The notes below the pieces were generated by a model, which was not told the DNA's origin, searched no databases, and saw only the letters and a program-made list of their open reading frames with translations. DNA of 64,000 nt from Alphaproteobacteria bacterium (GTDB lineage Bacteria > Pseudomonadota > Alphaproteobacteria > Rickettsiales > SXRF01): NCBI GenBank assembly GCA_020049775.1, contig JAGVLO010000004.1:1-64000 (forward strand). Direction: 5' to 3'. Each line of letters opens with the position of its first letter. Within the stretch, counting starts at the first letter, position 1. The position numbers and the translations under genes are program-made. Below, piece by piece: positions 1 through 64,000 of this stretch.

Positions 1-96
1 TGGTGGCGCAGCTTCTTTCTTCTCGGCCGGAGGCGGCGGAGGAGGCGGTGGTGGCGCAGCTTCTTTCTTCTCGGCCGGAGGCGGCGGAGGAGGCGG
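1..96. repeat. 48-bp tandem repeat coding a Pro-rich unit
   Basis: Positions 1-48 and 49-96 are identical copies, and a diverged third copy begins at 97. Each copy encodes 16 residues of the proline-rich protein on the minus strand. More copies may lie beyond the left edge. Confidence 0.9.
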
Positions 97-666
97 TGGC
101 GGTGCAGTTTCTTTCTTTTCATCCGGAGGCATGGCCTCATCCAGCGTGCCTTTATGACGCTTCTTTTTTTGCTTCAATTCCTGTGGAGGCTCTATCGGCT
201 CAACAGGCTTTTCAGCTTCAACAGGCGTTGGCTTTTTTGGCTCTTCAGCTACCGGTTTTTTGATCGCCGGAGCGTCAGGCTTTTTTATGGTGGCGCTGGG
301 TTTTTGTGAAGTGCTGCTCTTGCTGGTGCTGGATTTAGTGGTGCTTGGCTTTGTAGAGCTGGACTTGCTGCCGGAGGTGCTTGATTTGGAAGTGGTCTTG
401 CTCTTTTCGGTTATCTGCCCCTTGGGGCCTTCCTGCCATATCATTTTGGGTTCGGTTGAAGGTGCGGCAGGCACTTGACCGGGTGTGCGCAGGCGATTCA
501 GCGCATCGAGATTGAGTTCTATGGTTGGCACCGGCTCTTCATGCTGGTTGAGTACGGTCTGAGCGCTTGCGGGGGCCATGCTCAGGAACAGTGCCGAAGA
601 GATGGTAAGCGCGCCAATCAGCGTGCATTTTTTTGTTTTGTTCAAGAAACGTTGCGATATGGCCAT
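1..666 (-). CDS. Proline-rich repeat secreted protein, 3' end outside window
   Basis: The minus frame is open for all 222 codons from an ATG at 666 to the window edge, so the C-terminus is missing. Residues 1 to about 36 are a clear signal peptide (basic start, hydrophobic core, Ala-Ser-Ala before Gln). A Ser/Thr/Lys-rich stretch follows (many KSST units), then a Lys/Pro/Glu-rich stretch, then a 16-residue tandem unit of eight prolines plus AEKKEAA that runs off the edge. The repeats are exact 48-bp copies at DNA level. The composition suggests an extended periplasm-spanning segment, as in TonB-like or OmpA-anchoring proteins, but no folded domain is visible. Function unknown. Confidence 0.8.
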   Translation of the reverse strand, partial: MAISQRFLNKTKKCTLIGALTISSALFLSMAPASAQTVLNQHEEPVPTIELNLDALNRLRTPGQVPAAPSTEPKMIWQEGPKGQITEKSKTTSKSSTSGSKSSSTKPSTTKSSTSKSSTSQKPSATIKKPDAPAIKKPVAEEPKKPTPVEAEKPVEPIEPPQELKQKKKRHKGTLDEAMPPDEKKETAPPPPPPPPPAEKKEAAPPPPPPPPPAEKKEAAPP

Positions 667-780
667 AAGAACAACCTAATGAGAAATATGTGTCATTGAA
701 TTAATGCCAAATAAGGGCATTAAGCAACGGAAATTTAACAGGCTGATAAATAAATAAGAGCAGTGTTGCCCTTACAGGTG

Positions 781-1587
781 TCAGGCCGCTTTGGCAATTA
801 GCGATTGCATGGGGGTATGCATATGGCGGTTGCTGGCCAGCAGATTGCCGGAATAGGAGGTTGCTGCCGCGCCGCCGAGATCAGTTGCCATGCCGCCTGC
901 CTCCTGCAGGATGAGTAATCCGGCCGCGATGTCCCACGGCTGCACCTGCGCATACCAGCAGGCATCAAAGCGGCCTGCGGCAAGATTGGCAAGGTCAAGG
1001 GCTGTGGCACCGAAATAACGCAGTGTTGCGCCGCTGGTAATGGCTTTGTCGCACAGCATGAAAGCCGTCATGTCGTTTTTCGGAGAAAAACGCAAGCCGC
1101 CGGTCACCAGCATGGAATCCTCCACCTTATCGCGCGATGACACAACAATGCGGCGGTCATTGAGCGTAGCACCTTTGTATTTTTCTGCGGCAAATAACTC
1201 GTTATGTATCGGGTCGAAGATAACGCCGGCGACGATTTCACTTTTGCCGCTGGGTTCACGCTTTTCCAGCGCGATGGAAATACAGAAATAGGGGATGGCG
1301 TGGATAAAGTTGCTGGTGCCGTCGAGCGGGTCGATAATCCAGCGGTGGGATTTGTCCTTGCCCTCGGATTCGCCGCTTTCTTCCATCATGAAGCCGAAAT
1401 TGGGGCGTGATGCGGAAAGCTCGCGTTGCAGCAGCTTTTCGGTGCGTACATCGGTGGCGGTGACGAAATTGGCTGTGCCTTTTTTGGAAATATGCAACTG
1501 GTCGATTTCGCCGAAATCACGCAATAAGCCTTTGCCCGCCTTGATGGCGGCGGCACTCATGACATTAATCAGCGCTGATTGGACCAC
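781..1587 (-). CDS. suhB: Inositol monophosphatase family protein (SuhB-like)
   Basis: This is a 268-residue Mg-dependent phosphatase of the inositol monophosphatase family, of typical length. Metal-binding signatures are present: the Glu pair at about 69-70, DPLDGT at 86-91, and WDIAAG near 218. The family hydrolyses inositol-1-phosphate; SuhB in E. coli also acts in rRNA antitermination. The start is a GTG at 1587, 11 bp after the efp stop, and gives the usual N-terminus (SALINVM); an internal ATG nine codons later is possible. It is the last gene of the tkt-to-suhB operon. Confidence 0.9.
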   Translation of the reverse strand: MVQSALINVMSAAAIKAGKGLLRDFGEIDQLHISKKGTANFVTATDVRTEKLLQRELSASRPNFGFMMEESGESEGKDKSHRWIIDPLDGTSNFIHAIPYFCISIALEKREPSGKSEIVAGVIFDPIHNELFAAEKYKGATLNDRRIVVSSRDKVEDSMLVTGGLRFSPKNDMTAFMLCDKAITSGATLRYFGATALDLANLAAGRFDACWYAQVQPWDIAAGLLILQEAGGMATDLGGAAATSYSGNLLASNRHMHTPMQSLIAKAA

Positions 1588-1598
1588 TTACAATGACC

Positions 1599-2168
1599 CT
1601 AGGAGGCTTTAGCGCGTTCAACATATTCCAGCGTGGTGGTATCGACCACGATGGTTTCGCCGGCAGGAATGAATGGCGGCACCATAACGCGCACGCCGTT
1701 CTCCAGAATGGCGGGCTTGTACGACGAAGCGGCCGTCTGGCCTTTGACTACAGGGTCGGCTTCCACGATTTTTACGCTGACGCGCTGCGGCAACTTCACG
1801 GAAAGCGGCTTGCCTTCATAGGTTTCCATGGAAACAGTCATGCCGTCCTGCAGGAAGGGAAGGGCTTCGCCAATCAATTCCTTGGGCATGGTGAATTGTT
1901 CATAGCTCTCATTGTCCATGAAGGTCAGCACGTCGCCTTCGGCGAAGAGGAAGTTGCACTCCCTTGAATCCAGCGACACGCGCTCGATTTTTTCATCCGA
2001 GGCAAAACGCGGGTTGTTTTTGTTGCCGGTTTTCAGGTCTTTGAGTTCCACCTGATTGAACGAGCGCAGGTTGCCCGGGGTGCGTATTTCGTGCTTTACC
2101 ACCAGCCACAGCTTGTCCTGCCATTCAATCACCATACCCATGCGTACTGCTGAACCATCAATCTTCAT
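1599..2168 (-). CDS. efp: Elongation factor P, with Asn at the modified-lysine position
   Basis: At 189 residues this has the usual three-domain EF-P length: a KOW-like N-domain and two OB folds ending in ETIVVDTTTLEYVERA, a normal EF-P C-terminal signature. EF-P relieves ribosome stalling at polyproline. The tip loop that usually reads PGKG reads PGNLRSF, so residue 33 (equivalent to E. coli Lys34) is Asn. The usual lysine for beta-lysylation or similar modification is therefore absent, and no efp-modifying gene is seen in the window. It lies between thiE and suhB. Confidence 0.95.
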   Translation of the reverse strand: MKIDGSAVRMGMVIEWQDKLWLVVKHEIRTPGNLRSFNQVELKDLKTGNKNNPRFASDEKIERVSLDSRECNFLFAEGDVLTFMDNESYEQFTMPKELIGEALPFLQDGMTVSMETYEGKPLSVKLPQRVSVKIVEADPVVKGQTAASSYKPAILENGVRVMVPPFIPAGETIVVDTTTLEYVERAKAS

Positions 2169-2191
2169 ATCGTGTCTCTATCGTCTTAGTG

Positions 2192-2875
2192 TTAATCTGT
2201 CATGCCCCGGTCGATGGCTTTATTGAATGTTGCCACGGCTTCTGCCGGTCCCGATTCGTTATTCCAGACGGCCTGTATAACCGCTATGAAATCCGCACCC
2301 GCCCTGACCAAGGGTTCGCAATTGCTGGGGTTAATACCACCGATAGCAACACAGGGCAAGACCATATATGCCTGCCACCACTCCAGAATGCTGGTTTTGG
2401 GAGTACCCCATTTTTTCAGGGCTTCCGGGCTTTTGCTGGTGGTGGGGTAAAAGGCCCCAAAAGCCACATAATCCGCTCCGGCTTCTCCGGCTTCCATCGC
2501 CAGATGCGTGGAATCATGGCAGCTAACCCCGATGGTTGCCAAAGGCCCCACGACGGCGCGGGCGTTTTTTATCCCGCCGTCGTCCTGTCCGATATGTATC
2601 CCGTCGGCCCCGCATTTGGAGGCCAATGTGGGACTGTCATTCATGATAAAAGCGGTGCCTTGCCGCTGGCAGACGGGCAGCAGTTTTTCAGCGGCCTTGA
2701 GGATATCGCTATCGCTGGCGCCCTTCAGCCGCAGCTGGAATGCTCCCACGTCGCCCGCACCCAGAGCCGCTTTGAGGCTTTCGGTAAATCTGGACAGGTC
2801 AATGGCAGGCGGGCTGACGAGGTACAGGCGGGTGCGCGTGCGCTCTGTTGCTTCTTTGGCCTGTGTCTTAGGCAC
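2192..2875 (-). CDS. thiE: Thiamine-phosphate synthase
   Basis: This 227-residue protein couples HMP pyrophosphate and thiazole phosphate to thiamine phosphate. ThiE signatures are visible: FIMNDSPTLASKCGADGIHIG with the following GQDD, VGVSCHDS-like and YVAFGAFYPT segments, and a C-terminal GGI plus phosphate-binding region. The start is a GTG at 2875, 5 bp after the fba stop, which implies translation coupled to fba. Other thiamine genes are not in the window. Confidence 0.93.
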   Translation of the reverse strand: MPKTQAKEATERTRTRLYLVSPPAIDLSRFTESLKAALGAGDVGAFQLRLKGASDSDILKAAEKLLPVCQRQGTAFIMNDSPTLASKCGADGIHIGQDDGGIKNARAVVGPLATIGVSCHDSTHLAMEAGEAGADYVAFGAFYPTTSKSPEALKKWGTPKTSILEWWQAYMVLPCVAIGGINPSNCEPLVRAGADFIAVIQAVWNNESGPAEAVATFNKAIDRGMTD

Positions 2876-2880
2876 TAAAC

Positions 2881-3810
2881 TTACTCGTTTTCTTTATAGA
2901 TGCGGATGATAGCGTCCAGCAGCTTGAGCGCATCTTCACGCGGGCGCTGGAAGCTGTTACGGCCAATGATAGATCCGTTGCCGCCGCCGTCGCGGATGCC
3001 GCGTGCCTCGTCCAGAATTTCGGCTTCGCCCTTGGCGTTGCCACCGGAGAACACCACAATGCGGCGGCCATTGAAGCAGGCCTGCTTCACATGCGCGACG
3101 CGATCGGCCATGGTTTTGATGGCGATTTTTTCAGATTCATAGACCTTTTTGGCTTCGTCCTGACCCAGCGCGCCAGTGGGCGGCTTGACCTTGATGATGT
3201 GTGCGCCGAGCAATGCGGCCATGTGTGCGGCATAGGCGCAGACGTCTATGGCGGTTTCGCCTTCCTTGCTGACACCGGCGCCGCGCGGGTACGACCAGAT
3301 GACCACGGCAAGGCCGACAGCCTTAGCTTCTTCGGCCATTTCGCGGATTTTTTCCATCATGTCGAAGGTATCGTGCGAGCCGGGGTAAATGGTAAAGCCG
3401 ATGGCCGAGCAGCCAAGGCGCAGCGCGTCGCTGACGCTGGCGGTGACGGCCTGGTTGGGGGTGCTGTCCTTGGGCGCCAGTGAGTTGGCGCTGTTGACCT
3501 TCAGGATGGTGGGGATTTGTCCGGCGAATGTGTCGGCGCCCGCTTCCAGCATACCCAGCGGTGCGGCATAGGCGTTGAGGCCCGCGTCAATCGCTAACTG
3601 GTAATGGTAATGCGGGTCATAGGCCTCGGGATTCTTGGCGAAGCTGCGGGCAGGGCCGTGTTCAAAGCCTTGGTCCACCGGCAATATCACCACGCGCCCC
3701 GTGCCGCCCAGCTTGCCCTGCATCAATATGCGGACGAGATTGGCCTTGGTGCCAGGGCAATCGCTTTCATAGTTGCTGAGGATTTTTTTGACTTTGCTGG
3801 TGATTTTCAT
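2881..3810 (-). CDS. fba: Class I fructose-bisphosphate aldolase (DhnA/FbaB type)
   Basis: This 309-residue aldolase interconverts fructose-1,6-bisphosphate with glyceraldehyde-3-phosphate and DHAP. The DhnA-family TIM barrel is evident (VVILPVDQGFEHGP; IWSYPRG; GAHIIKVKPP holding the likely Schiff-base Lys at about 207-209; a C-terminal phosphate loop with IIGRNSFQRP). The ATG at 3810 is chosen because GGGAAGAG lies just upstream. A 33-residue N-terminal extension is open but overlaps the preceding gene and has no ribosome-binding site. The gene is part of the glycolytic/Calvin-like operon. Confidence 0.95.
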   Translation of the reverse strand: MKITSKVKKILSNYESDCPGTKANLVRILMQGKLGGTGRVVILPVDQGFEHGPARSFAKNPEAYDPHYHYQLAIDAGLNAYAAPLGMLEAGADTFAGQIPTILKVNSANSLAPKDSTPNQAVTASVSDALRLGCSAIGFTIYPGSHDTFDMMEKIREMAEEAKAVGLAVVIWSYPRGAGVSKEGETAIDVCAYAAHMAALLGAHIIKVKPPTGALGQDEAKKVYESEKIAIKTMADRVAHVKQACFNGRRIVVFSGGNAKGEAEILDEARGIRDGGGNGSIIGRNSFQRPREDALKLLDAIIRIYKENE

Positions 3811-3881
3811 GGCTCTTCCCTGAAGTTTATCAATATCAGAATGCTTGGCAGAAGGTTTGATAACCGTTTTTGAAGCAGATT

Positions 3882-4295
3882 TCAATCTTTTGCGTGTGTT
3901 TGCAGCCAATTACGGCAGGCAACCTCAATGTCGCGCTCATGGTGCAGGTCGATGCAGTCATAGGGCGCATTGTATAAATGTGCGCCGTACTGCCCCGCGA
4001 TATCAGCCAGTTTGGTGGCTAGCGTGGGCTTGGCGTTGGTGCGGATGGCGCGGTGGCCTGCCTGCAATGCGCCGATCACCTCGGCCCCTGAATCGCCGCA
4101 ATCAAGGATGAAGGCAGCTTTTGCTTCCGGTACCTGCTCGCAGGCTTGCCCAAACATATTAAAAAGATACAGGCTTCCGGCATAATGGATGGCATCAGGT
4201 GCGCTTTGCAAGGTGACGGGTATGTTCAGCGCTGCAGCTGCTCGTAAGGAGGCTACAGCGTGTTCAAGCGTGTGGACGATGATGACGGCCTGCAT
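3882..4295 (-). CDS. Conserved small protein of unknown function between pgk and fba
   Basis: A 137-residue soluble alpha/beta-looking protein I cannot name. It begins MQAVIIVHTLEHAVASLRAA and contains a FILDCGDSGAEVIGALQAGH segment. There is no signal peptide or membrane segment. Its place inside a tight sugar-phosphate operon, 12 bp downstream of pgk, suggests a metabolic or regulatory role, but this is inference only. Confidence 0.8.
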   Translation of the reverse strand: MQAVIIVHTLEHAVASLRAAAALNIPVTLQSAPDAIHYAGSLYLFNMFGQACEQVPEAKAAFILDCGDSGAEVIGALQAGHRAIRTNAKPTLATKLADIAGQYGAHLYNAPYDCIDLHHERDIEVACRNWLQTHAKD

Positions 4296-4307
4296 AATAA
4301 ATTTACG

Positions 4308-5531
4308 TCAGCCATGCCGTTTGGCTTTGGGGTCGCCCTTGACCATGAGCGCGGCCACGCCCGGCAGGGTTTTGCCCTCCATCCATTCAAGAAAAGCACC
4401 ACCGGCAGTGGAAAGATAGGTGAAGCTGTCCGACATGCCGGAATGGGCAAGCGCCGCCACCGTATCGCCGCCGCCTGCTATGGAGCGCAACTTTTTCTCT
4501 CCCGTCAATTTGCCGACAATGCGCGCCAGCGTCACGGTACTGGCATCAAACGGGCTGGTTTCAAATGCACCGACAGGGCCGTTCCACACCACGGTTTTGC
4601 AGCCCTCCAGCGCTTCGCGGTAAAGCTGTAAACTGTAAGGGCCAACATCCACGGCGGTGTGGGTGGCGGGAATGGCATCCACGCTTACCACGCGGCAGGA
4701 TGAATGTTCGGCAAATTTTTCAACTACCACAAGGTCGGTGGGCAGCACGATTTTGCAATTCTGTTCTTCGGCGGATTTCAGGATACGCTTAGCGGTGGCC
4801 TTCATGCCCGGTTCGCAGATGGACTTGCCCACATCCATGCCTTGCGCCAGCAGGAAGGTATTGGCCATGGCGCCGCCGATAATCAACACGTCCATGGTCT
4901 TGGTCAGGTTTTCCAGTAAATCGAGCTTGGTGGATATTTTCGAGCCGCCGACAATGGCGCCGAGTGGTTTTTTTGCATTGGTCATGACGCTATCGAGTAC
5001 TTCCAGCTCTTCCTGCATCAGGCGTCCGGCGGCCACGGGTAAATACTGGGTAAGTCCGGTGATGGAGGCATGGGCGCGGTGTGAACAGGAAAACGCGTCG
5101 TTGATGAATACATCACCAAGCGATGCCAACTCCTTGGCAAAACGTGCATCGCCTTTTTCTTCTTCCGGATGGAAGCGCAGATTTTCCAGCAGCAATATTT
5201 CCTCTGCCTTGAGTTTGTCCACGGCAGTGCGTGCGGCTGGTCCGATGCAGTCCACGCCGAATTGCACTTCCTTGCCGCCGAGCGCTTTGGACAATGCGTC
5301 CACCAGCGGTGCCAGCGACATGGAGGGAACGAACTTTCCGCCCGGCCTGTCGAAATGCGACAGCAACACGATGCGTGATTTTTTCTTCAGTAAATAATTG
5401 AGTGTTGGAAGCAGGCGCACGATGCGCGTGTCATCGGTAATGCGTCCGCCCTGCATGGGCACGTTGAGGTCCGTACGCAGCAGCACGGTTTTCTGGGCAA
5501 CATCGACATCTTCCAGCCTCAGGAACTTCAT
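4308..5531 (-). CDS. pgk: Phosphoglycerate kinase
   Basis: This 407-residue kinase reversibly transfers phosphate from 1,3-bisphosphoglycerate to ADP. Family signatures include LLRTDLNVPM near the N-terminus, LLENLRFHPEEE, GGSKISTKLDLLENL in the linker, and the nucleotide-binding GGGDTVAAL near the C-terminus. It overlaps the end of gap by 4 bp, so the two are translationally coupled. Length and order are normal for alphaproteobacteria. Confidence 0.98.
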   Translation of the reverse strand: MKFLRLEDVDVAQKTVLLRTDLNVPMQGGRITDDTRIVRLLPTLNYLLKKKSRIVLLSHFDRPGGKFVPSMSLAPLVDALSKALGGKEVQFGVDCIGPAARTAVDKLKAEEILLLENLRFHPEEEKGDARFAKELASLGDVFINDAFSCSHRAHASITGLTQYLPVAAGRLMQEELEVLDSVMTNAKKPLGAIVGGSKISTKLDLLENLTKTMDVLIIGGAMANTFLLAQGMDVGKSICEPGMKATAKRILKSAEEQNCKIVLPTDLVVVEKFAEHSSCRVVSVDAIPATHTAVDVGPYSLQLYREALEGCKTVVWNGPVGAFETSPFDASTVTLARIVGKLTGEKKLRSIAGGGDTVAALAHSGMSDSFTYLSTAGGAFLEWMEGKTLPGVAALMVKGDPKAKRHG

Positions 5532-6529
5532 GTAGTCATCAACCTCGCTACATCAAGCATGCGGCAGGAAAACGCCCACTCATTGTCGTACCAGCTGGCC
5601 ACGCGGCACAGGCGGTTGCCGGTCACAAATGTGCCTGTCAGGTCGGCGGTGCTGCTGGCGGTGGTGTGGGTGTAGTCGATGGATACCAGCGGTTCGTTGC
5701 ACACATCGAGTATGCCTTTGAGTGCGCCGTTCGCGGCTTTGGTGAGTGCTGCGTTTATTTCCTCTTTGGTGGTGTCGCGCTTGGCGGTGAATGCGAGGTC
5801 AATCAGCGACACGTTGGCGGTAGGCACACGGATGGCCACGCCGTCAAGCTTGCCCTTGAGTTCCGGCAAAATCAGCCCGATGGTTTTGGCGGCGCCGGTA
5901 GAGGTAGGAATCATCGACACGGCGGCGGCACGCGCGCGGCGCAAATCCTTGTGGCTGGAATCGACTAAATGCTGGTCACCGGTATAGGCGTGGATGGTAG
6001 TCATGAAACCGCTCTCGATGCCAATCGCCTCGTTGAGCACCTTGGCAATCGGCGCAAGGCCGTTGGTGGTGCATGAGCCAACAGACACGACCTTATGCTC
6101 GGCTTTCAGCGCGGCGTTATTCACGCCGTATACAATGGTGGCGTCCGCCCCATCGGCAGGTGCGGAGACCAGTACTTTACGCGCACCGGTTTCCAGATGC
6201 TGCGCGGCTTCGTCACGCTTGTTGAATTTACCCGTGCATTCGAGCACGATGTCCACACCAAGCTCTTTCCACGGAATTTGTTTAGGGTCTTTCTGGTGCA
6301 GCAGGTATGTCACCTTGCCGCCTATGGCAAGGTTCTCGCCTGCGGCTTCTACGCTGAACGGGAAGCGGCCATGCACCGAATCATATTTCAGCAGATGGAT
6401 ATGCGTTTCGATGGGGGCGGGGCCGTTCGCGGCCACCAGTTCTATGTCTTTTGCATTCGTTTCGTAAATGGCGCGCGCGACGCAGCGTCCGATGCGCCCG
6501 AGTCCGTTGATCCCTACTTTTAGTGTCAT
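5528..6529 (-). CDS. gap: Glyceraldehyde-3-phosphate dehydrogenase, type I
   Basis: This 333-residue enzyme has the NAD-binding start [10 protein letters not shown], the catalytic Cys at 153 in GSCTTN, and the partner His in TIHAYTGDQ. It interconverts glyceraldehyde-3-phosphate and 1,3-bisphosphoglycerate. After CTTN the common second Cys is replaced by Gly (CTTNGLAP), a tolerated variation. It overlaps tkt and pgk by 4 bp each. Confidence 0.98.
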
Positions 6530-8541
6530 AGCCCCAGTTTCTTAGTTACTGCTTCTGTTACATGTTTTGCGGTGATGCCAAAATGCTCGTAGAGCGCCTT
6601 GGCGGGTGCCGACGCGCCGAAGCCCGGCATACCGATAAATATACCGTTTTCGCCGAGATAGCGTTCCCATCCGAACGAAGCAGCGGCCTCGATGGCGACC
6701 CTCAAGCCTTTGCCCAATACTTGTGCGCGGTAATTTTGCGGCTGCGCGTCGAACAATTCCCAGCACGGCAGCGATACGACGCGGGCAGGGATATTTTTTG
6801 CGGCAAGCGCGGCCTGTGCTTCTATGGCAATGGATATTTCCGAGCCGGTGGCAATCAGCGTTACCTTGGGTTCGCCTTTGCAGTCAGAAAGCACATAGCC
6901 ACCGCGCGCGCAGAGATTGTCGGCGGTGTAGCTGGTGCGTACCGTCGGCAGGTTCTGGCGCGACAGCGACAGGATGGACGGCGCGTTTTCCTGCGCCAGC
7001 GCAAGCGCCCAGCACTCGGCGGTTTCCGTGGCGTCAGCGGGGCGGAACACATAGAGATTCGGTATAGCGCGTAAGCTTGCGAGATGTTCCACCGGCTGGT
7101 GGGTGGGGCCGTCTTCGCCAAGGCCGATGGAGTCGTGGGTCATGACATAAATCACACGCTGTTGCATCAGCGCCGACAGGCGGATGGCCGGACGGCAGTA
7201 ATCGGTGAATACAAGGAACGTGCCGCCGTAAGGGATGAATCCGCCGTAAAGCGACATGCCGTTCATGATGGCGCCCATGGCATGCTCGCGCACACCGTAA
7301 TAAATATAAGAGCCTGCGTAATTAGCCGCAGTGACGGGCTGCATCGGTTTGGCTTTGGTATTGTTTGAGCCAGTCAAATCCGCCGAGCCGCCGATCATTT
7401 CCGGCGCTAGCGGGGTCAGCACTTCCAGCACATCCTGCGAGGATTTGCGGGTGGCTTCGGACGGCTTGCTTTCGGCAATTTTTTTCTTGAAGGCATCTAC
7501 TGCGCTGTTGAGCGTCTCCGGCAGTTCGCGGCGCATCAGGCGTTCAAATTCAGTGCGCTTTGCGCTATCTGCTGCGTTGAAAGACTTGCTCCACTCGGCA
7601 TAGGGCTTGGCTCCGCGCTTGCCGACGTCACGCCATGCGGAAAGAATGCCATCAGGGATTTCAAATTCGCCATATCCCCAGCCGAGCTTTTCACGCGTTC
7701 CGGCAATTTCGCTTTTGCCCAGCGGCGAGCCGTGGCTGCTGGAAGTACCGGCCTTGGTCGGCGCGCCATAAGCAATGGTGGTGCGGCAGGCGATCATTGA
7801 CGGGCGCGAGTCGGCTTTTGCCTTGGCAATGGCGGCGGAAACGGCGGCGTGGTCGTGGCCGTCGATGGACTGCACATGCCAGCCAGAGGCTTCAAAACGC
7901 TTCACGTTGTCTTCTGATGTGGCAAGGCTGGTCGGGCCGTCGATGGTAATTTTATTGTCGTCCCACAGCACAACGAGGTGTCCGAGCTTCCAGTGGCCTG
8001 CAAGCGAAATCGCTTCCTGGCTGATACCTTCCATCAGGCAGCCGTCACCGGCGATGGCATACGTATAATGGCTGACCATGGTGTCACCGAAGCGGGCATT
8101 CATCATGCGTTCGGCAAGCGCCATACCCACGGCGTTGGCAATACCCTGACCCAGCGGGCCGGTGGTGGTTTCAATGCCCGTGGCATGGCCGAATTCGGGG
8201 TGGCCGGCGGTTTTAGCGCCGATCTGGCGGAAATTTTTCAGCTCGTCGAGCGTCATGTCCTCATAGCCGGTGAGGTAGAGCAGGGCGTATTGCAGCATCG
8301 AGCCGTGGCCCGCCGACAGGATAAAGCGGTCGCGGTTGGGCCAGTTCGGGTGCTTGGGGTCAAAATTCAGGTGTTCGGCAAACAGCACAGTGGCGGCATC
8401 GGCCATGCCCATCGGCATACCCGGATGGCCGGAATTGGCTTTTTCCACGGCGTCCATGGCGAGGGCGCGGATGGCGTTTGCCATGTCATAAGCTGAAATT
8501 TCAGGGTTGTTTTTGTTCACTGTTGATACGTTCTGCTGCAT
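6526..8541 (-). CDS. tkt: Transketolase
   Basis: This 671-residue thiamine-diphosphate enzyme of the pentose phosphate or Calvin pathway is the first gene of the operon. It shows N-terminal [10 protein letters not shown], the ThDP/Mg motif GDGCLMEG with downstream DDN, a central pyrimidine domain with [12 protein letters not shown], and [26 protein letters not shown]. Its 5' end faces the divergent coiled-coil gene, so the operon promoter should lie in 8542-8614. Confidence 0.98.
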
Positions 8542-8552
8542 AGATAAAACAC

Positions 8553-8580
8553 TTTAACTTTGTTTGCGGCGTGCTATGCT
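8553..8580 (+). promoter_or_regulatory. Possible sigma70-like promoter for the coiled-coil gene
   Basis: TTTAAC at 8553-8558 and TATGCT at 8575-8580 are 16 bp apart, 35 bp before the ATG at 8615, in the tkt/coiled-coil divergent gap. This is an eye match only. Confidence 0.35.
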
Positions 8581-8614
8581 GGCACACATATCAACCGCCA
8601 CGGTGTCATGAAGT

Positions 8615-8974
8615 ATGTATCAAGCACACGCTCAACAACTTCTCAACCAAAAAGAATTCGAAAACGATTCTTCTATGTTCGATAATCCGCAAAACCCTGT
8701 AAACAAGGCCACCCGCCGTCTGGTGAGCGCCCTTGACCGGCTGGAACGCAACCTGCAGCATATTACCGTTGAACAGGAACGCGGCCTTCAGCAGGAACAG
8801 CAGCTTATGCATTATGCGCGTGAAAATGACAGCCTGAAGAGCGAGCGTGAAAAGTTGGCGCGGACGATTGTTAGCCTCGAGGAGCAATATGCCGAGCTGC
8901 ACAAGGTGGCCAACATGGTCCACACCAAGCTGGACGCCTCCATCGACCGCATTAACCAGATTATTGAAAACTAA
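8615..8974 (+). CDS. Coiled-coil protein (DUF4164-like) divergent from tkt
   Basis: This 119-residue soluble protein is dominated by heptad-like Leu/Glu/Lys helices from about residue 28 to the end (RLVSALDRLERNL; ENDSLKSEREKLARTIVSLEEQYAEL). In alphaproteobacteria the gene facing tkt is often a short DUF4164-type coiled coil followed by zapA. Here zapA is not adjacent. ATG 8615 is the longest start; ATG 8672 is an alternative. Confidence 0.75.
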   Translation: MYQAHAQQLLNQKEFENDSSMFDNPQNPVNKATRRLVSALDRLERNLQHITVEQERGLQQEQQLMHYARENDSLKSEREKLARTIVSLEEQYAELHKVANMVHTKLDASIDRINQIIEN

Positions 8975-9107
8975 GCCCTATTGCGGCCAAGCACTTTTGT
9001 TACCCGCCTCCCGGATTTGGCATAAATAATGCTTGACTAAATCCTGCCTGAGATTAATTTCTGTCGCCTGTTTCTCGGGTAAACTTGTACTTAAGAATAC
9101 GGAATGT

Positions 9108-9183
9108 GGGGGCGTAGCTCAGTTGGTAGAGCGCCTGCTTTGCAAGCAGGATGTCGCGGGTTCGATTCCTGTCGCCTCCACCA
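9108..9183 (+). tRNA. tRNA-Ala (anticodon TGC)
   Basis: A 76-nt cloverleaf. The acceptor GGGGGCG pairs with CGCCTCC (one G-U), the anticodon stem CCTGC/GCAGG encloses TTTGCAA with TGC at 9141-9143, the T arm GCGGG-TTCGATT-CCTGT is present, and CCA is encoded at 9181-9183. It is not in an rRNA operon here. Its 3' end is duplicated at 12561-12574. Confidence 0.97.
9170..9183 (+). repeat. Left attachment-like copy (3' end of tRNA-Ala)
   Basis: TGTCGCCTCCACCA, the last 14 nt of the tRNA gene, recurs exactly at 12561-12574. A tRNA 3' end is the classic target of tyrosine integrases. Confidence 0.75.
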
Positions 9184-9345
9184 GTTTTATTGTTGAAAAT
9201 CAATAGTTTAACGGTGTTTTTTAGAGTGCCCCACCTCGAAGCGGCTACCGCAGGACGGGGTGACATTGCTCTTTCTCGTCCAATGTGATTCCTGAACGGT
9301 CAACCATAGGCATTATGACTTCCGTATTGCGAATGAATGCAAACG

Positions 9346-9377
9346 ATGTACAACGTAAACACCATGTACAACGTAAA
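9346..9377 (+). promoter_or_regulatory. Direct repeats, possible operator of the Panacea gene pair
   Basis: ATGTACAACGTAAA occurs at 9346-9359 and 9364-9377, spaced 18 bp start to start. A degenerate third copy (TGTGCAACGTAT) spans 9439-9450 over the start codon of the antitoxin gene. This fits autoregulation of a toxin-antitoxin pair. Confidence 0.5.
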
Positions 9378-9448
9378 TCGTTTTGTGCTATCGCTGCGGA
9401 TTATCAGCATTATATATTCATTAACATTCAAGTGGTAGTGTGCAACGT

Positions 9449-9946
9449 ATGCCTCATGACGCAAGAGATATAGCCAACTTTCTCCTTGATTATGCCGAGG
9501 ACAAAGGCACATCGCTTACTATCATGGCACTGCTGAAGCTCATCTATTTTGCGCACGGATGGCATCTCGCACGGTACGAGCAACCGCTAGTTAAAAATGC
9601 GTTTGAGGCATGGCAATATGGTCCGGTCGTGCGAGCTGTTTATGAATCTTTCAGCGAGAGCGGCAAGAAGCCTATAACTATACGCGCATGTAAGTTTGAT
9701 CCGGTTAAAGCTAAATACTCGCGAGCCACATACAACCTGACTGCCGAGGAACGGGCTCTTCTCCAGAACGTGTTTGAAGCGTACGCCTATTTTCATGCTT
9801 TCAAGCTGTCTGATATGACGCACGAAGAGAATTCGCCGTGGCACATGATTTGGAACAATGTGGACTCATCATCGCGCCCTGGGATGCAGATATCCAATAG
9901 CAGTATTAAGGAACACTTTCAGCGTCACGCATCGGTTGCTCATTAG
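9449..9946 (+). CDS. Panacea-domain (SocA/GepA-like, DUF4065) antitoxin
   Basis: This 165-residue protein matches the Panacea/DUF4065 fold. It has the N-terminal helix DIANFLLDYAEDKG, then LTIMALLKLIYFAHGWHLA, and the diagnostic EAWQYGPVVRAVYESF segment. Panacea domains are promiscuous antitoxins that neutralise diverse neighbouring toxins, or proteolytic adaptors as in SocA. ATG 9449 is preferred; GTG 9440 adds three residues. The next gene lies 57 bp downstream in the same direction and is the candidate toxin. Confidence 0.85.
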   Translation: MPHDARDIANFLLDYAEDKGTSLTIMALLKLIYFAHGWHLARYEQPLVKNAFEAWQYGPVVRAVYESFSESGKKPITIRACKFDPVKAKYSRATYNLTAEERALLQNVFEAYAYFHAFKLSDMTHEENSPWHMIWNNVDSSSRPGMQISNSSIKEHFQRHASVAH

Positions 9947-10003
9947 ACTTGCGCCACGACGGGTGTTCCAGTAACATATTCTGGTCGAAAATAGGATCAG
10001 CAT

Positions 10004-10696
10004 ATGAAAAAAACCTTACCGCATCTTCCGCACATTGCTAAAGCGATTCGTCCCACGGTTGCTGAGACCGTAAAGGCGTTACATAAGCTTGATCAGGGGA
10101 TTCCTCTATTCAGCTATCGCACTGTCATGAACATGGCGCATCCACTATACAGTGGTAAGATCAGTCTTGATGCAGCCGTCGCTACCTGCGCACGCATAAA
10201 GGACGCGCAGGGGGCAAAATCAAATGAAGAAGTAGCTCGGATACTGCACGCCGATGCTCAAAAAGCATCCTATATGTGCCATCCGCTCAAAGACCGCCTT
10301 TTTCATATTCGTCACGATCTGGCCATTCCGGTACGCCCGCGCTTGTTCTTTGTAAAGGATGGGCTGGTTCATATTTTCTGGCTACAGCCGTGGAAGCTTT
10401 TTGACCTGACCGAAGAGCAACACGGCATCATAGCCTCCGTCATCAAAAATACTTTCGTTGTAGATGATTTTGAGAATGCACGTCTTTATATGCTCGACAC
10501 TAGTGCCCCAGATAAGGCCTCAGAGCGTCAGCCAGAAGTTTACGGATTCGATGATCTGCCGATATTGTCTTATGGCCAGCTGAAGGATGTGTTCGATAGA
10601 TTTGCTGCCGCGTATGATATTTTCATTGCGAATCGCAGGCCAAAGCCCGCTCGTCATCAAGAGGCTGTTGTCAGCCTTCAAGGCGAGTTGCTCTAG
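10004..10696 (+). CDS. Unknown protein, candidate partner of the Panacea antitoxin
   Basis: A 230-residue soluble protein I do not recognise. It has a basic N-terminus, a central VRPRLFFVKDGLVHIFWLQPWKLFDLTEEQHGII-type beta/alpha segment, and a C-terminal YDIFIANRRPKPARHQE. No signal peptide, membrane segment or known toxin catalytic motif is visible. Position directly after a Panacea gene inside an islet makes a toxin role plausible. Confidence 0.7.
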   Translation: MKKTLPHLPHIAKAIRPTVAETVKALHKLDQGIPLFSYRTVMNMAHPLYSGKISLDAAVATCARIKDAQGAKSNEEVARILHADAQKASYMCHPLKDRLFHIRHDLAIPVRPRLFFVKDGLVHIFWLQPWKLFDLTEEQHGIIASVIKNTFVVDDFENARLYMLDTSAPDKASERQPEVYGFDDLPILSYGQLKDVFDRFAAAYDIFIANRRPKPARHQEAVVSLQGELL

Positions 10697-10852
10697 ATAA
10701 CCCAAGACATCATATTGCCACGACTAGGCGTGCTGGCGCTGGTGAGGAGAAAGCGATGTTATTTATAAGCGTGAGCCAGAATCACTGAGCCCACAAAAGC
10801 GTTATAGATTGAGCCTGTCCCTATGAGGCAACTGGCCTTAAAGTCGGGTGTA

Positions 10853-10927
10853 TTACAGAGTGTATACTGTTAAACAGTTATTTACTTACATGCTATATTA
10901 TGTAATAATGATAATCTGTTACAGAGT
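10853..10927 (+). promoter_or_regulatory. Promoter/operator region of the mobile mystery pair
   Basis: TTACAGAGT occurs twice (10853-10861, 10919-10927). Two inverted repeats are present: CTGTT-A-AACAG at 10867-10877 and CTGT-T-ACAG at 10916-10924. They bracket a plausible promoter (TTTACT 10881-10886, TAATAA 10903-10908). This arrangement fits repression by the HTH protein encoded just downstream. Confidence 0.45.
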
Positions 10928-10938
10928 ACAGGGTGTAT

Positions 10939-11391
10939 ATGAATAAAAAACTTAAGCGTTTACAAATAGTTATGCTTGACCGGCACTTGGCGGGCGTAGA
11001 AATCAGCCCGCGCCCGTCGGATGGCTGGCTACGGGCTATGCGCAGGGCGCTCGGTATGAGCACGCGGCAACTTGCGCAGCGCATGAGGATCACCCAACAA
11101 TCGGCTGACCGGCTGGAACGCAACGAGCTTGATGACTCCATCACGCTTAAGCGTTTACGCGCGGCTGCAGAAGCTATTGGCTGCCAGCTGGTCTATGTGT
11201 TAGTTCCCGAAGCGGGGAGTATTGAGGGTACGCTACGCGTTCAGGCGATGAAGAAAGCGCGCGCGCTGATCGATCCGGTTAATCGTACGATGGTGCTTGA
11301 ATCACAAGGCGTGGGCAAGCTGGAGGAAAAAATCCGCGAGAAGGCAGAGGAATTCATGCAGAATCCCAACCCCCGCCTATGGGATGAGTGA
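10939..11391 (+). CDS. Mobile mystery protein A (XRE-type HTH, likely antitoxin)
   Basis: A 150-residue protein with a helix-turn-helix at about 30-80 (WLRAMRRALGMSTRQLAQRMRITQ and QSADRLERNE). It is then followed by a mobile mystery A-like C-terminal part rich in Lys/Glu. In known pairs this gene immediately precedes a Fic-domain partner. ATG 10939 is chosen over GTG 10933. Its TGA overlaps the ATG of the next gene (TGATG), so the two are translationally coupled. Likely role: repressor and antitoxin. Confidence 0.88.
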   Translation: MNKKLKRLQIVMLDRHLAGVEISPRPSDGWLRAMRRALGMSTRQLAQRMRITQQSADRLERNELDDSITLKRLRAAAEAIGCQLVYVLVPEAGSIEGTLRVQAMKKARALIDPVNRTMVLESQGVGKLEEKIREKAEEFMQNPNPRLWDE

Positions 11392-11981
11392 TGCAGTATC
11401 ATTACATTGTGGGCCAAACTCCACTAGATGAGGAAGAAAAGCGCGGATTGATTCCCAGCCTGATAACGCGCGGTGAGCTGGATGAGTGGGAAGAAGAGAA
11501 TATCCTGATTGCACGGGAGTGGATATTGCGCAGGCAAACACTTTCACGCCTTGACCTGATTAACGAGGAAATGCTCATAAATCTACATAAGCGCATGTTC
11601 GATAATGTGTGGCGCTGGGCTGGCCGATATCGGCAGTCGGACAAAAACATTGGCGTCCGCTATGTCGAAATTCCGCAAGAGCTACATGTCCTGTTAGACG
11701 ATGCGCGGTATTGGATGGAGCATCAGACCTTTTCCATCCCGGAACTTGCCACGCGCTTGCATCACCGTTTGGTAAAGATTCATCTCTTCCCAAATGGCAA
11801 TGGTCGCCATGCTCGATTGATTGCCGATGCTCTGGTCGCAAAGCATGAGGAATCTCCTCTGACGTGGGGAGGTGGCGATTTAAGCAGGCCGGAGGAACTA
11901 CGCCAACGTTATATCGCCAGTCTAAGGGCAGCTGACTGTGGTGATTACGGGGCGTTGGTTGCCTTCGCCACCGCTTACTAG
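11391..11981 (+). CDS. Mobile mystery protein B (Fic/Doc domain, likely toxin)
   Basis: A 196-residue Fic protein. The N-terminal part (TPLDEEEKRGLIPSLITRGELDEWEEENI) is characteristic of mobile mystery B. The Fic active site HLFPNGNGRHAR is intact around residues 130-141, with the catalytic His and phosphate-binding NGNGR. Fic enzymes usually transfer AMP or another phosphate-containing group to protein hydroxyls. The upstream HTH partner supports a toxin-antitoxin role. Confidence 0.9.
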   Translation: MQYHYIVGQTPLDEEEKRGLIPSLITRGELDEWEEENILIAREWILRRQTLSRLDLINEEMLINLHKRMFDNVWRWAGRYRQSDKNIGVRYVEIPQELHVLLDDARYWMEHQTFSIPELATRLHHRLVKIHLFPNGNGRHARLIADALVAKHEESPLTWGGGDLSRPEELRQRYIASLRAADCGDYGALVAFATAY

Positions 11982-12006
11982 ATGCCGCTCCTCTAGGCCG
12001 CCAAAC

Positions 12007-12354
12007 TTATGGGAGTTCTGCTTTACGAGTTAAGCGAACAGGTAGCTGAATATCGATTCCCACCCGCTGCATATGCCCAGCTATTACGTTATTGGTAATC
12101 TTCCCGGATAGTATTATCGAGAAGTTGTCGGCCTTATCACCCCATGCGCTTTGCCACGCAGGATCATGCCTCACAACCTGAATGTTTGCGGACAACTGAT
12201 CTTTGTCGATGTTAAACGTGCCGACATAGTAATATCCGCTGTCGCCGCCGAAGACCCGAGTGGTCTCCAGAACAGCGACGCCGCCGTTGGTGTACTGTTG
12301 ACCGGCTGCATCGCCAAACTCAACAACGTACAACGCTTCCACATTATTGTTCAT
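12007..12354 (-). CDS. GrlR-like regulatory protein
   Basis: This 115-residue protein has the GrlR beta-barrel pattern: ALYVVEFGD at the start, VFGGDSGYYYVGTF in the middle, and a later FSIILSGKITNN strand. GrlR is a small lipocalin-like inhibitor of the type III secretion activator GrlA in enteropathogens. Homologues are widespread in bacteria without that system, so the target here is unknown. It is the last gene before the right islet boundary and is convergent to the Fic gene. Confidence 0.75.
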   Translation of the reverse strand: MNNNVEALYVVEFGDAAGQQYTNGGVAVLETTRVFGGDSGYYYVGTFNIDKDQLSANIQVVRHDPAWQSAWGDKADNFSIILSGKITNNVIAGHMQRVGIDIQLPVRLTRKAELP

Positions 12355-12560
12355 GCAATTAAGAATGGATATCAGTAGCGAGAGACAATGGCGGACAGTT
12401 TAGTCTCAAGTATTCGTGTTGTGATGAGATATAGGTAGTGAAATAGATATAAATATACGCGTAAAAGGAGAAGTGCTTGGGGTATGAAACAGGGGTACAA
12501 ACTCTGATGTGATGATAAGAGTGCGTGGTTTGTAAAGCGCTTACTTTATTCTGTGGTTGA

Positions 12561-12574
12561 TGTCGCCTCCACCA
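12561..12574 (+). repeat. Right attachment-like copy of the tRNA-Ala 3' end
   Basis: TGTCGCCTCCACCA matches the end of the tRNA gene exactly. Upstream sequence (CTGTGGTTGA) does not match the tRNA, so this is not a tRNA gene. The gene-free stretch 12355-12761 otherwise holds the terminator at 12585 and AT-rich upstream DNA of the next gene. Confidence 0.75.
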
Positions 12575-12584
12575 CTTTCCCGAT

Positions 12585-12609
12585 AACCGGCCGCTGAGCC
12601 GGTTTTTTT
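12585..12609 (+). terminator. Rho-independent terminator, probably the original tRNA-Ala terminator
   Basis: AACCGGC (12585-12591) pairs perfectly with GCCGGTT (12598-12604) around CGCTGA, followed by a run of T. It lies 11 bp after the right copy of the tRNA end and has no other gene to serve. Confidence 0.85.
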
Positions 12610-12761
12610 GTTTGCGCTCCGGCGGCCTATGTAGCCTTATTAAATAAAAACAAATGATTAAATCATATTTTTAGGGCGGCGCTTCCCCAAAATGTCATAA
12701 TTATCTTAATGATTTTTTATTATTATAGGGTAGTTTTGAATATCACATTATCCAAGGCACT

Positions 12762-13868
12762 ATGACCGCACTGACCGTTGATACTGAAAAAGAACTGAAA
12801 AACGCTACCGCGCCGCAACAGGAAGAGCCTGCGGCGGGCGTTGTCGGCGGTCTGAAAAGCAAAAGCCTGAAAGCGGCTGGTGTAGGATTTTTGCTGGCTG
12901 ACGCTGCGCTGATTACCTCCGGTCTGATGTCCAAGGATAAGGGTATATGGTTTGCAGGGCTTTGCGGCTTATCGGCGGGTGCGGTTGGCACGCGCTATGG
13001 CAACCCGAAAGCAGAAAAACAGCTGGAACTGGTGGAGCGCCGCCTTGGACAATATTTAAAGCGTCAAGGCGTAGAAATACCCCAGAACCCGACCACAGAG
13101 AACATGACCAAAGAAGGCGGCCTGCTCGACCATATTGAATCCTTCCTGTATAAGTACCCCTCACAGGTGATGAACGCGTTTTATTCCATGATCGGCATTT
13201 CCTTTGCTGGCACTGCGATTGGCATGCCAAAAGAGGCAGGCATGTGGCAAAAAGCATCGCTCTTTACTTCCGGTGCATTGTTAATAGCGGGTGCGTTAAG
13301 TGGTTTGCTGATTCATGAGAAAAAGCCTGATCCTAGTAATCCGCCACAAGGCACGCTGCAAAAAGCGTGGAGCTGGATTCAGGAAAAGCCGCTTCGTCTT
13401 ACCGGAACACTCTTTAATGCCAACCAAGTATTTCTTGGTTTAAATGCGCTTGAGCAGCACAGGAAAAACCCAGACAGTTATGCCTATATCCCTAAGCTGG
13501 CGGCTGTAGCGTTCTTCACGTTCGGCAACACCATGATGGCAATGACCTCTAAAGAACATGGCGGCAAGGGCAACAGCATGGACGACGCCACCAAGGAAAA
13601 GCTGGCCGAGTCGGCGGCGCTGGTCATTCTCGCGCAGCCCAAGCAGATGCAGGATAATTTGCTGGAGCATGTGTCCGGCTATCTTGCCACCGAGGCCTAT
13701 GTCAGCATGTCTGCCAAAGACATCAGCTCTATGCTTAAAAAGAAGCTGGAAGAGGTGAGGGCCGCGCATCCCGAACTGCAGCAACCTATGCAACAATCTG
13801 GCCAAAAATCGGATTGGCAGGCAAAGGTTAATGACTCCAAGGGCGCAGCTGTCCAGCCCTCCCTCTAA
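12762..13868 (+). CDS. Multi-pass membrane protein of unknown function
   Basis: 368 residues. After an acidic N-terminus come hydrophobic, Gly/Ala-rich segments at about 32-80, 135-185 and 240-270 that look like paired membrane helices (GVGFLLADAALITSGLM; IGISFAGTAIGMP; LFTSGALLIAGALSGLLI). The C-terminal 90 residues are soluble and charged. I do not recognise the family. The AT-rich upstream region fits a promoter of its own. Confidence 0.75.
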   Translation: MTALTVDTEKELKNATAPQQEEPAAGVVGGLKSKSLKAAGVGFLLADAALITSGLMSKDKGIWFAGLCGLSAGAVGTRYGNPKAEKQLELVERRLGQYLKRQGVEIPQNPTTENMTKEGGLLDHIESFLYKYPSQVMNAFYSMIGISFAGTAIGMPKEAGMWQKASLFTSGALLIAGALSGLLIHEKKPDPSNPPQGTLQKAWSWIQEKPLRLTGTLFNANQVFLGLNALEQHRKNPDSYAYIPKLAAVAFFTFGNTMMAMTSKEHGGKGNSMDDATKEKLAESAALVILAQPKQMQDNLLEHVSGYLATEAYVSMSAKDISSMLKKKLEEVRAAHPELQQPMQQSGQKSDWQAKVNDSKGAAVQPSL

Positions 13869-13926
13869 GAATTATTTACAATTCCATTTGGCCTGCTAGG
13901 TTGGGGCTTCTTCGGAGAAACCCCGC

Positions 13927-15300
13927 ATGTCCAGAATGACTTTACCCATGCCGCAGAATATTGCCGACAGAGTTGCCCGATATTTCAAATTCGAGCAATA
14001 CGGCACCAATTTTTCCACAGAAATGCTGGCTGGCTTTTCCACGTACCTGAGCCTGCTTTATATATTTATTGTCAACCCTGCCATTCTTGCGCAGGCAGGC
14101 ATCGACCCGCAATCGGCGTTGTTTGCAACGGCGGTCGCCGCATCACTTGCGACACTGGCCATGGGGCTGTGGGCTAACTTGCCGTTTGCAGTAGCGCCCG
14201 GCCTGACCATGAACAGCTACTTTGTGTTCGTAGTGTGCCACCAGATGGGCTTTACATGGCAGCAGGCCTTAGCGGCGGTGTTTATGTCCGGCGTCATTTG
14301 CCTGATACTGACGGCGCTTCCGGTGCGGCAGGCGATTATCGATTCTATTCCCATCGGGCTGAAGCGCGCCATCACCGCCACCATTGGTATCTTTGTGGCC
14401 ACTATCGGTCTGTACCTCGCCAAACTGATAACCTTCATGCCTTCCGGCTGGATTGATTTCACAGCCATCGGCACTCAGCAGCTGGCAAGCCCGCTGGCCA
14501 TTGTGCTTTATGCTGGGTTGGCCGTATCGGTGGTGCTGGGCTGGAAGCGCCTTAATTTCCACGCCGGTATGCTTGTGGCGATTATCGTGGCGGCAATCAC
14601 ACATCACCAGATTGTGCCGCCGAGCGATGAGCCTTTGATCGCCAGCGGCAACGTGCTGGCATCGTTCGGACAGCTCGATTTCTCGGTGTTTTTCCATAGC
14701 GAATTCTGGGTGCCGGTGCTGGTGTTTTTCGTGCTTTGCTTCTTTGAGGGCATTGGCGGTTTTATCGGCATGACCACCAATACCAGCATTCAGGACAAGG
14801 ACGGCAACGTGCCGAACATGACCAAAGGCTTGTGGGTGGACGGCGCGGCAACGGTCGGCGGTTCGGTGCTTGGCACTTCGAGCCTGATTATTTTTGTGGA
14901 AAGCGCCGTGGGCATCCGCGCCGGCGGGCGCACTGGCTTTACCGCCGTGGTTTGCGCACTGCTGATGGCGCTGGGTGTGTGGGCGAGTTTCTATTTCTCT
15001 TCCATCCTTACACTTGTTCCGGCAACGGCGTCGGCAGGCGTGCTTATTTATGTCGGTTACCTTATTGCATCAGGCGCGGTCGAGTCGCGTAATGTTGACG
15101 GATTGACGTATTTTGACCTCGGCGTGGCGCTGGTGATGAGCCTGATAGCGCTGGGTACATTCAGCCTTGATAAGTCGCTGGCCTTTGGTATTTGGGCCTA
15201 TTTCCTGCGCAGTTTTGTACCAAACCGTGGGCAAAAACCGGCCTGGTGGCTGGGTGCTATTGCGTTGGCGCTGACGGCTGCAGTGGCATTTAGCCGTTAA
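13927..15300 (+). CDS. NCS2 purine permease, AzgA type
   Basis: A 457-residue inner-membrane transporter of the AzgA-like (COG2252) branch, which takes up adenine, guanine or hypoxanthine with protons. It has the N-terminal EMLAGFSTYLSLLYIFIVNPAIL, the substrate-site APGLTMNSYF, and FFEGIGGFIGMTTNTSIQDKDGNVPNM characteristic of the family, plus about a dozen hydrophobic segments. Substrate specificity cannot be fixed from sequence alone. Confidence 0.93.
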   Translation: MSRMTLPMPQNIADRVARYFKFEQYGTNFSTEMLAGFSTYLSLLYIFIVNPAILAQAGIDPQSALFATAVAASLATLAMGLWANLPFAVAPGLTMNSYFVFVVCHQMGFTWQQALAAVFMSGVICLILTALPVRQAIIDSIPIGLKRAITATIGIFVATIGLYLAKLITFMPSGWIDFTAIGTQQLASPLAIVLYAGLAVSVVLGWKRLNFHAGMLVAIIVAAITHHQIVPPSDEPLIASGNVLASFGQLDFSVFFHSEFWVPVLVFFVLCFFEGIGGFIGMTTNTSIQDKDGNVPNMTKGLWVDGAATVGGSVLGTSSLIIFVESAVGIRAGGRTGFTAVVCALLMALGVWASFYFSSILTLVPATASAGVLIYVGYLIASGAVESRNVDGLTYFDLGVALVMSLIALGTFSLDKSLAFGIWAYFLRSFVPNRGQKPAWWLGAIALALTAAVAFSR

Positions 15301-15440
15301 ACAACAGCCCTACTCAGTTGATATATATGCGCTTATCGCGAGTGTAGCCACGATTTGCGGCGAGTTTCCATGCCTATTACAAACTGCTGATATTCTGAAA
15401 ATAAAATAGTATAATAGATGAAACACTCAGGTGATGTGCA

Positions 15441-15722
15441 ATGCGTAATTCCCGTACCAAACTGCTTATTTCATTAGGCCTGATTTTTCTGGCAACACTA
15501 TTTGCATGTGTTGCAGTCGATGATGCATGGGCGGGCAAAAAAAAGCGCAAGAAACCTCCTCCTATTGCTCCGGAAATGAAGGATACCATGACGCCTGCCT
15601 ACTTGCAGCGCATTGTGCAGGAAGATAAGGCGCAGGATAAAGGCGTTATCGAGGAAGAAGAATATACTCCAGAGCCACCAAAAATATCTAACTGGCTATC
15701 GGAAATGACCAAGCCGGATTAG
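15441..15722 (+). CDS. Small secreted basic/acidic protein, unknown
   Basis: 93 residues with a signal peptide (LLISLGLIFLATLFACVAV, cleavage near DAWA-GK). A KKKRKKPPP patch and an acidic, proline-containing tail follow. AGGTGA precedes the ATG at good spacing. No known domain. Confidence 0.65.
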   Translation: MRNSRTKLLISLGLIFLATLFACVAVDDAWAGKKKRKKPPPIAPEMKDTMTPAYLQRIVQEDKAQDKGVIEEEEYTPEPPKISNWLSEMTKPD

Positions 15723-15801
15723 CCAGCGCCTGCACCAAATATTTGCAGATTGATCTGGTTTTGATTTAATTCACAGAAGCGTAATGTCGCCTGAGAGGCA
15801 A

Positions 15802-16164
15802 TCAGCGGTGCTTGGCAGAGGCCGCTTTGAGTGCTTCTGCCTGAAGCGACTCGCTGATGAGGTGGTTACTGGTGCCGCCGCTGGCATTTTCGGAAAGCGC
15901 CATCGCTACATTGCCCAAAGCACTTTCCGGTAATTTGATAATGCTGTTGGTGCTTAGGAAAAAGCGCGATTTTATTTTATCAGGAATAGTGCGGTATGCT
16001 TCTGACGTGGTGACATTGACGGGTGTCATGTCCTGAAGATGCACCTTGACCTGTACGGCCGCTGCTTCCCCGCGGCATACGACATAGGTGGCGTTGTTTG
16101 TGGTGACCAGCGCCATGACGGCTCTGCTACTGGTTTCAAAATCCTTGTCGATGAATTTGGCCAT
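15802..16164 (-). CDS. Hypothetical protein, 120 aa
   Basis: A small soluble protein with alternating hydrophobic strands (AVMALVTTNNATYVVCRGEAAAVQVKVHL) and an Ala-rich C-terminal helix. No signal peptide, no recognised family. It stands alone, convergent to the small secreted protein. Confidence 0.6.
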   Translation of the reverse strand: MAKFIDKDFETSSRAVMALVTTNNATYVVCRGEAAAVQVKVHLQDMTPVNVTTSEAYRTIPDKIKSRFFLSTNSIIKLPESALGNVAMALSENASGGTSNHLISESLQAEALKAASAKHR

Positions 16165-16277
16165 ATACCTTGATGCGTAAGTAGTAATAACGATTCACAG
16201 TATAGCGTTAATTGTACGGTTTCTCAATAAAAGGCGCACGCTATGCCTGTCAGTCATTCTGGTGGAAGGCATTATAT

Positions 16278-16291
16278 TTGATATTAATCAA
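16278..16291 (+). promoter_or_regulatory. FNR/FixK/Anr-type binding site before the iron-uptake genes
   Basis: TTGATATTAATCAA is a perfect TTGAT-N4-ATCAA FNR-family box. A likely -10 (TATAGT, 16309-16314) follows about 25 bp later, close to a class II activation geometry. This predicts induction under low oxygen, when ferrous iron is available. Confidence 0.6.
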
Positions 16292-16438
16292 AGTGATAAT
16301 TCTTGTTATATAGTAGCCCTACCGGCCATATATTGCGCTTGATTTCTGTGCCGGAAATGATAGAAATGCCGCTTGTTGATAAGAATGATTCGCAGTATCA
16401 TTTATTGCTGATATATACAACCATTAGGAACATCGAAC

Positions 16439-16768
16439 ATGAACGCCGTAAAAAAACTTACTCTACTTGCTGCTCTGGTTGCGCTTCCTTACGCATCTGC
16501 TGTTGCAGCAGACTATACCATCATCATCAAGGACCATAAATTCACTCCGGCAGAGCTGAAACTGCCCGCCGGTGAAAAGCACAAGCTGATTGTTAAAAAC
16601 GAAGATGCAACACCTGAAGAATTTGAAAGCCACGATATGAAGCGTGAAAAGATTGTTGCCGGCAACAGCCAAATTACCGTCAATGTCGGGCCGCTCAAAG
16701 CCGGCACCTACAAGTATTTTGGTGAATTCAACCAGGCGACCGCGCAGGGCGTAATTATCGCTGAATAA
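16439..16768 (+). CDS. Periplasmic cupredoxin-like iron-uptake protein
   Basis: A 109-residue secreted protein: signal peptide to about residue 23 (AVAA-DY), then a single cupredoxin-like beta-sandwich (DYTIIIKDHKFTPAELKLPAG; DATPEEFESHD; AGTYKYFGEF). It resembles the cupredoxin domain of EfeO/FtrB-type proteins that work with FTR1 permeases. The usual blue-copper Cys is absent, so it probably binds Cu or Fe through His/Glu/Met rather than acting as an electron carrier. Followed 30 bp later by the permease gene. Confidence 0.85.
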   Translation: MNAVKKLTLLAALVALPYASAVAADYTIIIKDHKFTPAELKLPAGEKHKLIVKNEDATPEEFESHDMKREKIVAGNSQITVNVGPLKAGTYKYFGEFNQATAQGVIIAE

Positions 16769-16798
16769 GCCCTGATATATCAAACACAAGGAACTGCC

Positions 16799-17647
16799 AT
16801 GTTATCGACTGCCATCATTATCTTCCGTGAAATGCTTGAAATAGCGCTTATACTGGGCGTTGTTATGGCGGCTACGCGCGAACTTAAAGGCCGCATACGC
16901 TGGATATTGGGCGGCATTGCCGCGGGGCTTGCGGGCGCAGGTGTTGTGGCATTTTCGGCAGAGGCAATTGCGGGTGCCATGGCCGGTTCCGGTCAGGAAA
17001 TGTTCAATGCTATGATCCTGTTTACAGCAGCGTTGATGATTGGCTGGACATTGGTATGGGTGCGCCGCCACGCCCGCGAGATGACTGCACATTTTCGTGA
17101 TGTAGGCAAACAAGTGGGCGAGGGCAGGCTGCCGTTTTATTCGCTGTCCATGATTACCGGCCTTGCCATTTTGCGTGAGGGCTCGGAAATGGTGATGTTC
17201 ATTTATGCAGCGCTGGCCACCGGCCAGAATGTTGCTTTCGTTGTAGCAGGCAGCTTACTGGGCGGGGTTCTTGGCCTTATCGCAGGCGTGATGCTGTATA
17301 TGGGCCTTATCAAAATGTCAGCCAGATATATGCTCAATTTCACCAGTTGGGTATTGCTGCTGCTGGTGGCCGGACTTACGGCACATGCTGCGGGCTACCT
17401 GACCGCTGCCGGATATTTTGAAACCATGTCCGATCCTGTGTGGGATACGTCGTGGTTACTGGCAGAAAGCAGCCTGCTTGGTCAGACATTGCATACGCTG
17501 ATTGGTTATACCGAGCAACCTTCGGCCATACAGCTGATATTTTATGTGGGTACGTTTGTAACTCTCGGTTGGCTTAGTATGCGTGTTGGCAACCCTGTCA
17601 AAACGGCAGCAGGTACAGGTGCAACAACTGTTGGAAACCCTGCCTGA
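16799..17647 (+). CDS. FTR1-family iron permease
   Basis: A 282-residue inner-membrane protein with about seven hydrophobic segments and both FTR1 iron-binding motifs: REMLE at residues 10-14 and REGSE near 125. The family imports iron, usually with a partner that oxidises or delivers Fe(II). The cupredoxin gene upstream is the likely partner, as in FtrABCD or EfeUOB systems. AAGGA precedes the ATG. No DyP peroxidase or ferredoxin gene is adjacent, so the system is minimal. Confidence 0.93.
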   Translation: MLSTAIIIFREMLEIALILGVVMAATRELKGRIRWILGGIAAGLAGAGVVAFSAEAIAGAMAGSGQEMFNAMILFTAALMIGWTLVWVRRHAREMTAHFRDVGKQVGEGRLPFYSLSMITGLAILREGSEMVMFIYAALATGQNVAFVVAGSLLGGVLGLIAGVMLYMGLIKMSARYMLNFTSWVLLLLVAGLTAHAAGYLTAAGYFETMSDPVWDTSWLLAESSLLGQTLHTLIGYTEQPSAIQLIFYVGTFVTLGWLSMRVGNPVKTAAGTGATTVGNPA

Positions 17648-17665
17648 GTTTTATAAAACAGACAT

Positions 17666-17700
17666 AAAAAAGGGCAGCCAATAGCTGCCCTTTTTATTTT
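17666..17700. terminator. Bidirectional-looking terminator after the iron permease
   Basis: GGGCAGC (17672-17678) and GCTGCCC (17684-17690) pair perfectly, flanked by A-run and T-run. It can stop the permease transcript and also the convergent Cys-rich gene. Confidence 0.9.
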
Positions 17701-17715
17701 CAGTAACGGATAACG

Positions 17716-18087
17716 CTATTTTTCGGAATCGATGGTGATTTTTGCCTTGGCTGCGGTTTTATCCTTCGCAGCTTTCAGGCACATCGGGCATTCGCCTTTA
17801 GCGGTACTGCCGTCTTTGCTCATCATGCACATACCGCTTTTGCAGCATTGTCCGTCCTTGCAGCACTGGCTATCGCACGTGGTGCATTTGCCATCCTTCA
17901 TGACGCACATATTGCTCTTGCAGCAGTCGCATTTGCCATCCTTGTTGGCATCCTGACAGCATCCGGACTTGCCGTCCATCATGCACATGCCGCCTTTACA
18001 GCATGACGCTTTTTCGCTGCTAAACATCGGGCCGGCACAGGCAGCGAGGAATAACAGGGCAACAATTGGAATCAGTTTCTTAAACAT
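17716..18087 (-). CDS. Cys/Met-rich lipoprotein, putative metal binder
   Basis: A 123-residue lipoprotein: basic start, hydrophobic core and lipobox LAAC with Cys17. The mature part contains about 18 more cysteines in CC and CxxC patterns plus clustered Met (repeated CCKxGMCMM-type units), ending in a Lys-rich tail. This resembles periplasmic soft-metal (Cu(I), Ag, Cd) sinks rather than a folded enzyme. No named family is recognised. It lies between the iron permease and another exported Cys/Met protein. Confidence 0.8.
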   Translation of the reverse strand: MFKKLIPIVALLFLAACAGPMFSSEKASCCKGGMCMMDGKSGCCQDANKDGKCDCCKSNMCVMKDGKCTTCDSQCCKDGQCCKSGMCMMSKDGSTAKGECPMCLKAAKDKTAAKAKITIDSEK

Positions 18088-18139
18088 AAGATCCTCTTAT
18101 TTTGAATGTGAAATAAAAATGAATAACTAGAAAAGAACT

Positions 18140-18502
18140 CTAAACACTGTTCTTGGGAGGGCGTTCAGGCATGTTGCCGGAATACATGGGGAGCGGCTGG
18201 TGCTGTGTGCTTATTCCAGCTGCCGTAGTAACAGGGTGCAGGCTTGTCTGTGTACCAGATGCATATGCCGGGGAGGGGGAGCATTTTGCGGCGCAGGCCA
18301 TATCCGCACAGCAATCCATTGTGTTTTTTGTGCGCATATCATGGCAGCTCATGGAAGAGGGCTGGTTGGATTTGCACAGCAACACAGGCGTACCCGCTGC
18401 CGCCACACACAAAAAGCAAAAGGCAAGCATCAGGAGGAACGGGTGGGGATATCTGCTCTGAGCGGACAGTATTTGCATAGCTTTAATTCTATCATGCTTC
18501 AT
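18140..18502 (-). CDS. Exported Cys/Met/His-containing small protein
   Basis: About 120 residues from ATG 18502 (a TTG at 18520 would add six). An N-terminal hydrophobic segment (PFLLMLAFCFLCVAAAG) is followed by a Cys-rich patch (SCHDMRTKNTMDCCADMACAAKCS) and a low-complexity tail. It resembles small copper-related periplasmic proteins, but no family is certain. It is transcribed with, and 52 bp upstream of, the Cys-rich lipoprotein. Confidence 0.6.
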   Translation of the reverse strand: MKHDRIKAMQILSAQSRYPHPFLLMLAFCFLCVAAAGTPVLLCKSNQPSSMSCHDMRTKNTMDCCADMACAAKCSPSPAYASGTQTSLHPVTTAAGISTQHQPLPMYSGNMPERPPKNSV

Positions 18503-18588
18503 ATATAAAAAGCCAACCAACTGATAAGAACGAAATGTATAATATCATCATGTTTTTAAATAATAAATATAATTCCACATCTATTTAG

Positions 18589-18605
18589 TTGAGAATAATT
18601 ATCAA
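18589..18605 (+). promoter_or_regulatory. Fur-like operator before the TonB-dependent receptor
   Basis: TTGAGAATAATTATCAA is a 17-bp palindrome with one mismatched pair and resembles the classic Fur consensus (GATAATGATAATCATTATC). It lies about 80 bp before the receptor start. Confidence 0.55.
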
Positions 18606-18686
18606 TAGCATTGACAGCCTCTGAAACTGGGTATAAGAGAGTGCGAATTACTCGCAACTCAACTTATGCCGGAATAATTGCTTACA

Positions 18687-20945
18687 ATGTCTCCCTACTT
18701 ACAAAAATCCCTGCCATCTGCGCTTGCCGCACTACTTGTTTCCACTGCGCTGCCTTCCTATGCAGAAACGTCTCCGCAGCCAGAAAAACGCGCAAAAGTG
18801 ATGGAGCGCGTCACGGTTATCGGCAATAAAGACCGCAAGGATGAAATACCCGGATCGGCCACCATCGTGAATGAAGAAACGCTGGATCGTTATCAGTTCA
18901 CCGACGTGCATCGCGCTTTGCAGGAAGTACCCGGAGTTACGGTGCAGGAAGAGGACGGCTACGGATTGCGTCCGAATATCGCCATTCGCGGCGGGCGCTC
19001 CAACCGCAGCGCCGACATCACCGTGATGGAAGATAATATCCTTGCTGCGCCTGCGCCATATGCCTCACCGGAAGCGTATTATTTCCCGCAGATGGACCGT
19101 ATGCAGTCGCTGGAAGTCATCAAGGGTACCGGCGCAGTGAAATATGGCCCGCGTACCACCAACGGTGTACTCAACATGGTTACCAAGCCCATTCCGTCAA
19201 AGAAGCAGGCGGATATTGTAGCCGAGGCAGGCGCGTATGAAACTTTCCGCACCGGCATCACCGCTGGTAGCAGCTTTGAGAATTACGGGTTGATGCTCAA
19301 CGCCGTACACAAGGAAACACACGGTTTCAAGGACATCGATTTCATCGGCGGCGACACCGGCTATGACGTGCAGGACGTGCTGGGCAAATTCCGCGTGCAT
19401 AGCAGCCCGGGCGCTGAGCGCTATCAGGAGCTTGAAATCAAGATGGGTTATTACGACGAATTGTCGAAAGAAACCTATGTCGGCCTGACTGAGGAAGATT
19501 TTAATGCCACGCCCAACCGTCGCTATGGTGCCAGCCAGCTCGACAATATGGATGTGGGTGCATGGCAGGCGGCGGCCACGCATTTTATCGAGCTGTCGGA
19601 CAAATACGACCTCACCACCACGCTCTACCATAACTATGTGGACCGCGCATGGTACAAGCTAGACAGTGTGCGCATCGCCGGTGTCACGCGTAGCTTAAGC
19701 GCCATATTCTCCGACCCTGTGGCTAACGCGGCTTATGTGGCGGCGCTGCAATCTCCGGATACGGCAGGCGGTACATTTGCCATCCGCGATAACGCCCGCA
19801 AATATTTTGGCCAGGGCGTGCAGACGGTGCTTGGCACGAACTACAGCCTCGGCGAAACGCAGAACAAACTTGAAATTGGCACACGCCTGCACCGCGACGA
19901 GGAAGACCGCTTCCAGCGCGACGACCGCTTTGACATGGTGGACGGGCAGGCGGTATTTACCAGCATCGGTGCGCCGGGCAGCGCGGGCAACCGCGTGCAA
20001 AGCGCTAACGCATGGAGCGGCTTTGTTGAAAACGAAATACAGTGGGAAAACTGGACAGTGACCCCCGGCCTGCGTTTTGAATACATCAACCTGAAGCGCA
20101 GGGATTACGGCAACGCCGACCCGACCCGCGCAGGTACGGCACTCACCGTGTTTGAAAACGACCTGCTGGTGTGGATACCCGGCGCGGGCGCCACCTATGC
20201 GCTTACGGATTCGTGGAAAATCATCGGCGGCGTGCATAAGGGCTTTGCGCCTCCGGGCGTACCCGGCACAGCGGGCGAGGCGGCCTTCACCAAGGAAGAA
20301 GAAAGCCTGAACTATGAATTCGGCACACGCTACCGCCAAGGTGAATGGGCGGGCGAGGTAATTGGCTTTTTCAACGATTATAAAAACCTGCTCGGGCGTG
20401 ACACGCTGTCGTCTGGCGGCGGCGGCACGGGCGATGCCTTTAACGGCGGCGAGGTGCATGTGATGGGCGTGGAAGCCACCGCGCAATATGACGCGGCGCG
20501 TGTGGCGGGCTTCTCCGAGCGCTACCGTTTCCCGTTCACGGCTACCTACACGTTGACGCATGGCGAATTTAAAAATAATTTTGTCAGCACCTTTGAAGAA
20601 TGGGGTACGGTCAGCTCCGGCGACGAGTTACCCTATACACCGCGCCACCAGCTTTATATTTCGGTTGCGCTGGAAACAGACGAGTGGGGCGTGTCGCTGG
20701 GCAGCAAGTTTGTGGATGAAATGCGCACGGTGGCGGGCAGCGGCGCGATACCGGAGCTACAGCGCATCGATTCGCATGTGGTGGTGGATATCGCCGCCGA
20801 ATATAAAATCAACGACCGCTTCAGTGCCTTCACCACCATTGAAAACGCGCTCGACGAAGAATATGTAGCGGCGCGCCGCCCTGCGGGTGCGCGCCCGGGT
20901 ATGCCGCTGATGGCCATGGCGGGCGTCAAGATTTCACTATGGTAG
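18687..20945 (+). CDS. TonB-dependent outer-membrane receptor, FecA-like
   Basis: 752 residues from ATG 18687. It has a signal peptide (LPSALAALLVSTALPSYA), a TonB-box-like ERVTVIG near residue 40, a plug domain (ALQEVPGVTVQEEDGYGLRPNIAIRGGR; VIKGTGAVKYGPRTTNGVLNMVTKP) and a long beta-barrel ending in an aromatic residue (KISLW). The plug resembles FecA-type ferric-citrate/siderophore receptors. The N-terminal signalling domain of FecA is missing, so it should not control a sigma factor. It is followed by tonB after 4 bp and preceded by a Fur-like box. Confidence 0.92.
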   Translation: MSPYLQKSLPSALAALLVSTALPSYAETSPQPEKRAKVMERVTVIGNKDRKDEIPGSATIVNEETLDRYQFTDVHRALQEVPGVTVQEEDGYGLRPNIAIRGGRSNRSADITVMEDNILAAPAPYASPEAYYFPQMDRMQSLEVIKGTGAVKYGPRTTNGVLNMVTKPIPSKKQADIVAEAGAYETFRTGITAGSSFENYGLMLNAVHKETHGFKDIDFIGGDTGYDVQDVLGKFRVHSSPGAERYQELEIKMGYYDELSKETYVGLTEEDFNATPNRRYGASQLDNMDVGAWQAAATHFIELSDKYDLTTTLYHNYVDRAWYKLDSVRIAGVTRSLSAIFSDPVANAAYVAALQSPDTAGGTFAIRDNARKYFGQGVQTVLGTNYSLGETQNKLEIGTRLHRDEEDRFQRDDRFDMVDGQAVFTSIGAPGSAGNRVQSANAWSGFVENEIQWENWTVTPGLRFEYINLKRRDYGNADPTRAGTALTVFENDLLVWIPGAGATYALTDSWKIIGGVHKGFAPPGVPGTAGEAAFTKEEESLNYEFGTRYRQGEWAGEVIGFFNDYKNLLGRDTLSSGGGGTGDAFNGGEVHVMGVEATAQYDAARVAGFSERYRFPFTATYTLTHGEFKNNFVSTFEEWGTVSSGDELPYTPRHQLYISVALETDEWGVSLGSKFVDEMRTVAGSGAIPELQRIDSHVVVDIAAEYKINDRFSAFTTIENALDEEYVAARRPAGARPGMPLMAMAGVKISLW

Positions 20946-20949
20946 TGGC

Positions 20950-21606
20950 ATGATGCTCACCGCTGGCAATTTCAGGCTTTCATCACCGGACATAATCCAC
21001 TTGCGCTTCGGCGCGTTGGGTGGGTCGGTGGCGGTGCATGGCCTGCTGCTTGCGGCATTGCTTTACACTGTGCTTCCGGCGGAGCTGCCGCCGCAGCAAT
21101 TTGTGGAAGTCACGCTGGTGGCGGGTGCGCCTGCCGAGTTGCCGCAGCCCAAACCTGTTGAGCAGCAGAAGGCAGAAACTGAAATGCCCAAGATGGACGT
21201 GGCGCCGCAACCGGACAGCGTGCCGCTGCCGCAGAAAAAAGAGCAAGCCAAGCCAGCAGAAAAAAAGCCGGAAAAGCTTTCTGAATTAAGCCCTGCCGCA
21301 GGCAGCAATAATCTCAGTGCGGTGACCACCAAGCCGCAGTTCGACGCTGCTTACTTGCGCAACCCCGCACCGGAATATCCCGCGCAGGCCAAACGCCGCC
21401 ACATGGAAGGCAGTGTGATGCTCGATGTGCTGGTATCGCCCGACGGCCAGCCGCGCTCGGTGACTGTGGCGCAGAGCAGCGGTTTTTCATTGCTGGATGA
21501 TTCGGCCAAAAACGCCGTTTCGCGCTGGAAGTTCCTGCCAGCCCGCAAAGGCACTGAAACGGTGGAAGCCCGCGTGATAGTGCCTATTGAGTTTAAGCTG
21601 CAGTAA
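20950..21606 (+). CDS. tonB: TonB energy-transducing protein
   Basis: 218 residues: short cytoplasmic start, one membrane helix at about 21-42 (GALGGSVAVHGLLLAALLYTVL), a Pro/Lys/Glu-rich periplasmic linker, and a TonB C-terminal domain (YLRNPAPEYPAQAKRRHMEGSVMLDVLVSPDGQ; SRWKFLPAR). It delivers proton-motive energy to outer-membrane receptors. Pairing with the receptor suggests a dedicated TonB. No exbB/exbD lies nearby. Confidence 0.93.
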   Translation: MMLTAGNFRLSSPDIIHLRFGALGGSVAVHGLLLAALLYTVLPAELPPQQFVEVTLVAGAPAELPQPKPVEQQKAETEMPKMDVAPQPDSVPLPQKKEQAKPAEKKPEKLSELSPAAGSNNLSAVTTKPQFDAAYLRNPAPEYPAQAKRRHMEGSVMLDVLVSPDGQPRSVTVAQSSGFSLLDDSAKNAVSRWKFLPARKGTETVEARVIVPIEFKLQ

Positions 21607-21698
21607 AAGCAAAAACGTCATACCTGATTATTTTATGTCATACCGGCGCAAAGTATAAATTTTGGCCGGTATCCATCTTTTACTAAATATAGACGTGG

Positions 21699-21718
21699 AC
21701 TCCGGCCTACGCCGGAGT
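21699..21718. repeat. Short palindromic (REP-like) element
   Basis: ACTCCGGC and GCCGGAGT pair perfectly around CTAC. The core (CCGGCCTACGCCGG) resembles dispersed palindromes common in proteobacterial genomes. It lies between tonB and the convergent PLD-like gene and may act as a terminator. Confidence 0.55.
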
Positions 21719-21731
21719 GACGGGGGTGGGG

Positions 21732-22472
21732 TTAAATTATTTGTTCCGTTCCGATATCCCACATTTTTTGAAATTTATTATGAAATTCATCAAACGCATC
21801 CGTGACTTGAATTAAAGATGCCACAGAGTTTTTAGGTCCATCTTTGAATGATGCCCCAGAAATATAACATATTTTATCATCAATAAAGAGACATCTATCG
21901 TGTGCTTGCCCTGTTACTCTTATAGTAACATCTAGGCTAGACTGTTGCTTAAAGGCTTTTACTGCGGGAATTAGTTTTGTGACGTAATCCTTAGTCAACA
22001 ACTTAACTTTGACGCCTTGTTGTACATACGGCAAATAGCTTTCAACGAAATTTGCCTCGAGATATCGATCAACAAAAAACAAGTTTATCTTGGCACTTTC
22101 TACTAATTTGCGGACTTCATTAAAAAAATCATATCCTTTACCATGATCAACTAGGATCGCAGCAGGACCTGCTACTCGCAACTGTAAGGTTGTATGAGCT
22201 TGGTGAATTGTTGTAATCACTTCATGGATTGCAGCGCTAGAAAGTTTGGCCAGCATCTGATCAACATTTCCCATAGCAATTTTAAAACTAACTGCTTCTA
22301 AGGAGTCCCACAATTTAACTAATGCCAATGCACGACCTCTCCATGCCATATTTTCTGGGGTATTGTGGCGAAAAGTAGCCCTAGGTGGCATTGAATTCAA
22401 AAGATCATCAAATTGTACGAAAAGCTCTTGCTCGGTAAGCTTGCTTTTTGAAAGAGTTATATCTGATGTCAT
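21732..22472 (-). CDS. PLD-like (phospholipase D superfamily) protein, accessory
   Basis: 246 residues from ATG 22472. The C-terminal half looks like one PLD-type catalytic unit: INLFFVDRYLEANFVESYLPYVQQGVKVKLLT, then GQAHDRCLFIDDKICYISGASFKDG, where H-D-R replaces the usual HxK spacing. The N-terminal half is helical with no known domain. A single PLD unit could dimerise as a nuclease or lipase. Codon use is AT-richer than neighbours, and it sits beside tRNA-Pro, so acquisition is likely. A defence role is possible but not shown. Confidence 0.7.
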   Translation of the reverse strand: MTSDITLSKSKLTEQELFVQFDDLLNSMPPRATFRHNTPENMAWRGRALALVKLWDSLEAVSFKIAMGNVDQMLAKLSSAAIHEVITTIHQAHTTLQLRVAGPAAILVDHGKGYDFFNEVRKLVESAKINLFFVDRYLEANFVESYLPYVQQGVKVKLLTKDYVTKLIPAVKAFKQQSSLDVTIRVTGQAHDRCLFIDDKICYISGASFKDGPKNSVASLIQVTDAFDEFHNKFQKMWDIGTEQII

Positions 22473-22569
22473 GATCCTGACCAAAACGTGATTAATCCAT
22501 AGGGTATTGATACTCGCCTACTGGCTTCGTACCGTCAAGCAGCGGCTCACTGGTAAGCAACGTCTCATC

Positions 22570-22582
22570 GGGAGACAGGATT
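22570..22582. repeat. 13-bp copy of the tRNA-Pro 3' region
   Basis: GGGAGACAGGATT is repeated at 22728-22740, inside the acceptor/T-arm part of tRNA-Pro. It may be a remnant attachment site. The stretch between the copies holds a terminator and the short ORF 22492-22689 (minus), which I do not call a gene. Confidence 0.45.
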
Positions 22583-22690
22583 GACTCGGGTCTGCTGACC
22601 CTCGCCCTAAAGGGCGACTGCGCCGTCAATTTTTGCTTGCTGCAAAAATTACGAACCACGGTTCTCATCCTGTCGACCAGCTCTACCATT

Positions 22691-22798
<108 letters not shown>

Positions 22799-22958
22799 AC
22801 ACTGGTATAGATAAAAGTCCTTCAGACAGGACAAAAGGCTTTAACACACCCGCGTACGAAGGCAAGCCTTTGCTTCAAAATCGTATTGACTGATTGCGCA
22901 GCGGTACTATGTTGCCACAATATAATACCAAATACATACAAATCTGGGAGTTAAGGCC

Positions 22959-23843
22959 TTGGCTCATATAGTGTTCAAAGGAGTTTACACCGCGCTGCTC
23001 ACCCCGTTTAAAGACGGCAAGCTGGATGAAAAGGCGTTCCAGTCATTTGTGGACTGGCAGGTTAAAGAAGGTATCAACGGCCTTGTACCCTGCGGCACCA
23101 CCGGCGAATCGCCGACACTCACGCATGAGGAACATCACCGCGTGGTCGAGCTGTGCATCGAGGTGGCCAAGGGCCGCGTGCCTGTCATGGCCGGAACCGG
23201 CTCGAATTCCACCGCCGAAGCCATCGACCTGACTCGCCATGCTAAGCAGGCAGGGGCAGACGGCGCGCTTATCGTGGCGCCCTATTACAACAAGCCGACG
23301 CAGGAAGGTATCTACCAGCATTACAAAGCCATACATGATGCTGTGGACCTTCCCATCATCATCTATAATATCCCCGGACGCAGCGTCATCAACATCACTG
23401 ACGACACGCTGGCGCGCCTGTCTGAGCTGCCTAACATAGTGGGTGTGAAGGATGCCACGGGTGACCTCGCCCGCGTCTATACCCTGCGTGCCAAGGCCAA
23501 GAAGCCGCTGCAATTGCTCTCGGGCGAGGACATGACCGCCACCGCCTTCAACGCTGCCGGCGGGCAGGGCTGTATTTCGGTGTCTTCCAACATTATGCCC
23601 AAGCGTTGCGCCGAGATTCAGGACGCCTGCATGAAGGGTGATTTTGTTAAGGCACTGGAATTAAACGAACCACTCGTGCCGCTCCATAATGTCATGTTCT
23701 GCGAAACCAGCCCTGCGCCTGTGAAGTACGCTGCCTCACTCATGGGAAAGTGCCAGCCAGACTTGCGTTTGCCGCTGGTGACACTGACGGAAGACAGCAA
23801 AAAACAGGTCGCGCAAGTGTTAAAAAGTTTACACTTGCTCTAA
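22959..23843 (+). CDS. dapA: 4-hydroxy-tetrahydrodipicolinate synthase
   Basis: 294 residues, TIM-barrel Schiff-base aldolase joining pyruvate and aspartate semialdehyde in lysine/diaminopimelate synthesis. Motifs: GVYTALLTPF, PCGTTGESPTLT, APYYNKPTQEG, the catalytic Tyr in YNIPGR and the catalytic Lys in VGVKDATGD. The start is a TTG at 22959 with GGGAG upstream, giving MAHIVFKG. Next gene smpB follows after 30 bp. Confidence 0.97.
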   Translation: MAHIVFKGVYTALLTPFKDGKLDEKAFQSFVDWQVKEGINGLVPCGTTGESPTLTHEEHHRVVELCIEVAKGRVPVMAGTGSNSTAEAIDLTRHAKQAGADGALIVAPYYNKPTQEGIYQHYKAIHDAVDLPIIIYNIPGRSVINITDDTLARLSELPNIVGVKDATGDLARVYTLRAKAKKPLQLLSGEDMTATAFNAAGGQGCISVSSNIMPKRCAEIQDACMKGDFVKALELNEPLVPLHNVMFCETSPAPVKYAASLMGKCQPDLRLPLVTLTEDSKKQVAQVLKSLHLL

Positions 23844-23873
23844 GAAAATTTTTCATCTTTATTAGCCCATCCT

Positions 23874-24350
23874 ATGTCCGGCCAACCGACCTCGTCTGGA
23901 ACTACCGCAGCGTTTAACCGCAAGGCTCGCTATGAGTACACGATTGAGGAACAGCTGGAAGCGGGAATCGTGCTGACAGGCACCGAAGTCAAGTCGTTGC
24001 GTGCGGGCAGGGCGAATATCGCCGATGCCTATGCAGCGGAAAAAAACGGTGAGATCTGGTTGCTGAATTCGCATATCGGAGAATATGCAGCCGGTAATCG
24101 CTTCAACCATGAACCGTTGAGGCACAGGAAGCTTTTGCTGCACAAGAAGCAGGTGAAAAAACTGCTCGGGCGGCTGAAAGTAAAGGGGGTAACGCTTGTT
24201 CCGCTCTCCCTTTATTTTAACAAGCGCGGCATTGCCAAGATCACGATTGCCGTGGCCATTGGCAAGAAGTCGTACGAAAAGCGGGACACAATTAAGAAGC
24301 GCGACTGGCAACGCGACAAGGCACGCATCATGCGTGATAAAAATGGGTAA
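23874..24350 (+). CDS. smpB: SsrA-binding protein
   Basis: 158 residues. SmpB partners tmRNA in rescue of stalled ribosomes. Recognisable blocks: NRKARYEYTIEEQLEAGIVLTGTEVKSLR, NIADAYA, the RKLLLHKKQ stretch, and the basic C-terminal tail KKSYEKRDTIKKRDWQRDK that mimics an mRNA codon. The dapA-smpB order is common in alphaproteobacteria. Confidence 0.97.
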   Translation: MSGQPTSSGTTAAFNRKARYEYTIEEQLEAGIVLTGTEVKSLRAGRANIADAYAAEKNGEIWLLNSHIGEYAAGNRFNHEPLRHRKLLLHKKQVKKLLGRLKVKGVTLVPLSLYFNKRGIAKITIAVAIGKKSYEKRDTIKKRDWQRDKARIMRDKNG

Positions 24351-24374
24351 ATACTGTAACGGAGTAAATGAATC

Positions 24375-26057
24375 ATGCTTGATGTTATTGCCGATTTCTG
24401 GAAACCGGTAAAAAAGATCCCACCACAGGAAAAACTACAGGAAACACAACTCCAGATTGGCAGCTCCATCGGGTTTGGCTTTGTGCCGCAGGCGCTTCTA
24501 AGCGGACGCCGCCTGTCAGTCAGTGCAGTAAATACGTATCAGTTCGGCATTGAGACGCTCACCTCATTCGTGCTGTCGCAGGACCGCGATCCGTCCGTGT
24601 CGATGATTATTGCCGAATCCGAAGGTGAACAATATCTCGCTATTTCGCGCCGCGTTCCGCTGGAAGAACGCCTCAAGCTGTTCGACACATTCGAGCTGGA
24701 AAATATTCTCGCCAAGCCGGACGCCACCCGCCTGTACTGCAAGGACAACGTAGCCGAGTTCAAGTCATGGCTGGTTGGTTCCTACAAGCGCGAAATACAG
24801 GGGCTGAAAGGTCGCATCTACAAGGGCGACTACCGCAAGCTGCCGCTGCCCGCGACAAGCGAAGGTCAGGAATTTGAATACACGCTACTGGTCAGCGATA
24901 GCAATGAACACGCCATCGAAATCGAAAAATACACCGATGGCCGCCTCGAGGTGTATGCCACCATCTACCGCCGCATAAATGATGTGGGTGAAATTTCGCA
25001 TCCGGCGAGCGAGCTGGTGCTGCGTCCTGAAATCAAGCTGGCCACCAAGCGCGACGACGTGGTGCCGACCGCTGCTGCGCCTGCCGCACCATCGCCGGTG
25101 CTGCTTGAGCCAGTGCAGGTACTCAAGCCCGCTGAAAAGCCTGCTGCTCCGGCGGCAACGCTTTCCACCAATGATGTGACTGCCGAAGTGAAGGCGGAAC
25201 TGAAAGCCGAAACCAAACAGGCCGCACCAGTTGCAACACAGCCCGTTGCTCCCGCTACTCCGGTAGCGGCTGCACCGATTAACATGACGGGTGCGCAGTT
25301 TGGCGTGGTGTCGTCTGCTATGCCTTTATCCGCACCGGTTACTCCGGTGGTGCAGCAGTCTGCGGCGCCTGCGGTTATGAGTACTTCGCCCGTAAATACG
25401 CCTTCCTCTGCCTCGTCTGCAGTTGTTGTGCCGAGGGTGGAAGTAAAGCCAGAAGTAAAAGCTGAATCAAAAATTGAGGTCAAGCCGGAGCCGAAGGCCG
25501 AAGCAAAACCTGCTGAAATAAAAGTTCAGGCTGTTGCCACTTCTGTTGTGGCCGCTGCGCCTGCTAGCGAACCGAAAGTTGAAACCAAACCTGCCGTTGC
25601 CGCACCTGTTGTGGCCGCTGCGCCTACCGCACCTAAGGAGAAAACGACTATGCCAAGCCCAGAACTCGCTGCCGTAAACGGTGTCCATGCTGATGCCGCA
25701 AAGCCAACGCTTTATGTACATAACAATGCGCCGGATGCCTCTTCGCAACAGAGCGTGAAAGCGGTTTCCCGTCCGCTCAGCCAGTTCGAAAACGATTCCA
25801 TCGAGTGTGACCTGCGCGTGGCAAACAAGCTGATCGACGAAGCTATCCGCAACGAAATGCGCTTGAACGACGTTGTTCGCCGCGTAATCGAACTGCCGGT
25901 AGCCAATCCGGAATCCGTGCAGATTCCCGTGACACTCACCGATGAGGATTATTCGCTGCTTGCTATCCGCTATAGCATTCCGGCGTCTGACCGCAACGCT
26001 ATCAAGCGCCGCATCATCGAAGACTTGAACGACTTCTCCGGCGAGAAGAAGGCTTAA
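24375..26057 (+). CDS. Large Ala/Pro/Lys-rich protein with conserved ends, unknown
   Basis: 560 residues. The N-terminal ~210 residues look like a globular alpha/beta domain (LQIGSSIGFGFVPQALLSGRRLSV; RLYCKDNVAEFKSWLVG; VYATIYRRI). The centre (about 230-450) is low-complexity Ala/Pro/Val with KAE/KPE repeats. The C-terminal ~90 residues are a charged helical domain (ECDLRVANKLIDEAIRNEMRLNDVVRRVIELP). The N-domain might be YjfK/DUF2491-related, but I am not confident. No signal peptide. Confidence 0.7.
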   Translation: MLDVIADFWKPVKKIPPQEKLQETQLQIGSSIGFGFVPQALLSGRRLSVSAVNTYQFGIETLTSFVLSQDRDPSVSMIIAESEGEQYLAISRRVPLEERLKLFDTFELENILAKPDATRLYCKDNVAEFKSWLVGSYKREIQGLKGRIYKGDYRKLPLPATSEGQEFEYTLLVSDSNEHAIEIEKYTDGRLEVYATIYRRINDVGEISHPASELVLRPEIKLATKRDDVVPTAAAPAAPSPVLLEPVQVLKPAEKPAAPAATLSTNDVTAEVKAELKAETKQAAPVATQPVAPATPVAAAPINMTGAQFGVVSSAMPLSAPVTPVVQQSAAPAVMSTSPVNTPSSASSAVVVPRVEVKPEVKAESKIEVKPEPKAEAKPAEIKVQAVATSVVAAAPASEPKVETKPAVAAPVVAAAPTAPKEKTTMPSPELAAVNGVHADAAKPTLYVHNNAPDASSQQSVKAVSRPLSQFENDSIECDLRVANKLIDEAIRNEMRLNDVVRRVIELPVANPESVQIPVTLTDEDYSLLAIRYSIPASDRNAIKRRIIEDLNDFSGEKKA

Positions 26058-27338
26058 TCAGCCTCTGAGTACATCAGCCACGCTGTCTGTGAGCTTCCGT
26101 AAATCTTCGGGGCTTATAGACAGCGAAGGCATGAGGTAAACGATATCGCTGAACGGGCGTATCCACACACCGCGCTCCACAAATTTTTTCCGTAAAGCAT
26201 AAACATCCACTTTTGCCGCGTCTATCTGCACCACGCCGATAGCGCCTTTAACGCGCACATCCACCACATTCGGCAAGTTGCGGCACTGACTAAGCTCAGA
26301 TGTCAGCTGCGCCTCAATCGCTTCCACCTGTTTCAGTCGTGGTTCTTTTTCAAATAAATCGAGCGATGCGTTGGCCGCTGCGCAGGCCAGCGGGTTTGCC
26401 ATGAAGGTGGGGCCGTGCATGAAGGCGAAGTCGGGATTGTCGCTTAGGAACGCGTTGAATATTTCGTCCTGCACCATCGTTGCACCCAGCGTAATCGTGC
26501 CGCCGGTCAGCGCCTTGCCAAGACACATGATGTCGGGTGATACCCCCGCTTCGTTGCAGGCAAACATGTTTCCGGTGCGCCCGAAGCCGGTGGCAATTTC
26601 ATCGGCGATGAAAAGCATATTGTGTTTTTTGGCCATGCGGTACAGCTCGGCCAACACGTCGGCGGAATGTATGCGCATGCCGCCTGCGCCCTGCACCAAT
26701 GGTTCGATAATCATGCCCGCGATATGCCCATGCTCGGCGGCGAGCAGGCTGTCGAACTCGGCGAAGCTGTATTCGTCGGTGGGTATGTCCACCACATATT
26801 GCTTGATAACGGAATTGCGGAACGCCTTGTGCATCGACTTGTCAGGGTCGGAAACCGACATAGCGCCCAGCGTGTCGCCATGGTAGCCGTCGTGGAAACA
26901 CAGGAAGCGGTCTTTCATCGGCTTGCCTTTATTGCGCCAGTATTGCAATGCCATTTTCAGCGCTACTTCCACCGCCACTGATCCGGAATCGGAAAAGAAC
27001 ACGCGGTTAAGCCCCGCAGGGGTAATCTTGCTTAAGCGCGCCGCCAATGTAAGGGCGGGTTCATGCACCAGCCCGCCGAACATGACATGCGGCATGGTGT
27101 GCAGTTGTTTTTCTACGGCCTTGAGTATGTGCGGGTGGTTGTAGCCATGGCAGGCGCTCCACCACGAGGCGATGCCATCAATCAATTCGCGCCCGTCGGC
27201 GAGCGTGATGCGCGTGCCTTTAGTGGAAACCACGGGCAGGGGCGGCGGCGCAACCTGCATCTGCGTGTAGGGCAGCCAGATATGCGGCACAGCTTGCGCG
27301 AACCACTCGGGTGCTTGTGTGTCCTGCTTTTTGGGCAT
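26058..27338 (-). CDS. bioA: Adenosylmethionine-8-amino-7-oxononanoate aminotransferase
   Basis: 426-residue class III PLP aminotransferase making 7,8-diaminopelargonate from KAPA with SAM as amino donor. Family signatures: HIWLPYTQMQ, DGIASWWSACHGYNHPHI, HDGYHGDT, LLFIADEIATGFGRTG and the PLP lysine in LGKALTGGTITLG. Its ATG overlaps the bioB stop by 1 nt (TGATG). Confidence 0.96.
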   Translation of the reverse strand: MPKKQDTQAPEWFAQAVPHIWLPYTQMQVAPPPLPVVSTKGTRITLADGRELIDGIASWWSACHGYNHPHILKAVEKQLHTMPHVMFGGLVHEPALTLAARLSKITPAGLNRVFFSDSGSVAVEVALKMALQYWRNKGKPMKDRFLCFHDGYHGDTLGAMSVSDPDKSMHKAFRNSVIKQYVVDIPTDEYSFAEFDSLLAAEHGHIAGMIIEPLVQGAGGMRIHSADVLAELYRMAKKHNMLFIADEIATGFGRTGNMFACNEAGVSPDIMCLGKALTGGTITLGATMVQDEIFNAFLSDNPDFAFMHGPTFMANPLACAAANASLDLFEKEPRLKQVEAIEAQLTSELSQCRNLPNVVDVRVKGAIGVVQIDAAKVDVYALRKKFVERGVWIRPFSDIVYLMPSLSISPEDLRKLTDSVADVLRG

Positions 27339-28318
27339 CAGGCTGCGTTGGCGACGTTTTCCTTAGGCGCAGACATCGGCTTTAAGCCCAGCCGTGCAAA
27401 CAGCGCCATGTCCTGATTGGCGTCGGGATTAGGGGTGGTCAGCAATTTTTCACCGTAGAAGATGGAGTTGGCGCCTGCGAAATAGCACATCGCCTGCATC
27501 TGTTCGTTCATGGCTTCGCGGCCTGCGGAAAGGCGCACATAGGATTTTGGCATCAATATGCGTGCAACGGCAATGGCGCGCACGAAATCAAACGCGTCGA
27601 GTTCCTGTTGGCCTTTCAGGGGCGTGCCTTCCACCTGCACCAGCAGGTTGATGGGAACACTTTCGGGATGGGTGGACATGTTAGCCAGCGTGCGCAGCAT
27701 TTCAGCGCGGTCGGAAATGCCTTCGCCCATGCCGACAATACCGCCGCAGCACACGCTCATGCCGGCGTCACGCACACGTGCCAGCGTGTCCAGCCTGTCC
27801 TGATAGGTGCGGGTGGTAATGATGTTGCCGTAGTAGGATTCCGAGGTATCGAGATTATGGTTGTAATAATCCAGCCCGCATTCCTTCAGGCGTTTGGCCT
27901 GCGTGTCGTTGAGCATTCCCAGCGTGGCGCAGGTCTCTAAGCCCAGCGATTTAACACCCTCAATAATATCGGCAATCTTGTCGATGTCGCGGTCTTTGGG
28001 TTCGCGCCATGCCGCGCCCATGCAAAAGCGTGACGCGCCTGCAGCCTTGGCTTTTCTGGCTTCAATCATCACTTCGTCCTTACCCATCAGCTTTTGTGCC
28101 TTGACGCCGGTAGAAAAATGGGCACTCTGCGGGCAATAGGCGCAGTCTTCAGCGCAGCCGCCGGTCTTGATGGACAGCAGTGTGCTGATTTGTACCTCGT
28201 TAGGGTTGAAATGCTGGCGGTGGACGCTGTGCGCGGTGAACAGCAGGTCATTGAACGGCAGGTTGAACAGTGCAAGCACTTCTTCAGCTTTCCAGTCATG
28301 ACGTAACGTAGTTTGCAT
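27338..28318 (-). CDS. bioB: Biotin synthase
   Basis: About 326 residues from ATG 28318, which has AGGGA upstream; ATG 28342 would add eight residues. Radical-SAM enzyme inserting sulfur into dethiobiotin. The [4Fe-4S] motif [25 protein letters not shown] and [18 protein letters not shown] are all present. It is the first gene of the bioB-bioA arm, divergent from bioF across 54 bp that must hold both promoters. I see no clear BirA or BioR operator there. Confidence 0.97.
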
Positions 28319-28372
28319 GGTGGTATCCCTAATCGTTAACATGTACAGGTTTTTATAGTACGGCAGCAGAAA

Positions 28373-29515
28373 ATGCCAGCATTAGACGACATATTACAGC
28401 AAAAATTATTGGTACTGGAATCCAAGCATCAGCGCCGCACGTTAAAGGAAACGCAGCGCGAGGACGGGATACGGGTATTGCGCAACGGTAAGGAATTGAT
28501 TTCCTTCAGTTGTAACGACTATTTAGGCCTTTCAAAACATCCGGAAGTGATAGCTGCTGGCATCGAGGCGCTGGCAGAATTCGGCGCCGGTGCAGGGGCA
28601 TCACGGCTGGTAACGGGCAATAACAGCCTGTACGAAGAGCTGGAAGCGCGGCTTGCCGCCTATAAGGGTACACAGGCGGCCTGTGTGTTCGGCAGCGGTT
28701 ACCTCGCCAATATGGGAACTATTCCGGCACTGGTCGGCAAGGGTGACCTGATACTGGCTGACAAGCTGGTGCATGCCTGCATGATTGATGCGGCGAAACT
28801 TTCCGGCGCGTCGGTGATGCGCTTTGCGCACAACAACCTCGACCATTGCCGCATGCTGCTGGAATCCAACCGTAGCGACCACCACCAATGTATTATCCTT
28901 ACCGAAACCGTATTCAGCATGGACGGCGACCGCGCTCCGGTGGAAGCGTTGCGCGCGCTGGCACGTCACCATGACACATGGGTAATGACCGATGACGCGC
29001 ACGGGCTTGGCGTTATCCCGCGCCATATGTCGTCGGCGGATATACAGATGGGTACGCTTTCCAAGGGGGCGGGGGTATATGGCGGTTATGTCTGCGGATC
29101 GCAGATGCTGGTGGATTACCTGAAAACAGCAGCGCGCACGCTGGTGTTTTCTACCGGATTGCCGCCATCGGTCGTGGCTTGTGCTAATGCGGCGCTTAGT
29201 ATTATCGCTGAAGATTCGGATCTGGTGGCGCTGCCGCTCGCCAATGCGCGGCAGTTCACTTCCCTGCTCGGGCTGGAAGTAGCCCAGAGCGCTATCGTGC
29301 CGTTGGTGATGAAAGAAAATGAAAAGGCGCTGGAAGCCTCTGCATTGCTCGAAGAGCGTGGTTTCCTCGTTGCGGCCATCCGCCCGCCGACCGTGCCGGA
29401 AAATACGGCGCGTTTGCGCTTTGCCTTTTCCGCGCTGCATGAACCCGAACATATCGAAGAGCTGGTTGCCATTATCAAAGAGCAGGGCTGGGCCAAGGAG
29501 CAGGCCGACCTATGA
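28373..29515 (+). CDS. bioF: 8-amino-7-oxononanoate synthase
   Basis: 380-residue PLP enzyme condensing pimeloyl-ACP/CoA with L-alanine. Signatures: [48 protein letters not shown] and the PLP lysine in [15 protein letters not shown]. First gene of the four-gene biotin arm; its TGA overlaps the bioH start (ATGA). Confidence 0.97.
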
Positions 29516-30195
29516 CCATACTGGCATTGAGCGGGTGGGGGCAGCCGCATGACGCGCTGTCGTCCATAGCGCCGGACGCGCTGCATTTTGACTATGGGCG
29601 CTACGAAACGGAAGACGACGCGCTGGCCGCCATTGCCCATGCCGGACGCCATGCAAAAACCGTGATTGGCTGGTCGCTGGGCGGGCAGTTGGCGGTGCGC
29701 CTCATTGCGCAGGGTATGCTGAAACCGCAGAAACTGGTACTGATTGCCGCGCCCTTCCAGTTTGTAGAAAATGCAAAAAAGCCGTTGGGCATGAAGCGCG
29801 ACCTGCATGAAAAATTCCGCGGCAATTTTATCAGCAATCCCGAACGCACGCTGAACAAAGCGTGGGAGCTGATTGCCAAGGATGACTGCCATGAAGACAC
29901 GGTGCGCGAGCGTATGCAGGCGCATGATAAGGAGACCGTGCTGTCCCGCGAATGGCTGGGCTGGCTGGATGCGCTGGAGCGTTTCAGCTGCGATGGACTG
30001 GACATGGCCGCAGTACCGCCGACGCTGATATTACACGGCGAAAAAGATGTGGTGATTTCACCCGAACAATCACGCCATTTCGCGCAGCGCCTGCCAAAGG
30101 CTGAGTTGCGTATGCTGCCGGATTGCGGTCACGCCCCGCACTGGCATAACCCGCAGCAGGTTTCCCAGTGGCTGCGCGAGCATGCCCATGTTTGA
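29512..30195 (+). CDS. bioH: BioH-type pimeloyl-ACP methyl ester esterase
   Basis: 227-residue alpha/beta hydrolase. The catalytic Ser is in GWSLGG (S55), the acid in LHGEKDVV and the His in DCGHAPHW, the usual triad order. It removes the methyl protecting group after pimeloyl chain assembly, ending the BioC-BioH pathway. Placement between bioF and bioC supports BioH over a generic hydrolase, although sequence alone is weakly diagnostic. Confidence 0.85.
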   Translation: MTILALSGWGQPHDALSSIAPDALHFDYGRYETEDDALAAIAHAGRHAKTVIGWSLGGQLAVRLIAQGMLKPQKLVLIAAPFQFVENAKKPLGMKRDLHEKFRGNFISNPERTLNKAWELIAKDDCHEDTVRERMQAHDKETVLSREWLGWLDALERFSCDGLDMAAVPPTLILHGEKDVVISPEQSRHFAQRLPKAELRMLPDCGHAPHWHNPQQVSQWLREHAHV

Positions 30196-30961
30196 CAGCA
30201 AGGCGGTTAAATCCCATTTCAGTCAGGCGGCGGCAGGCTATGACAGCAATGCACGCTTGCAGCAAAGCGTTATGCAAAATGCATTATCGCTTGCGTTGAA
30301 TGTATGGCCGGAAAGCGGGCGAATCGCCGATATTGGCAGCGGTACAGGACTGCTTGCAAAAACACTCAATCGTTCGTCTCCTGTTTTTGACATCGCGCAG
30401 CTGGATATTGCTTATGGCATGTGCGTAACTGCGCAAAGCCACAGCAGCATGGTGGTCAACGGCGATGCCTGCCACCTGCCATTTCCCGATAACGTGTTTG
30501 ACGGCGTGTTTTCCTCGCTGATGTTGCAATGGCTGGATAGGCCGGAGGCATCATTTTCTGAAATGGCGCGACTCCTGAAGTCCGGCCATTACGCAATTAT
30601 TTCTACCTTTGCCGAAGGTACGCTGAAGGAACTCAAAGCATCATTTACCAAGGTGGACAGCCACAGCCACAGCAGCGACTTCCTGAGCGCGGAAGCATGG
30701 ATGCAAAAAGCCCGCGACGCTGGATTCAGCCTGCGGCAGTCGGAGGAAAAAAACATCGTCGAATATTATCCTGACGTGAAGGCGCTGATGCGGGCTATCA
30801 AGGCTATCGGCGCCAGCCACAAAGCCAGCAGCCGTAAGCGTGGCATGATGACTCCGCGCCAGATGAAAACACTGGAAGCGCATTACCGCGCACAATACGG
30901 CAACCGCCAGGGGCTTCCTTTAAGCTGGCAATTATTGTATATGGTATTGAGAAAAGACTGA
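30182..30961 (+). CDS. bioC: Malonyl-ACP O-methyltransferase
   Basis: 259-residue class I methyltransferase that primes pimelate synthesis by methylating malonyl-ACP. Shows the BioC start (FDSKAVKSHFSQAAAGYDSNARLQ), SAM motif IADIGSGTGLLA, and DGVFSSLMLQWLDRPEASFSEMARLLKSGH. ATG 30182 overlaps the bioH end; a second ATG two codons later is possible. Confidence 0.93.
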   Translation: MPMFDSKAVKSHFSQAAAGYDSNARLQQSVMQNALSLALNVWPESGRIADIGSGTGLLAKTLNRSSPVFDIAQLDIAYGMCVTAQSHSSMVVNGDACHLPFPDNVFDGVFSSLMLQWLDRPEASFSEMARLLKSGHYAIISTFAEGTLKELKASFTKVDSHSHSSDFLSAEAWMQKARDAGFSLRQSEEKNIVEYYPDVKALMRAIKAIGASHKASSRKRGMMTPRQMKTLEAHYRAQYGNRQGLPLSWQLLYMVLRKD

Positions 30962-30983
30962 GATACACTCATTCGGGAACTGC

Positions 30984-31667
30984 ATGCGTCCGTTTTTTAT
31001 TACTGCCTCGGGTACGAATGTCGGCAAGACGCTGGTGACCACTGCGCTATGCTCTCAGCTGCAGCAGGAAGGCAAGGCGGTGACTGCCATCAAGCCGGTC
31101 ATCAGCGGCTATAACCCGAAAGATATGGGCTGTGATTCTGCGCTAATACTGCGTAGTTGTGGCGTAACGCCCACTCCGCAGCTGATGGAGGTGATTTCCC
31201 CATGGCGTTATGAGGCATTTCTTGCGCCCAATATGGCTGCTGCCATTGAAGGTAACCCCGTTGACCTGAACAAGCTGGTGGAATTCTGCCGCGAGCATAC
31301 CTCGGTGGAGTCCGACATCGTGCTGTGCGAAGGGGTGGGGGGTATTATGGCCCCGATAAACGACCAGCATACGGTATTGGACTGGATACAGGAACTGGCA
31401 TGGCCGGTGATTATGGTGTGCGGCAGTTACCTTGGTGCTATCAGCCATACGCTGACCGCCATTGAGTCACTGAAGGCGCGCGGCGTGTCGCCCAAGGCGC
31501 TTATCCTCAGTGAAACGGACGGTTCAACGGTGTTGCTGGCAGATACAGCAACAACGCTTGAAAAATTTCTGCCACCGTCTATTCCTATAGTGAAGTTGCC
31601 GCTTATTGCCCCCCAAGACGAAATATGGACCAAAGTTCCTTTAATCAGCTGGCTGTGTGACCTATGA
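30984..31667 (+). CDS. bioD: Dethiobiotin synthetase
   Basis: 227-residue ATP-dependent carboxylase closing the ureido ring of dethiobiotin. P-loop FITASGTNVGKTLVTTAL, AIKPVISG, and CEGVGGIMAPIN with the catalytic Glu/Gly region. With bioB, A, F, H and C, the set makes biotin from malonyl-ACP. Overlaps the next (RDD) gene by 4 bp. Confidence 0.95.
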   Translation: MRPFFITASGTNVGKTLVTTALCSQLQQEGKAVTAIKPVISGYNPKDMGCDSALILRSCGVTPTPQLMEVISPWRYEAFLAPNMAAAIEGNPVDLNKLVEFCREHTSVESDIVLCEGVGGIMAPINDQHTVLDWIQELAWPVIMVCGSYLGAISHTLTAIESLKARGVSPKALILSETDGSTVLLADTATTLEKFLPPSIPIVKLPLIAPQDEIWTKVPLISWLCDL

Positions 31668-32308
31668 AACTAGATTTAGATAGAAAAGATATCTTTCGTA
31701 TAGTTGGCCTTGGCTACAAGAAAAAAACGCCAGAAGACCTGAAATACGCAAGATTTAACCGTAGAATGATTGCCGTTACGCTTGACTCATTGGTGTTACT
31801 ATTTTTGTCACCATTTCTTGATCAAGCCTTTGATTACTTATATGGGCCTATAATCTTTGATCCGGTTGCCTTTGATCAACAACTGAGTGCGCAAGTGGAT
31901 GAAGCGGCTGCCGCTCATCTGTATTGGACTACAATCTATAAGGAAGGTTTGCTTGCACGCTGGTTCTATAATTTGATGTTTCAGTTTGGCGTGTTGGGCT
32001 TTCTTACCGGTTTATGTTGGTGGAAATGGTCGAGTACACCCGGCAAAATGATTATGCGCATTAAGATTGTTGATGCCACCACTGAACAGCCTATGACACT
32101 CCTGCAGGTTCTTGCGCGAATACTGGGATATTATGTATCAGGTTTTTGTTTGGGCCTTGGATTTTTGTGGATGAACTTTAACAAGCGTCGTCAGGGCTGG
32201 CACGATATTATTGCACACACGGCAGTAATAGTGGTCCCATGGGGTCCGTTTAATCCCGGCGGTAAAAAGCAGGACGCTAAACCAGCGACTCCAGCTGCTG
32301 ATCAGTAA
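31664..32308 (+). CDS. RDD-family membrane protein
   Basis: 214 residues. The RDD hallmark is near residue 29-45 (ARFNRRMIAVTLDSLVLLFL) with additional hydrophobic segments at about 103-120 and 150-170 and the family motif STPGKMIMRIKIVDA. Function of the family is poorly defined; some members are transporters. Its ATG overlaps bioD, but there is no obvious link to biotin. Confidence 0.85.
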   Translation: MKLDLDRKDIFRIVGLGYKKKTPEDLKYARFNRRMIAVTLDSLVLLFLSPFLDQAFDYLYGPIIFDPVAFDQQLSAQVDEAAAAHLYWTTIYKEGLLARWFYNLMFQFGVLGFLTGLCWWKWSSTPGKMIMRIKIVDATTEQPMTLLQVLARILGYYVSGFCLGLGFLWMNFNKRRQGWHDIIAHTAVIVVPWGPFNPGGKKQDAKPATPAADQ

Positions 32309-32771
32309 GGTTACCGGGAACCATCAAAAGAGGAATAAAAAGTTTGCTGCCCAGCTGTCCGGCCAGCCACGCCGCCAATGTGCCGCGGCTGGAGCTTTGC
32401 TGCGCAATCCCCAGATAGATGATGATGGTCTGCGGGTCTTCATTGGCCATGTTCAGTATTACATCACCAATATTGCCTTCGCGCAGGACTGTGCCGGGTG
32501 TAATGCCGTATGTCAGGCGCATGTCTTCGGCCAGTGAATTAAGCAAATCCTGCGCTTCGGTGGTTTGTTCTTCGCGCATGCGCTCGGCCACGCCGCCGAG
32601 GGTCTGGAAATCGCCTAGGTTGATAACATGCAACAAATCAATGCTGGCATTGCGGGCTTTTGCCTTCATGCAGGCAAGGCGCAGCGCCACGCGTGATTCT
32701 TCACGGTGGTCAACGCACACAAGGTATTTTGCCGGACGGCTGGGTGCGGGTTGTTTTTCTGTCATTGCCAT
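32277..32771 (-). CDS. Universal stress protein, UspA family
   Basis: 164 residues with the Usp fold: YLVCVDHREESRVALRLACMKAKARNASIDLLHVI at the start and a C-terminal portion with LGIAQQSSSRGTLAAWLAGQLG where the usual G-x2-G-x9-G(S/T) ATP motif sits, somewhat degenerate. Probably a small stress protein, ATP-binding uncertain. Overlaps the convergent RDD gene by 32 bp. Confidence 0.85.
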   Translation of the reverse strand: MAMTEKQPAPSRPAKYLVCVDHREESRVALRLACMKAKARNASIDLLHVINLGDFQTLGGVAERMREEQTTEAQDLLNSLAEDMRLTYGITPGTVLREGNIGDVILNMANEDPQTIIIYLGIAQQSSSRGTLAAWLAGQLGSKLFIPLLMVPGNLTDQQLESLV

Positions 32772-32789
32772 AAGGTGATTCCTTCTGGG

Positions 32790-33530
32790 TTATATTTTTT
32801 CAAATAACCGGCCGGTGAACCAGCCGATGGATAAAGCCAGCAGCACCGCAGTGATGCCGTAAAGTATGGGGCGGTTGTGGGCATGTTCGTAAAGAAAAGC
32901 GTCCAGCCCGCTTTTAACGATTTGGATAGGTATGGATTGCATACCGGATATTTCGCCGTCGCTTAGCAGATAGATTTCAGCGGTGTAATCGCCGGCAGGT
33001 ATATTGTCTGGGAAGTAGATAATTGCTTTAAACAATGTCTCGGCCATGAACTGGATATTTTCCGGATCAATGGCATAGAGTTTGTGTTCCTTCTGGTAGT
33101 TCAGGAAGGCTTGCGAGAATTCGTTGAACTTTTCCTGCCATTTGGGATTGGGCGGGGGCGTGAGCAGGTTATCTATGCCGATGCCGAGCTGCCGGAAAAT
33201 ATTGGCCTGCTCGATTTCGTTTAGCGGTTTGCTACTGGCGACGGCATAAAAATTCGGGACATTGAAAAATTTCATGCGGTCGCCGTTTACCCAGATACCG
33301 GCTACCTGTTCTTTTTTGCGAACGATGTAGTCTTTCTGCGGGCCGCGCACAGCAATCACAATATCACCCGTATCGTTGCGTGTGCCAAACAGGAAAATAC
33401 GCGTGCCGTTAAAGCCGGAATCGATGAATATACGGTAGTTCGAGAGGTCGGCAACCACCGGCACGGCATGTGCTGTTTGCGGCGCAAAAGCCAGCATCCA
33501 CAGCCAGACAATAAGCAGCACTCTATTCAT
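32790..33530 (-). CDS. TIGR02186-like membrane-anchored protein
   Basis: 246 residues: signal peptide (AFAPQTAHA), periplasmic domain (VVADLSNYRIFIDSGFNGTRIFLFG; VAGIWVNGDRMKFFNVPNFYAVASS), and one C-terminal membrane helix. This is the alphaproteobacterial TIGR02186 family, regularly encoded with a TauE-type exporter. The start overlaps the exporter end by 8 bp. Function is unproven; partnership with the exporter is likely. Confidence 0.88.
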   Translation of the reverse strand: MNRVLLIVWLWMLAFAPQTAHAVPVVADLSNYRIFIDSGFNGTRIFLFGTRNDTGDIVIAVRGPQKDYIVRKKEQVAGIWVNGDRMKFFNVPNFYAVASSKPLNEIEQANIFRQLGIGIDNLLTPPPNPKWQEKFNEFSQAFLNYQKEHKLYAIDPENIQFMAETLFKAIIYFPDNIPAGDYTAEIYLLSDGEISGMQSIPIQIVKSGLDAFLYEHAHNRPILYGITAVLLALSIGWFTGRLFEKI

Positions 33531-34431
33531 TGAGTATGCTCACGCTGTAAATGTCTGATGGCTCGGCAAGCAGGCCTAGAGCCAGCTTCACGGCCACGCC
33601 CAGCACAAGCGTCGCCAGCATGGCGCGCAGATATTCCGGCTGTAGCCTGTGGCCTATTTTGCTGCCGAACTGCGCACCCACTACCGAACCCATAAGCAGG
33701 AGCAGCGCCAGCAATATATCCACCGTCTGGGTGGTGATGGCCTGAAGTAACGTGACGTTGGCGGTAATAAAAATAATCTGGAACAGCGATGTGCCGATGA
33801 CCACGGCGGTAGGCATGCCCAGTAGGTAAATCATGGCGGGGATAAGAAAGAAGCCGCCGCCGACACCCATCAGCGATACCATGATGCCGACAAAAAATCC
33901 GATGACTACCGGCATGATGGCGCTGATATGCAGCTTGGATTTGGGGAAATGCACCTTCAACGGCAGGCGGGCCGCCAGAGGTATCTTTGTGCTTTGGGTC
34001 TGTTTGCGCGGTATTTGCAGGATAACGCGCATGCTTTCGCTCGCCATAAGCAAGCCGATGCCGCCAAGGAACACCACATAGATAATTGAAATAATAACGT
34101 CAATATAGCCGAGCATGGTCAGCCAGCGGAAGAGAATTACGCCAAGTGTAGAACCAATCAGGCCGCCTGCCAGCAGGTAATGGCCAATTTTAAAATCAAC
34201 ATTACCCTTGCGCCAGTGCGCCACGAAACCGGAAACCGATGATGCGATAATCTGGTTGGCGACCGTTGATACCGATACGGCGGGCGGCACACCGATAAAA
34301 ATCAGCAGCGGCGTCATCAAAAAACCACCGCCGACGCCAAATAATCCCGACAGGATGCCGGCAACACCGCCCATGCCCAGAAGCAGGAACACGTTGACCG
34401 ACATTTCGGCAATGGGTAGGTAAATGTTCAT
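33523..34431 (-). CDS. TauE/SafE-family sulfite/organosulfonate exporter-like permease
   Basis: 302-residue multi-pass protein with the duplicated TauE/SafE motif: GVAGILSGLFGVGGGFLMTPLL near the N-terminus and GIMVSLMGVGGGFFLIPAMIY in the second half. The family exports sulfite, sulfoacetate or related anions. First gene of the pair with the TIGR02186-like protein. Substrate unknown. Confidence 0.92.
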   Translation of the reverse strand: MNIYLPIAEMSVNVFLLLGMGGVAGILSGLFGVGGGFLMTPLLIFIGVPPAVSVSTVANQIIASSVSGFVAHWRKGNVDFKIGHYLLAGGLIGSTLGVILFRWLTMLGYIDVIISIIYVVFLGGIGLLMASESMRVILQIPRKQTQSTKIPLAARLPLKVHFPKSKLHISAIMPVVIGFFVGIMVSLMGVGGGFFLIPAMIYLLGMPTAVVIGTSLFQIIFITANVTLLQAITTQTVDILLALLLLMGSVVGAQFGSKIGHRLQPEYLRAMLATLVLGVAVKLALGLLAEPSDIYSVSILNE

Positions 34432-34453
34432 TGTTTTAGCGGTGCGCTAGCTA

Positions 34454-35068
34454 CTAGAAGATGATGTGGTTGCCGAAATACTGGAACATGTTTTTTTCCA
34501 GTGCGGCGTTCATGGTTTCCATCAGGTAGAAAATCATACGCCGGAAAATGGCCTCGCGCTCATGCACGCTGACGCGCTCGTTGACATTGATGGTGCGGGT
34601 GGCGCTGACCTCGATGCTGGCCTCTGACATGGCACCGTCGCCGTAAATACGCATCTCCACATTCAGGCGTGCATCATAGCGGCGGTCGTTGCCGAGATTC
34701 ACGATGCCTGCCACGCCCTCCGGCTTGGGCAGTGGCGTAGAAATGACGCTGGCGTCTTTGATAATCACCTGCATGGATTTTTCCGTGGAGGCAACACGCA
34801 GGCGGTCTTTCACCCATGTCTGCATGGCTTCAGCGGGGGATACGGGCAGAAGATGCTCAACATTGGGATTGCGCATGGGTGCGCGGTATTCCTCGAGAAC
34901 GTCGATTTTGCTGACATTCATCATAATCGGCTGGTAGCGCTTGAAGCCTATGCTTTTTGGTGCGGCAGGTGGTGCGCCTGACGAACAAGCTGTCAGCAAC
35001 AATACGGCCATCGCCAACAGGGTGGTGGCAAAGCGGCGGCGTGCGGGTAGGGCAAGATCGTGTGTCAT
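34454..35068 (-). CDS. Putative lipoprotein, conserved hypothetical
   Basis: 204 residues from ATG 35068 (AGGGA at 9-bp spacing; upstream ATG 35074 is less well spaced). N-terminal hydrophobic stretch and lipobox LTAC place Cys near residue 28. The body has beta-rich conserved-looking segments (MMNVSKIDVLEEYRAP; AEAMQTWVKDRLRV; VNVNERVSVHERE-like region). Probably lipid-anchored in the periplasm. I do not recognise the family. Confidence 0.75.
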   Translation of the reverse strand: MTHDLALPARRRFATTLLAMAVLLLTACSSGAPPAAPKSIGFKRYQPIMMNVSKIDVLEEYRAPMRNPNVEHLLPVSPAEAMQTWVKDRLRVASTEKSMQVIIKDASVISTPLPKPEGVAGIVNLGNDRRYDARLNVEMRIYGDGAMSEASIEVSATRTINVNERVSVHEREAIFRRMIFYLMETMNAALEKNMFQYFGNHIIF

Positions 35069-35270
35069 GGGCATATTTCCCTGATTCGTGAGGCGGTTTT
35101 GAATGAGGGCATCATAGCAAAAACCCCGCGATTGCAAAGGGGGGAATCCATAAAATCGCTATTTAATACGTTGTAAATCAGCCCCATGGCGAGTAAACAC
35201 ACAGGTTAAAGGAAAATTAGTTATCCCTTGTTAATATATAGTCTGTCTTACGCAGATTGAAGGATATGCC

Positions 35271-36110
35271 ATGACAAAAGCCCCCACCAGCCTACCAGTG
35301 CTTGCGCGAATCGCTAAAGAAGCAGGCGATATTATTTTCGCCATGCAGCCAGATATTGTCGTCAACAAGGATTGGGAAACCAAGGAGGACGGTTCACCGG
35401 TATCGCCCGCCGACAAGAAAGCGCACGAGATTATCAAGGCGCGGCTGGAAGAACATTTTGCAGGGGTGGCGCTGGTATCCGAAGAAGGCGAAAAGGAAGT
35501 AACAAAGCAGGCGTTGAAGGCGCGTGACCATTTTGAAAGTGATCCGCTGGACAATACCGGTGGCTATATCAAGGGGCTGGATGGCTACAGTGTCAATATT
35601 GGCCGTGTCATAGACGGTGTGCCGGTAGAAGGTGTTGCCTATTTTCCGGCGCGTCAGGAAATCTATTTTACGCATGAAGGCAAGGCGTGGTTCCAGAAAG
35701 GTGACGATGCGCCAAAGGAAATTAAAGTAAAAAGCCTGCCGCTGCGTAATCCTCTTCAGGTGGCGGCGGGATTCAGGAAGCATGACCTGACTTTTCTGGG
35801 CGATCGCGCTGCTGATATCCAGAAGCATCCGGCGCAATACCGCACCTGCATGGTTGCGCGCGGGGAATGTGACATCACCGCCCTGAATCAAGGTAACAAC
35901 GAGGCTTACAACAGCTGGGACGTAGCCGGGCCACATGCGGTACTGATGGCGGCAGGCGGCGATTTCGTCGATGAGAAAGGCGCTCCTGTGCGCTACCTTG
36001 ATGAAAGTGGCGTAGTACCAGCCTATATTGCAGGTGGGGTGGACACGCTCAAGGCACTCGGTTTCGCCGATCCGAAGTATTTCAAAAGCACTAAGGCCGT
36101 TGGCTTTTAA
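35271..36110 (+). CDS. cysQ: CysQ-like 3'(2'),5'-bisphosphate nucleotidase
   Basis: 279 residues of the inositol monophosphatase superfamily, closest to CysQ. Metal sites: LVSEEGE, DPLDNT (usually DPLDGT; the two Asp ligands are intact) and NSWDVAGPHAVLMAAGG. CysQ removes 3'-phosphoadenosine phosphate from sulfate assimilation. The Gly-to-Asn change leaves the substrate open; some homologues process other phosphates. Confidence 0.85.
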   Translation: MTKAPTSLPVLARIAKEAGDIIFAMQPDIVVNKDWETKEDGSPVSPADKKAHEIIKARLEEHFAGVALVSEEGEKEVTKQALKARDHFESDPLDNTGGYIKGLDGYSVNIGRVIDGVPVEGVAYFPARQEIYFTHEGKAWFQKGDDAPKEIKVKSLPLRNPLQVAAGFRKHDLTFLGDRAADIQKHPAQYRTCMVARGECDITALNQGNNEAYNSWDVAGPHAVLMAAGGDFVDEKGAPVRYLDESGVVPAYIAGGVDTLKALGFADPKYFKSTKAVGF

Positions 36111-36596
36111 TTACTTTCCGTAATTGAAAGTACCGCAAAGCACACCTGCGCTTTTCGAAATCACATCATAATTCAGGTCAGGTTCTGCTGCTCCTGCAAA
36201 AAATGCCAGCGCCAGCGTGTGGTCGTAGCTATTTGCGCCCTTGTTATCCACCGCCAGCAGCCAGCTTGCATCAACATCATCGCCGCAAATTTTATTGTCA
36301 TTCACCAGTTTTGCCGCGTGTGGAATGGCCAGCTTATAAAAGTGCGCCGACACAGGATTTTGTGTTCCTGCAATTTTCCCGGCTTCTGTCAATTGCTGCG
36401 CATCAATGGTGCGCACAAGGGTGAGGGGGTATGTCGTTCCGGCGATAACGATGCTCTCTGCCGACATCTGTATATCACCGGTAATGGATATTGCGGTGTT
36501 GCTGTAGGCGGTATATGGCATTAATTCGCCTGCATGCGCGCCGGTTGCAAATACGGCAAGCATGGAGCCAAGTAAATATTTTGTTATGTGGCGCAT
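36111..36596 (-). CDS. Small secreted protein, unknown
   Basis: 161 residues from ATG 36596, which has a perfect AGGAGG upstream within the end of tsaB. Signal peptide to about residue 22 (LLGSMLAVFATGAHA-GE). The mature part resembles a small periplasmic enzyme-like or chalcone-isomerase-like sandwich (AISITGDIQMSAESIVIAGTTYPL; LAFFAGAAEPDLNYD) but no family is clear. Confidence 0.7.
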   Translation of the reverse strand: MRHITKYLLGSMLAVFATGAHAGELMPYTAYSNTAISITGDIQMSAESIVIAGTTYPLTLVRTIDAQQLTEAGKIAGTQNPVSAHFYKLAIPHAAKLVNDNKICGDDVDASWLLAVDNKGANSYDHTLALAFFAGAAEPDLNYDVISKSAGVLCGTFNYGK

Positions 36597-36597
36597 G

Positions 36598-37275
36598 TTA
36601 TCCTCCATGTGTTGATAGTTTGGGTTTTGCGGCGGGCAGTTTAGCATCCGGCGCGCGTATATAAAATGGGCGCAAGCTGCCCTGTGCCAGTTCTGGATAA
36701 GCGATTGCCAGTTCAGCCAGCGCATCGGCGCGGGGGAATGCAATGCTGGAAGCAATAAAGCGTGTATCGGCGACTGGACTGTTGCCTACCACGGTAATAT
36801 TGCCGTTTGGGGCAGTTTGTAACGCCTGCTCAAGAGTGGCGAGCTGCGGCTCATGCAGTGGTTGCCATGGGCTATTCCTGTAATACTGAAAATACTGTTC
36901 GCCCTTTCCGGCATTGAGCATTGCCAGCGTATGGGCGGATTGCTGTTGCACGGCAAAGGAAAGTACTTGCAGAGTGGTGTAACCCATGCCGGGTATCTTG
37001 CGGGCGTAACAGATAGCACGCGCTGCGGCGAGTGCCACGCGTATGCCGGTGAAGCTGCCCGGCCCGACGGTGGCGGCGACAGAGGTGAGATCGGCATACG
37101 TGATGCCGCTTTGCGCCAGCGCATTCTCAATCATGGGTATCAGGCTGGCCGACTGCATGACCGGCTTGGCATTTTCGACATACGTCGCCACGCGGCCATT
37201 TTTCCACACGGCGGCGCTGCACGGGCCGGTGGCCGTATCAAGCGCGAGCAAGCAGGATAGTGGGGATGCAGCCAT
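36598..37275 (-). CDS. tsaB: tRNA threonylcarbamoyladenosine biosynthesis protein TsaB
   Basis: 225 residues from ATG 37275. ASKHA-fold partner of TsaD in making t6A37 on ANN-decoding tRNAs. Motifs: LLALDTATGPCSAAVW at the N-terminus and VAATVGPGSFTGIRVALAAARAI. The longer open frame to 37728 is not accepted because it overlaps the pterin dehydratase and extends beyond the usual TsaB length. Next gene is the small secreted protein, 1 bp away. Confidence 0.93.
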   Translation of the reverse strand: MAASPLSCLLALDTATGPCSAAVWKNGRVATYVENAKPVMQSASLIPMIENALAQSGITYADLTSVAATVGPGSFTGIRVALAAARAICYARKIPGMGYTTLQVLSFAVQQQSAHTLAMLNAGKGEQYFQYYRNSPWQPLHEPQLATLEQALQTAPNGNITVVGNSPVADTRFIASSIAFPRADALAELAIAYPELAQGSLRPFYIRAPDAKLPAAKPKLSTHGG

Positions 37276-37362
37276 AGTTTGACGAAACGCTGTTGAATTG
37301 CAATAATACGCTTTATTAGACGCTAATGGACAAAGACACAACCGCAACAAGGAGAACCTGCC

Positions 37363-37686
37363 ATGCTTGCCCAGAAAAAATGCGTGCCATGCAAGGGAGC
37401 AACCGCTCTTACCCGCGAGCAGGCGAAGGAAATGCTGGCGCAGGTGTCCGGCTGGGAGCTGTCGGCAGACGGCAAAAATATCCGCCGCCACTTCAAATTC
37501 CATGATTTCCTGTCGGCGCTTGCTTTTGTGAGCAAGGTGGGTGGCGTGGCTGAAATCGAGGGCCATCACCCAGACATTATGCTGGGCTGGGGTTATGCCG
37601 AATGCATGATGTGGACGCATGATATTGGCGGCCTGCATGAAAACGACTTTATAATGGCCAGTAAAATCAACGCGTTGTATTCGTAA
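37363..37686 (+). CDS. phhB: Pterin-4-alpha-carbinolamine dehydratase
   Basis: 107 residues. The PCD active-site pattern is present: EIEGHHPDIMLGWGYAECMMWTHDIGGL with two adjacent His and the later His. It recycles the pterin cofactor of aromatic amino-acid hydroxylases; in bacteria without them it has pterin-repair or moonlighting roles. AAGGAG precedes the ATG. No hydroxylase gene is in the window. Confidence 0.93.
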   Translation: MLAQKKCVPCKGATALTREQAKEMLAQVSGWELSADGKNIRRHFKFHDFLSALAFVSKVGGVAEIEGHHPDIMLGWGYAECMMWTHDIGGLHENDFIMASKINALYS

Positions 37687-37761
37687 GGAAAGCCTTGCGG
37701 AAACCTCGCGCAATGCTTTAAAATACATATATAGAGCATTGTTTTCTTAGGGTTTTTGTTT

Positions 37762-39129
37762 TTGACTAAAAAACTTTTTATCAAGACCTACGGTTGCCAG
37801 ATGAATGTCTATGACACTGTCCGTATGGGTGATGTCATGGCGCCGCTGGGCTATAGTCTGGCTGACTCGGTTGAAGGCGCAGACCTTGTTATCCTCAATA
37901 CCTGCCATATCCGTGAAAAAGCCGAAGAGAAAGTCTATTCGGAGCTGGGGCGCATCCGTCAGGAAAAAGAAAAAAAGGCCGCCGAAGGTTCGCGCATGCT
38001 GATTGCCGACGGTGGCTGCGTTGGGCAGGCCGAAGGCGAAGAAATTATCAAGCGTGCGCCATTTGTGGATATTGTACTGGGGCCGCAGAGCTACCACCAG
38101 CTGCCGGAAATGGTCACACGTGCCACCCGCGAGAAGGGCGGTGTGGTCGAGCTGGAATTCCCGACAGTACAAAAATTCGACCTGTTACCGGAATCGTCGG
38201 CGCCGCAAGGGTCAGCTGCGTTCCTGTCCGTGCAGGAAGGCTGCGACAAGTTTTGCAGCTTCTGTGTAGTACCATACACGCGCGGTGCAGAATATTCCCG
38301 CAAGCCTGAAAAGGTGATTGCCGAGGCCCGTCGCATGGTGGATCAGGGTTCGGTAGAAATCATGTTGTTGGGGCAGAATGTAAACGCTTATCACGGCGAG
38401 GGGGTAGGTGGGCGCAACTGGTCGCTGGCTGATTTGATTGATGCGCTTGCGCGCATCGACGGCCTGCACCGCATACGCTATATGACTTCGCATCCGCGTG
38501 ATATGTCGGACGATTTAATCGCCATCCATGGCAGCGAACCCAAGCTGATGCCGTATCTGCATTTGCCCATCCAGTCCGGATCGGATGAAATACTCAAGCG
38601 CATGAACCGCAAGCACACGGTGGATTTCTACCTCGATATCATTGACCGCCTGCGTAAAGCACGTCCCGATATGGCCTTTTCCTCGGATTTTATTGTCGGT
38701 TTCCCCGGCGAGGGCGAGAAGGATTTCGAGGGCAGCATGCAGGTAGTGGAAAAAGTGGGCTATGCCTCGGCCTATTCTTTTAAATACAGCCCGCGTCCGG
38801 GTACGCCCGCAGCGGTGGATGACAAACAGGTTCCCGAAGAAGTGAAAGACGAGCGGCTGATGCGTCTGCAGGAACTTATCCGCAACAAACAGACTTCATT
38901 CAACGAAAGTTGCATTGGGCGCGTGATGCCCGTTCTGCTGGACCGTGACGGTAAACTCGAAGGACAGTTGCTGGGTAAAAGCCCGTATATGCAGTCGGTG
39001 CATGTAAAGAACGCAGGTGAATATCGCGGGCAGTTCGTTGACGTGAAAATAACAGGGGCTTACCTCAACAGCCTTGCCGGCGAGGTGGTAGGCATACAAG
39101 ATAATATTAACTTCAGAAAGGCAGTCTAG
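37762..39129 (+). CDS. miaB: tRNA-2-methylthio-N6-dimethylallyladenosine synthase
   Basis: 455 residues from TTG 37762 (AGGG at 9-bp spacing; TTG 37756 is too close). Radical SAM methylthiotransferase with N-terminal UPF0004 domain (FIKTYGCQMNVYDT), Fe-S motif CDKFCSFCVVPYTRG, and a C-terminal TRAM domain. Modifies A37 of tRNAs reading UNN codons. Its TAG overlaps the GTG start of phoH. Confidence 0.97.
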   Translation: MTKKLFIKTYGCQMNVYDTVRMGDVMAPLGYSLADSVEGADLVILNTCHIREKAEEKVYSELGRIRQEKEKKAAEGSRMLIADGGCVGQAEGEEIIKRAPFVDIVLGPQSYHQLPEMVTRATREKGGVVELEFPTVQKFDLLPESSAPQGSAAFLSVQEGCDKFCSFCVVPYTRGAEYSRKPEKVIAEARRMVDQGSVEIMLLGQNVNAYHGEGVGGRNWSLADLIDALARIDGLHRIRYMTSHPRDMSDDLIAIHGSEPKLMPYLHLPIQSGSDEILKRMNRKHTVDFYLDIIDRLRKARPDMAFSSDFIVGFPGEGEKDFEGSMQVVEKVGYASAYSFKYSPRPGTPAAVDDKQVPEEVKDERLMRLQELIRNKQTSFNESCIGRVMPVLLDRDGKLEGQLLGKSPYMQSVHVKNAGEYRGQFVDVKITGAYLNSLAGEVVGIQDNINFRKAV

Positions 39130-40178
39130 TGAAAGAAAAACGCAGCAGACACAGTGATTCAGACAATGTTGGCACAGATAGCAGCATCAGCGTTGTATTC
39201 CAGGATAACAACTTGCTACCCATGCTGTTTGGCGAGAACGACTCCCACCTTGCGAAAATTGAAAAGAAACTGAAAGTCACTGCGTCGTCGCGCGGTAATG
39301 TGTTGGCGCTCACGGGCGAAAAAGCCAATATCGAAGCGGCGCGCACCGTGCTGCAGGCGCTTTATGCCGAATTGAAAAAGGGTGGCGATGTCGGCGCGGC
39401 GCAGGTGGATGCAGCCATCCGCCTGATTGGCAACGACCATGGCGAAGAACACCACCATAACCCGAGCTTGTTCGGCGCGAATGACCATCTTGTCATCAAG
39501 ACGATGAAAAAGACCGTAAAGCCTTATTCCCCAACACAGGCGAAATACATTCAGTCCCTGCAGAAGCATGATTTATGCTTTGCCCTCGGGCCTGCGGGTA
39601 CGGGCAAAACCTATATCGCGGTGGCGATGGCGGTGGCCATGTTCCAGTCGCAGCGCGTTGAAAAAATCATCCTGTCGCGTCCGGCGGTGGAAGCAGGCGA
39701 GAAGCTCGGCTTCCTGCCCGGCGACCTGAAGGAGAAAATCGATCCGTACCTGCGCCCGCTTTATGACGCGCTCTATGACATGATTCCTTCGGAAAAGCTG
39801 GATCGCCATATCGAGGTGGGCGAAATCGAAGTGGCGCCGCTGGCGTTCATGCGTGGCCGTACATTCTCGAATGCTTTCGTGATTCTTGATGAAGCGCAGA
39901 ACACCACACCTACGCAGATGAAGATGTTCCTGACCCGCATGGGCGAAAATTCGCGCATGGTGGTCACCGGCGACTTAACGCAAACCGACTTGCCGAAGGA
40001 TGTGAAGTCCGGCCTTGGCGACGCCATCCGCAAGCTGGAGAATATCGAAGGCATCGGCAGTGTGCGTTTTGCTGATTCCGACGTAGTGCGCCATGCGCTG
40101 GCCGCCCGCATCATTCAGGCCTACGATGAGTGGGATAAGAAGAAAAAGACCACCGGCAATCAGAACAACCAAAACTAA
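39129..40178 (+). CDS. phoH: PhoH-family ATPase/RNA-binding protein
   Basis: 349 residues. N-terminal KH-like region, then P-loop GPAGTGKTYIAVAMA, SRPAVEAGEKLGFLPGDLKEKI, VILDEAQNTTPTQMKMFLTRMG (Walker B), and MVVTGDLTQTD. YbeZ-type PhoH proteins act with YbeY in rRNA handling. GTG start overlaps the miaB stop. The miaB-phoH-ybeY-corC-lnt order is widely conserved. Confidence 0.96.
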   Translation: MKEKRSRHSDSDNVGTDSSISVVFQDNNLLPMLFGENDSHLAKIEKKLKVTASSRGNVLALTGEKANIEAARTVLQALYAELKKGGDVGAAQVDAAIRLIGNDHGEEHHHNPSLFGANDHLVIKTMKKTVKPYSPTQAKYIQSLQKHDLCFALGPAGTGKTYIAVAMAVAMFQSQRVEKIILSRPAVEAGEKLGFLPGDLKEKIDPYLRPLYDALYDMIPSEKLDRHIEVGEIEVAPLAFMRGRTFSNAFVILDEAQNTTPTQMKMFLTRMGENSRMVVTGDLTQTDLPKDVKSGLGDAIRKLENIEGIGSVRFADSDVVRHALAARIIQAYDEWDKKKKTTGNQNNQN

Positions 40179-40181
40179 TCC

Positions 40182-40685
40182 GTGGAACTTGACGTTACCG
40201 TACAGTTACAGGCGCAGGCGTGGAAACAACGTCTGCGTCCATATTGCAAAATTGTGCGCGATACGTGCGGCGCAACGCTTGAAGACACGAAGCTGGCCAG
40301 CCAGCGCTGCCGGTTTGAAATAGCGGTGGTGCTTGCTGACGATGCCTTTATCAAAACGCTCAACCACACTTACCGTGGCAAAAACAAGCCCACCAATGTG
40401 CTATCATTTCCCGCTGACGAACACATAGAGCGCCGTATCAAATCGCTTACGAAGGGCCAGAAGGAGTATGCGCTGGGCGATATTGTTCTGGCGCTGGAAA
40501 CCATCGAGCGCGAGTGCGAAGAGCAGCAAAAATCCCTGCGCCATCATGTGTTGCACCTGCTGGTGCATGGCACGCTGCACTTGCTGGGATATGACCATGA
40601 GGACGACAAACAGGCGTCCCAGATGGAGAAAAAAGAAATAAAAATCCTTGAAAATCTGAATGTTAAAAATCCGTACTTGTCGTGA
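40182..40685 (+). CDS. ybeY: Endoribonuclease YbeY
   Basis: 167 residues. UPF0054 family: NVLSFPADE and the metal-binding H-x3-H-x5-H triad in HGTLHLLGYDHEDD. Required for 16S rRNA 3' maturation and ribosome quality control. GTG start 3 bp after phoH. Somewhat longer than E. coli YbeY at the N-terminus. Confidence 0.96.
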   Translation: MELDVTVQLQAQAWKQRLRPYCKIVRDTCGATLEDTKLASQRCRFEIAVVLADDAFIKTLNHTYRGKNKPTNVLSFPADEHIERRIKSLTKGQKEYALGDIVLALETIERECEEQQKSLRHHVLHLLVHGTLHLLGYDHEDDKQASQMEKKEIKILENLNVKNPYLS

Positions 40686-40723
40686 CAAGCATGGATATGA
40701 TACAACATATGTTCGGCTAACCT

Positions 40724-41698
40724 ATGAAAACTTCTGCACAAAAAATACTTTCTCCCTCCATGGAAGACCCCTTAAGTAGTAAAGGGCAGCTGCCCGCTTC
40801 GCACCATTACGGCAAAAAAACGGATACTCCTGATGAGCCGCGCCCGTCGCTGATACAGGCGATACGTGGGTGGCTCCGCTCAACCTTGCTTTCACGCGGG
40901 GATGCTTCGCTCAAGGAAGTGCTTGAGGAAGTCATCGAGGAACATGAGGAGCAGACGCAGGATGGCCTCGAGCCGGAAGAAAAAGTCATGTTGCACAATG
41001 TGCTGTCGTTTGGCGACATCATGGTCAGCGACATTATGGTCCCGCGCACTGATATTGCAGCCGTGCCTAATAATATTAGCCTTGACGAACTAAGGAGCCA
41101 TATCCTTGAGCAGCGCCATACGCGCGTGCCGGTGTATGAGGAAACGCTTGACCATGTCATTGGCTTTATCCACGTAAAAGATTTGCTTCCCATGTTTTCC
41201 GGCTCGGTGCCGTTCGAGCTGAAAAAAGTCCTGCGCAAAATGCTATTTGTTCCGCCGTCTAAGAGGTTGATTGACCTTCTGATTAAGATGCGAGGTGCCG
41301 GAAGCCACATCGCGATTGTCATCGACGAGCATGGTGGCACTGACGGCATGGTTACCATGGAGGACGTGTTTGAGGAAATCGTGGGCGATATTCACGACGA
41401 GCATGACGAAGATGAAGAACAGGACAACCAGATACAATATATCGGCCATGGCTCTTTTGAGGTCAGTGGCCGGATACGCCTGGACACGCTGGAAAAGCAG
41501 CTGGCGCTTACGCTGACCAACCCCGAAAAGGGAGAAGAGTTCGATACGCTTGGCGGTCTGCTCTCTTTCCGCGTCGGACATGTGCCGGTTAAGGGCGAGA
41601 AGATTGACCACGAGTCCGGTGTTATCTTTGAAGTATTGGATTCTGATCCGCGCCGTATTCGCAAGGTGCGCATACAAATCAAATCAAAATCGTCATGA
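40724..41698 (+). CDS. corC: CorC/HlyC-family CBS-domain protein
   Basis: 324 residues. An acidic/charged N-terminus is followed by two CBS domains (DIMVSDIMVPRTDIAAVPNN; GFIHVKDLLPMF; IVIDEHGGTDGMVTMEDVFEEIVGDI) and a C-terminal CorC_HlyC domain (EVSGRIRLDTLEKQL). No N-terminal membrane domain, so this is a CorC rather than full HlyC-transporter type; linked to Mg/Co efflux or phospholipid transport. Overlaps lnt by 4 bp. Confidence 0.95.
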   Translation: MKTSAQKILSPSMEDPLSSKGQLPASHHYGKKTDTPDEPRPSLIQAIRGWLRSTLLSRGDASLKEVLEEVIEEHEEQTQDGLEPEEKVMLHNVLSFGDIMVSDIMVPRTDIAAVPNNISLDELRSHILEQRHTRVPVYEETLDHVIGFIHVKDLLPMFSGSVPFELKKVLRKMLFVPPSKRLIDLLIKMRGAGSHIAIVIDEHGGTDGMVTMEDVFEEIVGDIHDEHDEDEEQDNQIQYIGHGSFEVSGRIRLDTLEKQLALTLTNPEKGEEFDTLGGLLSFRVGHVPVKGEKIDHESGVIFEVLDSDPRRIRKVRIQIKSKSS

Positions 41699-43254
41699 TA
41701 CTGCGCATGCGTCAGTGGACGCAGGCGGTTACTGGCCTGAAAGGCCAGAGCCGAAATACCGCTGCGTTCATGTTTGGTGTTGCGGCTGCTTTTACATTGC
41801 CGCCTTTTTTCATATTCCCTCTCATTATCATGGCGTACGGCGGCCTGTTCCTGCTGGCCAATAAAGCACACGACGCAAGGCGCGCTTTTGCTGATGGCTG
41901 GTGGTGGGGCTGGGGCTATTATATTGTCGGGCTGTACTGGTTCTGCATCGCTCTGATGACCGAGCCGGATAAATTCGCTTGGATGTTGCCGTTCACACTG
42001 TTTGGCGTAACGGCGTTTGTGGCGCTGTATCCGGCGCTGGCCTGCCTGATATTTTACAAAATTGCTGTGCAGGGAACTATCCGGCGCATGTTCCTTTTTG
42101 CTGCGGTGTGGACCTGTGTGGAATATGCGCGTGGGTATTTATTCACCGGATTTCCGTGGAATATCGCAGGTAACAGTTTTGCCTATTCCGACAATGCCAT
42201 ACAGCTGGCATCCATCTTCGGCGCTTACGGCCTTACCTTCTGGGCAGTGCTGCTCGGTGTGTCATTGACTGTGATAATAGACATACGTCTGCGTGTTGAG
42301 CATGTCATCTTGTTTCTCGGGCTGGTGTGGAGCGGTTTTTTTACCGGCCTGAATTATGGCAGCCAGCGTCTTGAGCAGGCAGATAAAGTGCCACAGGCAG
42401 AGCGTTATGTTCCGGGCGTGATGTTACGTTTAGTGCAGCCCAATATCGCACAGGCGCACCGCTGGGACCCTGCCAAGCAGATGGAAGGCCTACAAAAACA
42501 TATCCAGATGACGCAGTCCTCAGGCCTGAGCCTGGTGTCGCATGTCATATGGCCGGAATCGTCTATTCCCTACGTACTCAAGCCCGGCACACCACTGTTG
42601 GGGATGATAGGAAGCGCGTTGCCGGAAAAAACGCTTCTGGTGACGGGAGCATTGCGTTCGCAGGGCGAAAAAGAATCATGGCAGGTGTATAACAGCATGG
42701 TGGTGGTCAACCGCAAGGGTGAGATCATTGGCAATTACGATAAGTCGAAACTGGTGCCATTTGGCGAATTCCTGCCGTTTCGCAGCCTGATTCCCAAGGC
42801 ATGGCAGACGCCGGTGGGTGATATGGATTTTACGCGCGGAAATGGCGTGGAGAATATGGAATGGCCAGGGCTGCCAGCTTTACGCCCCATGATTTGTTAT
42901 GAAGTGATTTTTCCGCAATGGGCGCATTCTGATGATGATGCGTCGCGCCCGAAATGGATGCTCAACGTGACGAACGATGCGTGGTTCGGCCTTAGCACCG
43001 GCCCGCACCAGCATTTTCATATGGCGCGTATGCGTGCCGCCGAGCAGGGATTGCCTCTGGTACGTGCAGCAAATACAGGTATAAGCGCGGTCATTGACCC
43101 TTACGGCAGGGTAGAGGCTATGATGCCGCTTGGTCGTGAAGGCATATTAGACGTGCAACTTCCAAAAGAAGCTGCTAATACACCTTATAATAGGTATAAT
43201 TTTTTATATTTACCATCTATAATGTTATTGATAATCATGCTCTTCTTTATATAG
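41695..43254 (+). CDS. lnt: Apolipoprotein N-acyltransferase
   Basis: 519 residues. Five or so N-terminal membrane helices, then a nitrilase-fold domain with catalytic Glu in VIWPESSIP, Lys in NYDKSKLVPFGEF and Cys in PMICYEVIFP. It adds the third acyl chain to lipoproteins, consistent with the several lipoproteins in the window. The 3' end and following 100 bp are AT-rich. Confidence 0.96.
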   Translation: MILRMRQWTQAVTGLKGQSRNTAAFMFGVAAAFTLPPFFIFPLIIMAYGGLFLLANKAHDARRAFADGWWWGWGYYIVGLYWFCIALMTEPDKFAWMLPFTLFGVTAFVALYPALACLIFYKIAVQGTIRRMFLFAAVWTCVEYARGYLFTGFPWNIAGNSFAYSDNAIQLASIFGAYGLTFWAVLLGVSLTVIIDIRLRVEHVILFLGLVWSGFFTGLNYGSQRLEQADKVPQAERYVPGVMLRLVQPNIAQAHRWDPAKQMEGLQKHIQMTQSSGLSLVSHVIWPESSIPYVLKPGTPLLGMIGSALPEKTLLVTGALRSQGEKESWQVYNSMVVVNRKGEIIGNYDKSKLVPFGEFLPFRSLIPKAWQTPVGDMDFTRGNGVENMEWPGLPALRPMICYEVIFPQWAHSDDDASRPKWMLNVTNDAWFGLSTGPHQHFHMARMRAAEQGLPLVRAANTGISAVIDPYGRVEAMMPLGREGILDVQLPKEAANTPYNRYNFLYLPSIMLLIIMLFFI

Positions 43255-43358
43255 ATAAAATTTTATATAATATTTAATACTTTATTAACTATATTGTTGC
43301 GAGTATCCATTAGTTGCTACATAATCGATAGTTGTAAGTTGTACCAAAAAGGGATGCC

Positions 43359-43799
43359 ATGAAAAAACAGGATATTGATATTCACGTCGGTGCTCGTCTC
43401 CGTAATCGCCGCACCATGCTTGGCCTTAGTCAGGAAGCGCTGGCGAAGTCCGTGGGCATCACTTTTCAGCAGGTACAGAAATACGAAAAAGGCGCCAATG
43501 CCATGAGCGCCAAGCGTTTGTATGAATTTGCTACATTCATGCGCGTTCCCGTGGCCTATTTCTTTGAAGGTCTCGACCAGCACGGTGTTGCCACAAAAGA
43601 ACATGCAGGCTTTGCCGAAACCCCGCGTGAAGCATTTGAGCATGCTACGACTGTGGTATCGGACCGCGAATCGCTTGAAATGATGAAGGCTTTCAAGCGT
43701 ATCAAAGAGCAAAGCATGCGCAAGCGCCTTGCCGATCTGGTACGCGCCATCGCCGAAGACAGGAGCATGGTGGACTTAAGCAGCAAGGCTGCCTCCTGA
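43359..43799 (+). CDS. XRE-family transcriptional regulator upstream of metK
   Basis: 146 residues. HTH at about 10-65 (VGARLRNRRTMLGLSQEALAKSVGITFQQVQKYEKG), then a short helical domain. Alphaproteobacteria commonly have this Cro/CI-like gene between lnt and metK. The target is not known; a housekeeping regulator is more likely than phage origin. Confidence 0.9.
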   Translation: MKKQDIDIHVGARLRNRRTMLGLSQEALAKSVGITFQQVQKYEKGANAMSAKRLYEFATFMRVPVAYFFEGLDQHGVATKEHAGFAETPREAFEHATTVVSDRESLEMMKAFKRIKEQSMRKRLADLVRAIAEDRSMVDLSSKAAS

Positions 43800-43818
43800 T
43801 AACCTGCAGGCATAGCGC

Positions 43819-43846
43819 TTGACATAACCCGCAGATTCTCTAGACT
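43819..43846 (+). promoter_or_regulatory. Strong sigma70-like promoter for metK
   Basis: TTGACA (43819-43824) and TAGACT (43841-43846), 16 bp apart. Predicted transcription start near 43853 gives a leader of about 220 nt before metK. Confidence 0.65.
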
Positions 43847-43863
43847 CCCGCCATTGCTTTTTT

Positions 43864-43966
43864 GGGTGGGGATTTGGGTTGCTTGCCGCCACCAGTATAA
43901 AAATGGTCTAAGCTATCCGGGGATGTTTGCGCCCGTTTCTGCACAAACAAAATCCCCAGATACCAT
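43864..43966 (+). promoter_or_regulatory. Structured 5' leader of metK (candidate cis-regulatory RNA)
   Basis: Hairpin 1: GGTGG 43865-43869 with CCACC 43889-43893. Hairpin 2: GGGGAT-GTTTG (43919-43929) with CAAAC (43944-43948) and ATCCCC (43952-43957), extended by ATGGT 43903-43907 with ACCAT 43962-43966. I cannot match it to the SAM riboswitch classes I know. Confidence 0.5.
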
Positions 43967-43981
43967 ATCCCCTGCACAATA

Positions 43982-44068
43982 AAAGCCGTGTGAATTTCAT
44001 TTAAGGGAGATGGCCAAATGCCAATTCCCTTGTACATGAAAACCGTGTGAATTTTTTTAGGGAGATGG
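43982..44068 (+). repeat. Duplicated ribosome-binding region before metK
   Basis: Two imperfect ~30-bp copies, 43982-44012 and 44039-44068, each CCGTGTGAATTT then AGGGAGATGG. Only the second copy drives metK. Confidence 0.85.
44018..44050 (+). CDS. Possible leader peptide upstream of metK
   Basis: ATG 44018 lies 8 bp after AGGGAG and encodes the 10-residue MPIPLYMKTV, ending with TGA inside the second repeat. Very short, so coding status rests only on the good ribosome-binding site and position; it may regulate metK translation. Confidence 0.3.
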   Translation: MPIPLYMKTV

Positions 44069-44071
44069 ATT

Positions 44072-45286
44072 GTGTCCGACCGTTTTTATTCTGACAGAAG
44101 CAGTTATATTTTCACTAGTGAATCCGTAGCGGAAGGTCATCCGGACAAAGTCTGCGACCAGATTTCCGACGCGATTGTTGACGCGTTCCTGACCGTCAAC
44201 CCCGAAGCACGCGTGGCCGCAGAAACACTTGCCACCACCAACACCATCGTGATTGCGGGTGAAACGCGCGGTGCAGATTCCATCACCAAGGCGCAGATTG
44301 AAAAGATCGCGCGCGACAAGGTGCGTGAAATCGGCTATCTGCAACAGGGCTTCCATGCCGACAATCTCGATGTGTATGTGCATCTCCACAACCAGTCGGC
44401 AGATATCGCCATGGGCGTGGACGCTGGCGACAATAAGGACGAAGGCGCGGGCGATCAGGGCATCATGTTCGGTTATGCCTGCACCGAAACCAAATCCTAC
44501 ATGCCTGCACCGATTGACCTTTCGCACCGCATTTTGCAGGCTCTTGCCAAGGCCCGCCACAGCGGCGAAGCCAAGGGTTTAGGGCCGGATGCCAAGAGTC
44601 AGGTATCGCTGCTCTATGAAAACGGCAAGCCGGTAAAGGCTACCTCCATCGTTGTTTCCACCCAGCATGCCGAAGGCCTGACCCAGAAACAGGTGCGCGA
44701 AATTGTGCGCCCGTATGTGCTGGCGTCGCTGCCCAAGGGCTGGATGTGTGATGAGAATGAATTCTACGTCAACCCGACAGGCCAGTTCGTTATCGGCGGT
44801 CCGGACGGCGACTGCGGCCTGACCGGACGCAAGATTATCGTGGATACTTACGGTGGCGCGGCTCCGCATGGCGGCGGCGCATTCTCCGGCAAAGACCCGA
44901 CCAAGGTGGACCGCTCGGCGGCTTATATGGCGCGTTACCTTGCCAAGAACGTAGTGGCGGCCGAACTGGCTGACCGCTGCACTATCCAGCTGTCATACGC
45001 AATCGGCGTATCCAAGCCGATTTCGTTCTATGTCAGCACTGCTGGCACTGGCAAGGTTGATGAGGCCAAGCTGGAACGCGTGTTACAGGATATGTGCAAC
45101 CTGACGCCGCGCGGCATCCGCGAGCATCTGAAGCTCAACCGCCCGATCTATGCGCGTACCGCCGCTTACGGACACTTTGGCCGCGAGCCGGATGCGACCG
45201 GCGGCTTTACCTGGGAAAAACTCGACATGGTGGAAGCACTGCGCGATACGTTCAAGATCACAGAAAAAAAAACAAAAATAGCATAG
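44072..45286 (+). CDS. metK: S-adenosylmethionine synthetase
   Basis: 404 residues. MetK motifs: [67 protein letters not shown]. Makes SAM from Met and ATP, feeding BioA, BioB, BioC, MiaB and TrmB encoded nearby. Start is GTG 44072, 7 bp after AGGGAG; an ATG at 44065 is out of frame. Confidence 0.98.
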
Positions 45287-45295
45287 CGTAGGCTA

Positions 45296-45997
45296 TTGAG
45301 TACCAGAGCTGACATAAAAAAAACGCTACTGCCGTCTTACGGGCGGCAACGCGGAAGGAAATTAAGGCCGGGTAAGCAGGCGCTCATGGATAGCCTGCTG
45401 TCCGGCCTTAGTGTTTCTGTGCCTGAAAGTGGCGTGCTTGACCCTGTGTCACTGATTCCAAATAAAAAAGAATACTGGCTGGAAATAGGCTTTGGCGGCG
45501 GCGAACATCTCGCGCATCAGGGTGGCCTGCATAAAGATGCAGGCATCATCGGATGCGAACCATACATTCACGGCATAGCGGCGCTACTCAAACATATCGA
45601 CGATAACAAACTCGACAATATCCGTATCTACCAGCAGGACGCGCGGCTGTTGCTGGATGCGTTGCTTCCACAATCCATTTCCCGCGCATTTATTCTCTAT
45701 CCCGACCCATGGCCGAAGGCACGCCACCACAAACGCAGGCTGGTATCAAAACCGACGTTGGACGCGTTGGCGCGGGTGATGAAGAAGGGGGCGGAGCTGC
45801 GTCTCGCCAGCGATGATGAGGATTACTGCACATGGATGCTTGAGCAGCTACAGGCGCATGACGCGTTTACATGGACGGCAAAAAGCTGCAATGACTGGCT
45901 GAACCCGTGGGGGGACTGGTTGTCCACGCGCTATGAACAGAAGGCACTGGCCGCTGGCCGCGTGCCGACCTATCTGATATTTCGGCGCAGTGCGTAA
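45296..45997 (+). CDS. trmB: tRNA (guanine-N7-)-methyltransferase
   Basis: 233 residues. SAM motif WLEIGFGGGEHL, IGCEPYIHGIAALL, and the family hallmark LYPDPWPKARHHKRRL. Methylates G46 of tRNAs. TTG start at 45296, 9 bp after metK; the metK-trmB pairing is common in alphaproteobacteria. Confidence 0.95.
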   Translation: MSTRADIKKTLLPSYGRQRGRKLRPGKQALMDSLLSGLSVSVPESGVLDPVSLIPNKKEYWLEIGFGGGEHLAHQGGLHKDAGIIGCEPYIHGIAALLKHIDDNKLDNIRIYQQDARLLLDALLPQSISRAFILYPDPWPKARHHKRRLVSKPTLDALARVMKKGAELRLASDDEDYCTWMLEQLQAHDAFTWTAKSCNDWLNPWGDWLSTRYEQKALAAGRVPTYLIFRRSA

Positions 45998-46837
45998 CTA
46001 GCGGGTTTGCGAGGTGGCATTGGCACCGGTGCTTGGCACCGCTACCGGTTGCACAGTCGTGCCTGCCGTCATATCGACGGGGCCGTTATTTGCCGGCGCC
46101 TCAGGCGTATTGCTACCCATCTTGAATGCGGTATAGGCAGCTGCAAGTGCAGGGCCGACAATCGGTATTGCAGTCATCGCGACAGGGAGTGCGGCAGAAG
46201 CAGCAAGCGGCGCTGCGGCGGCTGCGGCGGCTACTGCGGCACCTCCAGCGGCAATGGCGGACCCGCTGACAGCCGAGCTAACAGCGGTACCGACAGCAAC
46301 CGTAGCCGCCATCGGGTTCATAGCCATCAATGCGGTAGTCATCAATGACGGCATCTTGAAGGATTGGACATTCATCGCATTTTCCTGACCGTCCTGCTCA
46401 GGGGCTATATCGGAATCCGGTTGTTGCTGGACACCCAGGCTGACTGGTTTTGGAAACATCATCGTATCAGCCATTTTGGTTATACCTTGCTTGATCGAAT
46501 CCGGTGTAATTGCCATATCCGGGAATTTCTTTTGCATCTTTTCAACGATATCAGGGCTATTTTCCAACGCGTAATCCGCCATGTTAAGCATGCGTTCACG
46601 CGCTCTTATGCGTGTCTCCACCGGAACCAGGTTTGCAGCCTGCATGACCTGCTGGTATTCTTCTCTGGTTGCAGTTTTGACATATGCTTTGAGGGTCTGC
46701 TGAAATTGGTTTGGATCACCAATGGTTTTTGGGTCTGTGCCTTCCTTTGCACCCATTGCATTAATGAATGACACGTATGCGCCTACGGCTTCTTCTTTGC
46801 TTGGGCGTCTTGCGGGTTGTGTTGGTTGCTCAGCCAT
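45998..46837 (-). CDS. Hypothetical protein with Ala-rich hydrophobic region
   Basis: 279 residues. Soluble helical N-terminal half (KEEAVGAYVSFINAMGAKEG; ETRIRARERMLNMADYALEN), then Ala/Val/Gly-rich hydrophobic stretches at about 170-245 that could be two or three membrane segments, then a Pro/Thr tail. No signal peptide and no recognised family. Convergent with trmB, 0 bp apart. Confidence 0.65.
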   Translation of the reverse strand: MAEQPTQPARRPSKEEAVGAYVSFINAMGAKEGTDPKTIGDPNQFQQTLKAYVKTATREEYQQVMQAANLVPVETRIRARERMLNMADYALENSPDIVEKMQKKFPDMAITPDSIKQGITKMADTMMFPKPVSLGVQQQPDSDIAPEQDGQENAMNVQSFKMPSLMTTALMAMNPMAATVAVGTAVSSAVSGSAIAAGGAAVAAAAAAAPLAASAALPVAMTAIPIVGPALAAAYTAFKMGSNTPEAPANNGPVDMTAGTTVQPVAVPSTGANATSQTR

Positions 46838-46994
46838 ATGGCCTCCCTGTTTTTTGTAATTTTAACCATTTTACCATGTCATTGGTGATAAAAGTGTTAA
46901 ATTCTGATGACGTGCGAACACATCTTCCAAACAGAATCAATATCAATATATTGTTTATAAATGATTTTTTATAGAAAGACCGTGGCGGTTGGCA

Positions 46995-48212
46995 CTAGGC
47001 CTGCTTAAGCGCATCCAATATGTCCTGAATCAGGTCATCGGCATCTTCTATACCCACCGACAGCCGCACGAGTGAATCGCTGATGCCAAGCTTTTTGCGT
47101 TCGGTTGCCGCAAGGCTGGAATGGGTAGTTGAAGCAGGGTGCGTTACCAGACTCTTTGCGTTACCGAGATTATTGGAAATATCGATGATGCTAAGCGCAT
47201 TCATAAAATTAAAGGCCGCTTTTTTGCCGCCCTTTATTTCAAAGGCAATCATTGGGCCGCCGCGCGACATTTGCTTTTTGGCAAGGGCGTGCTGTGGGTG
47301 GTTTTTTAAACTCGGATAAAGCAGGCGGCTGATTTTGGGGTGGCCGTCGAGCGCCCATGCAATTTCTTCGGCATTGTCGCAATGCTTGGCAACGCGCAGC
47401 GGCAGCGTTTCTAAGCTTTTAAGCAGGACCCATGCATTAAACGGACTCATATGCGGACCTGTGTGGCGCACGAAAGGCATCAGTGTTTCGTCGATGAACT
47501 TGCTGCTGCCGAGGATGGCGCCGCCGAGCGTGCGGCCCTGTCCGTCGATATGTTTGGTGGTAGAATACATCACAACGTCTGCGCCCAATTCCAGCGGGTG
47601 CTGCAGCATCGGCGTGGCAAACACGTTATCCACAATCAGCTGGCTTCCGGTTTTTTTGCACAGTTTGGCAACGGCGGCAATATCCACCAGTTCCAGCGTC
47701 GGGTTGGCGGGTGTTTCGATGAACACGCAGCGCGTTTTTTTGGTAATGGCTTTTGCCCATGCCTTCATGTCGTCGCCTTCAACCAGCGTGTATTTTATGC
47801 CAAAGCGTGGCAGCACTTGCGTGATGATGTAATGGCAGGAGGAAAACAGCACCGAACTTGCCGCCACATGGTCGCCGGATTTCAGCTGGCACATGAGTAT
47901 GGCAAACAGGGCGGCCATGCCCGAGGCCGTCACCGTGCAGGCCTCTGCGCCTTCCATCAGCGCTAGGCGTCGCTCCAGCATGGACAGGTTGGGGTGGGAA
48001 TAGCGGCCATACTTAAAGCCCTGTATTGTTCCGGCAAAGCGGCCTTCGCCTTCCTCGGCGGTTTCATAACTATAGGAAGAATTTAGGAAAAGTGCCTCTG
48101 ACGTTTCGCCGAACTGGCTTTGCATGCGTCCGCCGCGCACTAGCTGGGTGGCGGTTTTCCAGCCCTTGCTGGCGGTTTTTGAGGTTTTTGTGGGCTTTGG
48201 TGGCTTTTTCAT
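46995..48212 (-). CDS. metZ: O-succinylhomoserine sulfhydrylase
   Basis: 405 residues from ATG 48212. Cys/Met-metabolism PLP family: LVRGGRMQSQFGETSEALFLNSSYSYETAEEGE start is typical of MetZ, GFKYGRYSHPNLSMLERRLALMEGAE, IVDNVFATPMLQ, and the PLP lysine in MYSTTKHIDGQGR. Forms homocysteine from O-succinylhomoserine and sulfide, upstream of MetK. A longer frame to 48647 overlaps queE and is rejected. Confidence 0.93.
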   Translation of the reverse strand: MKKPPKPTKTSKTASKGWKTATQLVRGGRMQSQFGETSEALFLNSSYSYETAEEGEGRFAGTIQGFKYGRYSHPNLSMLERRLALMEGAEACTVTASGMAALFAILMCQLKSGDHVAASSVLFSSCHYIITQVLPRFGIKYTLVEGDDMKAWAKAITKKTRCVFIETPANPTLELVDIAAVAKLCKKTGSQLIVDNVFATPMLQHPLELGADVVMYSTTKHIDGQGRTLGGAILGSSKFIDETLMPFVRHTGPHMSPFNAWVLLKSLETLPLRVAKHCDNAEEIAWALDGHPKISRLLYPSLKNHPQHALAKKQMSRGGPMIAFEIKGGKKAAFNFMNALSIIDISNNLGNAKSLVTHPASTTHSSLAATERKKLGISDSLVRLSVGIEDADDLIQDILDALKQA

Positions 48213-48285
48213 GTGGTTTTCTATATAAAAATCAGTATTACACTTGGTTTTAGCAGGCATACACCATAAAACAGCGAGTTTTTCA

Positions 48286-48963
48286 GTGCAAGGAAACAAT
48301 CCAATCCGCCCGCCTGCCAAAGGAGATGGCAGCAGGCTTGAGGTAAAGCATCTTTTCCCGACATTGCAGGGAGAAGGGCCATATACCGGACATCCGGCGG
48401 TGTTTGTGCGCCTTGGCGGCTGCAATCTTGCCTGCCATTTCTGCGACACGGATTTTGAAAATTTTGCAACACATGCCGTGGAAGATATCGTAGCCAACGT
48501 CATTGCGCTGGCACAGGACGCTCTCGGCCAGCGTGTGCGCCAGCTTGTGGTGATTACCGGCGGTGAGCCGCTGCGCCAGAATATCGCGCCCCTGTGCGCC
48601 AAGCTGCAGGACGAAGGCTTCAAAATCCAGATAGAAACCAACGGCACACTCTACCGCCCGCTGCCGGAAGGGGTGGATATTATCTGCTCGCCTAAGAATG
48701 CAGGGCAGGGCTACGGCGCACTGCGCGACGATATTTTACAGCGGGTGACGGCGCTTAAATTCATTATTTCTAAACATGACGAGCGCTATAACCATGTGGC
48801 GGATGTAGGACAGTCGCGCTATCAAACGCCGGTATATGTGCAGCCGATGGACGAGCAGGATGATGACAGGAATATGGAAAACAGGCTTCATGCTCTCGCG
48901 CTTGCCGAGCGCCACGGTTATATTTTGTCGCTGCAGACGCATAAAATACTGGGTATCGAATGA
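48286..48963 (+). CDS. queE: 7-carboxy-7-deazaguanine synthase
   Basis: About 225 residues from GTG 48286; TTG 48244 is the longest open start and neither has a strong ribosome-binding site. Radical SAM enzyme: [33 protein letters not shown] with CxxxCxxC, and [11 protein letters not shown]. Makes CDG for queuosine. Four-base overlap with queC. Confidence 0.95.
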
Positions 48964-49655
48964 TGACTAAAAAAGCGGTGTTACTTCTTTCCGGCGGGCT
49001 GGACTCCACCACTACGCTCGCGATTGCCAAAGCCGAGGGTTACGCGCTATATGCACTTTCCTTTGCCTATGGCCAGCGCCACAGTCATGAACTGGAAGCA
49101 GCCAGCCGCATTGCTGCCAGCATGGGGGTGAAGGAACACCGTATAGCCACCATTGATCTTGCGGCATTCGGCGGCTCGGCACTGACGGAAAACGCAATTG
49201 CCGTGCCAAAGGACCGCAATGCTGCGGATATGGCACATGGCATACCGGTGACGTATGTGCCGGCGCGCAACACTATTTTCCTGTCTTTTGCGCTGGCATG
49301 GGCGGAAGTGCTGAAGGCCTACGATATTTTTATTGGCGTCAATGCGCTTGATTATAGCGGTTATCCCGATTGCAGGCCGGAATTTATCCGCGCCTATCAG
49401 GACATGGCCAATCTCGCCACCGCCTATGCGACCGGAGAGCAAAAACACATCACCATCCACACGCCGCTCATCCATATGAGCAAGGCGCAGATAATCAAGA
49501 CCGGTCTTTCGCTGGGCGTGGACTATAGCCTCACCACCAGCTGCTACGACCCTGCGCCGGACGGCAAGGCTTGCGGCCACTGTGATTCCTGCCAGTTACG
49601 CAAAAAAGGTTTTGGTGAAAACGGTATGAACGACCCCGTGAGGTATGTGGCATGA
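48960..49655 (+). CDS. queC: 7-cyano-7-deazaguanine synthase
   Basis: 231 residues. PP-loop [36 protein letters not shown]-like [17 protein letters not shown], and the C-terminal zinc site [17 protein letters not shown]. Converts CDG to preQ0. The remaining queuosine genes are outside the window. Overlaps the following gene by 4 bp. Confidence 0.97.
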
Positions 49656-50221
49656 GCGTGTGGGTGCTGCATCAGGAGCTGACGCCGCAGGAAGAAGAAA
49701 CAATCCTTGAGCGCACACATCTGAAGCTGCCTTTTGAGGGACTACCAGATCTTTCCTTTGTAAACAGCAAGGAAGAATGCACCAGACTTATACGTTCGCT
49801 ATTTAGCAATGAACCGCCGGAAACCATCGCGCTGAAGGCAGACCTTATCTGGACACAGTTCAGCGAGGTTCAGATGGAAGATGCCATAGCCGTGCCGCTG
49901 CCATCCAGCGAGGCTGTTGCCATTGCACGCGTGTCTGGCCGCTATTGCTATAATGTTGGTGACAGCAAGGAAGACGCGCATCTGATTCCGGTAACATGGA
50001 TTGGAGGCAAGGTTAAATTCAAGCAGTTTGGAAACAGCCGCTCTGTGTTTAACAAAGGTAGCAGGAGCTTCTTTCAGGTGGCTTCGCGCCCCGACCGCAT
50101 TGCGATATTAAGCAGGCTGCCGCACACATATAACCGCTTTGTAAAGCTGAAATGGCTTTTGGCCATTTTTATGGCGCTTGGTTTAGTAAGGTTATATGTG
50201 AGGATCACGCACGGATATTGA
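49652..50221 (+). CDS. PUA-like domain protein with C-terminal membrane anchor
   Basis: 189 residues. The centre (about 75-150: [45 protein letters not shown]) resembles the PUA-like sensor domain found at the N-terminus of Mrr-type restriction and related proteins. A single membrane helix near the C-terminus ([16 protein letters not shown]) anchors it. No nuclease domain follows. Overlap with queC suggests co-expression; role unknown. Confidence 0.65.
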
Positions 50222-50229
50222 CTGGCAGG

Positions 50230-50514
50230 TCAGTTACGGAAATTTTCGGAAGATGACGGGCGCTTGGACTTGCTTGTCCAGTCCGTGCCGGTTTCCTGCC
50301 CATCCTGCGGTTGTTGTCCATCTGGTTGTTGAAGCTTTTCCTCAACCTCTAATGCGGCATCAAGCATTTTTTGTTTTCCACCCAGAGAGTTCAATATTTT
50401 AGCAAGCCTGCCTTCAAAGTCGGCACGCTTGCTGGGTGTGTTGACAAGCTCTGGCATTTCTTCTGCAAAAGTATTTACAAGGTCTGTGGCTGGTTTCTCA
50501 TCATCATCAGCCAT
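50230..50514 (-). CDS. Small acidic hypothetical protein
   Basis: 94 residues, charged, with a helical segment (VNTPSKRADFEGRLAKILNSLGGKQKMLDAALEVEEKLQ) and a Gln/Asp/Pro-rich tail. No domain recognised; small size makes it provisional. Confidence 0.5.
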   Translation of the reverse strand: MADDDEKPATDLVNTFAEEMPELVNTPSKRADFEGRLAKILNSLGGKQKMLDAALEVEEKLQQPDGQQPQDGQETGTDWTSKSKRPSSSENFRN

Positions 50515-50568
50515 AAAACCTCACTCTGCCATAAGAATGCCGGAATATCTTTTAGTGCCAGAATATTT

Positions 50569-50847
50569 TTAGTGTATCAGCATGGGTTCAAGGTCATGTT
50601 GCTTGGCAGCGAAATAGGCGGCGTCCTGCGTGGCAAAAATAGCCAGTTGGGTGCCATCGCTGGTGCATACGGCATAATGCACACCTTTGTCGGTATCAAC
50701 AGGACGCACATACGCCACCGGAAGCGTGGTGAGCATAATCTGGAATACGTCGTCTTTGTTACCTGGTGTGTCCATAAACCGTGAGAACCTTTCAAATGAA
50801 ACTGTGTTTTCAGTACTATTATTTATACCATAGAAGATGGGCTGCAT
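50569..50847 (-). CDS. DUF1150-like protein
   Basis: 92 residues. The segment AYVRPVDTDKGVHYAVCTSDGTQLAIFATQDAAYFAAKQHDLEPMLIH matches the alphaproteobacterial DUF1150 pattern (VAYVRP ... H/CADG ... A ... DLEPVxVH). Function unknown; elsewhere often near small heat-shock genes. ATG at 50847 or an internal ATG 50772. Confidence 0.75.
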   Translation of the reverse strand: MQPIFYGINNSTENTVSFERFSRFMDTPGNKDDVFQIMLTTLPVAYVRPVDTDKGVHYAVCTSDGTQLAIFATQDAAYFAAKQHDLEPMLIH

Positions 50848-50943
50848 TTATGAACATTCAATGAAGGTTCGGCATTTTTCTTGCCTGTGGATAAGCTTAA
50901 AAAAACACAGTAAAACACAAAATAATATGCTGTATTTTATGCT

Positions 50944-51603
50944 TTAACGCTTCATGCCGCCCTTGCGAGGGTCACGGAACTCAAACAGGTTTTTTTCAAG
51001 CGGCGAGTCAAATTTTGCATTGCTTAGTGACACAGATGTTATCTGGTTTGTGGCGTCGCGGATCACGAGATTGCGCAGTATCAGGGGATTATCGGAGAAC
51101 TCAAGCATCAATTGCCCTTCGCTGGGTTTATCGCGCTGGGCGAGCGTTACGCGGATGGCATTTGCCGACTTGGTGAATTCGGTGATGCCTACGGTTTTGT
51201 CGAAGGTGATTTTAGCGCGGGCAAGGAAGCCAATCAGTGTGGAGTCCAGCGGCATGTAGCTGACCTGTTCGAGTTGGTAGTCGTAATAGACGAACTCGCT
51301 GCCGTTAGAGACCATGAGAATAGGGGTGGGCGGTTTGTACTGCCAGCGCATTTTGCCCGGGCGTTCCATGAAGAATTTGCCACTGGCCAGCGAACCGTCG
51401 GGAGCTACCTGCGTGAAGTCGGAAATTATGGTTTGGATACCGCTGAGGTAAGCTTCCAGCCGTTGTATGGTTTTGCGGTGGGCGGCCAGTTTTTCTTCCG
51501 GCAGGAAGGTGGTTTTCATGGCGGGCGGGTTTGCAGCCATGGCGGTCTGGGCGGGGGTGCCAAGCGCCAATACGGCCAGTAAAATCAGCAGGGTGTGTTT
51601 CAT
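50944..51603 (-). CDS. lolA: LolA-family outer-membrane lipoprotein carrier
   Basis: 219 residues from ATG 51603; the open frame continues upstream without a ribosome-binding site. Signal peptide (LLILLAVLALGTPAQTAMA), then LolA features: RLEAYLSGIQTIISDFTQ, SGKFFMERPGKMRWQYKPP, NGSEFVYYDYQLEQVSYMPL. Carries lipoproteins across the periplasm. It follows ftsK in alphaproteobacteria, but here one gene intervenes on the other strand. Confidence 0.9.
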   Translation of the reverse strand: MKHTLLILLAVLALGTPAQTAMAANPPAMKTTFLPEEKLAAHRKTIQRLEAYLSGIQTIISDFTQVAPDGSLASGKFFMERPGKMRWQYKPPTPILMVSNGSEFVYYDYQLEQVSYMPLDSTLIGFLARAKITFDKTVGITEFTKSANAIRVTLAQRDKPSEGQLMLEFSDNPLILRNLVIRDATNQITSVSLSNAKFDSPLEKNLFEFRDPRKGGMKR

Positions 51604-51681
51604 AGGATTTAGATCTGTGCCGGATGCGCGTGTTAGGCTATTATTTTGTGATTGCCAATAGCGGCATTCTCGAGGATTTCC

Positions 51682-52146
51682 ATGGCGAGTCAACCGGAAG
51701 ATAGCGGCAAACACAGAAAAAAACTGGTAAGTGCGCTGGCAGATGCCAGTGTGATTCCGCGTCTGAAAAACCCCCGCCCGTGGACCGCGCTGGAAGAACA
51801 AATCTATGTTATTGGCCAGTTGATGTACAAGCTGGAAGTGCAGGGCGTAAGCTCCGGCCTTATCGGGCGGCTGCGCAATGCTCGCTTTGTGGTGGAGGAT
51901 GTGCAGGGTGAAATATCCGCCCCCGACCATGCGCTGCTTGCCAGCCGTGATGTGGATGAAACGATTTACCGTATCCAGCAGGCGTTGCGGTCAGTAGAGG
52001 TGCTTACGCCCGAAGGGAATCTTTCGGAAACGTCGAAATTGAGAGCCTCAGCCCGCATTCAGAAAATGGTGGATGACGATGGCAAACGCACTGAAATTGT
52101 AAAGCGGATACGCGACGAGCGTACCGGCGGCCACTCCAAGGATTAA
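51682..52146 (+). CDS. Conserved hypothetical protein between lolA and ftsK
   Basis: 154 residues from ATG 51682 (GAGG upstream); an earlier ATG 51652 adds ten. Charged, mostly helical (LEEQIYVIGQLMYKLEVQG; DVDETIYRIQQALRSVE). No signal peptide or known domain. Convergent with ftsK, 10 bp apart. Confidence 0.7.
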   Translation: MASQPEDSGKHRKKLVSALADASVIPRLKNPRPWTALEEQIYVIGQLMYKLEVQGVSSGLIGRLRNARFVVEDVQGEISAPDHALLASRDVDETIYRIQQALRSVEVLTPEGNLSETSKLRASARIQKMVDDDGKRTEIVKRIRDERTGGHSKD

Positions 52147-52156
52147 TTGCACCCAA

Positions 52157-54499
52157 TTAATCGCCTTCTGGCACCAGCACTTCGCGCTTGCCGACATGGT
52201 TGGCAGGGCCGACGATACCTTCACGTTCCATTTGTTCAATGATGGAAGCTGCGCGGTTATAGCCGATTTTCAGGCAGCGCTGGATATAGCTGGTAGAGGC
52301 CTTGCGGTCGCGCGCTACAATGGCCACGGCCTGATCGTACATTTCGTCTTTTTCGGCGTTATCACCGCCAAACAAATCTTCTTCCTGCTCGTCACGCGTA
52401 ACGTCGTCAACATAGGACGGTGAACCCTGCGCCTTCAGGTGGTCAACCACGGCTTCCACTTCCTTGTCGGAGACAAACGGTCCGTGGATACGGGTGATGC
52501 GCCCGCCGCCTGCCATATAAAGCATGTCACCCTGCCCAAGCAGTTGTTCGGCGCCTTGTTCACCAAGAATGGTGCGGCTGTCAATGCGGCTGGTTACCTG
52601 AAAGCTGATGCGGGTAGGGAAGTTGGCCTTGATAACACCGGTGATGACGTCCACGCTCGGGCGCTGGGTGGCCATAATGATATGGATGCCCGCTGCACGC
52701 GCCATCTGCGCGAGGCGCTGTATGGAGCTTTCAATGTCCTTGCCCGCCACAATCATCAGGTCAGCCATTTCGTCCACCACTACTACGATGAATGGCAGCT
52801 CGTTCATTTCCAGTGGCACTTCCTCGATAATAGGTTCGCCCGTGTCGGGGTTGAAACCGGTCTGCACCGTGCGGCTCAGGATATTGCCCTTGGCCTTGGC
52901 TTCGCGGATCTTCTTGTTGTAACCCTCGATATTGCGTACGCCGAGATTACTCATTAGGCGGTAGCGGTTTTCCATTTCTTTCACTGTCCATTTCAGCGCC
53001 ACCACGGCCTTGCCCGGTTCGGTCACCACTGGTGACAGCAGGTGCGGGATGCCCTCATACACAGAGAGTTCAAGCATCTTGGGGTCTATCATGATGAATT
53101 TACATTCATCCGGCGTGAGGCGGTACACCAGCGACATAATCATGGTGTTGATAGCAACCGACTTGCCCGAACCGGTAGTACCCGCCACCAGCAGGTGCGG
53201 CATACGCGCAAGGTCAACGATGATGGGCGCACCGCCAATGTCCTTGCCGAGTGCCAGCGGCAATTTGGCGTCGTTGCCGTCAAACGTGTCGTTTTCAATC
53301 ATTTCACGCAGGAACACGGTTTCACGTGTGGTGTTGGGCAATTCAATGCCGATGGCGTTGCGGCCCGGTATAACGGCAATACGCGCCGATACCGCGCTCA
53401 TGGAGCGGGCGATATCGTCGGAAAGGCCGATAACGCGCGACGACTTCGTGCCTGCCGCCGGTTCGAGTTCATATAATGTAACCACAGGGCCGGGGCGGAT
53501 TTCGATGATGTCGCCATTGACACCGAAATCTTTCAGCACGCTTTCAAGCAGCTTGGCATTCTGGGTGAGTGCAGTTTCACTGATGCCGGACTTTCGGCTT
53601 CTGGGCGCGTTGGTTAGCAGCTTGATGGCGGGCAAATCATAATCGCCCTGTGGCAATGAAAGAGTGGCTTGCCCGCGCGAGCGGCTGGCGCTGGGTTTTT
53701 CAGGCTTTTCAGCAGCTTTTTTGCTGACGCGTGGCTGCGGCTTGGGCTGTTCCTCTTCTTCATATTCCTCATCGGCGGCGTAACCGCGCTTCCAGAATTG
53801 CAGACGCTGCAGCAGCGACGGGCGCTCGTATTCATATTCGTCGCCGTCATCTTCCATCTGTACCACAGGGCCGTCGGCATAGCGGCGACGGGGCAGGAAC
53901 GACAGCAACACACCAAGGGCGATCATCACCACATTACGGATGGTGCGGGTGGTATTTTTCCATTCCGACATACTCATGCCGAAGGAAAGCAGGCTGGTGG
54001 TAAAGGTAATAACGGCAAGCGAGTACAGCACTAGGGGGTTTTTTAGGAAGGGGTAGAATATATTGTCATGAAGCACCTCGCCGATGGAGCCGCCAAGGCC
54101 TTTGCCGATGGGCCATGTCATGGGCGGGTCGATGGGCGAAAGCAAAAGCGCAAGGAATACCAGCGATACCATAAGCAGGCAAAAGCGCATCCATAGATAA
54201 GGAATCGGCTGGCCCTGAATCAGTTTGAGGCCCCATGCCACCGGCACCAGCACCAGCAGCATGCTTGCCATGCCCAATAACTGCAAGGTAAGGTCGGCTA
54301 GCACCGCGCCGGTATAGCCGCCGGCATTGGTCACCATGTTGCCCGTAGCGCCGTTAAGCGACGGGTCGCCCGGGTTGTAGGTAAGCAGGCAGAGCATCAG
54401 GTAGGTGGACATCAGGCAGAGTATCACCCCCGTGAGTATCTTCAGCGGGTTGCGGGTCTGGTATTCGGCAATGGACCGGATGGTTGCTCGTGATGACAT
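52157..54499 (-). CDS. ftsK: DNA translocase FtsK
   Basis: 780 residues. N-terminal membrane segments (about 20-200), acidic/Pro-rich linker, then RecA-like motor: P-loop VAGTTGSGKSVAINTM, IDPKMLELSVYEGIPHLL, VVDEMADLMIVAGKD, ATQRPSVDVITGVIKANFPTRI, and the DNA-reading gamma domain (YIQRCLKIGYNRAASIIEQME). Resolves chromosome dimers at division. Confidence 0.97.
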   Translation of the reverse strand: MSSRATIRSIAEYQTRNPLKILTGVILCLMSTYLMLCLLTYNPGDPSLNGATGNMVTNAGGYTGAVLADLTLQLLGMASMLLVLVPVAWGLKLIQGQPIPYLWMRFCLLMVSLVFLALLLSPIDPPMTWPIGKGLGGSIGEVLHDNIFYPFLKNPLVLYSLAVITFTTSLLSFGMSMSEWKNTTRTIRNVVMIALGVLLSFLPRRRYADGPVVQMEDDGDEYEYERPSLLQRLQFWKRGYAADEEYEEEEQPKPQPRVSKKAAEKPEKPSASRSRGQATLSLPQGDYDLPAIKLLTNAPRSRKSGISETALTQNAKLLESVLKDFGVNGDIIEIRPGPVVTLYELEPAAGTKSSRVIGLSDDIARSMSAVSARIAVIPGRNAIGIELPNTTRETVFLREMIENDTFDGNDAKLPLALGKDIGGAPIIVDLARMPHLLVAGTTGSGKSVAINTMIMSLVYRLTPDECKFIMIDPKMLELSVYEGIPHLLSPVVTEPGKAVVALKWTVKEMENRYRLMSNLGVRNIEGYNKKIREAKAKGNILSRTVQTGFNPDTGEPIIEEVPLEMNELPFIVVVVDEMADLMIVAGKDIESSIQRLAQMARAAGIHIIMATQRPSVDVITGVIKANFPTRISFQVTSRIDSRTILGEQGAEQLLGQGDMLYMAGGGRITRIHGPFVSDKEVEAVVDHLKAQGSPSYVDDVTRDEQEEDLFGGDNAEKDEMYDQAVAIVARDRKASTSYIQRCLKIGYNRAASIIEQMEREGIVGPANHVGKREVLVPEGD

Positions 54500-54673
54500 A
54501 ATGCTCGGCTGTTATATTTATATGAACATATCTTCTAATTAAAAATTTTCAAAGCTGTATTGCAAGCAGATAAAGCAAGGTGGCCAGCAAATATAACCTT
54601 TTGTATAGACTGCCAGAAATAAAACTTTTGCCATGACAGTGCAAGCAATTGGTTGAAAGGGCGTATTTCTTTA

Positions 54674-54702
54674 TTGCAGCGCCTGTTCTCTTATCCCATA
54701 AT
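54674..54702 (+). promoter_or_regulatory. Promoter of the SRP RNA gene
   Basis: TTGCAG (54674-54679) and CATAAT (54697-54702), 17 bp apart, with transcription predicted to begin near 54707, the 5' end of the SRP RNA. Positions 54500-54673 show nothing else I can identify. Confidence 0.6.
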
Positions 54703-54705
54703 CCG

Positions 54706-54797
54706 GCTGGCTGGTGGCGGGCGGCACAGCTGTGAACCCGGTCAGGTCCGAAAGGAAGCAGCCGTAGCGGTATCGTTCCGGGTCGCCACCAGTCCTT
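54706..54797 (+). ncRNA. ffs: Small signal recognition particle RNA (4.5S)
   Basis: About 92 nt. Conserved SRP core GTCAGGTCCGAAAGGAAGCAG and GCCGTAGC; ends pair (GGCTGGTGGCG with CGCCACCAGTCC) to form the long hairpin. Lies just upstream of dnaX, its usual place. Exact ends are estimated. Confidence 0.93.
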
Positions 54798-54829
54798 AAA
54801 ATAATTCATACAGACAGTACCAGATTATC

Positions 54830-56416
54830 ATGGAATATCGCGTTTTAGCCCGTAAATACCGCCCCACCAATTTCGATGACCTCATCGGTCAGGAGGCTCT
54901 GGTACGCACGCTTTCCAACGCCATACGCAGCGGGCGCATCGCCCATGCGTTTTTGCTCACGGGCATTCGCGGCATCGGCAAAACCACCACGGCGCGCATC
55001 ATTGCCCGTGCATTGAATTGCATCGGCGAAGACGGGCAGGGCGGCCCCACCATCAGCCCGTGCGGTGTGTGCAGCAATTGCAAAATGATTTCCGACGACC
55101 GCCATGTCGATGTGCTGGAAATGGACGCCGCCAGCCATACCGGCGTAGGCGACATACGCGACTTGATTGAAACGGTGCGCTACCTGCCCACCTCAGCGCG
55201 GTATAAAATATACATCATCGACGAAGTACACATGCTCTCCACTCCCGCGTTCAATGCGCTGCTGAAAACGCTGGAAGAACCACCGCCGCATGTGAAATTT
55301 ATTTTCGCCACCACTGAATCGCGCAAGATTCCCGTCACCATACTATCGCGCTGCCAGCGCTTTGATTTGAAGCGTATCGACATTCAGATGCTGTCTGCCC
55401 ATCTTGCGCGTACCTGCGAAAAAGAGCAGGTTGACGCCGAAGCGGAAGCCCTGCAGGTGATTGCCATTGCCGCCGAAGGTTCGGTGCGTGATTCGCTGTC
55501 GCTGCTTGATCAGGCGATTGCACGCGGCACAGAAAAAGACGGGCGCATACAGGTGGAAGCCCTGTCCGTGCGTCAGATGCTCGGCAGTGCTGACAACACG
55601 GCGACTTTCCGCCTGATAGAATTGCTCTTTTCCGGCGACATCAATGGCGCGCTGGAAGAAGTGCGCAAACAATACCATGACGGCGCTGACCCGCTGCTGA
55701 TAGTGCAGGACGCGCTGGAGGTGTCACATCTGATTACGCGTGTGAAGGTTTCGCCTGCCGCGCTTGCCGATTTTTCACTTTCCGAGCATGACCGCAAGGC
55801 CGCGCAGTCCATGGCCGAGCGCGTGTCCATGGCCGTGCTTGCGCGCCTGTGGCAGATGATGCTCAAGGGCATCAGCGAAGTGCGTATTGCACCGTCGCCG
55901 CTGGCGGCGCTGGAAATGCTGCTGGTGCGCGTGGCATATGCCGCGCAGTTGCCGACGCCTGCGGAAGTAATACGCTCCGGTGATAGCGTGCCTGCGCCTA
56001 CTGTTGCCGCCGCACCCAAGCCGGAGGTAACGCTGGTCACCAACAAACCCGCAGTTACCATTGCCAACTTTGAAGAGGCCGTGGCATTATTTGAAAAGAA
56101 CCGCGAGATACTGCTCTATACGCATTTGCGGCAGGATGTCAGCCCTGTACAGTTTGAAGCAGGCCGTATCAGCATTCATTTAAAAACGCCGCTACCGCGT
56201 GATTTCACAGCACGTGTGGCCGACTGCCTGACGCGCTGGACAGGCCAGCCATGGAAACTGTCATTGTCGGAACAGGCGGGCGCAGCAAGCCTGCACGAGC
56301 AGGCAACGGCGCGTAAAACGCAGGCCATGGAGCAGGTGTCGGCGCATCCGCTGGTCGCCAGCGTGTTGGATGAATTCCCCGGTGCAAAGCTGGTGGGCGT
56401 AGAATCTGGTTCATAA
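54830..56416 (+). CDS. dnaX: DNA polymerase III subunit tau/gamma
   Basis: 528 residues. Clamp-loader AAA+ motor: YRPTNFDDLIGQEALVRTLSNAI, P-loop GIRGIGKTT, zinc-binding cysteines (CIG...CGVCSNC), IIDEVHMLSTPAFNALLKTLEEPP, sensor 1 ATTESRKIPVTILSRC. The C-terminal tau-type domain is about 150 residues. No frameshift site was looked for beyond eye inspection. Confidence 0.97.
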   Translation: MEYRVLARKYRPTNFDDLIGQEALVRTLSNAIRSGRIAHAFLLTGIRGIGKTTTARIIARALNCIGEDGQGGPTISPCGVCSNCKMISDDRHVDVLEMDAASHTGVGDIRDLIETVRYLPTSARYKIYIIDEVHMLSTPAFNALLKTLEEPPPHVKFIFATTESRKIPVTILSRCQRFDLKRIDIQMLSAHLARTCEKEQVDAEAEALQVIAIAAEGSVRDSLSLLDQAIARGTEKDGRIQVEALSVRQMLGSADNTATFRLIELLFSGDINGALEEVRKQYHDGADPLLIVQDALEVSHLITRVKVSPAALADFSLSEHDRKAAQSMAERVSMAVLARLWQMMLKGISEVRIAPSPLAALEMLLVRVAYAAQLPTPAEVIRSGDSVPAPTVAAAPKPEVTLVTNKPAVTIANFEEAVALFEKNREILLYTHLRQDVSPVQFEAGRISIHLKTPLPRDFTARVADCLTRWTGQPWKLSLSEQAGAASLHEQATARKTQAMEQVSAHPLVASVLDEFPGAKLVGVESGS

Positions 56417-56435
56417 AAATATGAGGAGTTAAGGC

Positions 56436-56756
56436 ATGAATATACAGAAGATGATGAAGCAGGCGCAGGAAATGCAGAACAAGATGACTGCACTGCAAGC
56501 CAAAATCGAGCAGGAAGAAACCGACGGGGCGGCTGGCGGCGGCATGGTGAAGTTGCGTATCAACGGCAAGGGCAGCCTGCTGAAAATCGACCTCGACCCC
56601 AGCCTGCTGAAGCCCGAAGAAAAAGAAATGCTGGAAGACCTGATTATCGCAGCTTTCGCCGATGCCAAGAAAAAATCTGACGAATCCGCTGCCGGACAGA
56701 TGGGACAGGTGACTGCGGGCCTGAATCTTCCCCCGGGAATGAAGCTTCCTTTTTAA
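56436..56756 (+). CDS. ybaB: YbaB/EbfC nucleoid-associated protein
   Basis: 106 residues. MKQAQEMQNKMTALQAKIEQEE start, central KLRINGKGSLLKIDLDPSLL strand region and DLIIAAFADAKKK helix are standard. Dimeric DNA-binding protein; dnaX-ybaB-recR is a classic order. Confidence 0.95.
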   Translation: MNIQKMMKQAQEMQNKMTALQAKIEQEETDGAAGGGMVKLRINGKGSLLKIDLDPSLLKPEEKEMLEDLIIAAFADAKKKSDESAAGQMGQVTAGLNLPPGMKLPF

Positions 56757-56771
56757 ATAGTGACCTGAAAA

Positions 56772-57365
56772 GTGACGCATAACGACATCGATGAACTGAT
56801 ACGGCTTTTTTCCAAGCTTCCGGGCTTGGGGCCGCGCTCGGCGCGCCGCGTGGTGCTGCATCTTGTCCGCCAGAAAGAAAATTTGATGTCGCCGCTGGCT
56901 AAAACGCTTGAGAGCGCCATAGACACTATCCGCACCTGTTCGCATTGCGGTAACCTAGATACCATTGACCCGTGCCATATCTGCAGTGATGGCAAGCGCG
57001 ATCCGTCCGTTATCTGCGTGGTGGAAGAACTGGCGGATTTATGGGCGATTGAGCGCTGCAACCTGTTTCGCGGGCGCTACCATGTGCTGGGCGGCACGCT
57101 TTCGGCCATCGATGACCGCGGACCTGCGCAGCTGAATATCGAACCGCTGGTGGAGCGTTCGGCCAGAGGCGAGGTGAAGGAAATCATCCTAGCCACCAAC
57201 GCCACATTGGAAGGACAGACTACGGCGCATTATCTCACCACCCGCCTTGCCAGTTTTAATCTAAGCATCTCCCGCCTTGCGCAAGGCATCCCCATGGGCG
57301 GTGAGTTGGACTACCTCGACGACGGCACGCTCGGTGCCGCCCTGAAAGCTCGCCTTCCTTTTTAA
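56772..57365 (+). CDS. recR: Recombination protein RecR
   Basis: 197 residues. Helix-hairpin-helix (LPGLGPRSARRVVLHL), zinc finger CSHCGNLDTIDPCHIC, Toprim ICVVEELADLWAIE, and Walker-B-like C-terminus. Works with RecF/RecO in gap repair. GTG start at 56772. Confidence 0.97.
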   Translation: MTHNDIDELIRLFSKLPGLGPRSARRVVLHLVRQKENLMSPLAKTLESAIDTIRTCSHCGNLDTIDPCHICSDGKRDPSVICVVEELADLWAIERCNLFRGRYHVLGGTLSAIDDRGPAQLNIEPLVERSARGEVKEIILATNATLEGQTTAHYLTTRLASFNLSISRLAQGIPMGGELDYLDDGTLGAALKARLPF

Positions 57366-57397
57366 ATGCACGCCTTCCTTTCTAAAGGAGCATAGTA

Positions 57398-59095
57398 ATG
57401 AAGACTGAATACAAAACATTCCCGCTGGCCACCGCCATTCGGGAGTCGCTCGCCAATGGCTACAGCAAAAAACTGTTTGGGCAGGATTTGCTGTCGGCAT
57501 TCATTGTGTCGCTGGTGGCGCTGCCGCTTGCGATGGCGTTGGCGATTGCGGTGGGATTGCCGCCGCAGCACGGCATCTATACAGCGATTGTAGCAGGTAT
57601 TCTCACGCCGCTGCTCGGCGGTTCGCGCCTGCAGGTCAGCGGGCCTACGGCGGCGTTTGTGGTCATCATCGCGCCGATTATTTCGCAATACGGACTTCGC
57701 GGCCTGATTATCGCCGAAATCATGGCGGGCCTGATGCTTGTTGCGCTGGCATGGGCGCGCATGGGGCGCTTCATCAGCTTTGTGCCATATCCCGTGACCA
57801 CCGGATTTACCGCCGGTATCGCCGTGGTGCTTGGTACGCTGTCGCTCAATGATTTGCTGGGGCTGGGGGTAATCAGCCTTCAGGGTGAATTTGTGGAGAA
57901 GGTGGCGACACTGCTTGAACATGTGCCGTCCATGCGCGCGCCGGAAGCGGCTATCGGGCTTATAAGCCTTGCGCTAATGTTTGCTGGCAAACGCATCACC
58001 ACCAAAATTCCCTCAGTGATTTTGGGCATTGGCGCAGGCACGCTGCTGGCGCTATTGTTTACGCATTATGGCACGGAGATAGCCACTATTGGCAATCGCT
58101 TTACTTTTGAAACGCCGGAGGGAATGCGTCAGGGCATACCCCCAACACCGCCTTATTTCCACACGTTCGGGGAAGCCGGTTTGTTTGCATGGCCGACATG
58201 GGAAGAGCTGCGTGTCATGATGATGCCTGCCGTGGTGATAGCGGCGCTGGCGGCGCTGGAGTCGCTGCTTTCGGCCACGGTTGCTGACGGCATGAGCCGC
58301 ACGCGCCATGACCCGAACGCAGAACTGGCGGCGATTGGTATTGCCAATATCGCATCCGGCTTTGCCGCGGGTATTCCCGCCACGGGCGCGATTGCGCGCA
58401 CCACCACCAACATTAAAAGCGGCGGGCGCACGCCCATATCATCGGCGCTGCATGCGGTGCTGATTATGCTTTATGTGCTGGCGCTTGCGCCGCTGATTTC
58501 CTATGTGCCGATGGCGGCGCTGGCGGCGCTGCTGGTGCTGGTGGCCTATAATATGTCGCATTATCACCAGTTCTTACGCATCCTGAAAATCGCGCCGCGC
58601 CACGACAGCCTTGTGCTGCTGACCTGCTTCGGACTGACCGTGTTTATCGACATGGTGGCGGGCGTGACGGTGGGCGTGATACTGGCGGCGCTGCTGTTTA
58701 TCCAGCGCATGTCGGAAATTACGGAGGTGGCGGTTGATACGGCCGATGACGGCACGCATATCGAGCTGCCGCCCAATGTCATGGTGTATCATATTTCCGG
58801 CCCGCTTTTTTTTGCATCCGTTGAGCGTGTACTCGACCGCACGGCGTTCCTGCGCCACAAGGTGGATACGTTCATTTTTGATATGCAGCATGTGCCTTTG
58901 GTGGATATGAGCGGGCTGATTGCCATTAAAAACCTGTTCACCAGCGAACCTTTGCAGGGCATGCGTATATATATCTGCGCGCGCAGTGAAATCACCGATA
59001 AGATTATGCAGAAACTTGCCGATGTACCGCAGCTGGACGTGAGGCCTGCACCGGACGTGCGGACGGCTTTGGCTGTTACATCGACAGCTTCTTGA
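57398..59095 (+). CDS. SulP-family anion transporter with STAS domain
   Basis: 565 residues. About ten to twelve membrane helices with the SulP motif (ALPLAMALAIAVGLPPQHGIYTAIVAGIL; SGPTAAFVVII) and a C-terminal cytoplasmic STAS domain from about 450 (VMVYHISGPLFFASVERVLDR; PLVDMSGLIAIKNL). Substrate may be sulfate, bicarbonate or dicarboxylate; not decidable here. Convergent with dprE2, overlapping by 20 bp. Confidence 0.94.
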   Translation: MKTEYKTFPLATAIRESLANGYSKKLFGQDLLSAFIVSLVALPLAMALAIAVGLPPQHGIYTAIVAGILTPLLGGSRLQVSGPTAAFVVIIAPIISQYGLRGLIIAEIMAGLMLVALAWARMGRFISFVPYPVTTGFTAGIAVVLGTLSLNDLLGLGVISLQGEFVEKVATLLEHVPSMRAPEAAIGLISLALMFAGKRITTKIPSVILGIGAGTLLALLFTHYGTEIATIGNRFTFETPEGMRQGIPPTPPYFHTFGEAGLFAWPTWEELRVMMMPAVVIAALAALESLLSATVADGMSRTRHDPNAELAAIGIANIASGFAAGIPATGAIARTTTNIKSGGRTPISSALHAVLIMLYVLALAPLISYVPMAALAALLVLVAYNMSHYHQFLRILKIAPRHDSLVLLTCFGLTVFIDMVAGVTVGVILAALLFIQRMSEITEVAVDTADDGTHIELPPNVMVYHISGPLFFASVERVLDRTAFLRHKVDTFIFDMQHVPLVDMSGLIAIKNLFTSEPLQGMRIYICARSEITDKIMQKLADVPQLDVRPAPDVRTALAVTSTAS

Positions 59096-59858
59096 ATATC
59101 TTTTCCGGTATGTGCATGATAATCAGCATGATGAAGCGCCAGAAAAACGGCACATAAATAACGTCTTTATTCTTTTCCATCGCGGCGATGATTTTCCTAG
59201 CGCAATATTCGCGGCTGGCGATCAGCGGCGAGTTCATTTCCCACGTCATCGGTGTATCCATGAAGCCGGGTTTTACCGTCATCACATGCACGCCCTGCTT
59301 GCAGAAGCGGTTGCGTAGCCCGCTGGCAAAGGCGTTTAGCGCCGCCTTGGCGCTGCCGTATGCATAGTTGCTCTGGCGGCCACGGTCACCGGCCACAGAG
59401 GAGATAATCGTAATCCTGCCTTCTTTTTTCTTAGCTAGTTTGATGGCGGCGGCGGTGGCCAGCTGCGCGGGTACGGTGTAATTGACACGCATAGTGTAGG
59501 CAAGGTTGGCAATGTCGGTGGGGTCGGTAGCACCCATATCTCCGGCAGCGATAATCACATCATCCACATCACCCGCCTGTTCCATGAACAGCTCAGGGCT
59601 GAGATTGGCATCCATAAGGTCGAGTAACAGCGTGCGGCAAGGCACGGGTGAGCGTGTACGTATATCTTGTGACAGCAACTTGAGTTCGCCTTCGTCACGT
59701 CCGGCAAGCACCAGTCCGTAACCACGTGCGGCAAGGCCGCGGCATAAGGCTTGCGCCATCGAGGAAGTGGCGCCGATAACAAGTGCCGTCCGGTGTCCGG
59801 TGTTATGGCCCGTATTATGGTTTATTTCGGCTGAGATAGTCTTCTTTCCAGTGATCAT
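59076..59858 (-). CDS. dprE2: DprE2-like decaprenylphosphoryl-2-keto-ribose reductase
   Basis: 260-residue short-chain dehydrogenase: NAD-binding ALVIGATSSMAQALCRGL, catalytic Ser in ISSVAGDRGRQ and YxxxK in YAYGSAKAAL. The C-terminal tail (VPFFWRFIMLIIMHIPEKIFKKLSM) closely follows mycobacterial DprE2, which distinguishes it from generic SDRs. It reduces the keto intermediate made by DprE1 to polyprenylphosphoryl-arabinose. ATG 59858 overlaps the preceding transferase gene by 44 bp. Last gene of the operon. Confidence 0.85.
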   Translation of the reverse strand: MITGKKTISAEINHNTGHNTGHRTALVIGATSSMAQALCRGLAARGYGLVLAGRDEGELKLLSQDIRTRSPVPCRTLLLDLMDANLSPELFMEQAGDVDDVIIAAGDMGATDPTDIANLAYTMRVNYTVPAQLATAAAIKLAKKKEGRITIISSVAGDRGRQSNYAYGSAKAALNAFASGLRNRFCKQGVHVMTVKPGFMDTPMTWEMNSPLIASREYCARKIIAAMEKNKDVIYVPFFWRFIMLIIMHIPEKIFKKLSM

Positions 59859-61458
59859 AAGTTCCTAGATTAAATAGAATAATGGTTTTCAGGCGTTCAA
59901 TGTCAAATATCGGGCCAGAGGTGATAAGCCGGAGTTTTTCATAATATTGTGCAAGCGATGGGTCCATGCGCTCTGTTGATCCGGTATTGATGGCATGATT
60001 GTAGCCAATGGGAATAAGGCGCTTGAAATGGGCTATGTAAAAATTCTGGCGCGAGGTGGCAGGCAGGCGCGCCAGCAAGGGGTCGGCAAGGCCGAGTTCA
60101 TCAATCAGGGGTACGGACGGGCCGGCGTAAAATGCGCCCATGCCGATAAAATACATGGGCTTTGCAGTATTGCGTTCTTCCTCGGCAATCTTGCGCCCAT
60201 CATTGGCAAACATATATTCACCCTCCTTACGGAATGTAAGCGGGTATTGCTGTTTGACCAGCCGGTTGTGGCGGAACGTCCATGCTGCATCCAGCAAACG
60301 CTGCTTGGCGACAACGCAGGTTTGGCAATTCTGGCGGATATCTTCGAGGTATTTCGGTATCAGGTGGCCGATGAATATGGCGCAGGCGATGGTGAAAACA
60401 ATATCGTGCCTTGTCTTTGCGGGGATAAAAACATAACCAAGCCAGATGGCAGCGAATACCGGCAATGCCCAGAAACGCCCTGCCATATAATCGCCGCCGA
60501 TGTAAATGATATAGAAACAATAATAATAAATCCCCAGAGCGATAGATGCCGGAAGCCATGGCATAATCTGGTTGGCAGGTGTTTCACGTTTGATGAAGGC
60601 ATATACTACCAGGCCGCTGGGAACCAGTATGAGTATGATTGCGCTCATGCTGTCGATGGTCAGGAAATATTTAGTGTAATGCACTGCCTGATTGAAATAG
60701 AGCCAGAAATCCATGCCGGTATTGAGCTTGGCATATTTGGTGTTAGGGAAAATAAACCCGTAATAGAGCAGCGAAAAGCACAACCAGCCGATAATAGGCA
60801 GTGCGCCAGCGAATATCTGTTCCCAGCGCACTTCACGCCAGCGCTGGATAACCAGCCATGCCAGCGTTGGAATGTAGATAATGCCGGTATCAAGCCGGTT
60901 GGTAAGTGCCAGTGCAACGCTGAACGAACACCAGAACCAGAAAAACTTTGAACCCCATAATTTGATTAGCGTATAACCAAAAAGCGCAAACAATGTGTAG
61001 GTCAGCGGATTTTCCAGGCCGGACGAAGTATAGTCCATAATGGCCTTTGACCAGTAGAAAGGCAGGAAAAAGCACGCCACCGTAATCCATACCGGTTTTT
61101 TCGTAGTGCATAATACCAGTATGATGGCGGCGGCAGAACATATCACCGATAACGCCATGCTGACATGGAAAACATTTTTCCATATCGCGTACACAGGCAG
61201 GTGCAGCAACGTCCATAACGGATGGGTATATACCTGCACACGTTCGTGGATATTCCAGCGCAGGCCGTAGCCTTTGTCAAAATTGTCAATGACGCGGTAG
61301 GTGATGTAGGCGTCTTCAGAAGCCCAGCTGGTAAGAAAAATATGAACCACCAGCCACAGGAAACCTGCGGCGACAATAATATCCGACGCAAGGCTTCCCA
61401 GCTTGGGCGCCCAGCGTTGGAAGTGTGGGGAATCAATCGGCCGCAGCAACTTCAGCAC
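59815..61458 (-). CDS. AftB-like GT-C arabinofuranosyltransferase, copy 2
   Basis: 547 residues, about ten membrane helices plus a periplasmic C-terminal domain. AftB-type signatures: acidic ED-A-YITYRVIDNF in the first loop with GYGLRWNIHERVQVYTHPLW, SGLENPLTYTLF, LLYYGFIFPNTKYAKL, GGDYMAGRFWALPVF, and a C-terminal LIDELGLADPLLARLP block. Mycobacterial AftB uses decaprenylphosphoryl-arabinose as donor. Here the acidic pair reads E-D, whereas copy 1 has D-D. Overlaps copy 1 by 26 bp. Confidence 0.82.
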   Translation of the reverse strand: MLKLLRPIDSPHFQRWAPKLGSLASDIIVAAGFLWLVVHIFLTSWASEDAYITYRVIDNFDKGYGLRWNIHERVQVYTHPLWTLLHLPVYAIWKNVFHVSMALSVICSAAAIILVLCTTKKPVWITVACFFLPFYWSKAIMDYTSSGLENPLTYTLFALFGYTLIKLWGSKFFWFWCSFSVALALTNRLDTGIIYIPTLAWLVIQRWREVRWEQIFAGALPIIGWLCFSLLYYGFIFPNTKYAKLNTGMDFWLYFNQAVHYTKYFLTIDSMSAIILILVPSGLVVYAFIKRETPANQIMPWLPASIALGIYYYCFYIIYIGGDYMAGRFWALPVFAAIWLGYVFIPAKTRHDIVFTIACAIFIGHLIPKYLEDIRQNCQTCVVAKQRLLDAAWTFRHNRLVKQQYPLTFRKEGEYMFANDGRKIAEEERNTAKPMYFIGMGAFYAGPSVPLIDELGLADPLLARLPATSRQNFYIAHFKRLIPIGYNHAINTGSTERMDPSLAQYYEKLRLITSGPIFDIERLKTIILFNLGTYDHWKEDYLSRNKP

Positions 61459-63106
61459 GGAGATACTCCTTCCTGAAATGGTCGTAGCGGCCTAGGTTAA
61501 AATCGATAATCGCTTTCAGGCGCTGGGCGCTGAAAAGATCACCGCTTACAATAAGTTTGAGAGTTTCGTAATATGCTGCAAGCGACGGGTCCATCTGGTC
61601 GCTGCGGCCATTATTCTGGATAGCAAACAGGTAGCCGTCGGGAAGGTTGCGCTCAAAATGTCCAATGCGCCAGGCCTTTGGGTCGATAACAGGCAGGCGG
61701 GCAAGCAAGGGGTCGGTAAGGGCATGCGGATCAACGATACGCACCTGCGGGCCAGAAAAATAACCCAGCATACCCAATGCGCCAAAGACATAAACTTCAT
61801 CAGGTGATTTCAGCAAGATTTGCGCGGTTTTGTAATGGCGGTCCTTAACATGACGGGCCGAGTCGAATTCGCCCTCATGATACCAGACACGGATAGGGCT
61901 GTAGAAGGCGCGTTCATCGGCAATGCCGCTTTTAATGCAGAACGATCCGCCCCATTCCGGAAAGGGGTTCTCGATATGCGCCATGCAGGTCTCCATGGAT
62001 TCCTGAGACATGCTGACCGATTGCCATTTGAGTACCATCAGAAATGCCGCGCAAATGGCGGCGCGTTTCAGGTCCAGCTTCTTGGTGTAGCCATATATCA
62101 GCCATGCCGACGCGAAGAAGGGCAGACTCAGGAAACGGCCCGACATAAAGTCGCCGCCTACGCAAACCACATATGCCATATAGGCGAAAACGCCTGCGGC
62201 AATTGGCATGAAAACGCGCGGGTGGTCATCATCCGGCACCATTGGTTTTTTCTTGAGTGCGGCTGTTGCCGTGTCTTTAATCTGGTCGATGGCGCGGGCG
62301 AGCATCAGGAACAAAATCATGTAGCTGAACAGGTCGGTGCTGTACTGCTCAAAAAGGTAGAGTACGCCTTGCTTCATGTAGTCGATGCCCTCAATGCCGG
62401 TGCTGAGCTTGGCGTATTTGGTGTTGGGGAAGGCAAAGCCGTAATAGAAAAGCGAGAACAGAGTCCACAGCGCCAGCGGCAGTGCGCCTAATATGATATA
62501 TTTCCAATTCATGCTGCGCCATTTGAGGAAAACAAGGCAGGCAAGAACAGGGGTGTAGAACACAATGGTATCCAGCCGGTTGAGCAGTGCCAGCGCAATA
62601 TTTAGCGAAAGGTAAAACCAGAAGCGCGGGTGATTGCGCATACGCAGCATCAGGTAACCAAAGGTGGCAAACAGCAGGTGGTTCATTGGGTTTTCCAAGC
62701 CGGAGGTACTGAACTCCACGAAGCTTTTGGAAAGTCCCAGCGGTAGCAGCAGGCAGACAACAGCAAGCTGGGCAGGTCTGTCGAAAGTGCGTATGGCAAC
62801 GGCGAAGGCGGCCATGGTGCATGCCACCGAAAGAGTGACGGACACGAGAAAGATATTGTCCCACAGCGCATAAAGCGGGATATGCAGGAACATCCATAGC
62901 GGGTGGGTGTAGGCCTGCACGCGTTCGTAAGTGTTCCAGCGCAGGCCATAGCCGTTCAGGAAATTATCCACTACGCGGAAAGTGATGTAGGCGTCGTCGG
63001 ATACCCACGACACCAGCACGATGTAAATGGCCAGCACAGCGAAGCTGGCGGCCAGCAGCAGCTTCGCCAGATGCGGGGGGAGGGAATCTAGGCTTTGTTT
63101 TTCCAT
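61433..63106 (-). CDS. AftB-like GT-C arabinofuranosyltransferase, copy 1
   Basis: 557 residues with the same architecture as copy 2 and clearly paralogous to it. It has SDDAYITFRVVDNFLNGYGLRWN (catalytic-type Asp pair), ERVQAYTHPLWMFL, TSGLENPMNHLLF, YYGFAFPNTKYAKL, GGDFMSGRFLSLPFF, and the C-terminal ALGMLGYFSGPQVRIVDPHAL with IGHFERNLPDGYL, all closely matching Mycobacterium AftB. Overlaps dprE1 by 19 bp. Acceptor unknown. Confidence 0.85.
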   Translation of the reverse strand: MEKQSLDSLPPHLAKLLLAASFAVLAIYIVLVSWVSDDAYITFRVVDNFLNGYGLRWNTYERVQAYTHPLWMFLHIPLYALWDNIFLVSVTLSVACTMAAFAVAIRTFDRPAQLAVVCLLLPLGLSKSFVEFSTSGLENPMNHLLFATFGYLMLRMRNHPRFWFYLSLNIALALLNRLDTIVFYTPVLACLVFLKWRSMNWKYIILGALPLALWTLFSLFYYGFAFPNTKYAKLSTGIEGIDYMKQGVLYLFEQYSTDLFSYMILFLMLARAIDQIKDTATAALKKKPMVPDDDHPRVFMPIAAGVFAYMAYVVCVGGDFMSGRFLSLPFFASAWLIYGYTKKLDLKRAAICAAFLMVLKWQSVSMSQESMETCMAHIENPFPEWGGSFCIKSGIADERAFYSPIRVWYHEGEFDSARHVKDRHYKTAQILLKSPDEVYVFGALGMLGYFSGPQVRIVDPHALTDPLLARLPVIDPKAWRIGHFERNLPDGYLFAIQNNGRSDQMDPSLAAYYETLKLIVSGDLFSAQRLKAIIDFNLGRYDHFRKEYLRAEVAAAD

Positions 63107-64000
63107 TGCAGCCGTTCGCTCATCATGGACGTGAAGCGGTTGTCAGGGTCAATGTCGTGTATCTGCTCGCACCATTCGGTTGCGCTTTTTCCATACATCT
63201 TATGGAAAAGTTCCGGTGTGAGCATGGCGTCTTTGGCGAGGTAGATGCGCCCGCCATGGTCGGCAACCCACTGGTCAAGCTTGGGCAGCATAGAGCGCAC
63301 TCGCGCTGTGTTTGGGAAATCGAGTGCAATACTGTAGCCGCGCAAGGGGAAGGTGAGCAGGCCTTTGCCTTCGCGGTGGTATTTTATAACTGCAAGGAAG
63401 GAAAATCCCTTGCATTGATGCACTGTCTCAAGGAAGTGGCGCAGTTTGGAGGCAATGTCCGGTGTTTCGGGAATCAGGCACTGGTACTGGAAAAACCCGC
63501 GCTTGCCATAGAGCTTATTCCACATGCCGATGCTGTCGAGCGGGTGGAAGAAACCGTTGAAGTTCACAATTTCGCTGCGCGGATCGACCGTGTATTTTTT
63601 AAAGCGCCAGCGGTTATACAGCGCCATGGAATAACGGTTGAGTACAAAGCCGGGCAGGAACACAGGCACTTTCAGTTTGGTGGGTGCGGGTGTGAATTCT
63701 GAAAGCACCATGCCGCCATCGCCGGTGGTGATGTGGTTGGCGGCTTCGAATACACCGCGCCCGAGCGATTCGCCGCTGGCCATGTGGTCTATCCAGCCTA
63801 CCATGTAATCGGCGCTGTCGCGGTAGCGCTCGAACGCGCCCACCATGTCCTCAATCGATTTGACGCAGTAGGTGTTAGTCTTGAGCGACGCTGAGGAAAT
63901 GGGCTTAAGTTGTAGCGTGATCTCCTCGATAATACCTGTCATGCCCATGCCGCCGGCGGTGGCCCAGAAAATATCGCTTTTGTCCGTTGGTGAGCAGGCA
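63088..64000 (-). CDS. dprE1: DprE1-like decaprenylphosphoryl-ribose 2-oxidase, 5' end outside window
   Basis: The minus frame stays open to the edge (304 codons plus), about the last two thirds of a ~460-residue protein; the FAD-binding N-terminus is outside. Signatures: CSPTDKSDIFWATAGGMGMTGIIEEITLQLKPI, VGWIDHMASG, FFQYQCLIPE, and IYLAKD with the essential Lys. DprE1 oxidises polyprenylphosphoryl-ribose for epimerisation to arabinose. The position equal to Mycobacterium Cys387 is Ala (GYSIALDFP). Confidence 0.88.
   Translation of the reverse strand, partial: ACSPTDKSDIFWATAGGMGMTGIIEEITLQLKPISSASLKTNTYCVKSIEDMVGAFERYRDSADYMVGWIDHMASGESLGRGVFEAANHITTGDGGMVLSEFTPAPTKLKVPVFLPGFVLNRYSMALYNRWRFKKYTVDPRSEIVNFNGFFHPLDSIGMWNKLYGKRGFFQYQCLIPETPDIASKLRHFLETVHQCKGFSFLAVIKYHREGKGLLTFPLRGYSIALDFPNTARVRSMLPKLDQWVADHGGRIYLAKDAMLTPELFHKMYGKSATEWCEQIHDIDPDNRFTSMMSERLQWKNKA

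Follow-up and report, generated by a model that had tools for sequence, protein, structure and literature searches.

Bacterial metallothioneins such as SmtA and MymT are short, Cys-dense cytoplasmic proteins with almost no aromatic residues, and the Csp copper-storage proteins (NGO1701) are exported Cys-containing copper binders. The bufferins (DUF2282/Buf2), as described in the available text of PMC12452194, are a further group of exported, Cys-containing copper-binding proteins. Concerning small exported proteins with a regulatory role, the available account of the cutFOG operon of Rhodobacter capsulatus describes how copper bound to the nascent CutF protein delays its export, thereby opening a stem-loop that hides the ribosome site of the next gene (PMC9973294). 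CruR (DUF2946) of Bordetella pertussis is likewise copper-responsive and, according to the portion of the source available, lowers a TonB receptor through Rho, a direction opposite to that of CutF (PMC9426467), while toeprinting, in the accessible part of a further paper, suggests that CruR arrest occurs with two prolines in the ribosome (PMC12992588).

In the current study we analysed a window (the whole stretch of DNA under analysis, 64,000 nucleotides, located on contig C10 of its genome) in which a sequence-only reading had drawn attention to a pair of exported Cys/Met-rich proteins, one with about 19 cysteines in 123 residues, and had proposed that they form an undescribed periplasmic soft-metal sink between iron uptake genes. 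Both open reading frames were indeed found, 52 nt apart, with signal peptides judged by eye. The downstream gene (17716..18087, minus strand) encodes a predicted lipoprotein of 123 aa which on counting contains exactly 19 Cys and 11 Met and lacks His; its signal peptide and lipobox (LFLAAC; 18037..18087, minus strand) were assigned by eye, and one of the 19 cysteines is the predicted lipidated Cys17 of FLAAC. Past the signal peptide the mature protein retains 10 Met and a single aromatic residue. The repeated CC/CxxC and Met units described earlier are borne out, CC occurring five times and CxxC three times, and three units starting with CCKxxMCxM at residues 29, 55 and 81 follow one another with a period of exactly 26 residues (17770..18003, minus strand). 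The densest 100 residues of the protein hold 19 Cys, compared to 12 in the runner-up among the window's 630 ORFs of 50 aa or more, taken from all six frames. A terminator-like hairpin (17667..17695) is common to this gene and the converging FTR1 gene. Like SmtA and MymT, the lipoprotein is short, Cys-dense and nearly without aromatic residues, but unlike these metallothioneins it is predicted to be a lipoprotein, carries Met-containing repeats and displays no sequence match to them.

Searches of Pfam and NCBIfam returned no family at E up to 1 for the lipoprotein or the upstream protein, no DUF2282 or other bufferin precursor domain being found by Pfam in the lipoprotein at that cut-off; PHROGs matched neither protein at E up to 0.01, and the lipoprotein alignment had no match among PDB chains at E up to 1. 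As far as searches of these four collections reach, the lipoprotein is a new family, and within those bounds the word 'undescribed' holds for it. A profile built from five members, window included, matched eight of the 343 genomes examined from the order (that of the window and seven others), and one scan of 84,980 named species genomes gave seven loci, the same seven as in the order search, all of them in metagenome-assembled genomes labelled Alphaproteobacteria, Pseudomonadota or Rickettsiales. Three further loci with relatives were present on viral contigs in IMG/VR, and the window's own genome carries a paralogue, one intact 94-aa frame at the end of contig C7; the plasmid search gave no match at E 0.01. 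In a class sample of 385 genomes the profile matched three, i.e. the window's own, G006 again and G493; the last of these, a match with one internal stop, lies by eye among ribosomal-protein genes and was dismissed as due to chance. When a profile was built from the seven relatives without the window protein, it ranked the window lipoprotein first of the 630 ORFs (E 2e-9), and the pattern MFK..P.....AC is common to all eight aligned rows, with AC invariant.

The search for homologues and their neighbours that the sequence-only reading had proposed yielded 11 relatives (seven genomes, the paralogue and three viral contigs, with G040 and G340 being near-copies), nine of which adjoin copper or other metal genes. 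These neighbours comprise multicopper oxidase, CopB, cupredoxin-CusF, HMBD P-type ATPase, DUF2933, RND pump and HMA-MauE genes, each of these types having been confirmed by Pfam in examples and the remainder assigned by eye, and the 'MerR-like' label given to some nearby genes derives from sequence reading. The two exceptions are L037, whose match begins at the edge of a contig and has phage genes beside it, and G106, in which a leader precedes the gene and no metal gene was recognised nearby. Since nine of the 11 relatives adjoin metal genes, several of them next to phage genes, the best reading of the lipoprotein is that of a probable Cu(I)/soft-metal buffer.

Copper or heavy-metal clusters, most of them with the lipoprotein, were seen to adjoin phage genes at L036, L037 and L038 (IMG/VR) and at L020, L022, L024, L025 and L113; the phage genes include an integrase and a primosomal protein at L036, an endolysin and a tail fibre at L037 and a lysozyme at L113, the others being assigned by eye. 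Temperate phages appear to carry such clusters as cargo in this group. At L022:11118-13057, cation-efflux, signal peptidase II and FTR1-family genes stand in a row, an arrangement which we take to resemble a pbr-type lead cassette. The window's own genome also encodes a bufferin set (DUF2282, MNIO and DUF2063) at C1:87875-88672 and neighbouring positions (L070), a separate copper-buffer system.

The gene upstream of the lipoprotein gene (18140..18502, minus strand) encodes a protein of 120 aa from the ATG at 18502, or 112 aa from the ATG at 18478, with a hydrophobic N-terminus as judged by eye. With eight Cys and nine Met (start counted) in 120 residues it is far less Cys-rich than the lipoprotein. 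A CxxxC motif (CAAKC; 18281..18295, minus strand) lies 40 residues before a C-terminal Pro-Pro within ERPPKNSV, whose RPP codons (CGC CCT CCC; 18155..18163, minus strand) represent the proposed stalling motif. The 52-nt gap which separates it from the next same-strand gene (18088..18139) contains the Shine-Dalgarno sequence of the lipoprotein gene (GAGG at 18093-18096). The filters for CutF-like proteins given in the available text of PMC9973294 are a length below 150 aa, PP within 15 residues of the C-terminus, a CxxxC or similar motif and a Sec signal peptide; the window protein, at 112 or 120 aa, falls below the length limit, ends four residues past PP and carries CAAKC. It resembles CutF, as far as the latter is described there, in being a small, putatively exported protein with CxxxC, a C-terminal PP and a short same-strand gap, and in the spacing of these motifs, which amounts to 45 residues between the motifs in CutF and 40 from the last Cys to PP in the window. 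Unlike the arrangement in that account, its downstream gene encodes a Cys-rich lipoprotein and not a multicopper oxidase, and a stem-loop shielding the Shine-Dalgarno was looked for but not found in the window (PMC9973294). With CruR, from what the accessible text conveys, it shares an upstream ORF with a Cys motif and a C-terminal PP motif, although the latter reads RAPP in CruR and ERPP in the window (PMC9426467), and the DUF2946 model of Pfam has no match in the window protein, for which no Pfam family was found at E up to 1.

Because it fits the published rules (CxxxC, a C-terminal RPPK and a close downstream gene), the upstream gene is probably a CutF-like copper-sensing leader and not a second sink. 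A soft-metal sink, as proposed for the pair, is a putative role of the lipoprotein, where it is supported by composition and by the copper genes beside its relatives, and is probably wrong for the upstream protein on account of its kinship with CutF-like leaders. A leader profile was seeded with a five-member alignment (window, G106, G006, G340 and G020) and identified 26 loci, seeds included, in 20 of the 343 genomes of the order. All 26 are ORFs with at least four Cys that end in PP (RPP in 24, RPPK in 21), a feature that is partly by construction given that the profile contained the PP tail and only ORFs with PP near the end were kept. The distance from the last Cys to PP is 40-45 residues in every one of them, and the next gene starts 43-214 nt beyond the leader. 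When the profile was rebuilt from 25 leaders without the window row, the window leader ranked first of 630 ORFs (E 1.9e-4, the next at 0.91), and it still did so when all three lipoprotein-type rows were removed, but then only at E 0.015, with the next ORF at 0.08. The window leader is distant from the other rows, with an identity of 12-30%, which like the weaker E value counts against the proposed kinship.

The genes that follow the 26 leaders, sought on the same strand only and hence in part a feature of construction, encode 13 multicopper oxidases, seven outer-membrane efflux proteins, two HMBD proteins, one HMA protein and three Cys-rich lipoproteins, as classed by N-terminal sequence, with Pfam confirming one of the 13 oxidases (G006) and one of the seven efflux proteins (in the window's own genome). 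Recognisable metal genes consequently follow 23 of the 26, and the lipoprotein type follows three (window, G106 and G097), two of which (window and G106) were themselves seeds of the search. G106 carries the same pair, 43 nt apart, with upstream proteins that are 24% identical and have an equal Cys-to-PP spacing. The 60-aa lipoprotein of G097 was reached through its leader alone, having been missed by the lipoprotein profile, and may be an independent case rather than kin by descent. Two further leaders are present in the window's own genome, on C13 before a multicopper oxidase and on C7 before a CusCBA-like operon.

A 26-row leader profile applied to 387 genomes of the class returned ten loci in eight genomes, four of which were rows of the profile itself (G006 and the three of the window's own genome, i.e. 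C13, C7 and the window). In each of the remaining six the C-terminal motif is RPP; multicopper oxidases follow two of them, and genes without recognisable identity follow the other four. Among these four, L074, L075 and L078 stand before similar proteins of 213-222 aa, in which a signal peptide is followed by RPVSYPGGW or alike, and the fourth, with a spacing of 35, stands before a different ORF. On these data the link of such leaders to copper is less clear outside the order. Weak Pfam matches of two leaders to DUF6660 and Conotoxin, both at E 0.012, were below the cut-off and were not used. At L113:811-1197, an exported Cys-containing ORF with GPPLKPP, not at the very end, precedes an outer-membrane efflux gene and is perhaps a CzcI-like leader.

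Reading of the sequences at L039-L064 and L073-L079 suggested that the last leader codons and the stop codon are complementary to the Shine-Dalgarno of the next gene, with compensating changes (CCUCUCGU/ACGAGAGG against CUCUCGCG/CGCGAGAG). The duplex energy of the leader tail with the Shine-Dalgarno was compared to that of 1000 tail shuffles, a pass being defined as no more than 50 of 1000 shuffles as good; L040, a near-copy of L039, was excluded, and L050, with its long gap, was moved from the 24-gene set to a further set of eight. The pairing passes in 18 of the 24 genes and in five of the further eight, giving 23 of 32 tests which are neither independent nor strict, the genes being mutually related and the shuffles preserving base composition only. 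By downstream type, the passes in the 24-gene set amount to 10 of 11 oxidases, six of seven efflux proteins, one of three lipoproteins and one of three others, and the cognate Shine-Dalgarno is strictly best, compared to sites of other groups, in 15 of 24. As judged from these complementarities, the leader family supports the CutF model.

The window leader behaves differently, its pairing being no better than chance with 605 of 1000 shuffles and 11 of 21 foreign sites as good; the G097 leader also fails (205 of 1000), and that of G106 passes (17 of 1000). The opening energy of the window ribosome site equals that of shuffled controls (5.03 versus 5.11 kcal/mol; 46 of 100). Two candidate elements in the window were rejected: the Pro-Pro codons (CCTCC) might have hidden the Shine-Dalgarno, but this 4-bp pairing was no better than shuffles, and a hairpin at the leader stop codon (AAGAAC/GTTCTT, -3.6 kcal/mol) was too weak to be claimed as an attenuator. 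Since the window holds no Shine-Dalgarno mask, its leader must act otherwise, through an unrecognised element, or not at all, and given the failed pairing test we infer its manner of action.

Concerning the genomic setting, the claim that the pair lies between iron uptake genes is correct as a map position. On one side lie genes for a Cupredoxin_1 protein and an FTR1-family permease (Pfam; 16439..17647, plus strand), which also occur together in relatives without the pair; on the other, divergent from the leader, lie genes for a TonB-dependent receptor, whose part in iron uptake is putative, and a TonB protein (Pfam; 18678..21606, plus strand). Out of 37 genomes searched, 25 contained FTR1 matches, that of the window among them, and a cupredoxin-like ORF precedes FTR1 in 10 of the 11 loci read by eye. 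In G001, a genome of the same genus, tRNA-Pro lies approximately 175 nt beyond FTR1 and is itself followed by dapA; the window has approximately 5 kb between FTR1 and tRNA-Pro (17648-22721) that are without counterpart there, and these carry the leader/lipoprotein pair, the genes for the TonB receptor and TonB, and a weakly PLD-like gene. Because FTR1 directly precedes tRNA-Pro in that genome, the iron neighbourhood looks incidental, and 'between iron genes' describes the map and not a shared function. No leader/lipoprotein pair was seen in 11 FTR1 loci and four receptor loci (flanks of approximately 1.5 kb, ORFs of 70 aa or more). A relative of the window TonB receptor in G005, 73% and 64% identical in two stretches, belongs to a heavy-metal cassette with a TonB-like gene, ExbB and ExbD, which a phage lysozyme gene adjoins. 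The region separating the divergent leader and receptor genes contains a Fur-box-like 15-mer (18590..18604, plus strand) with one mismatch to the consensus TGATAATNATTATCA; no other such site was found in the 64 kb, compared to an expectation of 0.17 at up to two mismatches, and a site of this kind appears in 17 of 100 shuffles. It coincides in part with a weak minus-strand promoter match for the leader (18566-18595), so that iron control is possible.

It is nonetheless quite unlikely, in our assessment, that the pair serves iron or mixed-metal homeostasis together with the FTR1/cupredoxin and TonB genes under Fur control. The position between these genes, the single Fur-like 15-mer (a number also reached in 17 of 100 shuffles) and the FTR1-family gene within the G081 cassette would fit such a function, but the same-genus genome proceeds from FTR1 directly to tRNA-Pro, most lipoprotein relatives adjoin copper or other metal genes, and ligands limited to Cys and Met, with His absent, favour Cu(I) over Fe. 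We also consider it unlikely that both proteins are exported metal sinks, with the leader-like features of the upstream one being coincidental or vestigial: all 26 loci share a PP tail, a spacing of 40-45 residues and a downstream metal or Cys-rich gene, with the sequence between barely conserved, and this outweighs for us the export and the Cys and Met content common to both proteins, together with the lack in the window leader of the RNA mask of most relatives.

Regarding the lipoprotein itself, a role as copper donor or metal-delivery protein for cuproenzymes or for the divergent TonB system, instead of a buffer, is very unlikely; its predicted envelope anchor and its location beside a cupredoxin gene and opposite a TonB receptor gene would suit delivery, but Cys-dense repeats, the lack of a family match and a length that varies across relatives suit a buffer, and the relatives stand with resistance-type genes. 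That it should be a bufferin-like peptide with cysteines modified by an MNIO enzyme encoded elsewhere in the genome seems most improbable. The genome does possess the DUF2282-MNIO-DUF2063 set on contig C1, and the available text of PMC12452194 gives approximately 16% as the share of Buf2 bufferins with predicted lipoprotein signals. However, the lipoprotein has no DUF2282 or other Pfam match, MNIO and DUF2063 genes are not beside it, and the only MNIO match of the genome (C1:87875-88672, the window being on C10) already has its own DUF2282 partner; in this it differs from the bufferins as described in that text, no linked MNIO gene having been recognised (PMC12452194).

We therefore return to a two-gene copper module, in which a copper-sensing leader controls a Cys/Met lipoprotein that buffers copper, a proposal which we regard with moderate confidence. 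It builds on the anatomy of the locus, on the relatives that both proteins have by sequence, on the copper genes beside these relatives and on the pairs in G106 and G097. The leader peptide would be translated and exported, and copper would be caught on its CxxxC as the leader emerges at the translocon mouth; this would alter the length of the ribosome pause at the C-terminal Arg-Pro-Pro, and the altered pausing would change expression of the lipoprotein gene 52 nt downstream, most likely raising it. The lipoprotein, anchored in a membrane, would bind Cu(I) or another soft metal through its Cys/Met repeats at the periplasmic face and would in this way damp surges of copper. By analogy with CutF and CruR, and given the copper genes beside the relatives, we infer metal binding, pausing and an effect of copper that raises rather than lowers the lipoprotein. 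Because the usual RNA mask is missing in the window, the leader may work by a route other than Shine-Dalgarno unmasking; an envelope-anchored metallothionein switched in this manner by copper on a nascent leader is a tentative proposal, to which we give somewhat less than even weight.

The upstream gene is probably an additional CutF-like leader with an unusual partner, the lipoprotein being probably new as a partner for a known kind of leader. The pairing of a leader with a Cys-rich lipoprotein was not found described: no lipoprotein of this type is among the neighbours that the available text of PMC9973294 names for CutF-like genes, although the supplementary tables of the CutF study might list the pairing, and literature searches judged from titles and abstracts brought up no such lipoprotein that was recognised. 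The 32 leader genes tested, 23 of which have tails complementary to the next Shine-Dalgarno, represent a comparative set for base-by-base testing of the CutF model. If the proposed module is true, the sensor is a small exported Cys protein just as the sink is, and two genes that look like a pair of metal binders can turn out to encode a regulator and what it regulates; such a module would join copper-sensing arrest-type leaders and envelope metal buffers, which are usually studied apart.
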